A stretch of DNA of 44,763 nt. It comes from a virus. Both the position numbers and the translations under genes were made by a program. A model generated the notes under the pieces. The model did no database searches and had not been told where the DNA came from. It worked only from the letters and a program-made list of their open reading frames with translations. This document shows, piece after piece, positions 1 through 44,763 of the stretch; within the stretch, counting starts at the first letter, position 1; every line of letters starts with the position of its first letter. The stretch lies in the IMG/VR virus record IMGVR_UViG_3300036859_000370, positions 1-44,763 of that record. The stretch is one strand, 5' to 3'.

Positions 1-213
1 GATTGATCCCACAGTCGTCAGTGCTGACGTAAGCTTGTCCCAAATGAGCGTCACCGCCGCCGCTGAAATATCGACCGCGAATGAGAATGCGGTTAGTGTG
101 CGTGTCGCGGCAGTCCAAACGTCTGCCGCTGAATGAGACGATCGCGATGTGATCTCGTCATCGAGGTAATCGCCGAACGAATCCGCGACGGTATGTGCGG
201 ATTTCAATTCATC
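1..213. repeat. Terminal direct repeat (copy 1), circular-contig overlap
   Basis: Bases 1-213 are repeated at 44551-44763 with one difference (position 128 is g, position 44678 is a). The same gene reads in frame across both copies, so the repeat most simply marks the overlap of a circular or circularly permuted assembly with a unit of 44,550 bp. A genuine terminal repeat is less likely because the repeat lies in the middle of a virion gene. Confidence 0.93.
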
Positions 214-807
214 CCACGTCTCATCGACAATTTGATCGATCTGCGCCTCTGTAATTGCAACCCGACCGGATGCGGTATCGATCTCGCCCGTTCCCGTTCC
301 GTCTTTCATGGTCACAATCGGGTAGCCTGCCGTGTGCTCCGCTGGGACTGCTGTCGCGTTCCAGTTCTCAACATTCGTGTCGATCAATCCGTTTGCAGGT
401 TGATTGATCTGTCCCGCTCCCGCTCCGCGTGTGTAGAGTCCGCCCGCAGCTTCGGCGGCTGCGTTGGGTAGCGCGGTCATCCCCTGTCGTACTGCGTCGT
501 ATGGGTCCCACGGGACAACCTGTCCGGCTGCAATGGCCTCGGCAGTTGCGGCGGACTTGTACCGTACCTGTACCCCTCCCACTGTGTCCAGTTCGGCCGC
601 AGTCAGCTCAACGTAGTACCGCCCATTGCCGATAGCGGTGAGCGTGGCGGTCGTGTTCGCCCACGCTGCCCCGTTCTTGCTGATCTGCGGCTGCCCCGCG
701 GCTTCGCCAACTTCCGCCGTGATGCCGTCAGTGGCATCAACCAAATGCAGGAATACCCGCCTCTGTGCGGCTGTCGCTTCGGATAGTTGAAAGACCCCAT
801 TCCACAT
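1..807 (-). CDS. Phage virion (tail/baseplate-like) protein, N-terminal part split by the contig ends
   Basis: An open frame starts at ATG 807-805 and runs leftward off base 1 without a stop. In the overlapping copy it continues from 44550 to the stop at 44149, giving 402 residues. The start lies one base after the stop of the LamG-domain gene. The N-terminal ~100 residues (QLSEATAAQRRVFLHLVDA and following) look like a small beta-rich virion domain, and the middle has an Ala/Gly-rich linker. The C-terminal half carries three copies of a short ISSR-type repeat (SRSSHSAADV twice, then SRATPAQVN). Such repeats are common in phage tail or baseplate-associated proteins. The exact role is inferred from position among head-tail genes only. 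The single A/V polymorphism between the two end copies lies in one of the repeats. Confidence 0.75.
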   Translation of the reverse strand, partial: MWNGVFQLSEATAAQRRVFLHLVDATDGITAEVGEAAGQPQISKNGAAWANTTATLTAIGNGRYYVELTAAELDTVGGVQVRYKSAATAEAIAAGQVVPWDPYDAVRQGMTALPNAAAEAAGGLYTRGAGAGQINQPANGLIDTNVENWNATAVPAEHTAGYPIVTMKDGTGTGEIDTASGRVAITEAQIDQIVDETWDELKSAHTVADSFGDYLDDEITSRSSHSAADVWTAATRTLTAFSFAVDISAAAVTLIWDKLTSALTTVGSI

Positions 808-808
808 A

Positions 809-1639
809 TCAGCTAAGCCCTTGACTCATTGCGTAGTAGTAGGGTTTGGATGCGACCGCCCCTGCGGTCCCCCGAAAGCTATAGAACACCCCGCTCGGCT
901 GCCAGATCATCTGGTACGGCCGCTCGTGCAGATCCAGCATCTGCGCTTCCGGCAGTGACCGACTGTAGAGGTAGAAAAACGCTATGTCTCCCTCGAACCC
1001 CTGAGTTGTGGGGTTGGCGCTGGTCGCGCCGAGGAAGAGATTCGCGTTAGCTCCGCCCGTCCCGGCCACGCGGGTCCTGCTGCCGTCCTCAACGCCGTTG
1101 ACCCAGCTCCTAATCGTTGTGTCATCTTTACTGAAACCGAACGTCCTCCACACCCCATCGTTCATGCCGGTAGCCGTGAACAACAACGAATCAGCGTCAG
1201 CAGACGACCCGTCGTAGAATCTCATCTGCCCTGCGCTCGAGTAGTTGAACAGTGCGCTATGGAAGCCCCCGCCGGTCGCGTTGTTCAATCCCCACATGCG
1301 CTTCACGGTGGTCGTACTCGACGACCGGGCGCGAACAATAACCGTGTAGTTGCCATCCATCACCGCACGCAGTGCGTCATTCGCCGTCACGGTAACATAG
1401 TCGGCGTTCCCGTCGAAGGTCAGCAGACTGCCGGTTTCGGACGCGCCCCAAGCTACATTCCCCGAGAACGCTCCCGGCCCATAACGCTGAAGGACGCTAT
1501 AGCAACTTGGGCCGCTGCCCTCATTCAGCAGGAGCATGACTTCCATGCCGAGTGAGAGATCATGACCAGGAATGAGACGCGAGCCCACGCGCGGCTTGTA
1601 GACATTGGCTTCGATGTTGACGCGTTTAAGGATGTTCAT
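809..1639 (-). CDS. LamG/concanavalin-like virion protein
   Basis: A 276-residue product. I chose ATG 1639, which overlaps the upstream stop by 4 bases (ATGA), rather than the longer upstream frame whose basic sequence looks non-coding. Residues ~30-220 read like a LamG-type laminin-G/concanavalin A jelly-roll: LLTFDGNADYVTV, then GNYTVIVRARSSSTTT, VWRTFGFSKDDTTIRSWVNG and LFLGATS. These are typical of phage surface or decoration proteins that may bind glycans. It ends one base before the next ATG. A carbohydrate-binding role is inference from the fold. Confidence 0.78.
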   Translation of the reverse strand: MNILKRVNIEANVYKPRVGSRLIPGHDLSLGMEVMLLLNEGSGPSCYSVLQRYGPGAFSGNVAWGASETGSLLTFDGNADYVTVTANDALRAVMDGNYTVIVRARSSSTTTVKRMWGLNNATGGGFHSALFNYSSAGQMRFYDGSSADADSLLFTATGMNDGVWRTFGFSKDDTTIRSWVNGVEDGSRTRVAGTGGANANLFLGATSANPTTQGFEGDIAFFYLYSRSLPEAQMLDLHERPYQMIWQPSGVFYSFRGTAGAVASKPYYYAMSQGLS

Positions 1640-2370
1640 CCGGTCGCATATACTCCGGTCTGGGACCAGACGTGATTGCCCGCCGTGGCGTTGAGATTCA
1701 CGCCGGTGTTGTGAACAATGAATAATCCCCAGTTCTTCGGCATCGCTCCGGCAAATGCGGCAGCTACGCCTCTCGCCGACATCCAGTATGTGCGATCGCT
1801 CGTGGAGTCGGTCCCGAGCACGCCGATCAACGTCATGCACGCATTGCGTATGTCGGCGCTTGTGATTGTTTCGTTCGAGTCGGTTCCATCCAAAACATCG
1901 GGGTAGGTTGGGGTATCATCGACTGACCCGTAGACGTAAATCTCGATCCTGCGCGCTGCTGTGGGCGTGGTGCCGGTAGTGATCTTCCCCCCCACGAGAT
2001 AATCCAAATACAGATTGGTGGTGTTGGAAACTGCGGTGGATTCCCGCCCCGCAAGCAGGTTAGTGTCGGAAGCCAGAGACGTGAGCACGAATGTTAGGGC
2101 GGCAGACCCGGCGTAGGCCAGTTTGATGTCAACGTTTTCCTTCCACTGCATCCACCAGGGCACGCCGAGATCGCCGAACTGCGAATCATCGAGTCCACGG
2201 GGGATATGTCGTTCGGGCGACCGGAACTCGATTCTATGCCCGCGATGTTTGACTTCCCATTCGGACATGCGAGCAAGCCATGTATGTGGCGTGCCCTTAA
2301 TCTCGTGTCGTACCTGACAATCCAGGCAGAGCCCGACAAACTGAATCTCAGCTTGCGGCGTTTCAATCAT
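1636..2370 (-). CDS. Virion protein of unknown function, head/decoration region
   Basis: A 244-residue protein starting at ATG 2370, one base into the upstream stop (TGATG). The N-terminal ~75 residues contain CLDCQVRHE and several aromatic and His residues. Residues ~80-240 form a Thr/Ser/Ala-rich, beta-type domain with LYLDYLVGGKITTGTTPTA and VHNTGVNLNATAGNHV, a sequence style I associate with structural proteins of diverse siphoviruses. No enzyme motif is visible. Its place between capsid and tail genes suggests a decoration or adsorption-related structural protein. The C-terminus overlaps the LamG gene by 4 bases. Confidence 0.7.
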   Translation of the reverse strand: MIETPQAEIQFVGLCLDCQVRHEIKGTPHTWLARMSEWEVKHRGHRIEFRSPERHIPRGLDDSQFGDLGVPWWMQWKENVDIKLAYAGSAALTFVLTSLASDTNLLAGRESTAVSNTTNLYLDYLVGGKITTGTTPTAARRIEIYVYGSVDDTPTYPDVLDGTDSNETITSADIRNACMTLIGVLGTDSTSDRTYWMSARGVAAAFAGAMPKNWGLFIVHNTGVNLNATAGNHVWSQTGVYATG

Positions 2371-2840
2371 CAGGAAACCCCCGCGCTCTGGAGTAGCGAC
2401 TCGCTCATTTCCGGTAGACCAAGTTCTTCCGCGCGACTCATATCATTCGCTGTGTTCGCAAGGTTCTGCAGTGCCGTGCGGTCCCCGGCAGTCACGACTC
2501 CCGGCACAAGGAGATTGACGATTGCTACGTGATCCGTGTTGTTCGGGTCAAGGCCGATGTCCAGCAAGCGGTCTAACGCATATGCCGCCGCTCGAACTGC
2601 ATCAGTGAGGTTCGTCACGCCATCGCGCCCTATCCCCAACTCAGCCGCTCGTTTCAGGTGCCGATAGCGCTCACTGGCCGATGCCCACACGATCAAAGCC
2701 GATGGCCCCACGGGCATCCTGCGCGTTCGGTACTTCGTATTCAAATCAGCAGCTTTTTGGGCCAGCGTTTTGGCTGCATAGCCACGCGTGAGAGGATCGG
2801 TTGTGATTTCGGTTCTCAAAACTGCAAGCATGTCAGCCAT
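2370..2840 (-). CDS. Conserved-style virion-region protein, function unknown
   Basis: A 156-residue, mostly helical protein beginning MADMLAVLRTEITTDPLTRG. It contains a helical middle with ASERYRHLKRAAELGIGRDG and ends in repeated Ala/Leu helices. It overlaps the next gene by one base. About 150 bases with no convincing gene lie upstream of it (2841-2994); that gap holds a C-run at 2927-2933 and only very short frames. Position between the capsid cluster and surface proteins suggests a structural or assembly role. I do not recognise the family with certainty. Confidence 0.65.
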   Translation of the reverse strand: MADMLAVLRTEITTDPLTRGYAAKTLAQKAADLNTKYRTRRMPVGPSALIVWASASERYRHLKRAAELGIGRDGVTNLTDAVRAAAYALDRLLDIGLDPNNTDHVAIVNLLVPGVVTAGDRTALQNLANTANDMSRAEELGLPEMSESLLQSAGVS

Positions 2841-2994
2841 GTCTCACCTTCAGCATGCGTTGGCCCGCCATTTCACGGCTCATATTTAATTGATCCTAAC
2901 TGTACAGCTTTGGGGTTGATTACCCTCCCCCCCTTCGTCTCGCGACCACTTCGCAGCTTTGATTGCGATCAAAAGGGGGGATGGTAAGAAACCC

Positions 2995-3369
2995 TCAGTC
3001 TTTGATGTATCGAATATACGCTGTCAGTGCTGGCGTCAGATCGTCGCATTGCGCGACCGCTATATTCAGCGGTCCATTCAACGGGAACCGATCGTGAGAG
3101 TTGGTAATAGCCACGTTAGCGTTATCGACAAGCTTTTGCCTCGGCGCAATGCGGGCGTCAGTCCCCGTATTGGTGGTGGTGAGAATCGTATCCCCCCTCG
3201 TCTTGTCTGTGATTACTACGTCGGTAGTCGCTGGCGCAGCCCCAAAATCAAGGAATATGTCGAGTAGCTGCCCGTACAGTGCGACGGAATCGGCGTTGCC
3301 CGCCGATACTCCCACGCCACCAGTCGTGTTGACGGCGACGGTAACTTCCTTGACGCCCTTTACTGCCAT
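2995..3369 (-). CDS. Small virion protein, unknown
   Basis: A 124-residue protein starting directly after the stop of the gene above (3370). It has a beta-rich, Thr/Val-rich composition (VTVAVNTTGGVGVSAGNAD) and no catalytic motif. The sequence pattern resembles small head-completion or decoration proteins encoded just downstream of the capsid gene. The assignment rests on position, and the exact role is unknown. Confidence 0.65.
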   Translation of the reverse strand: MAVKGVKEVTVAVNTTGGVGVSAGNADSVALYGQLLDIFLDFGAAPATTDVVITDKTRGDTILTTTNTGTDARIAPRQKLVDNANVAITNSHDRFPLNGPLNIAVAQCDDLTPALTAYIRYIKD

Positions 3370-3837
3370 TTAGCCGAGCACCGTTGGCATTACTCGGTAA
3401 TTCACCATCACGAACAATGGGGAGTTTCCAGTAATCACTTCGCCAACGAGCATCTGAAGCACGAGCGGCGAGTTGGCAACGGGCGTGATATCGGAGACCC
3501 CGGACGCTGCCCGATACGGGTTGATGTACCGTATTGCATTCGCAGTGAGATCGAGGAAGCCTGTCGCCTCGCATGAGCCAACCTGCAAGCCTGAGCCGTC
3601 CGTGTATTTGACTGCCAGATCCTCGCCCGCAGCAATTCCACCATAGGCCGCAGAGTTGTACTTGTAGAACAGCATGGCGCCCTCGAAGATCAGCGCGAGG
3701 TTTGCTCCGGGCGCGGGTACGAGCGTAACAGGCGTCGCATTGAGCGCGAGTATCTGGGCGGTCGTGACCTGCTTAACCAGTTGCCGCATTCCGAGCGACG
3801 TCTCGAAGCGACCACGCTTCTTATCGTAAATGCCCAT
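3370..3837 (-). CDS. Virion protein following the major capsid gene
   Basis: A 155-residue protein with a strong ribosome binding site (AAAGGAGG about 9 bases before ATG 3837), 15 bases after the major capsid stop. The sequence begins MGIYDKKRGRFETSLGMRQ and continues as beta-type sequence (LALIFEGAMLFYKYNSAAYGG, ending MVNYRVMPTVLG). Close coupling to the capsid gene and beta-rich composition suggest a head decoration or minor capsid role. This is inference only. Confidence 0.68.
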   Translation of the reverse strand: MGIYDKKRGRFETSLGMRQLVKQVTTAQILALNATPVTLVPAPGANLALIFEGAMLFYKYNSAAYGGIAAGEDLAVKYTDGSGLQVGSCEATGFLDLTANAIRYINPYRAASGVSDITPVANSPLVLQMLVGEVITGNSPLFVMVNYRVMPTVLG

Positions 3838-3852
3838 CCGTGATCGCCTCCT

Positions 3853-4785
3853 TTAGGCTACTGCCGTCGTCCAGAGATACCCGCATGCTGCATTGAGCAG
3901 GACGTAATCGGCGATCTCACCGGTACGCACGACTTCGGCCTTGACCGGCTCGTCGCGATAGCTGCCCGACTGCGTATCCTCGAACACGCAACGATAGCCG
4001 AAGGACTGTTCCATGATCGCGGGTGCGGGATTCACATACGCGAGGCCGGCGAATTTGGCCCATAGCCAATCGCGGACGACTGTCGCGCCGCGTTTGTTCG
4101 ACAAGTACACGGCATCGCCAACGGCAATCTCGGTGAACCCAAAGAAGGTTGCGAACTGCTCCATCGTGACGACCTTCATCGCGTTCGAGCCGAGAATGCC
4201 AACAATGTCAGGATGCGCAGCGAGCTTCGCCCACACGGGCGCACCCATCCACATCTTGTTTGGCCGGAACCCGCTTGAGAGCGTCACAGCAAGAATCGCA
4301 GTATTGATGTCCTCGATCGGGGTGGAGTTCGTATAGTCACTCCACTGCTGTACGCCTGCGAGCGTTGCCTTGTTCGCTGTTGCATACGTGGCCGCCGTGT
4401 TCACCAAATTCGCGACGATGTTCTCTTTTGCACGCATCAGCTTGGCCGCACAAATTCGTGCGCCGCTCGTTCGCAGATCCAGAATATTCGAGTATGCAGC
4501 ACGCGTCACGTCGTCGATCGGATGCTCAATCGTGCGGTCCATGCAGCTGTAGGTCTTCGTCGATGCGACGTTGTATTCCAGCCGGACCGGACGCGTGAGC
4601 TCTGCACGTTCGAGCTGATCGATCCGTTGGGCTTCTTGCGCGGTGTCAACGTCGAGGAATCGTCCCGAAATCTCCGCGACTGGCAGATTCGGGAAAAGTT
4701 TCTGATGAATGAACTCGCCCCCACCGAACATGAGAGCGACGTTGGTCAAGATCGGGTTGACTGCAACTTCTCCGAGAACTGGCAT
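3853..4785 (-). CDS. Major capsid protein
   Basis: A 310-residue protein with features of phage coat proteins. The N-terminus describes a particle interface (NVALMFGGGEFIHQKLFPNLPV). Next comes a helical 'spine' region with ARICAAKLMRAKENIVANLV, then the motif PNKMWMGAPVWAKLAAHPDI, typical of capsid domains that arrange hexamers, and a beta-type C-terminus with RCVFEDTQSGSYRDEP. It lies directly after the protease/scaffold and decoration genes, in the order protease-scaffold-decoration-capsid expected for a Mu-like head module. Length fits the family. A 21-base spacer separates it from the decoration gene. Confidence 0.9.
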   Translation of the reverse strand: MPVLGEVAVNPILTNVALMFGGGEFIHQKLFPNLPVAEISGRFLDVDTAQEAQRIDQLERAELTRPVRLEYNVASTKTYSCMDRTIEHPIDDVTRAAYSNILDLRTSGARICAAKLMRAKENIVANLVNTAATYATANKATLAGVQQWSDYTNSTPIEDINTAILAVTLSSGFRPNKMWMGAPVWAKLAAHPDIVGILGSNAMKVVTMEQFATFFGFTEIAVGDAVYLSNKRGATVVRDWLWAKFAGLAYVNPAPAIMEQSFGYRCVFEDTQSGSYRDEPVKAEVVRTGEIADYVLLNAACGYLWTTAVA

Positions 4786-4806
4786 TGTGCTCTCCTTTCA
4801 GTGGTT

Positions 4807-5205
4807 TTAGCCGTATGGTCTTGGCGTGATCGCGGTTACGCGGATGCGGTGATCGTCTTCGGTCGCCGCTTCGCGAGCGATTGCGCCGATGATGTCACCG
4901 GCGGTTGTCGTCACGACGCCCTTTCCGGCAGCGTCGGATTTCAACGAATCCCCAACTGCAATATCCGTGGTCGCGTCGACGACAAGAAAGGACTCGCCCT
5001 CCATTACAATGGAAGCGACTTCAGCGGCTGCGGGTGCGTTTTGCAGGATACCAACCATGCGGCCGCCAGCTCCGCAAATCACAATCTCGCCCGCTACTGT
5101 GTGCCCGGTCACGAACCGCCACTGGCGATTCGTCAACGACGCATTTGCCTTGAATGATCCGGCCTTGAGAACATGGCCGCCTGGAGCCTGGGATGCAGTA
5201 GGCAT
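4807..5205 (-). CDS. Head decoration-like protein (DUF2190-type)
   Basis: A 132-residue protein starting immediately after the scaffold stop. It is rich in Gly/Ala/Val with short beta strands: VTGHTVAGEIVICGAG, SFLVVDATTDIAVGDSLKSDAAGKG and DIIGAIAREAATEDDHRIRV. This pattern of a small barrel with a 'GD.L..da.G.' turn is typical of the DUF2190/decoration family that sits between scaffold and major capsid genes and stabilises the capsid lattice. The family call is from pattern memory; the role is supported by position. Confidence 0.75.
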   Translation of the reverse strand: MPTASQAPGGHVLKAGSFKANASLTNRQWRFVTGHTVAGEIVICGAGGRMVGILQNAPAAAEVASIVMEGESFLVVDATTDIAVGDSLKSDAAGKGVVTTTAGDIIGAIAREAATEDDHRIRVTAITPRPYG

Positions 5206-5766
5206 TTAACTCCCCCCCCCTTCGTATGCCGCAATCAATTTCGGATCGGTCTCACGGATGAAGTTGATGATCCGCGAGTCGTTCCATTCGGGATGCTCGG
5301 CGTGGAGTTTTTTCATGCGATCAGCGATCGCGATGGCTGGATCTGGCTTCTCGCCCGCATCCGTCTGTGCCGAAAACGTGCGGAACATCGCCTGGCAAGC
5401 CTTCTGAGAGTTGATGAACTCTTCGAAGACTTTCAGAGGGGACAACGTTGTTCCGTCCGCCGCAGAGAATGTTCTGACGCCTTCCTGTGCGCTCAATTCC
5501 GACAGTGCGTTGTGAATGAACTCAACGCGGTCCCGATCGCGCGGAAGGAACGACATCAACTTTTCATTGCAGTGATCGCTCGCGAACTGGTGCGCGGCTT
5601 GGAGACGTGTTTTCTTCGCGGCCTCCAATAGCGCCTTGTCACGATCCGCCTTTTCCTGCTCGAGCTTTGCGCGTTCGGCGGCGAAAGTTTTGCGATCCGC
5701 CTCAAGCTGATCCTGCTGCGCTTGAAGGGTAGCCTCGCGCTCTTTCAATTTCGTTTCGTCTGCCAT
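5206..5766 (-). CDS. Nested scaffold protein from an internal start
   Basis: Within the protease-scaffold gene, codon 196 (ATG at 5766-5764) is preceded by AAAGGAGCACGACGAC, a good ribosome binding site with about 9 bases of spacing. Translation from here would make a 186-residue protein consisting only of the coiled coil and helical tail. Lambda Nu3 and Mu Z scaffolds are produced from the 3' part of their protease genes in the same way. The site is visible; its use is inferred. Confidence 0.6.
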   Translation of the reverse strand: MADETKLKEREATLQAQQDQLEADRKTFAAERAKLEQEKADRDKALLEAAKKTRLQAAHQFASDHCNEKLMSFLPRDRDRVEFIHNALSELSAQEGVRTFSAADGTTLSPLKVFEEFINSQKACQAMFRTFSAQTDAGEKPDPAIAIADRMKKLHAEHPEWNDSRIINFIRETDPKLIAAYEGGGS

Positions 5767-6351
5767 GTCGTCGTGCTCCTTTTGCAGTGACGCGAGAAAA
5801 TTACGGATCGCCTCATCGCTTATCCCGCCGGGATACCGTGCAGGGATGCTTCCGAGCTCTCCGATAATTGCACCGTCGTCAACCGCAAAATTGAATACAT
5901 GCTTAAGCCCCTCGGGGTCAGCCGAGAGACCGAATAGCTTTGCTACGTCGGTAATCGAATAAAGTGCAGGCACGTCGGCACCTAACAGCGCCGCGCCGGA
6001 TAGCACAAATGGATGTTTGTTCTTCGTTTCGTCAGTGAAGTTCTGCCAAATCTCAGCGGAGATTTTCTTGTAAGCCTTGCGATCAATCAGGTTGAAAATG
6101 ACTTCTGGAACATCTTTGATGTCGGAGATTAGCTTCTTGCCAACCTTGCGGACGTTGTGCAGCCAACCTATCGCAGGTTGCCCGGCCATCTCCTGCTTCG
6201 GATCATGCGACAACTTAAAGGGGGGTTCCATCCCGGCGAGCTTCCGCGATGATTCAACAATCGCGTCCACAACCGACTCCGACCAGTCCTTTCCATTCCA
6301 GTGGCCCGGTGCAAAGAGCTCAACGCCTTCGAGCTTGTATTTCTGCGGCAT
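5206..6351 (-). CDS. Mu I-like prohead protease fused to scaffold
   Basis: A 381-residue protein. Residues 1-190 resemble phage Mu gpI-type head maturation proteases: FAPGHWNGKDW, PPFKLSHDPKQ, GWLHNVRKVGKKLISDI and RKAYKKISAEIWQNF. Residues ~196-270 are a long charged coiled coil (KLKEREATLQAQQDQLEADR), and the tail is helical and charged, as expected of a scaffold core cleaved during maturation. AGGAG lies 10 bases before ATG 6351. Upstream is a ~200-base structured leader with its own promoter. A strong internal start at 5766 would give a separate scaffold, as for Mu I/Z or lambda C/Nu3. The catalytic residue was not assigned with certainty. Confidence 0.88.
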   Translation of the reverse strand: MPQKYKLEGVELFAPGHWNGKDWSESVVDAIVESSRKLAGMEPPFKLSHDPKQEMAGQPAIGWLHNVRKVGKKLISDIKDVPEVIFNLIDRKAYKKISAEIWQNFTDETKNKHPFVLSGAALLGADVPALYSITDVAKLFGLSADPEGLKHVFNFAVDDGAIIGELGSIPARYPGGISDEAIRNFLASLQKEHDDMADETKLKEREATLQAQQDQLEADRKTFAAERAKLEQEKADRDKALLEAAKKTRLQAAHQFASDHCNEKLMSFLPRDRDRVEFIHNALSELSAQEGVRTFSAADGTTLSPLKVFEEFINSQKACQAMFRTFSAQTDAGEKPDPAIAIADRMKKLHAEHPEWNDSRIINFIRETDPKLIAAYEGGGS

Positions 6352-6555
6352 CTAATTGCGTCTCCTGTTTCGGCAAACAAAAAGGGCGCTCCGGTGAGGG
6401 AGACTCAATCTCACCGAAACGCCCTTAGTTTGCGTTTGCCGTCCCGATACTAAGCTTCGGGACCGAATCGCGGTTGCAAGCCGCGCCGGGTTTTCAATGA
6501 CCCCCCAGCCATTTCGGTGGGGGGGGACCGGAGATGCGATCTCCGGCGATGACTG
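6352..6555 (-). promoter_or_regulatory. Structured 5' leader of the capsid operon with four hairpins
   Basis: Between the promoter at 6562-6591 and ATG 6351 the minus-strand transcript would hold successive stem-loops: 6528-6546 (8 bp, GCG loop in the DNA), C6/G8 at 6501-6526, GTCCCGA/TCGGGAC at 6441-6463, and a large final hairpin. The last has a 17-bp inner stem (6382-6398 with 6410-6426, 11-base loop) enclosed by an 8-bp outer stem (6371-6378 with 6434-6441). In the inner stem two of the 17 pairs are G.U only when read as minus-strand RNA, which argues that RNA rather than DNA is the functional form. Five U residues follow the inner stem, as in an intrinsic terminator. It could be a terminator/antiterminator, a put-like antitermination element or a translational control. 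Confidence 0.7.
6371..6441 (-). terminator. Terminator-shaped large hairpin in the capsid leader
   Basis: The GC-rich 17-bp stem (arms 6382-6398 and 6410-6426) is followed on the minus strand by TTTTT (6383-6379) and then by the outer arm GTTTGCCG. It is placed just before the protease ribosome binding site, so it must be bypassed or regulated for head genes to be expressed. It would also end transcripts from the upstream moron genes. Confidence 0.55.
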
Positions 6556-6561
6556 TCTCGG

Positions 6562-6591
6562 ATTATTGCATCAGCGTTTATGTCTTGTCAA
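6562..6591 (-). promoter_or_regulatory. Sigma70-type promoter for the capsid operon
   Basis: On the minus strand TTGACA (6591-6586), an 18-base spacer and AATAAT (6567-6562) give a near-consensus promoter. The predicted start near 6555 lies just upstream of the first leader hairpin and about 200 bases before the protease gene. Confidence 0.65.
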
Positions 6592-6624
6592 GGGGTGGTG
6601 GGTGATGAATGGATCGAACGCTAG

Positions 6625-6822
6625 CTATGTGGACTTCCGCGGTCTCCCCGGTCCCGGCCTCTCCGCGACACGCTTCAACGCCGCACGCGAAATGAGCCAC
6701 TGCCCCCCCCTGCTGTCGGGTCCGATGCGTGTCGCCTTGATCCGGCGGGTCGCGATCAATTGAAGGACACGACGCGGGGAGATACCGAGGATGTCAGCAG
6801 CCTGGGAGACGGTTAGCATCAT
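6625..6822 (-). CDS. Small HTH protein, excisionase/MerR-like DNA-binding fold
   Basis: A 65-residue protein starting ATGATG at 6822. LTVSQAADILGISPRRVLQL followed by IATRRIKATRIGPDSRGGQW is the classic winged helix-turn-helix of excisionase/MerR-type mini-regulators (residues 4-48), ending in an Arg/Pro tail. It is the last gene of the moron-like block and lies just upstream of the capsid promoter at 6562-6591, which it might bind. Alternatively it may be a recombination directionality factor for the serine integrase. The fold is a firm call; the target is unknown. Confidence 0.8.
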   Translation of the reverse strand: MMLTVSQAADILGISPRRVLQLIATRRIKATRIGPDSRGGQWLISRAALKRVAERPGPGRPRKST

Positions 6823-7191
6823 TCATTCTACCTCCACAAGTTTGGCCCACTGTACAGGCAGAGAGATAGTCGCCCGATCCTGTGCGATGTCCACGACCAA
6901 CACTACGACTTGGATAGGAGGTGGGCCGTGTGGTTCGTCGCCATCACGATGGATGCGACCGTATATACCCTGGGTACCCATACCCTCGGTGTCCGTTGCT
7001 GCCGGATAGACCAGTATCTCGGCTCTCCGTACACCGCGTATCCATTCGAATGGATATGGACTGATATCGAGGTGTGTTCGAATCCAGTCGAGGTACCCAC
7101 CTGCACACACACCCGGCGGTAGAGGAATCACCACACGCAGGATGTGCCCGTGTTCGAGCCGGCCACGTTGCTGTCCGGAGAGGGTCCACAT
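6823..7191 (-). CDS. Hypothetical protein of the moron block
   Basis: A 122-residue protein with AGGAAAGGGGAATGAC before ATG 7191. It begins MWTLSGQQRGRLEHGHI and contains beta-type, aromatic sequence (GYLDWIRTHLDISPYPFEW), ending with hydrophobic strands (IQVVVLVVDIAQDRATISL). It overlaps the upstream gene by 64 bases and its stop abuts the HTH start. I recognise no family. Its place suggests non-essential or regulatory cargo within the head module. Confidence 0.6.
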   Translation of the reverse strand: MWTLSGQQRGRLEHGHILRVVIPLPPGVCAGGYLDWIRTHLDISPYPFEWIRGVRRAEILVYPAATDTEGMGTQGIYGRIHRDGDEPHGPPPIQVVVLVVDIAQDRATISLPVQWAKLVEVE

Positions 7192-7388
7192 GTCATTCCC
7201 CTTTCCTGCAAATTCTCGTCATCCTCTGGTGACCAATCCCTAGTGGTGTCCACTACGTATTGCCGTCGTCCTTTGGTGACGGCTGTGTGCACGGCGACCC
7301 CCAACTCCTCCTCGGTCATCTGGTCCGGGTACTGGATATCCTCGATTACATCTCCGGTGTTCCACTGGATTCTGACTATTATCTCCAT
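7128..7388 (-). CDS. Hypothetical small protein of the moron block
   Basis: An 86-residue protein with AAGGAGGGGAAGGGAA before ATG 7388. The sequence MEIIVRIQWNTGDVIEDIQY and the acidic middle suggest a compact alpha/beta protein. The last ~20 residues are encoded in the overlap with the next gene. The pyrimidine-rich segment before its ribosome binding site is a near copy of that before the neighbouring gene (7393-7417 versus 7631-7655). Function unknown. Confidence 0.58.
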   Translation of the reverse strand: MEIIVRIQWNTGDVIEDIQYPDQMTEEELGVAVHTAVTKGRRQYVVDTTRDWSPEDDENLQERGMTCGPSPDSNVAGSNTGTSCVW

Positions 7389-7438
7389 TTCCCTTCCCCT
7401 CCTTGCAATCTCTCCCCGCCTCCTCCCTGGGCGGTGAG

Positions 7439-7630
7439 CTACTGCGTAGCAGCCTCGGCTTCTTCCTGCAATGCATCGCGGTCCTGGTCTGATTCCGGGA
7501 CCACGAGATATTGACGCTGCTTTGCCATGCGTCCGGCATCGCGCCGGGCGCGGCGTATTGCGCTATTGCATTCTCGGAGCGAGGCTCCGGGACCAGCTAT
7601 TCGTACATCTCCTTCATAAGCCATCATCAT
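7439..7630 (-). CDS. Hypothetical small protein of the moron block
   Basis: A 63-residue protein. I chose the ATG cluster at 7630/7627/7624, directly behind AGGAAGGGGAAG, rather than a longer upstream frame. The product begins MMMAYEGDVRIAGPGASLRE and continues as a charged helix rich in Arg and Glu (AIRRARRDAGRMAKQRQYL). No family recognised. It belongs to the leftward unit started by the promoter at 8149-8176. Confidence 0.5.
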   Translation of the reverse strand: MMMAYEGDVRIAGPGASLRECNSAIRRARRDAGRMAKQRQYLVVPESDQDRDALQEEAEAATQ

Positions 7631-7697
7631 CTTCCCCTTCCTGCAATCTCTCCCCCTCCCTCCTCTCGTGACTCCTGTGAGGAGGGTGGGCGAGGGA

Positions 7698-8102
7698 CTA
7701 CGGACGGTCTCCATGCGGTAGATAGCCATCGATGCCGATGGCGTAAACCGCCGGCTCATCAGCGCATACGATCATTAGATGGATATCGCCCGTGGGTCGC
7801 TGGATCAGACTGGCATGATATCCAGGCCGCTCCCAGTTGTGGGAATCGCTCTCTACTGGGACGTATCCCGCGTTGCGTAGGTCCTCGGGACCTATCCCGC
7901 CTCGAACCCAAGCCCCATATGTCCTGCCGTCTGATGTCTCAGCGTACATTTCGGCCTCGGCAATGGCAGGGGTGCCACGCCATTCTTTCGGCGCACAAGC
8001 CCGACACCACGCCGTGATCAATCGCCCACTGGCGAGGTCCTCCATATCCTCTGGGGACAGAGGGTATTCCGCTCCGCAGTTCTCGCAGGAGTATGTCTCC
8101 AT
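7698..8102 (-). CDS. Zinc-ribbon protein, first gene behind the moron promoter
   Basis: A 134-residue protein with AAAGGAG ten bases before ATG 8102. The N-terminus has YSCENCGAEYPLSPEDMEDL followed by AWCRACAPKEW, a CxxC...CxxC zinc ribbon. The remainder is an alpha/beta domain of unknown type (YAETSDGRTYGAWVRGGIGP, SLIQRPTGDIHLMIVCADEP). It is the first gene downstream of a consensus promoter inserted between head genes, the arrangement of a moron. Function unknown. Confidence 0.65.
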   Translation of the reverse strand: METYSCENCGAEYPLSPEDMEDLASGRLITAWCRACAPKEWRGTPAIAEAEMYAETSDGRTYGAWVRGGIGPEDLRNAGYVPVESDSHNWERPGYHASLIQRPTGDIHLMIVCADEPAVYAIGIDGYLPHGDRP

Positions 8103-8148
8103 CGTCGGTTCTCCTTTTTGGGATCTGTTCGTTACGTTTCATACCAAT

Positions 8149-8176
8149 ATTATACCACGAGTGGCAGGAATGTCAA
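8149..8176 (-). promoter_or_regulatory. Consensus sigma70 promoter of the moron block
   Basis: Minus-strand TTGACA (8176-8171), a 16-base spacer and TATAAT (8154-8149) match both consensus boxes exactly. The predicted start lies about 40 bases before ATG 8102. It can be used by unmodified host RNA polymerase, so the following genes could be expressed from the prophage. Confidence 0.8.
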
Positions 8177-8244
8177 GGGGAGGGTGGAAATATTTTTCGG
8201 GGGGCGTGAGGGGAAGTTAGATCAGGGCGTGCGCTGGAATAGCT

Positions 8245-8340
8245 CTAATCGACGTAGCAGTGCGCGGCGCAATAGCACTCAACGGCATCGCTGAACATTG
8301 CACCTTTCCCGATTAGCTCGAGCAAGCTACGGCGCGTCAT
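8245..8340 (-). CDS. 31-residue peptide gene
   Basis: ATG 8340 is preceded by AGGAGGGGTTTAG, a strong ribosome binding site, and the frame MTRRSLLELIGKGAMF and following ends at TAG 8247-8245. The C-terminal part contains three Cys residues (VECYCAAHCYVD). It follows directly on the stop of the 86-residue gene. The same CAGGAGGGGTTTA block occurs near the end of the portal gene before the 86-residue gene. Probably translated; role unknown. Confidence 0.5.
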   Translation of the reverse strand: MTRRSLLELIGKGAMFSDAVECYCAAHCYVD

Positions 8341-8601
8341 CTAAACCCCTCCTGAATCAACGCTACGCATTTGTCCGGGCTCAGTTCCGTACGTGCATTG
8401 CGGCCGGTTCAGGCACTTGTCGCATCCGTCGAGAATTACCAGCTGACCATACAGGATTTCGATTATGGTTTCGCCCCTATCAACGTCCACTATGAACTTA
8501 CGTTCACCGCAATCTGCATACCGTACATGGCGATCCTTAAAGTGAAACACTGGACCCGTTGCATTTGCCATTGCCATCTGATTAAGTTCCTGAGCGTTCA
8601 C
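8341..8601 (-). CDS. Hypothetical Cys-containing protein after the portal
   Basis: An 86-residue protein starting at GTG 8601, overlapping the portal stop by 4 bases (GTGA). It has the run YADCGERKFIVDVDRGETII and a Cys-rich C-terminus (GCDKCLNRPQCTYG) that may bind metal. AGGAGGGG lies upstream inside the portal gene. No family recognised. Confidence 0.6.
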   Translation of the reverse strand: MNAQELNQMAMANATGPVFHFKDRHVRYADCGERKFIVDVDRGETIIEILYGQLVILDGCDKCLNRPQCTYGTEPGQMRSVDSGGV

Positions 8602-10769
8602 TTAAACCCCTCCTGTATCAGATCAATCCCCTGCCTCTTCTGCGCATCGCTGATCCGCGTATACATTTCACCCTCGATCACCGGGACCAGCGTTGACCGG
8701 CAATTGAAGTGATTGGGGGGGGTAACCTGGTCTAATGCCGGGTCGCCGATCTCGAAGACCTTGCCATCCAGCGCACGGCAGATGTCGGTTGTGCGCTCAT
8801 CCAGTATCGCACTGTACTCCACCGCCTTGACGAATCCCTCCAGGTCGGGATCGCGAAACGTCTGCAGCCGTCCCGCGTTGAATGCTTCGTTGGAGTTCGT
8901 CCTGATCACCGTCTCAAGGCGCGTAGCCGTCGATACTTCACCGTCAACCAGCTCACCGGTTTCGAAGTACGGGGTAAACGCCCGCTGAATCTCGTAGATC
9001 GTATCGCGAGTGGACTTGCCCATCTTCATTGCATTGAACAAGATCTGTTTTACATCCTTCAAGATCCGGCCAGATTCAACGCCCGTTAGCATTATCGCCT
9101 TCCGCTCGAAGAACTCCAGCGCCTCTTTCGGTAATAGCGGCTGAAACGATTGGAAGTTGGCACGCTTTAAGTCGCGCCGCGCTGTCCGCTGGCCGCGTTC
9201 ATACTGTGATCGCAGGAAATCTTTGAACGATGTATGCAGGTCGCCTTTGTATCGCAGATCAAGCTTGTCGATTTCGCTTATACGTTTCTCTTGGATGATT
9301 TGGCGTTTGGCGATGTTCGAAATCAGTGAATCCCGGATCTTGCGCACGATAGCCGATGCAGTGACTACAGCCTTCGCTTCCGACATATCCAACTCTTCCG
9401 CAATGGCGAACCAATCCACCTTTTGCTCATGTGCATTCGGCTCGCGCGACAGCTTGCGTGCAAACTTGCGCGGATTGTCGTCCTCGTCCTGGTCCTCGTC
9501 TTCGTCCTCGTCTTCTTCAACCTTTGGCATCTCGCGCGGCTCACCTGGGGGGGGGAACGATATCAATTCGCGTATATGTATCTCGTCGTCATCGGTTGCC
9601 CGCACAGTGCCATTAGCAACGCCGTCGTAGAACAGCTTCACGTTGCCCTGCGAATCTTCGAAGCTCACGTCATTGATATTGAACTTCGGCAGCTTGTTCA
9701 CGGTGAAATTCCAGCGTACAAGTTCCGGGATCACCTGCTCATTGAATCCTGCTTCGCTGTCCTGCACTACGAGCAGGATTACCGGCAAGAACCCGCGCGC
9801 CTGGACTTCGCCTAACGCTCGTGATCCGCGATCGCCGCGGTTCGACAACCCGGTCATTTCGGGAAAACCGAACGCGCGCGCTATGCGTGACTCGTGGCGT
9901 TCAATGGCCCGGTCAAATGCACGCTCGCCGTTGCCGGCAATCTCCATGAATTCGATCACGAGCTCCTCGGGTATGGTAATGGCTGTTGATGCCTGGATGG
10001 ATTCAATGATTGCTTTGAGCTTATCCTGCTCAGGCTTCGTGAATGACCGCGGGTATTTGCCCGTGACGGTCGGTATCCCGAAGCGCTCAAGGTACATGTT
10101 CCAGAACCGGGTTATCTGCGTGATCGCAAAGTACGGTTCATGCACGGCGCGGAGATCAGACGTACCATACGGATTATCGAATTCGCTCTGGTATGCGTAG
10201 TGGAGGAACTTCCAGCGCGGCATTGCCTTTTGTGGGTTTAGCTGATAGATACCGTCGTCGCGCAACGTTCCATCTTCATTCGTGCGCAGCTCGAAGTTTT
10301 CCGGGTCGCGCGTTGCCAGCCGCGTCAGTCCGATCTTTCCGCGCCAGGGATCTTCTTCGATGATGCCGTACACCTTCTCCGACACTGAAAACCCAAAGTC
10401 GAGCGCGGACAGGAGTTCCCACAGCGTCATCGAAAACGACCCGCGCAGCTTAGTCAGATTCCACGTGATGAATTCAGCGACTTGCGTATCAGCTGGTGAC
10501 TCCGACGCCGGATCAACACGCCATCCTGCGCTGATGACATCCATTTTCTTCTGTTGCAGGAACGGTTTCACCGATGTGTGGTTGCGCATCTTCTTGTATT
10601 CGGACATGCCCTTGCGCCTGATCACATCATCGGGGTTTTGCCATGAGTAGTAGCTCATGCCCGCCGTGGCGCTGCGGTTGGATGACGACAGCGTTACGTC
10701 AAGGGGGGGCGTGGGGGGGGATTCGGTCGTAGCTCCAAAGTATTGGCGAACCCGATCAAACAGACGCAT
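8598..10769 (-). CDS. Portal protein fused to Mu F-like head morphogenesis protein
   Basis: A 723-residue fusion. Residues ~40-410 resemble DUF935/Mu gp29-type portals (VKPFLQQKKMDVISAGWRV, RWKFLHYAYQSEFDNPYG, MTGLSNRGDRGSRALGEVQA). A strongly acidic linker (EVEEDED-type run near residue 430) follows. Residues ~470-720 form a helical domain ending in the Mu F-like signature EYSAILDERTTDICRALDGK ... TPPNHFNCRSTLVPV. In Mu these are two genes (portal gp29 and gp30/F). The fused protein would form the dodecameric portal vertex with its minor head domain attached. It overlaps terminase by 14 bases. Confidence 0.93.
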   Translation of the reverse strand: MRLFDRVRQYFGATTESPPTPPLDVTLSSSNRSATAGMSYYSWQNPDDVIRRKGMSEYKKMRNHTSVKPFLQQKKMDVISAGWRVDPASESPADTQVAEFITWNLTKLRGSFSMTLWELLSALDFGFSVSEKVYGIIEEDPWRGKIGLTRLATRDPENFELRTNEDGTLRDDGIYQLNPQKAMPRWKFLHYAYQSEFDNPYGTSDLRAVHEPYFAITQITRFWNMYLERFGIPTVTGKYPRSFTKPEQDKLKAIIESIQASTAITIPEELVIEFMEIAGNGERAFDRAIERHESRIARAFGFPEMTGLSNRGDRGSRALGEVQARGFLPVILLVVQDSEAGFNEQVIPELVRWNFTVNKLPKFNINDVSFEDSQGNVKLFYDGVANGTVRATDDDEIHIRELISFPPPGEPREMPKVEEDEDEDEDQDEDDNPRKFARKLSREPNAHEQKVDWFAIAEELDMSEAKAVVTASAIVRKIRDSLISNIAKRQIIQEKRISEIDKLDLRYKGDLHTSFKDFLRSQYERGQRTARRDLKRANFQSFQPLLPKEALEFFERKAIMLTGVESGRILKDVKQILFNAMKMGKSTRDTIYEIQRAFTPYFETGELVDGEVSTATRLETVIRTNSNEAFNAGRLQTFRDPDLEGFVKAVEYSAILDERTTDICRALDGKVFEIGDPALDQVTPPNHFNCRSTLVPVIEGEMYTRISDAQKRQGIDLIQEGFK

Positions 10770-12036
10770 ACGATTCCCTCCTGCCGCTCACATGAATGCT
10801 ATCGAGCCAGTCGCCACTCGACACGCGCGCCTCGGTCCATGCCATCGCAAGCGCCATCACACAATCGTCGTGCATTCCCTCCGGTGCTCCGTATCTCATG
10901 CGCCCCGTCGGTAATCGTTCCATCTCGAACGCTTGCAGCTCGCCAATCAGAATAGGGTCCGGCAGAATCTTAACCGTTGACCGCTCGAACGCGAGAGACA
11001 GCTCTTCGATAACCGCGCCCTTGCTCGCCTGCGTAGTGACAAATGGTCTGACCGGCAATTCGTCGCGTTGCAACTGCTCAATCAATGGATCACCCATTGC
11101 GTTCTGCTCAGCCACGATAACCGACCGGCGAAAACGTTGCCAGATTTCCTTAAGTCTCCGCAGCTGTACGGCATAATCGATCTGATTGAAGCGATCCATG
11201 TAGACCATCTCGCCGGAGAGTACGTCGATAACCACGATCGCAGTAAAGTCGTTGTATTTGCCCCAGTCAACGCCGATCGCGTAACTGCGGCCGTCGATAC
11301 CCTGGCGAAGCTCCCGCGCGGTAGCCGCCTCGAGGACGCGACGGAATACCCCCCCCGCATCATCAACAAACTCTGCAAGGAACTCCTGCTCGAACACGCG
11401 CCGCGAGAGAGTTTGGAATAGGTGTTCTGCTTCAGTGAACGAGAAATCGGGGTTCTCGAGCGGATGCGGCGCACGCACGAGCCGATCATCCTCAATGCGC
11501 ACACCAAGCGTTGGCGTCTGCCATGACTCGGATTCGGCATCGTCTTTAGCTTGCATCCACTCACGCCAAAACCAGTTATGCCCGCATGGTGTACCGAACA
11601 AAAACGCCCAGCCGTTTGTGTCCGAAAGCATTGGGCGGAGCACATTACTCCACGCGGCAGGCTTGACATATCCGGCTTCATCGACAATCACACCGTCGGC
11701 CGTGAATCCACGCGCATTGTCCGGGTTGTCCACAGTGATGTATCGTATGCTCCCCCCTGTCGGTGAGACTGCAAGCATCTCACCGCGTCGAAACTCGAAT
11801 ACCCCCCCCGCTGCGTGATTCGCTTCATGCCATCCGATCCCGGTTTGCTTGTAGGTCGGCGCCGCCCATATCACGTTTTGCCTCTGGACAGCCGCTTCAA
11901 CCGCGATCGGCATCCCCATTGTCGTTTTCCGCCAGCGCCTCCCTGCACTCAACCACTTGAACCGTGCCTTCGAGCGCATGACTGCCATTTGTCCCGGATG
12001 CGGATAGGGCAAACGAATCTCGCCAATCGTGGACAT
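10756..12036 (-). CDS. terL: Terminase large subunit
   Basis: A 426-residue packaging ATPase/nuclease. Residues 30-39 (SAGRRWRKTT) form the Walker A region, VIVDEA (116-121) Walker B, and LFGTP (146-150) the coupling motif. The RNase H-like nuclease shows D257 (GVDWGKYNDFT), E310 (VIVAEQNAMG) and D390/D391 (MHDDCVMALAMAW). The start at 12036 is kept because the LPYPHPGQ adenine-binding-type motif lies before Walker A. GGGAG is 13 bases upstream. The N-terminus overlaps the small terminase by 140 bases in another frame. Confidence 0.95.
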   Translation of the reverse strand: MSTIGEIRLPYPHPGQMAVMRSKARFKWLSAGRRWRKTTMGMPIAVEAAVQRQNVIWAAPTYKQTGIGWHEANHAAGGVFEFRRGEMLAVSPTGGSIRYITVDNPDNARGFTADGVIVDEAGYVKPAAWSNVLRPMLSDTNGWAFLFGTPCGHNWFWREWMQAKDDAESESWQTPTLGVRIEDDRLVRAPHPLENPDFSFTEAEHLFQTLSRRVFEQEFLAEFVDDAGGVFRRVLEAATARELRQGIDGRSYAIGVDWGKYNDFTAIVVIDVLSGEMVYMDRFNQIDYAVQLRRLKEIWQRFRRSVIVAEQNAMGDPLIEQLQRDELPVRPFVTTQASKGAVIEELSLAFERSTVKILPDPILIGELQAFEMERLPTGRMRYGAPEGMHDDCVMALAMAWTEARVSSGDWLDSIHVSGRRESYASV

Positions 12037-12439
12037 GTCGGATAACTAACTCCCTGCCGTCTGGGCCGGAATGTTCGACCTTGTTCTTGAGTGCATACCG
12101 GTCAGGATACAGACGCTCCAATTTCCAGGCAGCAGCCTGCCAAATTGTTTCGGCGGCTTTGTCGATGCGGTCGAGGTCGTTAATCTCCGCTTCCGCAATA
12201 GCCCGTTCGAGTCGCTCGCTAAACGCAACGAAGATCGACTCATCATCGTTGAACGGTTCTCCACGCTCGCGCCGTTCTGTCTCGCGCGCCCCTCGCTGTA
12301 ACCATTCATAGAACGAGTCGCGATGAATACCCGCCGCTTTCGCTGCTGTCTCCACTTGAGCGCCAATAGCGATGTAGGTCAACAGCGTCTGCTGCCGTTT
12401 GGGTGTTAGTTTGGTCGGCTTACCGACTTTGCGGGCCAT
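11897..12439 (-). CDS. terS: Terminase small subunit
   Basis: A 180-residue protein. Residues ~10-52 form an HTH (RQQTLLTYIAIGAQVETAAK then AGIHRDSFYEWLQRG) as in small terminases that recognise the packaging site. The middle helices (FSERLERAIAEAEINDLDRI) fit the oligomerisation core. WKLERLYPDRYALKNKVEHS is a motif I associate with the C-terminal part of many phage small terminases. The C-terminal ~47 residues overlap terL in another frame. No Shine-Dalgarno sequence is evident, so translation may be coupled to the preceding Arg/Gly-rich gene. Confidence 0.87.
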   Translation of the reverse strand: MARKVGKPTKLTPKRQQTLLTYIAIGAQVETAAKAAGIHRDSFYEWLQRGARETERRERGEPFNDDESIFVAFSERLERAIAEAEINDLDRIDKAAETIWQAAAWKLERLYPDRYALKNKVEHSGPDGRELVIRHVHDWRDSFALSASGTNGSHALEGTVQVVECREALAENDNGDADRG

Positions 12440-12447
12440 GACTCATT

Positions 12448-12606
12448 TTAGGTCGCAGCAGCTCGACCGCGACCACCACGGGCCGTGCGCCGTGCTCCAC
12501 CACGACGGCCCGCCCCCCCTCGCGTAGCAGCGCGCGGTCGTGTCGTCGCCCGCGCTCGTCGCACCCGTCGTCCACCACGTCCGCCACCTGTATTTGCTGA
12601 GCCCAT
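12448..12606 (-). CDS. Arg/Gly-rich 52-residue basic protein
   Basis: ATG 12606 follows AAAGGAGAAGTGACA, a clear ribosome binding site. The product contains about 16 Arg in 52 residues in RGG/GGR-like clusters (TGGGRGGRRVRRARATTRPR). Longer upstream starts give no better sequence. It ends eight bases before the small terminase. Such a peptide should bind nucleic acid and may assist packaging or compaction; this is inference. Its GC content is clearly above that of the flanking genes. Confidence 0.55.
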   Translation of the reverse strand: MGSANTGGGRGGRRVRRARATTRPRAATRGGAGRRGGARRTARGGRGRAAAT

Positions 12607-12608
12607 TG

Positions 12609-12929
12609 TCACTTCTCCTTTCGATTTTTGAAATAGCTGACAGGGAGTGCAACTCCCTCCGTACGCGCTATCGCATTGCCATCCAGGTAACACTTCGATT
12701 CATCAAGCATATTATCCCAACCCATCGCAGTAATGAAAGCATCGCATTGATCTTGTGATGAAAACACGATGGGGATGTAATAGGACATCGACACCTTCTC
12801 TTCCACGGCTTTGCGAATCTGCATTATCGTGGAGTCGGTGATCTCTTTGTGAGCAGCCTCTAACGATGCCCCCCCCTCGTGCTTCACCTTGCGACGGTTG
12901 CGGATTCTTTGTTCAAGCGATACTGGCAT
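12609..12929 (-). CDS. Companion protein of the PP-loop enzyme, unknown
   Basis: A 106-residue protein beginning MPVSLEQRIRNRRKVKHEGG, overlapping the PP-loop gene stop by 17 bases. It has a basic N-terminal helix, a middle SYYIPIVFSSQDQCDAFITA that looks like a small alpha/beta domain, and a C-terminus with DESKCYLDGNAIARTEGVAL. Tight coupling to the PAPS-reductase-like gene suggests that the two act together. I do not recognise the family. Confidence 0.68.
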   Translation of the reverse strand: MPVSLEQRIRNRRKVKHEGGASLEAAHKEITDSTIMQIRKAVEEKVSMSYYIPIVFSSQDQCDAFITAMGWDNMLDESKCYLDGNAIARTEGVALPVSYFKNRKEK

Positions 12930-13644
12930 GTCGAGTCACCTCCTGACGGGCATAGCACAGGTCCACCAATGGAAACCAGTCTTTTATCGTTGCGTAATCA
13001 TCTGGTCGCATCACTTTGATTGGCGTTAGAAAGCGCTCATCAACGCCATCGAATGATCGGCCAAACCAGGAATAATCTATCGGCAGTTTCAATCCCGCGT
13101 CTGCGATGCAGCGATAGACTTCATCGTTAGTCATATCGAACACCGGCGTAAAGGTACACTGACCACGCGAGATCGGCCCATGCCGCGCCAGCCCAATTCG
13201 TCGCATCATGCTATCTCCAGCGCGCACGCCATGCGCACACCACGGAATACGCATTCCGTGCTCATCAGCCAGTTTGCGATTGATCTGCATATAGTTCGTG
13301 CGCGGCAAGTCCATAGCCTCGATGATTCGTATTCGCTCCGGCGTCTGATAGCCACACGTTTTCAGCCAGTGCCAGAAGTTAGGATGCATGACCCGGTGGA
13401 TGTGCGTCTCGAATTTGTCCTCGAAGTACAACAGGGATTCCTCCACAAAGCGCAAACCCGGGATGAGCAACATGTGAAAGGGAATCACCTTGAATCCGTA
13501 ATCGCGAAGAACGATCCAAGACGCGAGAGAGTCTTTGCCACGACTGAATGAAAGCAGAACCGTATCAGTCAGGGACTTGATGTGCGCCAACACATCGGCG
13601 CGGGTCGCCAGTTTTTCAGTTGTCGGAATATTGCTCACGATCAT
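12913..13644 (-). CDS. PP-loop/PAPS-reductase-like enzyme
   Basis: A 243-residue protein. SFSRGKDSL at residues ~32-40 is the PP-loop (S-x-x-G-x-D-S) of adenine nucleotide alpha hydrolases. RIPWCAHGVRAGD and the later block CTFTPVFDMTNDEVYRCIAD match the substrate region of the PAPS reductase/DndC-like superfamily. These enzymes activate a substrate with ATP for sulfur transfer or reduction. In phages they often occur beside small partner genes, and roles in DNA or RNA modification or redox have been suggested. Here it lies between a membrane protein and the 106-residue companion, with its start overlapping the upstream stop (TGATG). Confidence 0.88.
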   Translation of the reverse strand: MIVSNIPTTEKLATRADVLAHIKSLTDTVLLSFSRGKDSLASWIVLRDYGFKVIPFHMLLIPGLRFVEESLLYFEDKFETHIHRVMHPNFWHWLKTCGYQTPERIRIIEAMDLPRTNYMQINRKLADEHGMRIPWCAHGVRAGDSMMRRIGLARHGPISRGQCTFTPVFDMTNDEVYRCIADAGLKLPIDYSWFGRSFDGVDERFLTPIKVMRPDDYATIKDWFPLVDLCYARQEVTRHASIA

Positions 13645-13868
13645 CAGCGTAATTCTCCTTGACTGGGCCGCGACTGCACAAGCCCGCCCATTGGATTCAG
13701 ACGACGGTTCATCAGCTGCGACACATCACCTTCGAACATGTCGAGAAATTTATCCACTCTGCGTTGTAGTTCTATCTCCCTGCGTCTACCTGGACCCACA
13801 ACAAATCCGGCCATGAGTGCAACCCCAAGCAGCGTGCCAAGGGTGAAGCCGAACAATAATTCAACCAT
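13644..13868 (-). CDS. Small single-TM protein
   Basis: A 74-residue protein with one membrane span at residues ~2-26 (LLFGFTLGTLLGVALMAGFV) followed by a basic, helical soluble part (RRREIELQRRVDKFLDMFEG). The start overlaps the end of the receiver gene by 8 bases. It may be a membrane-anchored partner of the neighbouring receiver or part of lysis; neither is shown. Confidence 0.65.
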   Translation of the reverse strand: MVELLFGFTLGTLLGVALMAGFVVGPGRRREIELQRRVDKFLDMFEGDVSQLMNRRLNPMGGLVQSRPSQGELR

Positions 13869-14295
13869 TCGATATCGATTGTCGCGCCTCCTGGATTTTC
13901 GCGCGCTGCGATTCCTGCCATTCGATGATGTGCTGATGCTGCGCGATTGCGCGTTTGATTTCGGTCATGATCTGCTGAGGTCCTATTTCGCCTTTCATCA
14001 GGATGCCGGAAATCCCATAAACCGGCATGGCTTTGATTACGTCGTCCTCGACGAGGCCCGAGTATAGCAGGATCGGGATGCGGGTTTCGATTGCTCGGAC
14101 CTGCTCGATGGTTTTGATTCCCTTGCTGTCGTCCACGTTCAGGTCAAGAACAACCAAATCAAAACCGTTATCGTTGATCTCGTTTGCGCTGTCCTTGATG
14201 CTGGTCGTTCGCACGACTTTGGCATTCAGCGGCTCGATGCAGTCGATGAAAACCTGCGCGTTGATGTCCGAGTCTTCGACCAGTAGAATTTTCAT
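13861..14295 (-). CDS. Stand-alone response-regulator receiver (CheY-like)
   Basis: A 144-residue receiver domain with all key residues: E7/D8 acidic pocket (ILLVEDSDIN), phospho-acceptor D51 (LVVLDLNVDD), switch S79 (PILLYSG) and K101 (GILMKG). After ~residue 115 only a helical tail remains (IAQHQHIIEWQESQRAKIQE), so no DNA-binding output domain exists. Its ATG overlaps the sigma-factor stop by 4 bases (ATGA), so the two are co-translated. Phage-encoded receivers are uncommon. It may control the sigma factor or divert host two-component signalling. Function inferred; fold certain. Confidence 0.93.
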   Translation of the reverse strand: MKILLVEDSDINAQVFIDCIEPLNAKVVRTTSIKDSANEINDNGFDLVVLDLNVDDSKGIKTIEQVRAIETRIPILLYSGLVEDDVIKAMPVYGISGILMKGEIGPQQIMTEIKRAIAQHQHIIEWQESQRAKIQEARQSISNG

Positions 14296-14765
14296 CGTCG
14301 CAGCTTCCGCTTTGCCCGGGACAATGCGTTGTCAACCTGCTTGTAGGTCAACTCCGTCATGATTGCGATTCGCTTCATGCCGACACCCTCGATGAACAGC
14401 ATCATCACGCGCCGCTCGGTCCCGCGCAGTTGGTTGCAGATTGACTCAACCCACAGTTTCGAAACTGTCGCATGTTCTGGCGACGGTTCGGCATCGGCCA
14501 TATCGTATCCGTCGATGTCGACTGTTGCAAGAGCAGTTCGGAGCGGGCGATGCAACGATGCCTGCATCTCGTTGCGGATGCACAGCGACACGAATGCGCG
14601 GAAGGATAAGCCCCGCGCTGGATCATATGTGCGGATGCCGCGGAGCAAACCTATCCTGCCCTCCTGCATCAGGTCGTCTCGGTCGATCCAGGCTGGGCCG
14701 TGGAAACGCTTGACCAGGTGCTGCACAAACGGCTCAAACTCGCCCAGCAATTCTTCTTCTTGCAA
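14292..14765 (-). CDS. Sigma-70 family RNA polymerase sigma factor
   Basis: A 157-residue sigma factor. Region 2 spans ~8-72 (DLMQEGRIGLLRGIRTYDPA, then FRAFVSLCIRNEMQASL) and region 4 spans ~112-157 (LRGTERRVMMLFIEGVGMKR, then MTELTYKQVDNALSRAKRKL). It is a compact two-domain factor that should redirect host polymerase, probably to late promoters. The start is TTG 14765-14763, two bases after the preceding stop, with GAGGAG about 13 bases upstream. It is coupled to the receiver gene, suggesting a regulatory pair ahead of the packaging and head genes. Confidence 0.92.
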   Translation of the reverse strand: MQEEELLGEFEPFVQHLVKRFHGPAWIDRDDLMQEGRIGLLRGIRTYDPARGLSFRAFVSLCIRNEMQASLHRPLRTALATVDIDGYDMADAEPSPEHATVSKLWVESICNQLRGTERRVMMLFIEGVGMKRIAIMTELTYKQVDNALSRAKRKLRR

Positions 14766-14766
14766 C

Positions 14767-15039
14767 TCACTGCTTTGTCTCCTCTTCGTTAGCGACGGTC
14801 GTCTCTTCCGTCAGTGTGACAGATTTCGTTTCACGTGGAACGTCGGTCTTTCTCACCGGCCTAATCGTGACATCGCTGAATGCCTTCAGTGCGTTCACCA
14901 TTCCCAGCAAGCAGGCAAGAACGGCAAGCGGTTTTGTGACCGTTCCCCACACGTTATCGGTTTCGAGGATTGCCATCAGGGGGGGGATGCCGCCGCCGAG
15001 GGCATACAGGATTCCGAGGCCGAGCGTTTTGGCTTTCAC
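14767..15039 (-). CDS. Two-TM membrane protein, holin candidate
   Basis: A 90-residue protein. I chose GTG 15039, which overlaps the upstream stop as GTGA and follows GCAGGGAGAAACC, over ATG 15069. Two membrane segments are visible (LGLGILYALGGGIPPLMAI and PLAVLACLLGMVNALKAF), followed by a charged tail rich in Glu/Lys/Thr. Two spans, a charged C-terminus and position near the CHAP endolysin fit a class II-type holin. Inference from topology. Confidence 0.65.
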   Translation of the reverse strand: MKAKTLGLGILYALGGGIPPLMAILETDNVWGTVTKPLAVLACLLGMVNALKAFSDVTIRPVRKTDVPRETKSVTLTEETTVANEEETKQ

Positions 15040-15215
15040 GGTTTCTCCCTGCGTTCGATCTTCTGGCATACCAGAATCATTTCCGCCAATGCCATGACAC
15101 GGTTCTGATGCGATATGATCGCGTCAAGCTGCGGATACTGTTCGAGTATGGCTTTCGCTTGTTCCAGATGAGCAATGAAGGATTTTATCGCCTCGACAGG
15201 CACTTTTGCTTTCAT
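15036..15215 (-). CDS. 59-residue helical protein of the lysis cluster
   Basis: ATG 15215 overlaps the endolysin stop as ATGA, and the frame ends TGA 15038-15036, overlapping the holin-candidate GTG. The product (MKAKVPVEAIKSFIAHLEQA, then KAILEQYPQLDAIISHQN) is helical with heptad-like spacing and one Cys. There is no clear membrane span. Coupling on both sides makes it very likely real. Function unknown. Confidence 0.7.
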   Translation of the reverse strand: MKAKVPVEAIKSFIAHLEQAKAILEQYPQLDAIISHQNRVMALAEMILVCQKIERREKP

Positions 15216-15694
15216 GGCATCATCCTGACAAAGATCATGTGCCTGGTCAGCTTGCGTTTGCGTCGCGCAACCTCGTAACCTTCGCGCGATCCTTCATCGT
15301 TCGTGTTGCCCTCGATTGTCCACACGTCCGACGGTGTAATCTTTCCAACTATGCCGACATGCGCAACACGTTTCAATGCCGGGAACCAGAATAGCACGAG
15401 GTCCGCTTTCTGTGCCTGTTGCGCGGTAATGATGCGCTTGTTCGCTTTCACCCATCGGTGAATGAGGGGGGTGTAACCCGTTCGCGGAAGAATGTTCACG
15501 ACATCATGAGCGTGCTCGAAGCAGTAATACACAAACGCCGCGCACCACGGCGCCGGAGAATTGATCCCGACCGATGCGAGATATTGCGGGATTGTGCCGC
15601 CCCAGTTCGAGCCACGTGGCTGCTCCTGCTGCCCCACTTGGCGACGGGCAACAACCATCACGGCTTCGCGGCGTTCAGCTTCAACTTCATTCAT
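15212..15694 (-). CDS. CHAP-domain endolysin
   Basis: A 160-residue amidase/endopeptidase. Catalytic C51 lies in SPAPWCAAFVYYCFE, H112 in VAHVGIVG, and the acidic/Asn element in IEGNTNDEGS (E128, N130). ADLVLFWFPAL precedes the His as in CHAP folds. The preceding helices (VVARRQVGQQEQPRGSNWGG) resemble the usual N-terminus of small CHAP lysins. No separate cell-wall binding domain or signal peptide is present, so it depends on a holin. It should cleave peptidoglycan peptide bonds or the amide at lysis. Start ATG 15694 overlaps the 26-residue TM peptide stop. Confidence 0.9.
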   Translation of the reverse strand: MNEVEAERREAVMVVARRQVGQQEQPRGSNWGGTIPQYLASVGINSPAPWCAAFVYYCFEHAHDVVNILPRTGYTPLIHRWVKANKRIITAQQAQKADLVLFWFPALKRVAHVGIVGKITPSDVWTIEGNTNDEGSREGYEVARRKRKLTRHMIFVRMMP

Positions 15695-15771
15695 CGCTCA
15701 CTCAATCCAATCTCCCTGCCAAGCAGGAGAGCCACGATAACCCATGCGCAGGTCAGCAGGAATTCGGTCAT
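15691..15771 (-). CDS. 26-residue single-TM micropeptide in the lysis cluster
   Basis: ATG 15771 overlaps the upstream stop (ATGA) and the frame ends at TGA 15693-15691, overlapping the endolysin ATG in the same way. The peptide is almost a bare membrane span (MTEFLLTCAWVIVALLLGRE and six further residues). Double translational coupling supports expression. It may be a pinholin, antiholin or lysis accessory; no evidence distinguishes these. Confidence 0.6.
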   Translation of the reverse strand: MTEFLLTCAWVIVALLLGREIGLSER

Positions 15772-16022
15772 GTAATAGTCCAATAGAATCGCCAGAACAA
15801 CCGCCGGGCCACAATGGGCATATCAGTACCGTAACCCGCAGGTATTCCATGCGGAAAAATCAATGCAGCAGTGTCGGTCACGAATCGGACTCGACCAACA
15901 CGAAACGACCATGCGCCAAAACACTTAAATTTCATCACATTCCTCGGCGTGCCCAGCCAGTACCCCAACAGCATCACCAACACGACAATGAACAGGCTCA
16001 TGAGTATCTCGAGCGCAATCAT
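15768..16022 (-). CDS. Membrane-anchored protein of the lysis region
   Basis: An 84-residue protein. ATG 16022 overlaps the upstream stop as ATGA and is preferred over an ATG four codons earlier. An N-terminal span (MIALEILMSLFIVVLVMLLG, continuing YWLG) is followed by a basic, aromatic soluble part (KFKCFGAWSFRVGRVRFV). It could be a lysis accessory protein, but it has no spanin or lipobox signature. Confidence 0.65.
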   Translation of the reverse strand: MIALEILMSLFIVVLVMLLGYWLGTPRNVMKFKCFGAWSFRVGRVRFVTDTAALIFPHGIPAGYGTDMPIVARRLFWRFYWTIT

Positions 16023-16276
16023 GCTTTTGCCCACCAGATCAGGAACCGCTCGCCTTCAACCGTCACCTTCGCAAGCAACTTCCATCCGCTGCCGGGCGCT
16101 GGATTGAAGGGAGCCATTGTCACCCACGCATTCGCTTTGAATTTAATGATCTTCCAGGCAACATGAATGTCCGGCTCCGGCGATGCCGCAAACTTGCGGA
16201 GTCGTGTGGCGCCCTGTGACTTCGCCCACTTCAGCGCAAGACTTTTCAGCAACTCGACGTAAAACGCTTTGTCCAT
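16019..16276 (-). CDS. Hypothetical basic protein
   Basis: An 85-residue protein beginning MDKAFYVELLKSLALKWAKS and ending in Trp-rich sequence (RFLIWWAKA). It looks like a small alpha+beta fold with a positive N-terminal half. GGAG lies 5-9 bases before ATG 16276. It is coupled to the membrane protein downstream. Family not recognised. Confidence 0.6.
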   Translation of the reverse strand: MDKAFYVELLKSLALKWAKSQGATRLRKFAASPEPDIHVAWKIIKFKANAWVTMAPFNPAPGSGWKLLAKVTVEGERFLIWWAKA

Positions 16277-16292
16277 CGATAGCTCCTTATGC

Positions 16293-16466
16293 TTATTTCA
16301 GTCCGCGCTCGGTTTGCTTGTGCGTCTGCTTGAGCAGCTTTCGCATCTTTGCGGCCTCCGCGCGTCGCTCGCGGCGGTTAGGGAGCTGTGGTTGACACTT
16401 CTTCTCAAGCATTTCTTCCTGGGCCAGCTTCTGAAAGAACGGGTCTAAAAGTCGGGGCAATTCCAT
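16293..16466 (-). CDS. 57-residue charged helical protein
   Basis: ATG 16466 follows GAAAGGAGGTGAGCTAAACC, one of the best ribosome binding sites in the window, and the frame ends TAA 16295-16293. The product (MELPRLLDPFFQKLAQEEML, then NRRERRAEAAKMRKLLKQTH) is a charged helix, possibly a coiled coil. Below the size of many ORF cut-offs but well supported by its start site. Function unknown. Confidence 0.62.
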   Translation of the reverse strand: MELPRLLDPFFQKLAQEEMLEKKCQPQLPNRRERRAEAAKMRKLLKQTHKQTERGLK

Positions 16467-16469
16467 GGT

Positions 16470-16652
16470 TTAGCTCACCTCCTTTCCAGACGTTTCAGAC
16501 GCGCCTGCATGGCCCTGCCACGGCACGTTGTTGGTCGACACTTCGAGTTTCACCGCGTGGCAGCACCACGGACAGCGACGATGGCAGTTGTGGTACACGG
16601 TCAGGCACCGCGCGCACTGGACGTTTCGGTTGGCTTTGCGGCGCTTGGTCAT
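16470..16652 (-). CDS. Small zinc-ribbon protein
   Basis: A 60-residue protein beginning MTKRRKANRNVQCARCLTVY, with CARC ... CPWCC giving two CxxC knuckles (residues ~13-30) and a basic N-terminus. Its start overlaps the end of the HNH gene by 4 bases. It may bind DNA/RNA or partner with the neighbouring nuclease. Not recognised further. Confidence 0.62.
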   Translation of the reverse strand: MTKRRKANRNVQCARCLTVYHNCHRRCPWCCHAVKLEVSTNNVPWQGHAGASETSGKEVS

Positions 16653-17143
16653 GCCATCAATCCCGTATCAATGTAGTCCTTCCACTTTTCGTAATCGCCA
16701 TCTTCCCAACCACGCTCCGCAACCCCGTGAATGTACTCCGGGTATGGACACGGGTCGACATGTTCGTGGTAATCCTTCAAGTGGAGTCGTGTATCCATTG
16801 GCGAGAGATGTTCCAGTACGAGGCCGTATTTCGAAAAATAATAATTCCAAGCCCTCATGCGCCATGCATAACATGCATTCAGTGGATCTGTCATTTCACG
16901 CTTTCGCATCAGATCGGCCATCGGATGACACTCAGGACAAACGAGCTGGAGGTCTTCGTCTCGTTCGTTCCCAAGTCGTTCATACGTGAGATGATGAACC
17001 TCGATGGCCTTGCTGCGCTGACCACATCGCTCGCATACCCTGCCTCTTTGCCTGATCAACGTTCTCCGCTTCCGTCGCCACTCTGGAGACTTGATGTACT
17101 CCAGATATTCGTCGGTGAAATACGTTGCTTCCTTTCCTGTCAC
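16649..17143 (-). CDS. HNH endonuclease
   Basis: A 164-residue protein. Residues ~20-80 carry the HNH pattern: CERCGQRSKAIEVHHLTYER, then NERDEDLQLVCPECHPMADL, i.e. two CxxC zinc knuckles around the HH catalytic element. The C-terminal ~80 residues are aromatic and unassigned. It is coupled to the DnaC-like gene (ATGA). It could be a homing-type nuclease or a phage replication/packaging nuclease. Packaging-type HNHs usually lie next to terminase, which this one does not. Confidence 0.87.
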   Translation of the reverse strand: MTGKEATYFTDEYLEYIKSPEWRRKRRTLIRQRGRVCERCGQRSKAIEVHHLTYERLGNERDEDLQLVCPECHPMADLMRKREMTDPLNACYAWRMRAWNYYFSKYGLVLEHLSPMDTRLHLKDYHEHVDPCPYPEYIHGVAERGWEDGDYEKWKDYIDTGLMA

Positions 17144-17829
17144 TCGCCACCATCCTCGATCCAGTCTGCGAGATTCGGCACAAGACGCGATCTGATCTTG
17201 TCGAATCCGTCACGCTCGTCCCACTGCGCGACGGTCATGTTCGTCGTGACGATCGTTGGTGATGCCCGACGCTCTTCGAACAAAGTGACCAGTCTGCTAA
17301 TCGTGTGTTCGCGCCCATGTCCTAATCCAGCGTCGTCCCAGATCAACCATTTCGTCGCAAGGTTTCTCGTGCGGTTCTCTGGATCGCGCAGGTAATCATG
17401 CAAATGCGGACAGTACCACCATGTGAACGGCTCGCGTATGACAGCGAGCACAGCGGCCATTATCGCAGACGCCGATGTCTTCCCGAGGCTCGTTTTGCCA
17501 CTTAGCACTAGGCCCAATCTTCTGCCGGCCACGATGTGTTCCGCCCATTCGGTGACCTCTTTCTGGTATGGACATCGTGACCACATCGAGCCCTGGTAGT
17601 ACTCCGGGACCTGTCTTTGCCATAGCTCGCAAGCAGAAAACTCAGTCCGGCGACTTCCCTTCCAGACCGCTTGTGTCACGTTCGCTTGCTGCAGTGCTGT
17701 CGGCAGGTCGTCCGACATGAGGACCTGGAAGACACGATCTTTTTCCTTTGGCGAAAGTTCCGCTCCTGATGCCTGGCGCATTCCCTCGAGCGCTTTGGGT
17801 ACGAGATCCTTGATGGCTACGATTCCCAT
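17140..17829 (-). CDS. DnaC-like helicase loader ATPase
   Basis: A 229-residue AAA+ protein. AAGGAGTCTCAAA precedes ATG 17829, which I chose over a longer basic N-terminus. Walker A is SGKTSLGKTS (residues 110-119), Walker B WLIWDDAG (161-168), and the sensor strand TIVTTNM (192-198) with a terminal RSRL arginine motif (213-216), all as in DnaC/IstB loaders. It should load the host replicative helicase at the phage origin. It starts inside the last ~190 bases of the replisome organizer gene. Confidence 0.88.
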   Translation of the reverse strand: MGIVAIKDLVPKALEGMRQASGAELSPKEKDRVFQVLMSDDLPTALQQANVTQAVWKGSRRTEFSACELWQRQVPEYYQGSMWSRCPYQKEVTEWAEHIVAGRRLGLVLSGKTSLGKTSASAIMAAVLAVIREPFTWWYCPHLHDYLRDPENRTRNLATKWLIWDDAGLGHGREHTISRLVTLFEERRASPTIVTTNMTVAQWDERDGFDKIRSRLVPNLADWIEDGGE

Positions 17830-18763
17830 TTTGAGACTCCTTGCTTGCTGCGAAATCACGCTTGAGCCAGTTCTGCACGTACCGTTGCTCGTTAGACCAC
17901 TTGTTGCGCGCTTTATGAGCCAGAGCGTTGTCGATCGATTCCCTGACTTCGGTCGCCGCAATGCCCTTCAGCCCGTACTCTGTAGCCATTCGATCTCGAA
18001 AAGCGTCATCGATTCGTGTTGTTTCGGGAGATTTGGCGCGCGCATTCCCGCTCTCTTTACGTTCTTTCTGTTCGTGTGTTGGTTGGTCTGTTAGGTTGGT
18101 AAGGTCGGTAGGTCGGTAGGGCAGATTTTCGGGTGGTTTTTCTAACTCCCGTGTTTGATCGGGAGGTTGATTATCTACCTTCCGGTCGTTAGATACGGGG
18201 ATTGGTAGCAACGGCATGTGTGCTTGATCGGGGGTTCTTTTTTTCTTCTTCGAATTGCAGGATCGGCACGCGACAACGATGTTATCGGGACCGTTTCCGC
18301 CATCAGGTACAACGTGATCATAGGTCCCGCCTGTGAGTCCCTTCCGGTCCCCCCACACAACGTGAATCCCGCAATAACGGCAACGGCTTTGGTCTCGATC
18401 TTTTATCGCTTTGGTGAGCTCCTTGTCTCTCCACAGGTTCACGCGATCCTTCGTGTGCTCTCTTGCTTCCAGTAATCGACCGATGTAGTCGTACCAGTCA
18501 TGGATTCTCAGCGGCTCTGGATCAAGGAACTTGGACTGGATTAATGCATCCACAAGCCTTTCCCCCGATGCCCTGCACCCGGTTACAAGCTTCAACAGAT
18601 CGGGTTCGGTGTTAGAAAGGTCGCCCTCGCTAGTTGCTTCGGCGGCCCACCACCACAGGCGATGAAGAATGCCGACAGCCTCATTCTGCGAGACCTTAAG
18701 AAGAATAGTCAGCTTGAATAACTTTGGATGATCCTTAAGCGACGAATGAGATTCGATCCACAT
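17642..18763 (-). CDS. Replisome organizer-like protein with embedded HNH domain
   Basis: A 373-residue protein. Residues 1-110 resemble N-terminal winged-helix phage replisome organizers (WIESHSSLKDHPKLFKLTIL, EAVGILHRLWWWAAEATSEG). Residues ~120-180 form an HNH-type zinc module (SRCRYCGIHVVWGDRKGLTG ... DHVVPDGGNGPDNIVVACRS CNSKKK). A Pro/Thr-rich linker and a helical DnaD-like segment (YVQNWLKRDF) follow. The last ~80 residues are basic and low in complexity and overlap the DnaC-like gene by 188 bases in another frame. It probably recognises the origin and recruits the loader. An origin may lie inside this gene. Confidence 0.78.
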   Translation of the reverse strand: MWIESHSSLKDHPKLFKLTILLKVSQNEAVGILHRLWWWAAEATSEGDLSNTEPDLLKLVTGCRASGERLVDALIQSKFLDPEPLRIHDWYDYIGRLLEAREHTKDRVNLWRDKELTKAIKDRDQSRCRYCGIHVVWGDRKGLTGGTYDHVVPDGGNGPDNIVVACRSCNSKKKKRTPDQAHMPLLPIPVSNDRKVDNQPPDQTRELEKPPENLPYRPTDLTNLTDQPTHEQKERKESGNARAKSPETTRIDDAFRDRMATEYGLKGIAATEVRESIDNALAHKARNKWSNEQRYVQNWLKRDFAASKESQNGNRSHQGSRTQSARGNAPGIRSGTFAKGKRSCLPGPHVGRPADSTAASERDTSGLEGKSPD

Positions 18764-18934
18764 TGGATTGCATCATCTCCGAGAATTACACGCCCGTCCG
18801 TGACAGTTGCTGTCCCCCCCCTGTGACAATTTTCGTGACGTCGTTCACCACATAGGTATCACCCCCCTTCCTGCCGAGCCAGCTTGACGATCTCGCGCCC
18901 GCGCAGTGATAATCGACGCCGGAGAAGCATCGTC
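18764..18934. promoter_or_regulatory. Divergent intergenic region between replication and integrase genes, attP candidate
   Basis: These 171 bases separate the leftward replication gene from the rightward integrase. They contain repeated GTGAC/GTCAC elements: GACAG-TTG-CTGTC near 18803-18815, a C8 run at 18814-18821, TGTGACAA at 18823-18830, and GTGA-N6-TCAC near 18836-18849. Such short symmetric repeats next to a large serine integrase gene suit an attachment site or operator. GGAGAAG at 18921-18927 is the integrase ribosome binding site. No clear sigma70 promoter was found. The attP call is weak. Confidence 0.35.
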
Positions 18935-20332
18935 ATGGATATCACTGATCGCGGGCGTGAAACCGCCGTCGCCTGGATTCGGGTAAGTTCGTCTACGCAG
19001 GATGTTGAGCGTCAACGTAGAGCGATCTCGGACTGGGCCACCGAACGAAAGATCACGATCGACCATTGGTACAGCGTCGTTGAGTCGCGACATGCGGAAC
19101 ACAGCGCGTATGCGCAAATCCTTGAGCGTGCCACGAAGTCTCACGTCGACTTTCTGATTTGCTCCGAGATCGACCGTTTGGGTCTTCGTGGAACATTCGA
19201 CTTCGTCGCCGATCTGCGCGCGCTCGGCGTGCGTATCGCATCCGTCGCTGAGGGCGAGGAGCAAGGCGGGTTTGTGCTCGGTGGCATCAAGCTTGTTCTG
19301 TCGCAGGCAGAGATTGAACGTCTCTCTTTGCGAACCAGCGCAGGATCGCGTCTGGGAGCCAGCAAGGGCTACTGGCAAGGCGGACCGTGTCCGTATGGAT
19401 ACGAGTCCGCTTACGTCAGCGTAGACGGCAAGCTGCGCCGCACGCTTCAGATTGTGGAAGAAGAAGCGCAGGCCGTCCGCAAGGCATTCGAGATGTGCCT
19501 CTCCGGGTATTCCATGATCGACATCGCGAGCAACCTTGGATGGGTAAGGCAGACCGTGTGGCAACGTCTGACGAATCCCGTTTACACCGGCGCGAGCGTT
19601 TATAATCGAAAATCCTGCCGAATTGGGCGCAGACTTCCCGGACACCAAAAGGTGATTTGGCAACCACGGGGGCAATGGATCATTGCTGACGGTGCTCACC
19701 CCGCGATTGTTAACGGCGACATATTCGTTGCGGCGCAAAAAGCCTTGCGCTCTCGCCGGTATTATCCTGGTGGTCGCGACCCGCAATTGCTCCAGGGCCG
19801 CGCATTTTGCTCCAAATGCAATGGCCGACGAATGCGAGTCACGCGACTCTGGGCGCGGCACAAGGTTCGAAAGTATATCTACTATTCGTGTCCCGATTGC
19901 AGGGCATACCACAGAGTGGATCACGTCGAGGCTGCACTTTTGGGATACCTGCGCGAACGATTGATGAGGGAGGACACATTGAGATCCATGATCCCGTCGG
20001 CCGAGCAAGGTCAATCGGTGGCATCGATCAAACGTGACATCGCGGGATTGCAGAAAAGGATCGGCAATGTTGTACGCGCCATCGAGAAGGGAGAGGGAGC
20101 GCAGTCGCCACGACTCACCGAACGATTGAACGAGCTGGAACAGAGGGAGCGGGAACTGCGTGCGCAGCTCATTCATCAGCCACAAACAGCAATGAGCATC
20201 ACCCACGTGCGGCAGACAATTCTGATCTTGCTTGAGAAGTGGTCGCCGGAAATCGTAAAGCGCCACATCGAGCGTGTCGAGATCGCAGCCAATGGGGATC
20301 TGCGTGTTCAGCTTGCCTTTCGCAGCATTTAG
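18935..20332 (+). CDS. int: Large serine integrase
   Basis: A 465-residue recombinase from ATG 18935, chosen because GGAGAAG lies 7 bases upstream and the longer start adds only basic residues. The resolvase domain (residues ~10-150) contains catalytic S18 in WIRVSSSTQDVERQR and the helix VLSQAEIERLSLRTSAG. The recombinase domain covers ~150-260 (GGPCPYGYES, LTNPVYTGASVYNR). A zinc ribbon follows (FCSKCNGRRM ... YYSCPDCRAYHR), then a coiled coil (KRDIAGLQKRIGNVVRAIEK). It catalyses attP x attB integration. It is the only plus-strand gene outside the lysogenic cluster, so it is separated from lytic transcription. A 525-codon antisense frame over it is a shadow. Confidence 0.95.
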   Translation: MDITDRGRETAVAWIRVSSSTQDVERQRRAISDWATERKITIDHWYSVVESRHAEHSAYAQILERATKSHVDFLICSEIDRLGLRGTFDFVADLRALGVRIASVAEGEEQGGFVLGGIKLVLSQAEIERLSLRTSAGSRLGASKGYWQGGPCPYGYESAYVSVDGKLRRTLQIVEEEAQAVRKAFEMCLSGYSMIDIASNLGWVRQTVWQRLTNPVYTGASVYNRKSCRIGRRLPGHQKVIWQPRGQWIIADGAHPAIVNGDIFVAAQKALRSRRYYPGGRDPQLLQGRAFCSKCNGRRMRVTRLWARHKVRKYIYYSCPDCRAYHRVDHVEAALLGYLRERLMREDTLRSMIPSAEQGQSVASIKRDIAGLQKRIGNVVRAIEKGEGAQSPRLTERLNELEQRERELRAQLIHQPQTAMSITHVRQTILILLEKWSPEIVKRHIERVEIAANGDLRVQLAFRSI

Positions 20333-20381
20333 ACGCGACAAGCTAAACATGCCATTACGCCCAACCGTATAGGGCAATTCG

Positions 20382-20543
20382 CTATATCTTTTCACGTTCG
20401 CCGCGTCTTTCTCGAATTTCATTCAGTACCCGATAGAACAGCACGTCCAGAGTGTCGTCGTAGAACCGCCGGTACACAACGGTTTCCCCCACTACGCGGT
20501 ATTCTATCACGTGTGAGTGACCATTTTCTTTCGATTCATCCAC
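20382..20543 (-). CDS. Hypothetical small protein, start uncertain
   Basis: The frame ends at 20382 and contains EYRVVGETVVYRRFYDDTLD then VLFYRVLNEIRERRGEREKI, a plausible small alpha/beta protein. GTG 20543 overlaps the zinc-ribbon stop by 8 bases and gives 53 residues. The ATG cluster at 20612-20606 would give ~75 residues but overlaps that gene more, and neither has a good ribosome binding site. It converges with the integrase across ~50 bases. Confidence 0.45.
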   Translation of the reverse strand: MDESKENGHSHVIEYRVVGETVVYRRFYDDTLDVLFYRVLNEIRERRGEREKI

Positions 20544-20733
20544 AATTACAGAATGGTTTTGTCGCACCGCATAGCTCACAGAATCGGGGTTTCTCTTTGC
20601 GTTCATCATCATTGCAATCAGCACATGCTGCCCATACCCAAACAGGCTTGTTAGTTCGTGCATCGACCAACTGGATGCGATGCCAACCTGATCCATCGCC
20701 GCAGTTGTCGCACGCCGGCTTATCCGGGCGCAC
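20536..20733 (-). CDS. Double zinc-knuckle small protein
   Basis: A 65-residue protein from GTG 20733 with CDNCGDGSGWHRIQLVDART, then AACADCNDDERKEKPRFCEL and CGATKPFCNC. This gives four Cys pairs suited to two zinc sites. It overlaps the upstream gene by 14 bases. One of a family of CxxC mini-proteins in 20.5-24.4 kb. Function unknown. Confidence 0.58.
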   Translation of the reverse strand: MRPDKPACDNCGDGSGWHRIQLVDARTNKPVWVWAACADCNDDERKEKPRFCELCGATKPFCNCG

Positions 20734-21001
20734 GTATTACCGTCTCCCCGAGTTTGCGGATCTCGGCGGCAATCGGTTCCAGAACTACGCAACCAATTAC
20801 ACGCCCCTCGCGTGTCATTGCCCGGTCCACCACCTGCGCCGCCCGTTCGTATGCTTCGGATTCAGCAGCGAGGATGGCTTGCTCGACAAGCAATCTCGTT
20901 TTTTCGGGTGGTGCTAAAAAATGTGCGCGATCTTCGCCGATGGTGTGACTGCGAATGCCGTGAGCACGACACAGCTTCTCAGCCCGTTCCTTAGCTGTCA
21001 C
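20720..21001 (-). CDS. Paralogous coiled-coil early protein (copy A)
   Basis: A 93-residue protein beginning MTAKERAEKLCRAHGIRSHT. It shares the block EQAILAAESEAYERAAQ with the gene at 21461-21817, and the start region (MTAK-acid-RA) is the same. The DNA around both starts is also repeated (20989-21018 versus 21805-21834). The C-terminal half (IAAEIRKLGETVI) is helical. Part of a duplicated array; function unknown. Confidence 0.6.
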   Translation of the reverse strand: MTAKERAEKLCRAHGIRSHTIGEDRAHFLAPPEKTRLLVEQAILAAESEAYERAAQVVDRAMTREGRVIGCVVLEPIAAEIRKLGETVIRAPG

Positions 21002-21464
21002 TTCGAACCTCCTGCGCCGGGTGATTCATCAGGCAATCGCGAATCAGCGGATCTCTGAGCAACGGCTCCTGCAATGCTCGGGCGTAAAGCATACTCGTTT
21101 TGTCATGCGCGTCGATGCCAATGTTCATCGCCGACACCAATCTTCGCACAGCTTCACGGAGCCGTGCGTTCTCCGCCAGCAGTTCCCCGCCGCGTGCGAC
21201 ACAACCTTTTGTGAACAGTACAACGCGCTCTTGCTCCTCGGTCACCTGTCCCACCTGGGCCCGGAGTCGCCCATTGTCTTCGGCGAGCTTGAGACGCGCT
21301 TCTGTCAAGCGCTCGACTTCATCCAGCAGTCGCCCGATGTCACAAGGGACTTCCAGTAAAGCCTCGCGATCAGCACGAACCACCATCACCGATGCAGCGT
21401 TGCGAATAATGCGAGATACTCTCGCCAATCGTTCCCTTATCTCAGTGCGTTCGGCTTCAGTCAT
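20991..21464 (-). CDS. Coiled-coil early protein
   Basis: A 157-residue protein from ATG 21464 (ATGA overlap). A long coiled coil runs through most of it (ERTEIRERLARVSRIIRNAA, LLDEVERLTEARLKLAEDNG), with GELLAENARLREAVRRLVSA and RDPLIRDCL near the end. These C-terminal motifs recur in the next gene (ENTRLREAVRKL ... ADPLVRECM), and the ending EVRSDS recurs as EVQSDS in the gene at 21807-22169. Function unknown. Confidence 0.6.
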   Translation of the reverse strand: MTEAERTEIRERLARVSRIIRNAASVMVVRADREALLEVPCDIGRLLDEVERLTEARLKLAEDNGRLRAQVGQVTEEQERVVLFTKGCVARGGELLAENARLREAVRRLVSAMNIGIDAHDKTSMLYARALQEPLLRDPLIRDCLMNHPAQEVRSDS

Positions 21465-21817
21465 GGCTTCTCCTGCTCCATACATTCGCGGACGAGTGGA
21501 TCGGCCAGTGTCTCGCTTACGACGTCCGTCCTATCCCACTGTGCTATGGTGCTTAGTGCACCGTGCAACTTCCGCACAGCTTCACGGAGCCGGGTATTCT
21601 CGGCCTGCAATGCCTCCAGGTCCTGCGCTGCTTTCTCGTATGCTTCTGATTCAGCCGCGAGGATGACCTGCTCGATGTGCGCTATGGCTGGCGTGTCACG
21701 CGCCGCATCAACCACGTGATCGTGGATTGTGAGTAGCGGTCCATCTCCCACGATAACGTTCTGTGATCGCACGTACAACCATTTCCACAGTGCGATAGCC
21801 CGGTCCTTAGCTGTCAC
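21461..21817 (-). CDS. Paralogous coiled-coil early protein (copy B)
   Basis: A 118-residue protein beginning MTAKDRAIALWKWLYVRSQN. Middle block EQVILAAESEAYEKAAQ matches copy A, and the C-terminal ENTRLREAVRKLHGAL with ADPLVRECM matches the end of the 157-residue protein. It thus combines in one gene the modules that are separate genes at 20720-21464. It overlaps the upstream gene by 11 bases. Confidence 0.6.
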   Translation of the reverse strand: MTAKDRAIALWKWLYVRSQNVIVGDGPLLTIHDHVVDAARDTPAIAHIEQVILAAESEAYEKAAQDLEALQAENTRLREAVRKLHGALSTIAQWDRTDVVSETLADPLVRECMEQEKP

Positions 21818-22169
21818 TTTGGACCTCCTGCTCCGCTAACTTACCTTTCAAAAAGGCAACGTGCCTCAACAAAAAGTACGCATCGTCTCTCCATACAATG
21901 CCCTGCGCTAACCGTTTTGCGATCAAGCCGACGGTAATCTCGGGGTCAGTTTCATATTCTGCTGCCACTACGGACTCCGCACCTATAAGGCCAGGCTGTT
22001 GCATTGCCTCTGCTTTGATGTGTGCGGTTACGAACCCGACGTATTCCCGCAGCTCCGCATTCTCCTTCTGGAGCCGTCGTATTTCGGCTACCAGTGTTGC
22101 CACTGTCGGCAGTACGTCACCGTGCTCGGTTCTGTACGATTCATGCTCGGCGATCTCCTGCTCAGTCAT
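21807..22169 (-). CDS. Coiled-coil early protein ending EVQSDS
   Basis: A 120-residue protein beginning MTEQEIAEHESYRTEHGDVL with a heptad segment (VAEIRRLQKENAELREYVGF) and a C-terminal helix (HVAFLKGKLAEQEVQSDS). The last residues match those of the 157-residue gene, as do the adjacent non-coding bases. It belongs to the duplicated module. Function unknown. Confidence 0.58.
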   Translation of the reverse strand: MTEQEIAEHESYRTEHGDVLPTVATLVAEIRRLQKENAELREYVGFVTAHIKAEAMQQPGLIGAESVVAAEYETDPEITVGLIAKRLAQGIVWRDDAYFLLRHVAFLKGKLAEQEVQSDS

Positions 22170-22363
22170 GGCTGCTCCTCCCCTTCTTGGTACTCATGGC
22201 CGCCGCCCCATAGTTCATTGGGGTTATCATACGTAGGCCCGTGAATCGCTGTATGTGGTGCGTAGCCGCATATATGACACTTAGGGCGGCATCGACAAAA
22301 GTTTAAGTACGGACAATCGTCTCTATACATAATTCGTGGACGCTGCTGCTTCACCTCAGCCAT
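22166..22363 (-). CDS. Cys-rich small protein
   Basis: A 65-residue protein with CPYLNFCRCRPKCHICGYAP then HTAIHG, a probable metal site of about five Cys and one or two His (residues ~17-40). The C-terminus is acidic and Gly-rich. The start overlaps the upstream gene by 8 bases, and the stop overlaps the next start (ATGA). Confidence 0.55.
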   Translation of the reverse strand: MAEVKQQRPRIMYRDDCPYLNFCRCRPKCHICGYAPHTAIHGPTYDNPNELWGGGHEYQEGEEQP

Positions 22364-22565
22364 CGTGCTTCACCCGTGACTTCGCCCACGTTCGCGCATG
22401 TTTGGACGAGCCCGTGCAGTTCGGGCAAAAGAACACGGTTTCAGACAGGTAGCTGAACCAGTTCCACGATTCAGCCCACTCACGGTTGTATGGCAAGAAA
22501 GCTGATCGTCGCCCGCAAGCATAACAACTAATCATGTCATAGTGTACGTCTGCTGTCGCTGCCAT
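22356..22565 (-). CDS. Zinc-ribbon small protein
   Basis: A 69-residue protein from ATG 22565, behind AAGGAGAAGCACG. CYACGRRSAFLPYN and FFCPNCTGSSKH give a CxxC-x(n)-CxxC ribbon enclosing a Trp-rich loop (REWAESWNWFSYLSE). It overlaps the upstream gene end by 29 bases. The ribosome binding site lies in a 26-base direct repeat shared with the next gene upstream. Confidence 0.55.
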   Translation of the reverse strand: MAATADVHYDMISCYACGRRSAFLPYNREWAESWNWFSYLSETVFFCPNCTGSSKHARTWAKSRVKHDG

Positions 22566-22809
22566 CGTGCTTCTCCTTGCATCTCTGGGCTGCCTTTGGG
22601 CAAGTCCAGCACAGACCGTTTTCGGCATTGTCGAATTCCGCAAGCGGGATCAGTTTGAAACCCGAGTTCAAAATTGTCTCCCCGCCGGAATAGCAAATGG
22701 CCGGAATCGCATCTGCCAATGAACGGCATTCATCCACGCTACCGACGTGGAAGATTTGGCCCTCGTAGCGATCGGCAAATTCAAGACAGGTGGTCAATAC
22801 GAAACTCAT
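22537..22809 (-). CDS. Hypothetical small protein
   Basis: A 90-residue protein from ATG 22809, behind GCAAGGAGAAGGG. It contains FVLTTCLEFADRYEGQIFHV and a Cys pair (LCWTCPKAAQRC). Its last ~15 residues are encoded by the repeat that holds the ribosome binding site of the next gene, so that tail may be under little selection. Function unknown. Confidence 0.5.
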   Translation of the reverse strand: MSFVLTTCLEFADRYEGQIFHVGSVDECRSLADAIPAICYSGGETILNSGFKLIPLAEFDNAENGLCWTCPKAAQRCKEKHDGSDSRRTL

Positions 22810-22837
22810 CCCTTCTCCTTGCATCTCTGGGCTGCCT
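22570..22837. repeat. 26-base direct repeat around two ribosome binding sites
   Basis: CTTCTCCTTGCATCTCTGGG followed by CTGCCT occurs exactly at 22570-22595 and 22812-22837. On the coding strand each copy encodes the end of one gene (AAQRCKEK) and the Shine-Dalgarno of the next, so the repeated unit is a gene boundary. Confidence 0.85.
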
Positions 22838-23006
22838 CGAACTCACATTGAAGGCAGCGCCGACGATAATCATCTGCAATCCGCTGGCTAAACGGCTGCC
22901 AGATTACATGACCGCACGACAGGACTATTCGGCGTTTGTATCCGTGACATCCCCATCCATGACCATGAAACAGCTTCTCCTCTACGATATTACGACGTAT
23001 CCTCAT
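22806..23006 (-). CDS. Hypothetical small Cys protein
   Basis: A 66-residue protein. I chose ATG 23006 (ATGA overlap with the gene above). The sequence MRIRRNIVEEKLFHGHGWGC then LSCGHVIWQPFSQRIADDYR and RCLQCEFEAAQ looks like a treble-clef or zinc-knuckle peptide (SCGH ... CLQC). Its final residues repeat those of the next gene (AAQRCKEK) because both encode the same ribosome-binding-site cassette. Confidence 0.5.
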   Translation of the reverse strand: MRIRRNIVEEKLFHGHGWGCHGYKRRIVLSCGHVIWQPFSQRIADDYRRRCLQCEFEAAQRCKEKG

Positions 23007-23155
23007 CTCGCTTGGCACTTCTCATGCTCCTTCATTAACCGCTCGACCTCTTCGGGAGGGACTATGCGGGCGATCTCGTGTCTCATCCACGGCTTGTTCA
23101 ACCCTTCACCCATAGTGGACATACACCAACACAGTAGTGTCACGGTCAACCACAC
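23003..23155 (-). CDS. 50-residue (or 39-residue) small protein
   Basis: A frame ending at TGA 23005-23003, which overlaps the next ATG. GTG 23155 (AAGGGGAGG just upstream) would add a hydrophobic start (WLTVTLLCWC); ATG 23122 gives 39 residues. The C-terminal part IARIVPPEEVERLMKEHEKC is a charged helix. Coupling supports it, but the start is uncertain. Confidence 0.4.
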   Translation of the reverse strand: MWLTVTLLCWCMSTMGEGLNKPWMRHEIARIVPPEEVERLMKEHEKCQAR

Positions 23156-23197
23156 GCCTCCCCTTGTGTCAGCAACACGTGCTACTGAGCCGTCGAT

Positions 23198-23278
23198 TCA
23201 GCCGAAATAGGATCCCGTTGCGGCATCACTGATTCTCTGGACATAATCGCCAACACTCACCGCAACCGCCTGACTCAC
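23198..23278 (-). CDS. 26-residue peptide gene
   Basis: GTG 23278 follows GAGGAGAGAGCG, a good ribosome binding site, 11 bases after the stop of the TM peptide gene. The frame MSQAVAVSVGDYVQRISDAA, ending TGSYFG, stops at TGA 23200-23198. Evidence is the start site and tight spacing only. Confidence 0.35.
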   Translation of the reverse strand: MSQAVAVSVGDYVQRISDAATGSYFG

Positions 23279-23288
23279 CGCTCTCTCC

Positions 23289-23414
23289 TCAACCCCCGGA
23301 AGGGGCACACGCAATTTGGCCGAAGTAATAACCAAGCAGGAAAGCGCCGATGAACACGCACGCTACTGCGAGACCCACAACGTACAATACTGGCTTGATC
23401 GCGTCTTCAATCAT
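23289..23414 (-). CDS. 41-residue single-TM protein
   Basis: ATG 23414 overlaps the preceding stop as ATGA. The peptide has a short acidic N-terminus and one membrane span (VLYVVGLAVACVFIGAFLLG), followed by a short tail with one Cys. Below usual ORF cut-offs but supported by coupling and composition. It may be an early membrane-acting host-takeover peptide (inference). Confidence 0.55.
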   Translation of the reverse strand: MIEDAIKPVLYVVGLAVACVFIGAFLLGYYFGQIACAPSGG

Positions 23415-23641
23415 GCGCTCGCCTCAATTTCAATGCCCTCGAACTCAGACATGTAATCTTCGACCGTTATCCATGCGGGACAGTGTTTGCAAATGTACCA
23501 AAACGGTTCGCCGGCTTGTGCGGCAGGGTGATCTGGTTCTTCAGTCGAACTACCTATGTAGCAATCCCCGAAGTGATGCGGTCCACCAACACATTCGCTG
23601 CAACGGAAACAAGGACCATCGTTATGCACGATCAGGCTCAT
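23411..23641 (-). CDS. Cys-rich small protein
   Basis: A 76-residue protein from ATG 23641, behind GGGGAGTGAGCGA. PCFRCSECVGGPHHFGDCY and FWYICKHCPAWITVEDYM give several CxxC pairs and His residues, likely one or two zinc sites. The C-terminus is acidic. It is the first gene after a 320-base non-coding stretch with strong hairpins. Function unknown. Confidence 0.55.
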   Translation of the reverse strand: MSLIVHNDGPCFRCSECVGGPHHFGDCYIGSSTEEPDHPAAQAGEPFWYICKHCPAWITVEDYMSEFEGIEIEASA

Positions 23642-23961
23642 TCGCTCACTCCCCTTGCTCCCTCGGCTACTCATCTGATAAGTTTCCCGCCGCCCCTTGC
23701 CGGACAGCGGGCCTAACGGCTATCCATTCGCAATTTACGGGGCACTGCGAGCCTGTTTACTCGTTACTCGCACAGGAGTGACAAGCCCCCTGCCGTGTGA
23801 CTCGGCTTTCTACAGGCAAACCACCGAGTCAGCATTACCGTTCGCACAGCCGCGCCCCTATGGGTATTGATGGACCGCCCCGGAGTTGAACCGGGACTTG
23901 GTTTCCGCATGTGAGTCGCTGATTGACTCATCATACCAAGCGTTGCTTTCGGTAGCTCATG
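23642..23961. other. Non-coding stretch with several hairpins and a tRNA-like arm
   Basis: No convincing gene lies here. Visible structures are TGACTCGG/CCGAGTCA (23798-23805 with 23824-23831), a T-arm-like hairpin (23879-23895), GAGTC-N7-GACTC (23913-23929) and the stem 23897-23902 with 23935-23940 that encloses it. It separates the RusA-side genes from the Cys-rich cluster and may hold a terminator plus promoter, or a small RNA. No consensus promoter was found. Confidence 0.5.
23871..23940 (-). ncRNA. tRNA-like 3' element, incomplete tRNA
   Basis: On the minus strand CCCGG-TTCAACT-CCGGG (23895-23879) is a perfect TPsiC-type arm with a 7-base loop, followed by GCGGTCC and A, like the 3' acceptor side of a tRNA. 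Immediately 5' is ACCAAG, which pairs with CTTGGT (23940-23935) like an anticodon stem. The interior is 32 bases with its own hairpin, and no proper 5' acceptor or D-arm is present. It may be a decayed tRNA, a tRNA fragment of an attachment site, or an unrelated small RNA. Confidence 0.3.
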
Positions 23962-24417
23962 CTACTTGCGGTTCAAACTTTCAAACTCCGGCCATAACGT
24001 GCCATACCTGTCTCGGATATAGAAGACTCGCATCATTTCGTCCGGTGGTTTTCCAATGCGTTGTAACAGGCAAATAGTTTCATCGAGTGGTTCGTTGATT
24101 CCATGCGGTCCATCGAAAGACCACTCGCCGTCTACGCGATATGCGACAAAACAGTACGATTCAGGATCATTGTCGCGAGAGGCGGCTCCGCGCCGTTGCG
24201 GTCCTCGTTCATCGTGCATTCTCGCTACATGTTTCGTCAGGCTATCCCGCGTCGGAAACCCGTTCCGCTCCTCGCAATGCTCGCACACCCACAGCAACCG
24301 CTTTACGAGTTTGCGCGGACACGTCGGGCATACGGTTCCGATGTCGTCAGCTTCGAGGTAGTGACAACACTCGGAACAGTACGCCACCGTCATGCGCCGC
24401 TTGCGGTCCATGCTCAT
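23962..24417 (-). CDS. Zinc-finger protein, multi-CxxC
   Basis: A 151-residue protein. The N-terminal ~65 residues hold three metal elements (YCSECCHYLEADDIGTVCPT CPRK, then WVCEHCEERNGFPTRDSLTK with HVARMH), the last resembling a C2H2 finger. The C-terminal ~70 residues form an unassigned alpha/beta domain (SYCFVAYRVDGEWSFDGPHG). It starts ~12 bases after the RusA stop; ATG 24417 and 24411 are both possible. Likely nucleic-acid binding; function unknown. Confidence 0.65.
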   Translation of the reverse strand: MSMDRKRRMTVAYCSECCHYLEADDIGTVCPTCPRKLVKRLLWVCEHCEERNGFPTRDSLTKHVARMHDERGPQRRGAASRDNDPESYCFVAYRVDGEWSFDGPHGINEPLDETICLLQRIGKPPDEMMRVFYIRDRYGTLWPEFESLNRK

Positions 24418-24428
24418 TCACGCTCAAT

Positions 24429-24836
24429 TCATGATTCGGAAATCTCACGGATAAGTACTTCCACGCGCGGCAACTGGTCTTGAGCGCAGTGAACCTTCTC
24501 AACCGTTAACCGTGCGATCTCGGAATCATCACGATAAGCGATTCCGTTCAGTGCGTCCGTAATCGTTTTAGCGATGTTGTCACCATCGGGACGCGTCAGC
24601 TTCCACGCTTGCGACCGTGGGTTATGTTTGCGCGGTGCACCTTTGCACGGCCAGTATGCAACGATACTCATTTCGAGCGGTCCAATCAGTAACTGCACGT
24701 TGCCATTCGCGAATTCGCGCACACGCTCCTCGTAGCGAACAGTCTTGGCTGGCGTGTAGGTGATCCCGCGCCGCGTGACGCGCGGACGCGCTTTCGCTAC
24801 AGGGACCCCGGGCACAGAAAAGCGAATCTCACTCAT
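24429..24836 (-). CDS. rusA: RusA-like Holliday junction resolvase
   Basis: A 135-residue protein from ATG 24836, which starts the conserved fold directly (MSEIRFSVPGVPVAKARPRV). Catalytic Asp residues lie in KLTRPDGDNIAKTITDALNG (D84, D86) and YRDDSEI (D103/D104), the RusA pattern. Basic residues in the N-terminal half (ARPRVTRRG) fit four-way junction binding. It should resolve recombination intermediates during replication or packaging. Together with the annealing-type gene, Gp157-like gene and HNH upstream it forms a recombination set. Confidence 0.93.
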   Translation of the reverse strand: MSEIRFSVPGVPVAKARPRVTRRGITYTPAKTVRYEERVREFANGNVQLLIGPLEMSIVAYWPCKGAPRKHNPRSQAWKLTRPDGDNIAKTITDALNGIAYRDDSEIARLTVEKVHCAQDQLPRVEVLIREISES

Positions 24837-24959
24837 AGCGTGGCGGAGCAAGGCTAAGGGCAGCGGCACAGTGTGATGAGGAAACAGTTGGGCAACCGGA
24901 TACCGCATCACGAAACCGAGTCAAATTGTCAAGGTTTCCTGTGCCGCTGCAAAACATTG
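24837..24959 (-). promoter_or_regulatory. Promoter region with a perfect 12-bp inverted repeat
   Basis: GCAGCGGCACAG (24860-24871) and its exact complement CTGTGCCGCTGC (24939-24950) flank 67 bases. Between them the minus strand carries two -35-like boxes in tandem, TTGACA (24932-24927) and TTGACT (24924-24919). The latter is 16 bases from TATCCG (24902-24897). A repressor dimer pair looping across the promoter, or a large RNA hairpin, would fit. It would drive rusA and downstream genes leftward. Confidence 0.4.
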
Positions 24960-25229
24960 CTACTCGTCCTCCCCCTCGACAAACGGCAGTGATGGCCGCT
25001 CCGCGCCGTCAATCGCTTCGAGTAATGCCACCGCGTAAGGACTTACCGTCTCGACGGGCGTGCCATTACTCTGTCGTTCCAGTGCAGCCTTGACCCGTAT
25101 AGCATCTTCGCGTGTATCGCAGTGCGCGATTACTCGCCATCGAGGACCATCGTGTTCCAATACTGCATGTGTGGGCCAACCGTACGTTTGTGCGCCGTCG
25201 TATTGCACCTCGGTCAGGTGGAAGCTCAC
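24960..25229 (-). CDS. Hypothetical early protein
   Basis: An 89-residue protein beginning MSFHLTEVQYDGAQTYGWPT. It contains a small alpha/beta segment (DGPRWRVIAHCDTREDAIRV) that looks like an RNP/ACT-like minidomain and an acidic tail (LPFVEGEDE). The start overlaps the HNH stop by 4 bases. Family not recognised. Confidence 0.55.
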   Translation of the reverse strand: MSFHLTEVQYDGAQTYGWPTHAVLEHDGPRWRVIAHCDTREDAIRVKAALERQSNGTPVETVSPYAVALLEAIDGAERPSLPFVEGEDE

Positions 25230-25516
25230 CGTATCACCTCATCTCGATTCAACATGTAGCCGGCTTCTCGTGCTTCTGCTGGTCTGTCGTGTAATTCACG
25301 ATGACATCTCGTACAAACTGCGAGATACCAGGTAGGATCTATTAACCGTTTGCCGCATCTGCCTCGCTTGTGATGGATCTGCGTGCTACTCGCTTTATTG
25401 CATCTCTCGCATACAGGGTTTTCGGAAAGATAACGTCTACGAACCTCCTCGTATACCCTTTCTCGTTCGAGCATACGGACACTCTTACGGCGCATGACTA
25501 CGCGGTCGCGGCTCAT
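25226..25516 (-). CDS. HNH endonuclease, small
   Basis: A 96-residue protein with the core YLSENPVCERCNKASSTQIH HKRGRCG, then PTWYLAVCTRCHRELHDRPA. This gives two CxxC knuckles, the HH element and a terminal H, typical of phage HNH nucleases acting on DNA. A basic N-terminal helix precedes it. It is one base coupled to the Gp157-like gene and lies among recombination genes, where it may process junction or packaging DNA. Confidence 0.85.
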   Translation of the reverse strand: MSRDRVVMRRKSVRMLERERVYEEVRRRYLSENPVCERCNKASSTQIHHKRGRCGKRLIDPTWYLAVCTRCHRELHDRPAEAREAGYMLNRDEVIR

Positions 25517-26115
25517 CAGCTTATCCTCAGGTGGCTGCCGCGCTCGCCGACAGTGACGCCGGGGATGGTTTCGCCAGACTCGATTGCTTTACGAATAGCA
25601 TCGCCGTCCGGCTGCGGAATTGTTTTCCAGAATCGTGCGTCCTGCACCAGTTTGGATTCGTCTATGCCTATTGGGATTGGGCCGCCGTTGCCCTGAACGT
25701 GCAGGCTGAATATACCAGCTTTGGCATGGGTCAGCCCGGCCTCTTCCATGCAGTTTTTCATGTACTGCTTGATCCATCCGGCTTTGTCGCGCCGGCGTTT
25801 TGCCGCTGCTTTCAGCCCCGCAACGATTTTCAGCACATCCTCAGCTTCGGTCTCAAATGCCTCGGCATCGCGCAGCGCGGATTTGTGCACGCCCACGCAA
25901 CCCTCGAGCTTGCGCTCGAACGGGATATTGGCCGCCTCGATTTGCGCTTCTATGCTCGCTACGGCTTCGGTGTATTCTTCGCCGTCGAGCAAGCTCAGAA
26001 TCGAATTCAAGGCGGCAAGTTCGCCGCTGAGTTCGTACAGCTTTAGACGTGGGGGATCAGCTACGGGCGTCAGTGTTTTGCGGATGGATTCTCGGGACAA
26101 TTCGTGTGCAGTCAT
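25516..26115 (-). CDS. Siphovirus Gp157-like protein
   Basis: A 199-residue protein from ATG 26115 (ATGA). It has a long charged N-terminal coiled coil (RLKLYELSGELAALNSILSL) and the run VVAGLKAAAKRRRDKAGWIK then QYMKNCMEEAGLTHAKAGIF SLHVQGN, followed by DARFWKTIPQPDGDAIRKAI. This order of helical domain, then 'K..I...M...g...i.t..f.i.v..n' is characteristic of the Gp157 family, often found with phage annealing proteins. The molecular role is not established. Confidence 0.82.
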   Translation of the reverse strand: MTAHELSRESIRKTLTPVADPPRLKLYELSGELAALNSILSLLDGEEYTEAVASIEAQIEAANIPFERKLEGCVGVHKSALRDAEAFETEAEDVLKIVAGLKAAAKRRRDKAGWIKQYMKNCMEEAGLTHAKAGIFSLHVQGNGGPIPIGIDESKLVQDARFWKTIPQPDGDAIRKAIESGETIPGVTVGERGSHLRIS

Positions 26116-26426
26116 CCTGCACCCTCCATTCCTCCGCACGGTGCCAGCCGTGGGGTTGCATTGCGACGTGCCTCAACGATTTGCGCCCGGACTTCATTCG
26201 ATAGGCTCATCCACGAAGCGATCGCCAACTCGCTGCCCCATGCCGATTTGGGCATCTCGTTGTAGATCAGCCAAACGATTTCCAACAACGATGCGCGGTT
26301 CTCTTCGTCGGCACACCTGAGCGATTCCATGAGATTGTTTCCGAGGACGGCACAGAGAAAATGGCCCGGCTCAATGCCCTCTACATAGTACCGTTGTAGC
26401 GCCTCGATAGTAGATCGTTTGATCAT
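26112..26426 (-). CDS. Helical early protein, unknown
   Basis: A 104-residue protein from ATG 26426 (ATGA overlap), beginning MIKRSTIEALQRYYVEGIEP then GHFLCAVLGNNLMESLRCAD. The sequence pattern (short HTH-like helices with 'eGi.PG.Fl.avL..dl...i..ad') resembles small phage proteins I have seen beside recombination genes, but I cannot name the family. Its C-terminus is helical and basic. Confidence 0.62.
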   Translation of the reverse strand: MIKRSTIEALQRYYVEGIEPGHFLCAVLGNNLMESLRCADEENRASLLEIVWLIYNEMPKSAWGSELAIASWMSLSNEVRAQIVEARRNATPRLAPCGGMEGAG

Positions 26427-27703
26427 GCTGCACCCCCCCGAATCCATGCCAGAAGTTCTCGCATGGAAGCAATGATCGTGTCACTTGATTGCTCGGGGCC
26501 CTTGAGGTTCAGCGCTTTCGCAAGGTGGAAGTTTTGCGCCATGCCGAGTCCGAGGCGGATGCTTGCGTACTTCTTTTTGACTTCGTCGCGCTCGGCGTAC
26601 TCCGCGATCTCGGAGGCCAGCTCGTCGTAGGTCATCTGATCGACGTCGACCGATGCGTGACCTTCCACGAGCTCCCCCTGGTAGAACGTATCATCGGCGT
26701 CGGGAATCTCACCCGTACACGCGGAGCAATCCACACGTCGGTCGTCATCTTGTTGCCGCTCCAGGTGCTTATCGACCGTTTGCATGTGCTCGAGCGTTGC
26801 ATCTCCCCACGACTCTAACCCGAGCTTTACCGCATGTCGATGCAGCAGGTCGTGGGAATACGTCCCATGTAACGCGGCGTTGAGTTTTGTCCGCGGGTCT
26901 CGCTTATCGGGCGGCGCTTCTTCTTCGGCTGGCATCCCCTGCGCGTTGCCATTATTCAGCCAGACGCCTTCCCCGCATTCCTTCTTCTTGCATTTGAAGT
27001 CCGGCGCATTCGGTTTGTGTGCGCCCGATGCTTTTTTGTCGCGATTATCCCACATGGAGCCATTACATTTCGGGCACCGTGGGGGGGGAGCCTTCGCTGT
27101 TTCTCCAGCCTCAGCGCGTACTTCCTCCATGTCCTGCGTGAAGAATTCGGACGCTGCGGTTGCATTCAGGGTCGCGGCGATATATGCGCTCTTTTGCGCC
27201 ATTTTCAGCGTCGAGTTGTGGCACAGTCCGGGGTCGTTCGCCTGACGCGGAATGAGTCCCTTCTTCTGGCTGAAATGGTAGTTGCTCGCCGAACCAATTC
27301 CCGACCCGGCAAACAGCCCCCCTTTCAACAACGTGCATTTCACCACAATCTGATAGCGTTGCGTCATGTCCACTGGAGGCATAGAGGGACCGGACACAAT
27401 CTCGTAATCAGGCACCAGTCCATGCGGCAAGCACACCAGTTCCGCACCTTCCTTCGTCAATCCAGGCTTGGCGTTGCCGATAGTGTAGAAATGTTTGTCC
27501 TCCTTCAGGCGATCGCGGATGTACTGTTCCAGTAGATCCCGCTGACGAGTAGCAAGCGCGAACTGATGCTCCAGTTCCGCGATAGACGGCAGGCTCTGCG
27601 CAACGAGTTCCCCCCCCCGTTCTCTTACTGCTAATGCATCTCCGTTCATTCCGTTCTTGCCTTTCGCTTCCCGTACGACGACTTGACCTTTCACATCCGA
27701 CAT
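26423..27703 (-). CDS. Putative phage single-strand annealing/recombination protein with zinc ribbon
   Basis: A 426-residue protein. Residues ~45-200 carry a block I associate with a phage and bacterial recombination-associated family (DLLEQYIRDRLKEDKHFYTI, KPGLTKEGAELVCLPHGLVP, then SSTLKMAQKS-type helix and AATLNATAASEFFTQDMEE). A zinc ribbon follows at ~208-250 (PPRCPKCNGSMWDNRDKK ... FKCKKKECGEGVWL). The C-terminal ~150 residues are helical and charged. Its neighbours (Gp157-like, HNH, RusA) support a DNA recombination role. No RecT or Erf signature was seen, so the biochemical class is uncertain. A C9 run at 27610-27618 encodes Gly-Gly in frame. Confidence 0.68.
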   Translation of the reverse strand: MSDVKGQVVVREAKGKNGMNGDALAVRERGGELVAQSLPSIAELEHQFALATRQRDLLEQYIRDRLKEDKHFYTIGNAKPGLTKEGAELVCLPHGLVPDYEIVSGPSMPPVDMTQRYQIVVKCTLLKGGLFAGSGIGSASNYHFSQKKGLIPRQANDPGLCHNSTLKMAQKSAYIAATLNATAASEFFTQDMEEVRAEAGETAKAPPPRCPKCNGSMWDNRDKKASGAHKPNAPDFKCKKKECGEGVWLNNGNAQGMPAEEEAPPDKRDPRTKLNAALHGTYSHDLLHRHAVKLGLESWGDATLEHMQTVDKHLERQQDDDRRVDCSACTGEIPDADDTFYQGELVEGHASVDVDQMTYDELASEIAEYAERDEVKKKYASIRLGLGMAQNFHLAKALNLKGPEQSSDTIIASMRELLAWIRGGAA

Positions 27704-27786
27704 GCTATCATCACCTCAATCTTTCCCGTTGTTTGTGGGTCCGGTTCGTTAACGCGAATCGGGCCCATTTCGTTTTTGTGGCTCAT
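27691..27786 (-). CDS. 31-residue peptide gene
   Basis: ATG 27786 is preceded by AAAAGGAGAAGAAACGG. The frame (MSHKNEMGPIRVNEPDPQTT and 11 more residues) ends at TGA 27693-27691, overlapping the start of the annealing-type gene by 13 bases. The good ribosome binding site and overlap suggest real translation, perhaps for coupling. Confidence 0.45.
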   Translation of the reverse strand: MSHKNEMGPIRVNEPDPQTTGKIEVMIACRM

Positions 27787-27802
27787 CCGTTTCTTCTCCT
27801 TT

Positions 27803-28030
27803 TCAGTTCAGGTTTTGGGCCATCCGCTTCAGCAATGCCTCTTCTTCCTGGTCCGCGTGCCATTCGTCGATCGCTTCCTTGCACGCTTCCACCGATGCGG
27901 CGGTTCCGATCCGGTTGTCTTCGGGACCGTCGTAATCCTTGTGATGGTAGATGTAATCGCAGTCGCGAACTGGAATCGGTGGGGCCTGATACGAGATCAC
28001 AAAATCACGGTATGTCTCACAGTCGCTCAT
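27803..28030 (-). CDS. Hypothetical small protein
   Basis: A 75-residue protein from ATG 28030 (ATGA overlap). It begins MSDCETYRDFVISYQAPPIP and contains DYIYHHKDYDGPEDNRIGTA followed by a helical acidic segment (EACKEAIDEWHADQEEEALL). The pattern resembles small phage proteins of an 'EAk.aID.w' type. Function unknown. Confidence 0.58.
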   Translation of the reverse strand: MSDCETYRDFVISYQAPPIPVRDCDYIYHHKDYDGPEDNRIGTAASVEACKEAIDEWHADQEEEALLKRMAQNLN

Positions 28031-28293
28031 CGGGACACCGGACAATCGTTTGGGGCATCGCCTTTCATGAGCTGCGACGCCGACAAAGCTGCGGCCGCAA
28101 AACCGGCATTTGTGTCGAGGACTCCAATGTCGGGGCACTTCTCGCCCCCTTCCACACGCACTACGACCTCGCCAGCATGGGCGTAGGGGATGAGATTTTG
28201 CTCCAGCCATGCGATCGCCGAATCGTCGAAATCAAATCCATCGTCTATCCACGACTGGTCTATCTCGATCGTCAGCCGAAACGTTTTGCTCAT
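28027..28293 (-). CDS. Hypothetical small acidic protein
   Basis: An 88-residue protein from ATG 28293; GAGGAGAGGAGACAG lies upstream. MSKTFRLTIEIDQSWIDDGF and a later VVVRVEGGEKCPDIGVLD suggest a small beta-rich fold. The same frame is open from ATG 28395, which would add 34 residues. A 23-codon frame starting at ATG 28361 ends in an ATGA overlap with this start and may couple translation. Confidence 0.55.
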   Translation of the reverse strand: MSKTFRLTIEIDQSWIDDGFDFDDSAIAWLEQNLIPYAHAGEVVVRVEGGEKCPDIGVLDTNAGFAAAALSASQLMKGDAPNDCPVSR

Positions 28294-28404
28294 TCGCTCA
28301 CTGTCTCCTCTCCTCGCCAATGTCGTATGTATCTCGAAGCCTCCGGACCCTCGGACCTCATCGCACCCCCCCTCACACATCTGAATGACGATCATGCAGC
28401 CAGA

Positions 28405-28638
28405 TCACGTAGATCGGGTCCATTTGACCGTCACCCCCATAGGCTTGCCCAAGCTGTAAACGAAGGCGATGGCGTGAGTCACGGATGCCAGCATACGGCC
28501 CATGTGTTGATCGTGGTCGGTATCGTGATCCTCCAGCAGGAGTTCGGCGAAGGCTCGTTGTTCCTCCCACTCCATCAACTGCTCTATGCTGAGCGGCAGA
28601 AAGGCAACTGGCCCGCCGCTGTCGTGGACGATGGTCAT
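28405..28638 (-). CDS. Hypothetical small protein
   Basis: A 77-residue protein from ATG 28638 behind GAGGAGATCAAGCC. ATG 28692, in frame and overlapping the upstream stop as ATGA, would add 18 residues. The sequence MTIVHDSGGPVAFLPLSIEQ then FAELLLEDHDTDHDQHMGRM LASV is helical and His/Asp-rich in the middle. Function unknown. Confidence 0.55.
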   Translation of the reverse strand: MTIVHDSGGPVAFLPLSIEQLMEWEEQRAFAELLLEDHDTDHDQHMGRMLASVTHAIAFVYSLGKPMGVTVKWTRST

Positions 28639-28688
28639 GGCTTGATCTCCTCTTTGCGCGGGAATGAGTCCGTCTCCTTTGTCTGCGC

Positions 28689-28952
28689 TCATCCGCCACC
28701 CCCCATCCCACAAACCTGAATCGCCACGATGCAACCAAGAGCAAACCCAACCGCCAGCCCGAAGATGAAACGCCCCCACTCAATCCACTTCGCGTCGTGT
28801 TTCAGCTCGTAGTTCTCGGCCTTCAGGTCGCGCATTTGGCGCAGCAAGGCCGCCATCTCCTCATCACGCCGCGCAAGTGCGCGTATCTCCTGCTCCTTCA
28901 GCGTGATCAGGTCCTCCGGCCCATTCACCCACGTGTTGTTGTGTTCGCGCAT
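28689..28952 (-). CDS. Coiled-coil protein with C-terminal membrane span
   Basis: An 87-residue protein from ATG 28952, which shares one base with the upstream stop (TAATG). The N-terminal ~55 residues form a coiled coil (LITLKEQEIRALARRDEEMA ALLRQ), followed by one membrane span (FIFGLAVGFALGCIVAIQVC) and a Gly tail. The topology suggests a tail-anchored membrane protein exposed to the cytoplasm, perhaps exclusion or host takeover. A G/C-tract is absent here. Confidence 0.62.
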   Translation of the reverse strand: MREHNNTWVNGPEDLITLKEQEIRALARRDEEMAALLRQMRDLKAENYELKHDAKWIEWGRFIFGLAVGFALGCIVAIQVCGMGGGG

Positions 28953-29329
28953 TAGAGAACTACCAACTGTGTCACGGCGACGATGCGGCCCTGTTCGTCT
29001 CGGATGCAGGTTGCGCCGGTATCTGGGGCGCACAGGGTGCTCGGGTCCAGATTGCTGCGTTTGCCCTGTCGTCCGGCAGCTTCCAACACAACGGACGAAA
29101 CGATATAAGTCTCGCCTGGTACCGGCGTCCAGTCTGGGTCAGGGGCGCATTCGATATCGCCCCAATTGCGTACGATTGCGGGTATAAAGGCCGACTCGCA
29201 TCGCAGTGATAGAACGGCCTTATCCTCGGTAGCGCATCGGGCGACAATGCCAGATGGCGGGATCGTGATGACTGGATCTGTTTCGCCACCGAGACGGATC
29301 ACTATTGCGTGTGGTGTCAGGTTAATCAT
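28952..29329 (-). CDS. Conserved-type hypothetical phage protein (NLTPHAI family)
   Basis: A 125-residue protein starting MINLTPHAIVIRLGGETDPV and continuing TIPPSGIVARCATEDK, with GDIECAPDPDWTPVPGETYI VSSVVLEAA in the middle and a C-terminal 'aPDTGatCIRDeqGRIvaV' motif. The opening NLTPHAI and the central VPGETYIVS are features of a common phage protein family of unknown function. Start overlaps the preceding gene by 4 bases. Confidence 0.68.
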   Translation of the reverse strand: MINLTPHAIVIRLGGETDPVITIPPSGIVARCATEDKAVLSLRCESAFIPAIVRNWGDIECAPDPDWTPVPGETYIVSSVVLEAAGRQGKRSNLDPSTLCAPDTGATCIRDEQGRIVAVTQLVVL

Positions 29330-29559
29330 CGGTCCGCCTTCGCGAGGAGATGCGACTCAACGATCTCGTTGTAGTTCCGCTCGAAATAGGATTCGATCGC
29401 ACGGCGCTCGTCCGTCGTCAGCAGGTCGGAGATTTCGTTGTGGTCATCGTCCATGACGCTGACGATCTCGATGTCGTCGCCGTCGTATTCCGCGTCGATC
29501 TCGACGGGGAAGGGGGGGATTGTGTGTGCCCAACCATCCAGCATATAATCGAATGTCAT
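29326..29559 (-). CDS. Acidic small protein
   Basis: A 77-residue protein from ATG 29559 behind GGGGAGATGACCCG. MTFDYMLDGWAHTIPPFPVE then IDAEYDGDDIEIVSVMDDDH is strongly acidic, and a basic helix follows (ERRAIESYFERNYNEIV). The central segment suggests a small beta domain. High negative charge is compatible with DNA mimicry, but nothing shows it. Confidence 0.55.
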   Translation of the reverse strand: MTFDYMLDGWAHTIPPFPVEIDAEYDGDDIEIVSVMDDDHNEISDLLTTDERRAIESYFERNYNEIVESHLLAKADR

Positions 29560-29563
29560 CGGG

Positions 29564-29761
29564 TCATCTCCCCGTCCAGGCGGCTGGGAAGTCCGCTGGG
29601 TCTTCGGTCTGGTCCGCATCGTCGTACTCGTCGCCCGACACCGGGTCGGGATCGTCGCACTCGACCGCGCAGGCGTACGCTTCCCGCTCGGCATCCAGCG
29701 CCTCGAGCAACGCGGAGTCGGTGATCAGGTCCAGTTCAGTCAGCGGGTGGCAGGTGGACAT
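29564..29761 (-). CDS. Very acidic small protein
   Basis: A 65-residue protein from ATG 29761 behind AGAGGAGAAATC. MSTCHPLTELDLITDSALLE then CDDPDPVSGDEYDDADQTED gives a dense Asp/Glu run in the C-terminal half. Its start lies inside the end of the Cro-like gene. A DNA-mimic or inhibitor role is possible but unproven. Confidence 0.55.
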   Translation of the reverse strand: MSTCHPLTELDLITDSALLEALDAEREAYACAVECDDPDPVSGDEYDDADQTEDPADFPAAWTGR

Positions 29762-29982
29762 GATTTCTCCTCTGTTCCGTTGTCCTCCGAGTCGAGCAGC
29801 CACGCGAGTACATCGGAGAATGCAGCACCAGGGACAGGCTTTCCCCGCTCTAACCGATGAAGTGCAATATGGGAAATGCCCATTTCCTTTGCTGCCTTCT
29901 CCAGCGTCAGGTCACTCATAAGCCTCCATTTCCGAAGGACTTCGCCTAACTTGGTCTGACGGATGGTCGCTCCTCTTGGCAC
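29740..29982 (-). CDS. Cro-like XRE repressor
   Basis: An 80-residue protein from GTG 29982, preceded by AAAGGAGG; the longer upstream frame is the structured leader and is rejected. Residues ~8-60 form a lambda-repressor-like HTH (TKLGEVLRKWRLMSDLTLEK, then AAKEMGISHIALHRLERGKP). It is divergent from the plus-strand HTH gene across a region with two promoters and TACCAC elements, so it is the likely lytic regulator of the switch and first gene of the leftward early operon. Confidence 0.85.
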   Translation of the reverse strand: MPRGATIRQTKLGEVLRKWRLMSDLTLEKAAKEMGISHIALHRLERGKPVPGAAFSDVLAWLLDSEDNGTEEKSCPPATR

Positions 29983-30225
29983 GTATCCTCCTTTAGCGGC
30001 GCTCGCAACGACGACGCGCCCTGCTGCCTCTGTTGCCACTTTGCGAGGGTGGAATGAAGCGCTCAGCTCGTCGCCGACGCGAACCCCGCAAAAACAAATA
30101 ACCTCGCTGGAGTCACGCCCGCTGGTAACACTCATGGGGATGAGTGCGGGCAGGTCTGCCCGCCAACATGGCGGGCGTGATTCCAACGAGGCCAGTCTTC
30201 CAGCGTTAATCCCCATGTTATTACC
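29983..30225 (-). promoter_or_regulatory. Long structured leader of the Cro-like early operon
   Basis: Transcripts from the leftward promoter (start near 30226) carry ~240 bases before GTG 29982. The upstream half folds into a large cruciform. A 21-base stem pairs 30171-30191 with 30102-30122 (one G.U and one mismatch) and encloses two perfect hairpins placed back to back: ACTCAT-N4-ATGAGT (30130-30145) and GCGGGCAG-N2-CTGCCCGC (30146-30163). On the minus strand the closing arm is followed by TTATTTGTTTTT. This has the form of an intrinsic terminator or attenuator. Confidence 0.7.
30090..30191 (-). terminator. Cruciform leader hairpin with U-rich tail
   Basis: The four-arm structure (outer stem 30102-30122/30171-30191, inner hairpins 30130-30145 and 30146-30163) ends in a T-rich stretch on the minus strand (30101-30090). 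It would stop or pause early leftward transcription shortly after the promoter unless bypassed. Premature termination controls early transcription in P4-like immunity, which gives a precedent. Confidence 0.55.
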
Positions 30226-30292
30226 ACTAATAGTTGTACCACAACAAATCGCGGAAGTCAATAGGGTATTGAAATATTTTTGCTGAGTGGTA
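30222..30292. promoter_or_regulatory. Candidate operators: three TACCAC/GTGGTA sites
   Basis: TACCAC occurs at 30222-30227 and 30237-30242, and its complement GTGGTA at 30287-30292, overlapping the -10 box of the rightward promoter. The second copy lies in the palindrome GTTGT-ACC-ACAAC (30233-30245), which covers the -10 box of the leftward promoter. The arrangement fits sites shared by the two HTH proteins of the switch. Confidence 0.5.
30233..30261 (-). promoter_or_regulatory. Leftward early promoter of the switch
   Basis: On the minus strand TTGACT (30261-30256), a 17-base spacer and TACAAC (30238-30233) form a fair sigma70 promoter. The -10 box is inside a GTTGT/ACAAC palindrome, so a repressor bound there would block it. 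Confidence 0.5.
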
Positions 30293-30296
30293 GAAT
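30269..30296 (+). promoter_or_regulatory. Repressor-maintenance promoter
   Basis: TTGAAA (30269-30274), 16 bases, TAGAAT (30291-30296). The start near 30303 leaves only about a dozen bases before ATG 30315. GTGGTA overlaps its -10 box, so it may be autoregulated. Confidence 0.62.
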
Positions 30297-30314
30297 GTAC
30301 GGTGCGAGGGTGGG

Positions 30315-30788
30315 ATGAGATTACGCGCAGACCTAATCGAGCAAGATGTGAGGTCGCTCGACCCCGAGGGTAAGCTCACACAGGCCGCCATAAGAGAGGC
30401 CGCAAGGCTGGCGGAGGTTTCGCCTTCAGGTATTTATTCGTGGATTAAGGGCAGTGTTAAATCCGCAGGAGCAGAAAAAATTCGAAATCTCGAGAAAGCT
30501 TTTGGACGTGAAAAAGACTATTACTATCAGGAGTCACTGATTGTAACCCCAACACGGGAGGTGACATCCATGCCACGGAATGGCAATGAAGATAAGATGC
30601 AAGGATTGCATCCACTTCGCATGTTGATTACGGAAGCTGTCGAACTCGAAGACCTGGATGATATTCAACGAGTAATAGCACTCATACGATCGCTGAAAGA
30701 GGCACACGGAAAGACGCATGACAAAGGTAAAAAAAGTCGCACTAATCTACACCATATAGGGTATGCTCACCAAACGGACAAAGGGTAA
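30315..30788 (+). CDS. HTH repressor of the lysogenic cluster
   Basis: A 157-residue protein from ATG 30315 behind GAGGGTGGG. Residues ~20-65 form an HTH (LTQAAIREAARLAEVSPSGI YSWIKG, then AEKIRNLEKAFGREKDYYYQ) as in CI-type repressors. The C-terminal ~60 residues (LEDLDDIQRVIALIRSLKEA) are a helical, probably oligomeric, segment. No LexA/S24 peptidase core (Ser/Lys pair) is visible, so RecA-dependent self-cleavage is not expected and induction must work differently. It is expressed rightward with the conversion genes. Confidence 0.8.
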   Translation: MRLRADLIEQDVRSLDPEGKLTQAAIREAARLAEVSPSGIYSWIKGSVKSAGAEKIRNLEKAFGREKDYYYQESLIVTPTREVTSMPRNGNEDKMQGLHPLRMLITEAVELEDLDDIQRVIALIRSLKEAHGKTHDKGKKSRTNLHHIGYAHQTDKG

Positions 30789-30811
30789 AAGCGGGGGCGA
30801 AGGCGGAACAC

Positions 30812-31339
30812 ATGATATTATGCACGAAGTGCGGCGCGAGCCTCGCCACAAGCGCCACGTACTGTTCCGCATGCGGCCATGCACGTATCCTCCCGACACC
30901 CATTCAGGTCTTACCGCCCGAGATCGTCAACGTACCCCACGCACAACCTCAACAGGTGATCGTTGAGCGCCAGGTGATTATGGATCACCGACCCCACGGA
31001 ACACCCCTATGGGTGCATATCGCAGTCGGGATCACGATTGCAGCTTTCCTCGTCCCGCTCGTATTCTTTGGTGGATGCTTCGCGCTCACGGCTGCGATGA
31101 TTGCAGGCACGAGTGGAACAGTCGCGGCCACGGCAACAACACCGACGACGCCGAGTCAATCGTCATTCGCGAATGTTGTTTATGAAGGGATGACCGGCGA
31201 ACAGGTACAGGGTGCAATGGGACCGCCGACAACGGTCAAGGAATGGCGACAGGGCGAGAATCTATATCATGTATGGGATTATCCAACGCGAGAAGTCGCA
31301 TACAGAAACGGGAAGGTCGTACAAATCAGAGAGAAGTGA
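30812..31339 (+). CDS. Membrane protein with zinc ribbon and BamE/SmpA-like tail
   Basis: A 175-residue protein. An N-terminal zinc ribbon (LCTKCGASLATSATYCSACG, residues 3-22), a linker, one membrane span near 68-98 (VHIAVGITIAAFLVPLVFFG) and a Thr/Ser linker precede a C-terminal domain YEGMTGEQVQGAMGPPTTVK EWRQGENLYHVWDY. That domain resembles the small SmpA/BamE-like 'GMt..qV...mG.P' fold and is shared with the next gene. It is expressed from the prophage cluster, so superinfection exclusion is a reasonable hypothesis. Function unproven. Confidence 0.72.
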   Translation: MILCTKCGASLATSATYCSACGHARILPTPIQVLPPEIVNVPHAQPQQVIVERQVIMDHRPHGTPLWVHIAVGITIAAFLVPLVFFGGCFALTAAMIAGTSGTVAATATTPTTPSQSSFANVVYEGMTGEQVQGAMGPPTTVKEWRQGENLYHVWDYPTREVAYRNGKVVQIREK

Positions 31340-31372
31340 CATGGGACCCGAATTCGCAACAACCCGCAAGCC

Positions 31373-31726
31373 ATGAGCAAACCCCCCGTATTCGAAGTGA
31401 GATCGTCACACGGTCCCGCGCAATGGCTGCAGATCGCGATCGGCGTATTCGTCGGATTTATGCTTACAGATGTTGTGCTCAACGCCGTCCAGGCCGAACG
31501 CGAACGGCGGCAGGTGCAAGCAGTCTTTGAGATGTTGTCGAAACCAATCGATCCCCCTGCGCCAATCCGTATCGGCATGGGATCGTCCGAGGTTTCGTCC
31601 AGCGCGGGACCGCCATTATCAGTACACGAATGGCGAGAGGGCGGAAATCTCTATCACATCTGGGAGTACGACTCACAGAGGGTCTGGTACCACAACGGGC
31701 GCGTCGTTCGGGTGCAGAACAAGTGA
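31373..31726 (+). CDS. Membrane protein, paralog with BamE/SmpA-like tail
   Basis: A 117-residue protein with one membrane span at ~residues 18-38 (LQIAIGVFVGFMLTDVVLNA) and a C-terminal domain (IRIGMGSSEVSSSAGPPLSV HEWREGGNLYHIWEYD) paralogous to that of the preceding gene (EW-acid/basic-G-NLYH and NGRVV/NGKVV endings). It lacks the zinc ribbon. The two probably arose by duplication and act at the membrane of lysogens. Overlaps the next gene as TGATG. Confidence 0.7.
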   Translation: MSKPPVFEVRSSHGPAQWLQIAIGVFVGFMLTDVVLNAVQAERERRQVQAVFEMLSKPIDPPAPIRIGMGSSEVSSSAGPPLSVHEWREGGNLYHIWEYDSQRVWYHNGRVVRVQNK

Positions 31727-31920
31727 TGCGAATCCGCGCAACCCCGATCGTCTACGTCAAGGACAAGGAAGCGAAACCCGCAGTAATCGTCGAGATCGAC
31801 GGCGCCGTGAACAAGGACGGGGAAGTCGTGGAAGTGAAGGAAGGCAAGATCGTTGGTGCCGCCCATGGACCCGGTTTTTCCGTGGGGGGGGTCAATGGTG
31901 GTAGTGGTACGTGCGTATAG
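31726..31920 (+). CDS. Small lysogenic-cluster protein
   Basis: A 64-residue protein from ATG 31726. MRIRATPIVYVKDKEAKPAV IVEIDGAV, then a Lys/Glu/Val beta segment, ending in a Gly-rich tail (GFSVGGVNGGSGTCV). A G8 run (31884-31891) encodes part of this tail. It is the last plus-strand gene before the convergent tail gene (stop at 31938). Function unknown; no terminator hairpin is visible in the 17-base gap. Confidence 0.6.
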   Translation: MRIRATPIVYVKDKEAKPAVIVEIDGAVNKDGEVVEVKEGKIVGAAHGPGFSVGGVNGGSGTCV

Positions 31921-31937
31921 AATGCACTATATATGGA

Positions 31938-34025
31938 TTACAACAGCTCGCGGCCAATGATCTTCATCGTCGTCGCGCTGGGGATCATCGGGGACGATAA
32001 CTGAACAGTGCGCTCGATGATCTCGAACCGAGTGCCCGGCAGAAGTGTCGTGTTGTCCATGTTGCCGATTTCGATGAGTTTACCCGGCATGTAATCTTCG
32101 CCGAATCTCGCTGGGCCCGTCCAGCGAATGCCGTATAGTTCAGGGTGGCCGACCGATCGCTCGGCGACGTTCTGCGGATTCGTTGCTTCGACCTGGTCAA
32201 TCCACCATTGTGAATCTCCGCAGTATCCCGCGCGATCGCGGTTGTTGATAAACGTTGGATCGGAGTGCTCGAATGCGAGACTGCGGCCGTAAATGTCTTC
32301 GGAGAATACCAGCGCGTGAGTTGCTAAATCATCGAGGTCGCCTGACTGCCCAATGTCGATCACGAAGTCCAGCTCACTCGTATTCGCATCGTCAAGGATT
32401 ACCGCTGCAACACCCTCGACCACTCGATCAATCCATTTGATCTTGTGGAAGGGTTGCTCCACGATGCAATCCTGACCGAGCATCCGCGCCACGGCATCGC
32501 AGAACCCCGGACCATCCATCTGCGGCGAGAATCCAAGCCTTGAGACTTCCTGCAGTTTCAGTGTCGGGTTTTCGTCAGGCAATTCGAAGTCGGTTTCGGG
32601 AACATTCCAACGATCTTTCAGGACATACGTGATCATGTCGTGCAATTCCCAGTCGGAGAAATCGGGCATGTGCTCCATGCGTTTCATTCGCAGTCGCGAA
32701 CCCAGCCAGTCCCGAAACGTGAGTACTGCGCGCCTGCGATTAGGTTGATTCGGGTCGAAGCCTTGCTGCACATAAAACCACATCTCGAAATCTTTGAAGA
32801 CTTGCAGTGACCCGTCCTGCATATGAATCTCGCAGTTCATTTCCATAAGAGAATTCGTGAATGGCACATCGCCAGTGATGCCGCGGTTCAGGTCCATCTC
32901 CAGTGAGCCGCTTGACCCACGCTTTCTCAGCGTCCAATCAGCAGAGCGGATAATGCCGAAATCAGTGTGATCCCGGGCAGTCTCGGCGCCTTCGCGCGTC
33001 TTCACTTCATTCTGCGAATACAGAGAGATCCCGTGGAGCATCGGTGTCCCGGTTCCATTGCCCTCGAGAAGCAGATACGGATGTGTGTATTCATCGCCCG
33101 CGAATTCGTAATAGTCGATGTAGCCGGATACGGTGTTGCCCGTGTTGTGAAAGGCTGCGTGAGTCTTCGCAAGGTCGAGTTCTTTCTTGGTCGATGCAAC
33201 AACAATGCCTTTGCGTGGTTGCACGGTTCCCGATGTGCGCCAGGTGCATTGCCCCCCGAACACGCGGCCTGAGCAATTGATGAACTCGATGATCACCTGA
33301 CCCGTAGGGGGGACGCCAGACGGAGAATGTTCGGCGACAACATGCTCACGCCCTGTGGATTGGAAGTACAGCGCGCCATGCAGGTACGTCAACGAAATCT
33401 CGAAGTAACTGACCTGCGAAGCATTGCGTCCGAGCGGGTCACTGAGTGGTTGCTCTTCGATTGCGATCTGCTGCACATCATTGAGTAGCGTGAGAATGGT
33501 GGCTGGGTTCGTGCCCGAGCGCGGAATCGACACGTCCCAGTAGTAGATCCCGTTGGCCCGGTCGAAGAATGCTACGCGCACGCGCGCGGGTAACGCCTCG
33601 TTGCGCGCACCGGATGCAACGAAAGCGTAGAACTGCGCGCCAGCGGCACCCAACGTTGTCGAGACTGATTTGATGCTTCCACCAGCAGGATGTCTGCATA
33701 CCAACCATGTGCGCTGATAGATTCCCCGCGCCGACCATGTGCCATAGATTTGTGTCCAATCGGCCAGCGCCATATTCCCGGATGGATATACACGACGGAG
33801 CGTCGTGAACCATCCGCGGTCGCCGTGATGCTCTTCGTCCGGTCGCGGCCACACTTCACACTCGAGCCCCGCTATCTGATTGGCAGAGCTGATCCATTCC
33901 GGGGTCACCTGCCACGTGTAGCCAAAACCTTCGCGGCCCTGGTTCTCGCCATCGGTGATGCCGTTTACGTCAGGGTCAAATATGTCTGCGCGGAGCGCAT
34001 AGCGTGTGACGAGATCGGTAGCCAT
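31938..34025 (-). CDS. Large distal tail/baseplate protein
   Basis: A 695-residue protein from ATG 34025, which shares one base with the preceding stop (TAATG). The last third is rich in aromatic and acidic residues (WFYVQQGFDPNQPNRRRAVL TFRDWLGSRLR and FCDAVARMLGQDCIVEQPFH), and the C-terminus (LIEIGNMDNTTLLPGTRFEI) reads like domains of tail-tip/hub proteins. The N-terminal ~350 residues are beta-rich. It is the last morphogenesis gene and is likely at the tail tip or side fibres. The exact role is inferred from gene order. Confidence 0.72.
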   Translation of the reverse strand: MATDLVTRYALRADIFDPDVNGITDGENQGREGFGYTWQVTPEWISSANQIAGLECEVWPRPDEEHHGDRGWFTTLRRVYPSGNMALADWTQIYGTWSARGIYQRTWLVCRHPAGGSIKSVSTTLGAAGAQFYAFVASGARNEALPARVRVAFFDRANGIYYWDVSIPRSGTNPATILTLLNDVQQIAIEEQPLSDPLGRNASQVSYFEISLTYLHGALYFQSTGREHVVAEHSPSGVPPTGQVIIEFINCSGRVFGGQCTWRTSGTVQPRKGIVVASTKKELDLAKTHAAFHNTGNTVSGYIDYYEFAGDEYTHPYLLLEGNGTGTPMLHGISLYSQNEVKTREGAETARDHTDFGIIRSADWTLRKRGSSGSLEMDLNRGITGDVPFTNSLMEMNCEIHMQDGSLQVFKDFEMWFYVQQGFDPNQPNRRRAVLTFRDWLGSRLRMKRMEHMPDFSDWELHDMITYVLKDRWNVPETDFELPDENPTLKLQEVSRLGFSPQMDGPGFCDAVARMLGQDCIVEQPFHKIKWIDRVVEGVAAVILDDANTSELDFVIDIGQSGDLDDLATHALVFSEDIYGRSLAFEHSDPTFINNRDRAGYCGDSQWWIDQVEATNPQNVAERSVGHPELYGIRWTGPARFGEDYMPGKLIEIGNMDNTTLLPGTRFEIIERTVQLSSPMIPSATTMKIIGRELL

Positions 34026-35452
34026 TATGGGTTGACGTGAACATCGAGCGATGCGAATATATCCGCCGTCGTCGGCGCCCATGAACCATCGGTAGTGATG
34101 CGAATGTCGAGCTCGTCCCCGGCGACAAACGTGTCAAGGCCGGTCGCCTGCGTCGTGGATTTCTGTGTGGTGTTAGTTCCATCGAGCACAGCCGTCAAGC
34201 CGGTCGCAACCCCCCCCCTGTAGACCTCGACTGTGAGCGTGCCCGCTGTGCGAGCTGCATTCGACTTCACCTGAATACCCGTGATGCTTCCAGCGCGCAG
34301 CATGATCGCTTTCGTCGGGAATCCGGTTCCAGCGCCGAAGCGGGTCAGGATGACGGCGGTCTGCGATGCCGCTACGTTGTCCTGCCACCACCCTTCCAAC
34401 AACATTGCAATCTCATTCGATGTTGCGGTGGTGATCCGAACCCATCCCGTGTTGCCGGTGCCCGATTCCTTGAGATACACATCTCCGTTCGTTCTATCGC
34501 GACAGATGGAACCAATGCCAGCCGTCACCACCGCTTCGGGAGTGCCCGCATTCGACAGGTCGCGTGAGAAACTGGCGAGCGTGCCTAACCGCAACTCTGT
34601 CGCCAAGTGTGCGATGTCGTTATGAATCGACGCCACGGTCAAATCCGTCAGTGACGACAGCGTTGGGGAAGTCCACACGACTGAGCAAAGCAGAATCTTG
34701 TCATTCGCTGGAACCGCTGTTGATTTTGCTAATGCGGGGGGGGCAAGGTCGGGATCAATGTAGACGTAGTAGGTATCATTCGGCGCCCCCGTAAAATCGT
34801 GCGCCGCGATGATCTCGGCTGCAAGGTGAGCGTTGTAATCCGTCTTCAACTCATTCGCAAGAGTGATGGCCTGCGCGAGCGTCATCTCCGCCGTGATCAC
34901 GTCGCTACTTCCATCGAGCAACTGATTCGGCGCTGGTGACGATGCCTCGTTCCCGCCATCAACAACAAAATGCGCGGATGCATTGTGTCGATGCGCGTTG
35001 AAGTCTTGTTTGATTTCCTTGACGAGCGCGAGCGATGTTGCAAGCGTCGTCGCGTCTGATGCGCTCACGACGTTGGTTGCATCCGCTGCCTGGTGATAAG
35101 TCGTCGATGCGCGATGCAGATTGTAGTCGGCCTTGATCTCGTTCAGCAGCGTATTGAGCGTGGTCTGATCTGATGCATTGGCTGCCGCAACAACATTGGC
35201 CGTGTCCTGAACTTTGTGTGGGCTGGATAGACGCTTGCCGTCCGCCCACGCGTCCGAGCCGTCATGCGTGACTGCGATTGTTGCGCTTGCGATTGATGGA
35301 ATCCAACCGGCTACCCATCGGGCTTTCGCCGCCGCTGCCAGCAGGTTCCGCAAGTGCAGGTCAAGCGAATCCTGAAGTGCGTTAAACCTCGCCGCGCTTG
35401 CCGGGTCCGCCGCTGCGACCTTGTCTTTGAATGTTACCGGCTGCGTGCTCAT
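34025..35452 (-). CDS. Repeat-containing tail fibre-like protein
   Basis: A 475-residue protein from ATG 35452 (ATGA overlap). Residues ~60-220 contain three degenerate repeats of an 'LA.EiK.DYNaHr...H...D.tNvV' module (TLLNEIKADYNLHRASTTYH, ALVKEIKQDFNAHRHNASAH, TLANELKTDYNAHLAAE). Such repeats are frequent in phage tail fibres. The C-terminal ~150 residues are a beta-rich Gly/Thr domain (FGAGTGFPTKAIMLRAGSIT). It likely contributes to adsorption. The repeats are visible; the role is inferred. Confidence 0.72.
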   Translation of the reverse strand: MSTQPVTFKDKVAAADPASAARFNALQDSLDLHLRNLLAAAAKARWVAGWIPSIASATIAVTHDGSDAWADGKRLSSPHKVQDTANVVAAANASDQTTLNTLLNEIKADYNLHRASTTYHQAADATNVVSASDATTLATSLALVKEIKQDFNAHRHNASAHFVVDGGNEASSPAPNQLLDGSSDVITAEMTLAQAITLANELKTDYNAHLAAEIIAAHDFTGAPNDTYYVYIDPDLAPPALAKSTAVPANDKILLCSVVWTSPTLSSLTDLTVASIHNDIAHLATELRLGTLASFSRDLSNAGTPEAVVTAGIGSICRDRTNGDVYLKESGTGNTGWVRITTATSNEIAMLLEGWWQDNVAASQTAVILTRFGAGTGFPTKAIMLRAGSITGIQVKSNAARTAGTLTVEVYRGGVATGLTAVLDGTNTTQKSTTQATGLDTFVAGDELDIRITTDGSWAPTTADIFASLDVHVNP

Positions 35453-35658
35453 GCGGCCCACCCCCCCCTATCCCAGACCATCACTGACCATGCTGACTGA
35501 TCCGTTGATCGCCGCGATTCCCTGCCGAAGTCGCGCAGGATAATCAGCTTCGTTGCGCCGCTGCTGCGCCCGCTCGTCATGCCGGCACCGATAGCCTGCA
35601 TCCGCTGCAATGCACGCTTGCCGGATTTGACCGCGCCGATTCTGTCGAAACTTGCCAT
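35449..35658 (-). CDS. Small tail-region protein
   Basis: A 69-residue protein from ATG 35658 (TGATG). MASFDRIGAVKSGKRALQRM then QAIGAGMTSGRSSGATKLII LRDFG, basic and Gly/Ser-rich. No family seen. Its place between tail genes suggests a small tail-tip component. Confidence 0.55.
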   Translation of the reverse strand: MASFDRIGAVKSGKRALQRMQAIGAGMTSGRSSGATKLIILRDFGRESRRSTDQSAWSVMVWDRGGWAA

Positions 35659-35936
35659 CAGAATAACGTCTCCCACGCCGATGAATTCGGCTCACACTCC
35701 GTCGACCGTCTGCGATGCAACGCGTCAGACGTATCCGTATAGCTCACGAGCCATAGCCCTTCGGGTAATGGCCACACCGACACCGCTTTCACTGCCGACC
35801 CCACGAGCGTGTATTGCGCCTGGATCACTGTTCCAGCATCGTCGCGCAGTGCAACCTTGAGCGCGGCTGAATCAACGACGGCATCCATGTTCCCGCCGAG
35901 GTGGTTGCGTGCTGAATGTCCGGTAGTGACTGCCAT
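35658..35936 (-). CDS. Small tail-region protein
   Basis: A 92-residue protein from ATG 35936. MAVTTGHSARNHLGGNMDAV, a central SAALKVALRDDAGTVIQAQY and EGLWLVSYTDTSDALHRRRS suggest a beta-rich structural protein. The start shares a base with the stop of the frame that would extend the CarboxypepD-like gene (TGATG). Function unknown. Confidence 0.6.
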   Translation of the reverse strand: MAVTTGHSARNHLGGNMDAVVDSAALKVALRDDAGTVIQAQYTLVGSAVKAVSVWPLPEGLWLVSYTDTSDALHRRRSTECEPNSSAWETLF

Positions 35937-36223
35937 CAGGCAGGAACCTCAAAGGTTGTGCCATCCTCAGGATCGCGGATCAGCGTCTCGCCAGACTCTT
36001 TCACAATCACAGCGGCGGCCTTGCCGGACAGTCCTGTCGTTGTCCATCCATTCCAAGTTGTCAGATTATCGGCTGTGTGATATTGCAGCACGCCGCCGAT
36101 GACGTAGCCATCAATGACGCGGCCAAGGTGATCCACTTTGGTGTCCAGGTTCTCGCCAGCAACCGCAGCATTGAGGCAGATATTGACTTCCGAATCGCCC
36201 CCCGCCGGGGAGGTTGCGCCTGA
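35936..36223 (-). CDS. Readthrough extension of the CarboxypepD-like tail protein
   Basis: After TGA 36226-36224 the same frame stays open for 95 codons to 35936. The first codons (SGATSPAGGDSEVNICLNAA) continue the linker style of the preceding protein, and VDHLGRVIDGYVIGGVLQYH then TLIRDPEDGTTFEVPA follow. There is no ATG or ribosome binding site; only GTG 36136 could start a 66-residue version. The frame sits within the run of overlapping tail genes, so it is probably translated, either by TGA readthrough or from GTG 36136. Alternatively the gene was recently split. Confidence 0.5.
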   Translation of the reverse strand, partial: SGATSPAGGDSEVNICLNAAVAGENLDTKVDHLGRVIDGYVIGGVLQYHTADNLTTWNGWTTTGLSGKAAAVIVKESGETLIRDPEDGTTFEVPA

Positions 36224-36727
36224 TCAGCCAGGGTCCGCGCCGGGGTCTGCCGTACCCGTTCCCGTATCGTATGTGGCCAGCGTAACTTCGATGTCGTATG
36301 GATATGCGGCCAGATCCAATGCGCAGGCGTCGAAAGAGTAATCCCCACTGGCGTCTGTAGTGTCTGTCGCAATTGTTGAGCCGCTCTTTTTGAGTGTGAC
36401 CGTCGCGCCCGCAAGAGCGGCCCCCCCTGCGCAGTTGGTAACTTTGCCGAAGATGAGGGCTGCGGTAACTGACCCCGCCGGATTGCTGAGACAGTACGGA
36501 AAGAAATTGGAGCAACACCCATCTTGATTCGCTGATCGTTTGGCGCGTCCCCACAGATATGCCGAGTGTTTGAAGTGTGTTTGGCCTGCGCCGCAACCAT
36601 CATCATCCAGCCCTGTGTATGTAACGCATTGACTGGAATCACTGGTGAACTCTCCATTGAGCGTACAAACCTTCAGTAACTGACCAGCCTTACACGGCGT
36701 CCAACAAGGTGTGCCAGAAATGGCCAT
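36224..36727 (-). CDS. CarboxypepD-regulatory-like tail protein, ends at TGA 36226
   Basis: A 167-residue protein with a Cys-rich N-terminus (CWTPCKAGQLLKVCTLNGEF then CGAGQTHFKHSAY, and CCSNFFPYCLSN). A carboxypeptidase-regulatory-like beta sandwich follows (GKVTNCAGGAALAGATVTLK, STIATDTTDASGDYSF). Such domains are common on phage tail adhesins and decoration proteins. It ends GTADPGADPG before TGA, after which the same frame continues open. Start ATG 36727 shares one base with the upstream stop (TGATG). Confidence 0.72.
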   Translation of the reverse strand: MAISGTPCWTPCKAGQLLKVCTLNGEFTSDSSQCVTYTGLDDDGCGAGQTHFKHSAYLWGRAKRSANQDGCCSNFFPYCLSNPAGSVTAALIFGKVTNCAGGAALAGATVTLKKSGSTIATDTTDASGDYSFDACALDLAAYPYDIEVTLATYDTGTGTADPGADPG

Positions 36728-37038
36728 CAGTCATTCTCGTCTTGTGCTTTTCTGCATGGTCCACAATACGCCTTCGCTGCCGCCATCACAATATGTTTAG
36801 GGATACCATTTTCACGCGCATACTTATCGACGCGATTTAATACGATTTTGTCGCGGAAGATAAACTGACTCCCATCGATTTCGATTGTCTTTCCCAACCT
36901 GCGTTCGATGAATTGGATGGCTTCCGGTTCTGTCTCGACAAGCGGGACGCTACACAACGGACAAGGATCAGCCGCACTAAGCTCTTTCCCATCGTACTCA
37001 TGCGCACGGACAAAGAATCCGCAGGAGCAGCGTATCAT
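36727..37038 (-). CDS. Zinc-ribbon tail-region protein
   Basis: A 103-residue protein with MIRCSCGFFVRAHEYDGKEL then CPLCSVPL, and a C-terminal YCGPCRKAQ, giving CxC/CxxC pairs for one or two zinc sites. The middle segment (EAIQFIERRLGKTIEIDGSQ) is helical. It overlaps the tape measure by 4 bases (ATGA). Possibly a tail assembly or tip accessory. Confidence 0.65.
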   Translation of the reverse strand: MIRCSCGFFVRAHEYDGKELSAADPCPLCSVPLVETEPEAIQFIERRLGKTIEIDGSQFIFRDKIVLNRVDKYARENGIPKHIVMAAAKAYCGPCRKAQDEND

Positions 37039-38921
37039 TCCGTCTCCATCCTGCGCAGGACTTCGCGCACTACCTGGTCAACCTGCCGGGGATTGGCGTA
37101 GCCCCGGTAGGTCGCCATAACCGCCGGGGGCCACGGCCCCCCCCCTGACGACTGAAACGCGGCGCTGAATGGGCCGAGCGAAGGCTTGCCCCCCATGACC
37201 ATGCCCGGATCGCCGAGTGCGCGGCCGCCGTACCGAGGATCGAATAGGCTGAATTGTGTTGTGCCGCGTGCGCGTTGGTATTCAGGAATTCCAGGCACGT
37301 ATTGCATCGGGGAGGACAATACCGGGCGAGGTGGTTTCCAGTTCCACTCCCCTAAACCCGAGCCCCGTGGACGATCAAGCGTTCCCATAATCATCGAAGC
37401 CACTATCTGAAACTGCGCCATGCTTAGGCGCAAATCCTTGAATGCTTCCGTTATCTCGTCCAAGGCAATGGACGCAGCACCAATCTGGACAGCGAAAGTT
37501 CCGGCTTGAGTTCCTGCTTTAGTTGCTATGTTCGATGCTACGCCACCTGCTACACCACCCGCCACGGCACTTGCTGCGGCCCTTCGTGCCAGTATCCAAG
37601 CTATCACACGTGGGATAATGGGCCCTACCGCCGCCATCTGTCCGGGTCCTGCTTTTTGGATTCCTGGCATACGCTTGTTTTGTTCTCCCATCATGTGCAT
37701 CATTTCAGCCATACCGCCCAATGTGCCGCCGACTCCTTTATGTGCGACGATTGCAGCCGCAATGCCTTTGAAAAGTCCATCGCCCAGTACGAGGCCAAGC
37801 GCGAAAAAGATTCGCGCAAAACGGGTCTGATTCCGCTGGGCCCAATCGCGCAAAACGGTCCATAACGCACTGAGGATGGCAGGTAGATTCCTGATCACAT
37901 TGTAAACAACTATTAAGCCTTGCCTGACGCGTTCGAAAAATCCAAGAATGCCGTCTCGGTTAGCCACTATCCAGCGCATGAAATTAAGAAGCGTCGCCAA
38001 CGCAAGATGACCTATCGTCTGTCCGACCTCTCCGAGTGCATTAGCAAACTGCGTGAATAACTCGCGATTGTGGGCCACGAACTGTGACAATCGTTCAAAC
38101 GCATTGGATAGTCCTTCGGCCGCCCGCATGACTCCGGGCAACAGAACATTGCCTACCTGTTCCTGTAACTTTTTGAACGTATCGGAGAGATTCTCGAATG
38201 CGTTCTGCGGTCCCGACACGACAGCGGGTAGCTTTGAAAACTCGCGGGTGATGATGCGAATGAACGTCATTGCATCAATCCCCATCTTGCCGAGTGCCTC
38301 GGTGTCAGCGGTCCCAAACGCGCGCCGCATCGCCTGGCGGATCTGCGGCAGCCGCTCGTTTAGCTGATTGATCTCTTCCGCTGATACTCGTCCCTTTGCC
38401 GCAATCTGCGAGAGAGCGAGAATCACGCCCTGTAGCTCGGCTTTCCCGGCGCCGACAGTAGCCAGTGCGTTCCCGAATGCCTGCAATGCCTGACGCGCTT
38501 CCCGGGCTGATAACCCTGCCGCCTGTAGCCGGATGCTTCCCTGAATCGCTTCCTCGAGGCCAAGGCCCGGAAGTTTCGCGACCTCGCGCAATCGCTCGAT
38601 CTCAGCAGCCGCAAGCGCAGCCGAGCCCATGACGGCAACCATGCCACGCCGTAGTGAATCCATGCGCGTGGCCGTGGCCACTGCCGATGCGCCGAATGCA
38701 GTGATCGCTATGCCAACGCCAAGGATGGCGAACTTGAGGCGGCTAATAAGCGCAAGTGCGCCGCCGAACGCGGATCGGATGGGAGCCGTGATCGTGGAGA
38801 AAGCGCCGCGAATGCTGCGCGCGGATGAGCGTAAACCATCAAGCGAGCGTTGCACGCGCGAAAGGACGCGCGATGCATCGTCCCTGGCGCCTATAACGAG
38901 CTGCATACGTTTATCAGCCAT
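37035..38921 (-). CDS. Tape-measure protein
   Basis: A 628-residue protein placed directly after the tail chaperones. Residues 1-60 are basic and helical (VIGARDDASRVLSRVQRSLD), residues ~65-95 hydrophobic (AILGVGIAITAFGASAVATA). Next come the TMP_2-type helices GLGLEEAIQGSIRLQAAGLS, QLNERLPQIRQAMRRAFGTA and MTFIRIITREFSKLP, and hydrophobic segments further on (SIALDEITEAFKDLRLSMA). At about 0.15 nm per residue it predicts a tail of roughly 90-95 nm. A C9 run at 37137-37145 encodes Gly-Gly. It fixes tail length and enters the cell on infection. Confidence 0.92.
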   Translation of the reverse strand: MADKRMQLVIGARDDASRVLSRVQRSLDGLRSSARSIRGAFSTITAPIRSAFGGALALISRLKFAILGVGIAITAFGASAVATATRMDSLRRGMVAVMGSAALAAAEIERLREVAKLPGLGLEEAIQGSIRLQAAGLSAREARQALQAFGNALATVGAGKAELQGVILALSQIAAKGRVSAEEINQLNERLPQIRQAMRRAFGTADTEALGKMGIDAMTFIRIITREFSKLPAVVSGPQNAFENLSDTFKKLQEQVGNVLLPGVMRAAEGLSNAFERLSQFVAHNRELFTQFANALGEVGQTIGHLALATLLNFMRWIVANRDGILGFFERVRQGLIVVYNVIRNLPAILSALWTVLRDWAQRNQTRFARIFFALGLVLGDGLFKGIAAAIVAHKGVGGTLGGMAEMMHMMGEQNKRMPGIQKAGPGQMAAVGPIIPRVIAWILARRAAASAVAGGVAGGVASNIATKAGTQAGTFAVQIGAASIALDEITEAFKDLRLSMAQFQIVASMIMGTLDRPRGSGLGEWNWKPPRPVLSSPMQYVPGIPEYQRARGTTQFSLFDPRYGGRALGDPGMVMGGKPSLGPFSAAFQSSGGGPWPPAVMATYRGYANPRQVDQVVREVLRRMETE

Positions 38922-39563
38922 ACGCGCCCTCGCCTACAACGTCGGTCATGTCAGCCTGTTTGCTTTGTGCAATCATCACGTTCAACATCCCGGCAAGCTC
39001 AGAAAGCGTGAACCAGTCCCACGCCGGTTGATGGTACTTCGACAGAATCAGATCATAGATTCGGCATCGCTCGGGAGACATCATCAGCCAGAACAATCGA
39101 GCAACGGTCAGCTCTTCACCTGAAACCGTTTCTCGATCAATGCGAAAAAAGGGAAAGCGTTCTCCGTCACGAAGTTCTCGGCAAACCATTCGCGCATCTC
39201 TGGCTTTGCGCCATCGATCCACCATGCGATGAATTCAATGCCATCTATCATCTCGTCAAGCGTTCGCTCATTCTCTGCGAAGTAATCCAGCATCGGTTTG
39301 CCCATCTCGTCTTTGAACGCGCGCCGGAATTTCTTGTTGGTGCGGAGCTTGCCGTAATCAACTTCGATCGTCCATTCCTTCTCATCTGTGACCACGGTCT
39401 TGAGTGTGGGCAGGTCGATAGGCTTGTTGTCGGATTCGATCTGCGACACATCGCCATTCGAATACACTGCATCGCATCGTGGGCATGACCGGACCGTTGT
39501 TGATTCGCCGCCGTCGTATTGATGTCCACACGTCTGACACGTCGTCCATGTTGCTACGCTCAT
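38914..39563 (-). CDS. Tail assembly chaperone, frameshifted long form (G-T type)
   Basis: A -1 shift on T TTT TTC (39150-39144) fuses the first 140 residues of the short chaperone to a further 76 residues in the -1 frame ending at 38914 (RIDRETVSGEELTVARLFWL, MSPERCRIYDLILSKYHQPA, LAGMLNVMIAQSKQADMTDV), giving 216 residues. The extension has no good independent ribosome binding site and lies immediately before the tape measure. This is the lambda G/GT layout. Confidence 0.82.
39108..39563 (-). CDS. Tail assembly chaperone, short form (G type), with zinc ribbon
   Basis: A 151-residue protein. The N-terminus has a zinc ribbon (TTCQTCGHQYDGGESTTVRS CPRCDAVYS), not usual in chaperones of this class. 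The rest (EWTIEVDYGKLRTNKKFRRA, DEMIDGIEFIAWWIDGAKPE) is the helical chaperone part. It contains the slippery heptamer near its 3' end (codons CCT TTT TTC). Proteins of this pair wrap the tape measure during tail assembly. ATG 39563 overlaps the gene above by 4 bases. Confidence 0.8.
   Translation of the reverse strand: MSVATWTTCQTCGHQYDGGESTTVRSCPRCDAVYSNGDVSQIESDNKPIDLPTLKTVVTDEKEWTIEVDYGKLRTNKKFRRAFKDEMGKPMLDYFAENERTLDEMIDGIEFIAWWIDGAKPEMREWFAENFVTENAFPFFALIEKRFQVKS
39144..39150 (-). promoter_or_regulatory. Programmed -1 frameshift site T TTT TTC
   Basis: Read on the minus strand, T (39150) TTT (39149-39147) TTC (39146-39144) sits in the zero frame of the short chaperone, the X XXY YYZ arrangement. 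The -1 frame continues open to 38914. The sequence after it (CGCATTGATCGAGAAACGG) could pair into a downstream hairpin, but none is obvious by eye. Confidence 0.8.
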
Positions 39564-40084
39564 GCTGACCTTCCTACCATAAGAATTTCGTATTTGACCG
39601 ATCCACTTGGTGTGAGACGGATGATATCTCCACTTCCGGCAGTCACAACAATACCATCCTGTTTCGTGTAAATAGGAATGATTGAGGTCTGCGGTTTAAT
39701 CACCTGGCTCTGTGTGACTGCGCTGAAGATCGGAACATGATTCGCATCATTCCCAAGAGTTAGTGTCAGCCCCGATGCGAGCGTTGCCTTGTTGCAGATC
39801 GCGAGAATCAGCAACTCAACAATTGTTGGCGTACCAGCGGCCGCCAAATTGGGCGCGATATTACCACCTGCCAAATCCCAGTTCTTTGCACTGCTGATTG
39901 TTTCTTCTTTCCAAAAGACCACATCCGCCTGACCATTTGCGGTCCCATTCACCATGTCCAGAATTGCTTCACCTAAATGCCGGAAACGATATGAATCTTT
40001 CGGCGTGACAATCGTTGCAAGCGTCGTGTCCTCGAGTTGAGCGAGGAGATTGATGTTCCCACGGAATATGACTTTAGTCGACAC
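39560..40084 (-). CDS. Tail-region structural protein
   Basis: A 174-residue protein beginning MSTKVIFRGNINLLAQLEDT and ending SVKYEILMVGRSA, with beta-rich, Ala/Thr-rich sequence (LAGGNIAPNLAAAGTPTIVE). It lies between the tube and chaperone genes, where siphophages often encode minor tail tube or tail-completion proteins. The start overlaps the preceding gene by 11 bases. Function inferred from position. Confidence 0.62.
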   Translation of the reverse strand: MSTKVIFRGNINLLAQLEDTTLATIVTPKDSYRFRHLGEAILDMVNGTANGQADVVFWKEETISSAKNWDLAGGNIAPNLAAAGTPTIVELLILAICNKATLASGLTLTLGNDANHVPIFSAVTQSQVIKPQTSIIPIYTKQDGIVVTAGSGDIIRLTPSGSVKYEILMVGRSA

Positions 40085-40463
40085 GGCCCGGGTGCTCCTT
40101 GCTCGCGGGGTCTAACACGCCCAAGATACGATCCCAAACTCGATTCATTGCGTGCATCAACTCAGCGTCGGCTTTCACCCTTGCGTAACCAATGAATTCA
40201 CCGCGCCGATTGCGGATTGGGAATCTCCAACCCGGCCACACGAAAATGTGAATCGGTAAGCCCTTGTCGTTGTGTGTCTGGATGACTACCCCCCTACAGA
40301 ATCGCGACACTGCGTCCGCGCTCACCTTCAAGTCCGCAAGTTCGCCCCGTTTCCACGCTTCCCAGAACGCGGTACGCTTCGCGGTTTCAATCGCCATGCG
40401 CTTTTGCTCTTCTGTGAGCACGCGGGGGGGACTGTCGACGATTGAAGGTTTAGCCAAATTCAC
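40074..40463 (-). CDS. Tail-region protein, unknown
   Basis: A 129-residue protein from GTG 40463 (GTGA overlap with the tube gene), chosen over an earlier ATG that would overlap it by 85 bases. The sequence KMRMAIET-type helix, then SADAVSRFCRGVVIQTHNDK and HIFVWPGWRFPIRNRRGEFI, suggests a small alpha/beta fold. A G7 run at 40424-40430 encodes Pro-Pro near the N-terminus. Role unknown. Confidence 0.6.
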   Translation of the reverse strand: MNLAKPSIVDSPPRVLTEEQKRMAIETAKRTAFWEAWKRGELADLKVSADAVSRFCRGVVIQTHNDKGLPIHIFVWPGWRFPIRNRRGEFIGYARVKADAELMHAMNRVWDRILGVLDPASKEHPGRVD

Positions 40464-41296
40464 GAAATCACCAAAGATCCTGGAATCCCCATAACGCGAA
40501 GATTCCCGATCCATAGGCCCTGCGCCGCAATCGCAAAGCCCCACGATGCGCGAGTCAGATTCGAGAACGCGTGATTGATCGTTGCGTCTCCAACAAAGTT
40601 CGCCGCCGCTGCAATCACGGCAATGGTATCTCCTGTAAGATCCGCTGGCGCATAAGGCGAGAGGAAATCAATCTCGAACTCCACCGTCTCAACGCCAATG
40701 TCATGCCCGGTACAGCGTCTTGCAACCCCCCCCACTGGCGCGTCAAGGTCGTAGAACCGTTCAATCTGGTTGTCGACACTGAATGAGACGCGCTGCGCGT
40801 AATACGCAGCAGCAGCGAGCGTTACAGTAGCCTGGTGCCACATCAGAACAGCCTGCGAAAGCTCCACTTCCGCGACTGCCGAGATTTGCGCCGCATCCCA
40901 ACAGGGAAACTCTCCAGTGTAGCGCAGCGCCTGACGTAATCCCGCTTCAGCGCGAAGAGCGTTGGGAGCTGCCCCGGTCACACGCACGCCCGCATTCGCG
41001 AGATTCACGCCGAGGTCCATTGTTCGCGTGGTGATGTCGCCGGCGGCACGGAAGAACATGCTCGGGAATGTAAGCGTCTGCGCCTCGATCTCGATCGATA
41101 CATCTGGCGCGAGCTCGCCCGGTCGGTTCTGCACCTGGTATCCGGCGCCGACGTGTTGCTCGGTTCCCTCATTTACGGTCACCTGTCCGCCAACAACGAA
41201 CCCGACTGGATCGTTGACGGTGACCGGCGCCGTACCCTCGGTCACCTCGGCCTCCATGACTGTGTAGCCGGTGATCCAACTTTTAGCGCTGGGCAT
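40460..41296 (-). CDS. Major tail tube-like protein
   Basis: A 278-residue protein with tail-tube style features: a GYTVMEAEVTEGTAPVTVND PVGFVVGG opening, repeated beta strands (EQHVGAGYQVQNRPGELAPD VSIEIEAQTLTFPSMFF), and a long C-terminal beta segment (GHDIGVETVEFEIDFLSPYA). Gene order (connectors, terminator, tube, chaperones, tape measure) supports the call. Size is at the upper end for tube proteins. A C8 run (40726-40733) encodes Gly-Gly in frame. Confidence 0.7.
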   Translation of the reverse strand: MPSAKSWITGYTVMEAEVTEGTAPVTVNDPVGFVVGGQVTVNEGTEQHVGAGYQVQNRPGELAPDVSIEIEAQTLTFPSMFFRAAGDITTRTMDLGVNLANAGVRVTGAAPNALRAEAGLRQALRYTGEFPCWDAAQISAVAEVELSQAVLMWHQATVTLAAAAYYAQRVSFSVDNQIERFYDLDAPVGGVARRCTGHDIGVETVEFEIDFLSPYAPADLTGDTIAVIAAAANFVGDATINHAFSNLTRASWGFAIAAQGLWIGNLRVMGIPGSLVIS

Positions 41297-41615
41297 CGTT
41301 CACCACTTCCTTTACTGGCACTTCCGTCTTATCGGTCGCTTCTGGCGGGTGCATCTCATCGTGAAGGCGATTCACTGATTCCTGATGCTTTGCCTTGTCG
41401 GCGCCCTCGATGAATGGCAATGACCCTTCGAAGAGCTTGCCAAGATCCTTGCCGTCAAGCTTCAGGTTCACAATACGCGTCGTCTTCGCACGTTCCCGGA
41501 GCATCTTTGCCTCGGCGTCGGTGATTTCAATGCCTTCTGGACCGATGATGATCCGCCGATCGATGACATTGTTGTATTTGTAGGTTCCTTCCTTCACGTT
41601 CGAGAGCTTGGGCAT
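41283..41615 (-). CDS. Small tail-assembly region protein
   Basis: A 110-residue protein beginning MPKLSNVKEGTYKYNNVIDR then IIIGPEGIEITDAEAKMLRE. The N-terminal half may be a small beta-alpha domain, the C-terminal half is charged and Pro/Glu-rich (MHPPEATDKTEVPVKEVVN). It lies between the terminator-like and tube genes. Unknown family. Confidence 0.6.
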   Translation of the reverse strand: MPKLSNVKEGTYKYNNVIDRRIIIGPEGIEITDAEAKMLRERAKTTRIVNLKLDGKDLGKLFEGSLPFIEGADKAKHQESVNRLHDEMHPPEATDKTEVPVKEVVNDAQR

Positions 41616-42122
41616 TTAGGCCATCTCCTCACAAAGAAATGTGGCTTGCCAGCCGTAGGCATTTGGGGGGGGTGTGCGTTCCTCAGTCTGCCCGATGAAT
41701 AGCGCGCGGAATTCGGCATCCCCATCCTGCAAACATTCAATGAATCCGGGCGCAAGCGAGCCGTCAAGCTGGACGTTATTTCGGATAATTGTCTCGAAGT
41801 TCTCCCAGAATTCGGCAGCCTGGTCGAATACTGTCTGAGTCACAAACTCTTGTCTCAGGTTCGGCTGCGTTGCCCTGGCGAGGCCTGACGCGAGTACACG
41901 CACGCTTTGCTTTCGGACATTGCCGAGCGCTCCGGCGGGCGATGCCATTGCGTGCGGAATCTTCAGAATGATCAGCGGCAGGCTTTCAATGGTAATCGGC
42001 ATCATATCAGGATCGCCAAACATCACGCGCACACGACCACCAAGCCCTTTCGAAAGCGCAGCTTCGTTCGTGCGAAGCAAGGTTTGAAACGCCGTTCTCA
42101 ATGCGGAAAAGTCAACTGCCAT
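41616..42122 (-). CDS. Tail terminator-like protein
   Basis: A 168-residue protein from ATG 42122 (MAVDFSALRTAFQTLLRTNE), 11 bases inside the end of the G-like gene. The sequence 'gvRV.fGDPdmMPit.eslPliilKi' and VLASGLARATQPNLRQEFVT suggest the small alpha/beta fold of gpU-type terminators that cap the tail tube. Inferred from position and fold style, not from a firm motif. Confidence 0.58.
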   Translation of the reverse strand: MAVDFSALRTAFQTLLRTNEAALSKGLGGRVRVMFGDPDMMPITIESLPLIILKIPHAMASPAGALGNVRKQSVRVLASGLARATQPNLRQEFVTQTVFDQAAEFWENFETIIRNNVQLDGSLAPGFIECLQDGDAEFRALFIGQTEERTPPPNAYGWQATFLCEEMA

Positions 42123-42678
42123 AGTTATGCTTCTCGAATATGCTGATGATCGTCCGTATGTCTTCCGGGTGAAACACGAGATACGGTCTCGCGGGAATCG
42201 TGACGCTATGCGCTCGCACACGGCGGGCGAACACTGCCTGGCCCTGCGCGTTGAACCATCTCAAGGCGCGCGGCGCATTAGCGTTGCTCTTGCTCTTTAA
42301 CTCGGCCTCGCTCATACTTGCACGTTTTGGGCGAATCTCGGGAAGGTTGATCGTTCCACCGAACTGATGAATGCGCGGAATAGGTCCATGCCCGGGACCC
42401 ACGCGCGCCTCGGTTGATGTCACCTGCATCGTGATCGTGTCCCGAATGTGGCGTCCGGTGTCGAGCAATGGCCGCGAAGATCCACGCCGGCGGTTCCGAA
42501 CCGTCGAGGCTGCGAGTGGTTTCCACTTGGGACGGCCGCCGACGCGGAAATTGGTCAACACTGATTTCAGCATCACAATTGCCGACTGCTTCAGTGGGCG
42601 TGATTGGTCCTTCGTGGCGCGTATGATGCGGGCAAGCGCTTCGTTCACTTCGCGGGAATCAATGTTGATGCTGATCAT
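42112..42678 (-). CDS. Mu gpG-like virion morphogenesis protein
   Basis: A 188-residue protein. KQSAIVMLKSVLTNFRVGGR PKWKPLAASTVRNRRRGSSR PLLDTGRHIRDTI is the hallmark of the phage virion morphogenesis family (Mu gpG, tail completion/neck), followed by GPIPRIHQFGGTINLP and a C-terminal IPARPYLVFHPEDIR. A strong family match. It should act at the head-tail joint. Confidence 0.9.
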   Translation of the reverse strand: MISINIDSREVNEALARIIRATKDQSRPLKQSAIVMLKSVLTNFRVGGRPKWKPLAASTVRNRRRGSSRPLLDTGRHIRDTITMQVTSTEARVGPGHGPIPRIHQFGGTINLPEIRPKRASMSEAELKSKSNANAPRALRWFNAQGQAVFARRVRAHSVTIPARPYLVFHPEDIRTIISIFEKHNYGS

Positions 42679-42896
42679 GCCGTATTCTCCTGCTCACAAT
42701 CATCATCTTCATCTTCAACAAAGCGGCCGCTCATATAGATCGGCTCGTGCAATCCGCGCGGCATCTCAAGAGTAATTCGGGTCCCCTGGTCCGCCGTGAC
42801 TACGATGGTCAGGATTCTTACCGGGATTTCCACGCCATCGAGTTTTACCGATGTATCAAAGCCCTGCGAACCAATTCTGATGTCAAGTTTTTTCAT
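42675..42896 (-). CDS. Small neck-region protein
   Basis: A 73-residue protein with VKLDGVEIPVRILTIVVTAD then RITLEMPRGLHEPIYMSGRF, beta-rich and ending in an acidic tail (EDEDDDCEQENTA). It lies between the adaptor and gpG-like genes, overlapping both by 4 bases. Probably a small neck component. Confidence 0.62.
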   Translation of the reverse strand: MKKLDIRIGSQGFDTSVKLDGVEIPVRILTIVVTADQGTRITLEMPRGLHEPIYMSGRFVEDEDDDCEQENTA

Positions 42897-43591
42897 GCTC
42901 GTTCGTCCACTACTGCTTCAATGCGATCCGGGTCAACGTCCTGGTCGAGCGGATCGTCGATGTTGAACGTTGGATAGTACGCGCTCGTATTGCTCGCGAT
43001 GGTTCGTGACTCGGCTGTCACTGTGCCCGCATCAGTCACGAGCGCCACGTCGCCCTCTGCAAGCTGCTTCAATATCTCTTCCGCGCCTTTCGCTGCATCC
43101 ATGATCGAGCTCGGAAAATTCTCGTATCCATACACTTCCGGCGCGATGTAGCTCACCGCCAGAATGGTGGCGAGTTCTTTCAGGAACGAGACACCTTTGA
43201 CCGGCACTGGATAACGTCCTGCAAGCGCCATATTCACCCGTGAGTTTGCCCGTTGCACTGCCGAGACAACTCCCGGACGCTCGGATGCGTTCGAGTAATA
43301 GCGATAGGTGACGTAGTAGGTCGCGGCCGCGACGGGATTTGCTCCTGCCGGGGACCAATCCACCTGATCGGCATCCGTAAGCAGATAATCCGTGGTCAGC
43401 ACGTAATCGGGAGCGTCGGCGGCCTGGCCCCCCTTCGCCGTGTTGTTGATCGCGACGATATTGATGACGCCTGTGTGTTCGAGTGTATCCTTGCCCCCCG
43501 CCGTCGCGCCGCGGACGACCGGCTCGTCCTCAACCCGCGTGACAAGCCCGTGTAAGCGGTTCTGGACGTCTTCTTCGCTGCAATAGCTCAT
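42893..43591 (-). CDS. Head-tail adaptor (Mu gp36-like)
   Basis: A 232-residue protein. It begins with the adaptor signature MSYCSEEDVQNRLHGLVTRV. VQRANSRVNMALAGRYPVPV then KELATILAVSYIAPEVYGYE matches the DUF1320/gp36 helical core, with a beta insertion between (VINIVAINNTAKGGQAADAP). Expected to join the portal vertex to the tail. The strand order and length fit. Confidence 0.83.
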   Translation of the reverse strand: MSYCSEEDVQNRLHGLVTRVEDEPVVRGATAGGKDTLEHTGVINIVAINNTAKGGQAADAPDYVLTTDYLLTDADQVDWSPAGANPVAAATYYVTYRYYSNASERPGVVSAVQRANSRVNMALAGRYPVPVKGVSFLKELATILAVSYIAPEVYGYENFPSSIMDAAKGAEEILKQLAEGDVALVTDAGTVTAESRTIASNTSAYYPTFNIDDPLDQDVDPDRIEAVVDERA

Positions 43592-43902
43592 GGTTGTTCG
43601 CGTTCCATGTAGACTGTTCCGGTACAGATAATCTCGGTCTTACCTGACGATACACCCTTGAGCACGTGGTAATATTCGCCTTCCAGATTGTCAGTGTCGA
43701 CGGCTGCAAGGGCGATCGTTGCCAATCCCGATGTCAACGTCGGAGTCTTCGTCAGCAGTGTCGCCCCCCCCTCAGACGCTTTGAGATACCAGGTTGCCGA
43801 CGTCAGCAGTATGTTCGACCCATCATCAGGATCAATCACGGTGATCTTGATGTCCTTGTCCGATCCCGCCCACATCTTGAAGTCTTGACCTTCTTTAGCC
43901 AT
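43588..43902 (-). CDS. Small head-tail region protein
   Basis: A 104-residue protein from ATG 43902 (chosen over a longer frame). MAKEGQDFKMWAGSDKDIKI then VIDPDDGSNILLTSATWYLK SEGGATLLTKTPT gives a beta-sandwich type. A C8 run (43764-43771) encodes Gly-Gly. The N-terminus overlaps the preceding gene by 8 bases. Function unknown, structural by position. Confidence 0.65.
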   Translation of the reverse strand: MAKEGQDFKMWAGSDKDIKITVIDPDDGSNILLTSATWYLKASEGGATLLTKTPTLTSGLATIALAAVDTDNLEGEYYHVLKGVSSGKTEIICTGTVYMEREQP

Positions 43903-44149
43903 AGCTCCCCTGCAATGATACATCACGGTCAAATGTGCCTTGTAGCGCAACGTCAGGATCGAATGTTCCCTGTAAAGTCACATGCGGCGTTGGAATTGCA
44001 ACAGCGGCAGTCAACACGAATCCATACGAGTACCCCGCCTCCTGCCGCCACTCCTGGTCATGCGTTGCATTGTTCGTCATCCCCGGCCCGGCAGGATATA
44101 GGTGAATCCCAGTGATTGACGCGCGCTTTTCCCTGCTATCGATCGGCAT
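43895..44149 (-). CDS. Small virion protein with LQGTFD tandem repeats
   Basis: An 84-residue protein from ATG 44149 (TGATG overlap). It ends in three tandem units, VTLQGTFDPD, VALQGTFDRD and VSLQGSYG, preceded by helical sequence (GMTNNATHDQEWRQEAGYSY). Repeats of this kind suit a trimeric beta structure. The first part includes HLYPAGPGMT. Position suggests a virion surface or connector accessory. Confidence 0.62.
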   Translation of the reverse strand: MPIDSREKRASITGIHLYPAGPGMTNNATHDQEWRQEAGYSYGFVLTAAVAIPTPHVTLQGTFDPDVALQGTFDRDVSLQGSYG

Positions 44150-44763
44150 CAGGAGCCCTCGGCTTCCGTATACGTAGTACCGTCATCAGAAACCGTTTTC
44201 GTCCACTGGGATACTCCGGCATCATCGAAAAATGCCTTTGTCGTGCTCGTTACCGCGAGCTTATTCCGCAACGCTTCATACAGAAATCCGATCTTCGTTC
44301 GCAGTGTCGTTGTCGCTGCCGGTGCGCCTGTCGGCTCACCGAATGTGTCAACGTTCAACACGTCGAGAACTTCCGCGTTTACCTGCGCGGGCGTTGCACG
44401 TGAGCTTATCGTTGCATCGAGATTGGCAACCGCCGTAACAATCGTGTTCAAATCCGCTGAGTTGGAATCCATTTCCGTTCGCACGTCCGCCGCCGAATGA
44501 CTCGACCGGCTGGAGATAGTCGCATTGACATTGTCCACCAACAACTTGCCGATTGATCCCACAGTCGTCAGTGCTGACGTAAGCTTGTCCCAAATGAGCG
44601 TCACCGCCGCCGCTGAAATATCGACCGCGAATGAGAATGCGGTTAGTGTGCGTGTCGCGGCAGTCCAAACGTCTGCCACTGAATGAGACGATCGCGATGT
44701 GATCTCGTCATCGAGGTAATCGCCGAACGAATCCGCGACGGTATGTGCGGATTTCAATTCATC
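44149..44763 (-). CDS. C-terminal part of the split virion protein (continues at window start)
   Basis: The frame is open from the window end to stop 44149. In circular form it continues the gene starting at 807 (402 residues in total; this copy shows residues ~199-402). It holds the repeats SRSSHSVADVW, SRSSHSAADVR and SRATPAQVN, then VDTFGEPTGAPAATTTLRTK and a C-terminal TKAFFDDAGVSQWTKTVSDD. The valine in the first repeat is the residue altered by the single difference between the contig ends. Confidence 0.75.
   Translation of the reverse strand, partial: DELKSAHTVADSFGDYLDDEITSRSSHSVADVWTAATRTLTAFSFAVDISAAAVTLIWDKLTSALTTVGSIGKLLVDNVNATISSRSSHSAADVRTEMDSNSADLNTIVTAVANLDATISSRATPAQVNAEVLDVLNVDTFGEPTGAPAATTTLRTKIGFLYEALRNKLAVTSTTKAFFDDAGVSQWTKTVSDDGTTYTEAEGS
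44551..44763. repeat. Terminal direct repeat (copy 2)
   Basis: Same 213 bases as 1-213 except for a at 44678. Either assembly overlap with strain variation or a real heterogeneity between phage molecules. The base changes a GCG (Ala) to a GTG (Val) codon in a repeat of the split virion protein. Confidence 0.93.

Follow-up and report, generated by a model that had tools for sequence, protein, structure and literature searches.

Introduction

In the pR'-tR' unit of phage lambda (6S RNA), a strong promoter is followed by a short leader RNA that is ended by an intrinsic terminator, with the late genes lying beyond it. The put RNA of phage HK022 acts on polymerase via the zinc-binding domain of beta', and the late promoter of phage Mu requires the activator C. 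Studies of how phages adjust scaffold and capsid protein, in quantity and in time, relative to other parts of the virion have mostly dealt with promoters and translation. Lambda Q loads at a promoter-proximal pause (PMC7171158), and the put element of HK022 comprises about 70 nt with two stem-loops, present in two similar copies after the early promoters (PMC9378689). Leader pseudoknots serve translational control in T4 gene 32 and in rpsO (S15), and a 2010 review considered the gene 32 pseudoknot possibly the sole viral one in translational autoregulation (PMC3014915). Attenuators, late-leader terminators and leader pseudoknots are all already known.

We analyzed a stretch of 44,763 bases from a virus of bacteria (IMG/VR record IMGVR_UViG_3300036859_000370), of which the whole length is called the window below. 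The leader of its capsid operon resembles lambda pR'-tR' in having a strong promoter, a short leader and an intrinsic terminator with genes beyond, but differs in that the terminator abuts the Shine-Dalgarno (SD) sequence of a head gene. With HK022 put it has in common that a structured RNA lies in a phage operon leader with terminators downstream, whereas the window has a single copy of a five-hairpin structure, which precedes late genes. In T4 gene 32, the pseudoknot acts as the nucleation point for gp32 upstream of the ribosome binding site (RBS), whereas the loop in the window is predicted to pair with the SD itself. The first-pass annotation knew of no described element of this form. This holds for Rfam and the literature searched, in which we found no terminator that lies between a strong promoter and a protease-scaffold gene and whose loop fits the SD, but the layout itself recurs in two viral contigs (L183 and L175) and in the phages RR1-B, RcapMu and RcWaterboi.

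Promoter and fold of the leader

The minus strand carries, in this order, a helix-turn-helix (HTH) gene, a promoter, about 200 untranslated bases, the protease-scaffold gene with its ATG at 6351, and the cement and major capsid genes (Table 1). The near-consensus promoter proposed earlier was recovered on the minus strand at or close to the expected place, as the sole match of the promoter scan within positions 5000-8000. Its spacing would put the transcription start at about 6556. From its position only, the HTH_17 protein is a candidate regulator of the leader. The spacer of the second, sigma-70 promoter further upstream holds a CCACTCGTGG palindrome.

Table 1. Features of the capsid operon leader and its surroundings in the window.
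Feature	Position	Strand	Remarks
Promoter TTGACA (6591-6586), 18 nt, AATAAT (6567-6562)	6562-6591	minus	11/12 match, extended -10, TG at 6570-6569
Second promoter, upstream of the small genes preceding the leader	8149-8176	minus	12/12 consensus match, extended -10
Small HTH_17 protein, 65 aa, basic GRPRK tail	6625-6822	minus	just upstream of promoter
Hairpin 1, perfect 8-bp dyad CCGGAGAT-CGC-ATCTCCGG	6528-6546	minus	folding and repeat search
Hairpin 2, C-rich arm with G-rich arm	6501-6524	minus	folding
Hairpin 3	6463-6489	minus	folding
Hairpin 4	6442-6462	minus	folding
Outer stem around terminator hairpin, arms 6441-6433 and 6379-6371	6371-6441	minus	
Terminator hairpin (hairpin 5), 17-bp stem 6426-6410/6398-6382, 11-nt loop 6409-6399	6382-6426	minus	-30.2 kcal/mol
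U-rich tail UUUUUGUUU (U5GU3)	6375-6383	minus	sequence
SD segment GGAGACGCAAT of protease-scaffold gene	6355-6365	minus	complementary to terminator loop
Head maturation protease-scaffold gene, 381 aa	5206-6351	minus	first gene after leader
Cement gene	4807-5205	minus	after protease-scaffold gene
Major capsid gene	3853-4785	minus	after cement gene

RNA folding of 6560-6352 gave -98.7 kcal/mol, compared to -71.3 ± 4.6 kcal/mol for dinucleotide shuffles (z = -5.97, 0 of 200 shuffles). The sequence feature as such is real and well beyond chance. Folding gives five stem-loops in place of the four originally described. When the whole record was scanned in segments of 100 nt, the segment from 6376 was second only to an inverted repeat near 30101. 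The dyad of hairpin 1 has no further copy in the 44,763 bases, and this hairpin could equally be a DNA operator. Comparison of the leader RNA with Rfam gave nothing at gathering score; the best match below threshold (mir-3622, 26.6 vs 78 bits) was judged to be a chance hit on a long hairpin.

Two further ideas were discarded. Leader-peptide attenuation was rejected because no SD precedes the sole reading frame that begins with ATG within the leader (6512, 20 aa), and an antiterminator in which CACCGAAA and CCGAAAC would pair with the 5' arm of the terminator was unconvincing (P of 0.05 and 0.015, post hoc).

A terminator between promoter and protease-scaffold gene

The hairpin preceding the protease-scaffold gene has what defines an intrinsic terminator, i.e., in the orientation of the transcript, a stable GC-rich stem with a U-rich tract immediately behind it. 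This element (6426-6375) sits between the promoter and the SD, as had been claimed for a terminator-shaped structure directly before the protease RBS; its tail reads UUUUUGUUUG and the 3' end of the hairpin lies 30 nt upstream of the ATG. The d'Aubenton-Carafa type score was +31 on the minus strand (+11.6 when the stem is taken to include the two closing A-U pairs), and the plus strand scored -21. The element is therefore directional, toward the capsid genes, and transcripts would be released at the U-rich tail. The 17-bp stem was correctly described as having two G.U pairs only in the transcribed direction, since these become A.C mismatches on the plus strand. The outer stem is likewise present, its length being 8-9 bp instead of 8, and the reported U5 is part of a fuller tract, U5GU3.

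The explanation that we favor, with moderate confidence, is a promoter-proximal transcription attenuator that gates the capsid operon, possibly with a second, translational lock. The host RNA polymerase would start at about 6556 and transcribe about 180 nt of strongly folded leader, and a large part of this RNA would end at the terminator in vivo. Only polymerases that read through would reach the protease-scaffold, cement and major capsid genes, and read-through would be regulated rather than a fixed leak. Transcripts arriving from the second promoter would also meet the terminator. Such a promoter-terminator arrangement probably limits or times capsid production. The promoter match, the directional terminator, its position, its complementarity to the SD described below and the recurrence of the layout in other phages are all evident in the sequences.

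By analogy, the leader is best read as working like lambda pR'-tR', without a recognizable Q protein. A Q-type late leader as such was rejected, since the antiterminator families PF06530 and PF03589 are absent from the phage (a search with PF06323 was uninformative) and inspection of the first transcribed bases (GAGACAGTCATCGCC) revealed no NANNAT pause hexamer. The absence of these two Q families counts against the attenuator, as do the lack of a leader homologue and the fact that most relatives have no terminator.

Possible pairing of the terminator loop with the Shine-Dalgarno segment

A repeat search revealed a feature missing from the first-pass annotation: 10 of the 11 bases in the terminator loop (ATTGAGTCTCC) are complementary to the SD segment of the protease-scaffold gene. 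The chance of such a match is 1.2e-4 for random 11-mers and 4e-4 when the letters of the loop are shuffled, and 0 of 20,000 shuffled RBS regions reached it. The loop-SD duplex has a calculated energy of -12.0 kcal/mol vs -7.4 kcal/mol for the 16S tail, and by duplex energy the protease SD is the joint best partner of the loop among the 104 candidate RBSs of the window. Judged from geometry, the outer stem must open for this pairing, since the linker spans 5 nt with the stem and 16 nt without it. In read-through RNA with an open outer stem, the loop would be able to pair with the SD, which may provide the second lock of the attenuator. We regard the pairing as a good candidate at the level of prediction.

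The same match could instead serve a purely translational switch, in which the SD is free when the outer stem is formed, and an open stem allows an H-type pseudoknot between loop and SD that blocks ribosomes, the choice being made by scaffold, capsid or HTH protein. The statistics and energies above speak for it, as does the fact that the SD forms part of a hairpin immediately ahead of the ATG in RR1-B and in RcapMu/RcWaterboi. On the other hand, 2.7% (0.027) of dinucleotide-shuffled loops reach 10/11 and 0.4% of random 11-mers from the window equal the duplex energy, and inspection of L183 and L175 found no comparable match. A full 11-bp helix within an 11-nt loop is sterically unlikely, the realistic core being GUCUCC:GGAGAC, and both the U tail and the directionality would be superfluous in a translational switch. 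We consider such a switch unlikely.

Recurrence of the layout in other phages

The phage collection held no close relatives of the record. Leader homologues were found neither by DNA search in phages nor by loop pattern in viral contigs, and single-sequence scans with the protease gave no match in viral and genome contigs. A scan with the terminase identified relatives with up to 66% identity; only a few of the stretches retrieved (L018, L071) carry even a distantly related capsid gene, and none has a similar leader. When alignments of protease, terminase and portal were used for scanning, the portal and protease relatives recovered mostly showed 25-40% identity, and the majority of them lack a leader of comparable structure in front of the protease. 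Among about 145 proteases whose upstream regions were searched under strict criteria, only those of L175 and L183 (a contig identical to L268) have a strong U-tract terminator immediately ahead of the start.

Contig L183 has the promoter TTGACA-17-TAAAAT (8921-8949), a hairpin, a 16-bp U-tract terminator, AGGAGG and the ATG at 9082 (z = -6.8). In L175, a 19-bp stem that ends 27 nt before the protease ATG (8322) is accompanied by a U7 tract and an SD; further upstream, a 10/12 promoter match falls within a short reading frame and is less certain. Contig L182 has a terminator immediately ahead of its portal start. The leader sequences of L183 and L175 are unrelated to that of the window, and no Rfam matches were obtained for L183, L175, L182 and RR1-B.

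That unrelated phages show this layout too lends support to a control of capsid expression at this step. The earlier statement that capsid synthesis must be controlled here goes too far, however, since the sequence is also compatible with a terminator of constant leakiness or with a small RNA that stands alone. The restriction of the terminator to a few relatives speaks for a control that was acquired and can be adjusted, and against a core requirement.

Two side observations emerged from the contigs. In L183, the promoter and the next hairpin (AACCGCGnCATAAAAGAGnCnCGGGAATC) are repeated before the portal and protease genes (5421-5508 and 8910-8998), possibly as a promoter-linked RNA or operator element. 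In two related phages (L019 at 4884, L026 at 7986), a terminator with a common GCACTACA/TGTAGTGC stem directly precedes the SD of a holin-like gene.

Mu-type phages

Twelve Mu-type phages were examined; they have the same kind of protease-capsid module, and their protease gene is preceded by a 150-285 nt gap. As in the window, the protease-scaffold gene heads the capsid genes in phage Mu, with its late promoter PI, and in the gene I operons of the Mu type. Three of the twelve (RR1-B, RcWaterboi and RcapMu) have a terminator-like hairpin with about 49 nt between the end of its 3' arm and the protease ATG, and the sequence immediately preceding the ATG, SD included, folds into a further hairpin. 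They thus share with the window a terminator hairpin shortly before the protease ATG and a structured SD region, whereas their sequences are dissimilar to it. Between RR1-B and RcWaterboi, about 5 of 10 pairs of the hairpin are changed on both sides with pairing kept, and these compensatory changes, which come from two lineages with the structural register placed by hand, support the hairpin. A near-consensus promoter was not found in RR1-B, and the literature searched contains no description of the three leaders as attenuators.

No such terminator is seen in Mu, B3, KS10, phiSHP3, Bhz63, YPCBV-1, KP12, AFS-2018a and Lsp-JY19. Mu, B3 and KS10 differ from the window in having a gap free of terminators, and the Mu promoter is activator-dependent whereas that of the window is near consensus. 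The gene immediately upstream of the protease in KS10 is annotated as late activator, and the HTH gene of the window occupies the corresponding place. Several unrelated phage groups carry a terminator ahead of the protease-scaffold gene, and one of these phages infects Rhodobacter capsulatus, a laboratory host, which opens capsid-operon attenuation to direct tests.

Gaps of the length seen in the Mu-type phages are also expected at the boundary of a transcription unit. The terminator could accordingly insulate the capsid operon against transcription from upstream and let through a constant fraction of polymerases that sets the capsid dose, with no regulation, and hairpin 1, a perfect 8+3+8 dyad at about +10 to +28 that adjoins the HTH gene, may be an HTH operator. 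An insulating terminator is expected upstream of the operon's own promoter, but here and in L183 it lies downstream, and we find a boundary with a fixed leak unlikely.

One may also envisage an elaborate form of the attenuator, a two-layer RNA switch for capsid assembly in which one hairpin is both terminator and, via its loop, an anti-SD lock competing with the outer stem. Capsid, scaffold or HTH protein would set the balance so that scaffold and capsid synthesis follows assembly, and equivalent leaders, each combining a terminator with an SD lock, would have evolved in unrelated phages with the same head module. We judge this combination decidedly unlikely.

Because promoter and terminator bracket a compact structured RNA, the locus might be a small RNA gene whose free product of about 180 nt acts elsewhere, the capsid genes being read from upstream promoters. 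One other RBS (ORF 36727-37038) resembles the loop target, but look-alike targets occur at chance level (4 found vs 3.2 expected), and the placement relative to the SD of the protease gene and the repeated occurrence ahead of such genes indicate action in cis, which makes a small RNA gene very improbable.

The put-like processive antitermination by the RNA itself that was suggested at first, with the initial hairpins modifying polymerase so that it passes the terminator, would suit an RNA of several hairpins placed immediately downstream of a promoter and ahead of a terminator, and the promoter-linked hairpin of L183 is present at two promoters, but it is hard to credit for the window, where the leader has no second copy and no Rfam match, and where size and hairpin number deviate from those of the two-stem put of about 70 nt (PMC9378689).

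Other regulators and features

Apart from the putative promoter-proximal attenuator, the window contains further regulators and structured elements. An ECF-type sigma factor of 157 aa, with regions 2 and 4 only, is encoded on the minus strand (14292-14765), and two HTH regulator genes lie near 30 kb beside the inverted repeat 30100-30195, which is the most stable one of the window and strong on both strands. None of these three regulators is tied to the leader by evidence. A second long hairpin (TTACC.TCCCCCC / GGGGGG.GGGTAA), without a U tract, is located between genes of the capsid operon on the minus strand (about 2908-2990). A phosphoadenosine phosphosulfate reductase-like gene is found near the terminase gene (12913-13644, minus strand). 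On the plus strand, a 15-bp terminator-like hairpin lies no more than 25 nt downstream of a 10/12 promoter match (27683-27768).
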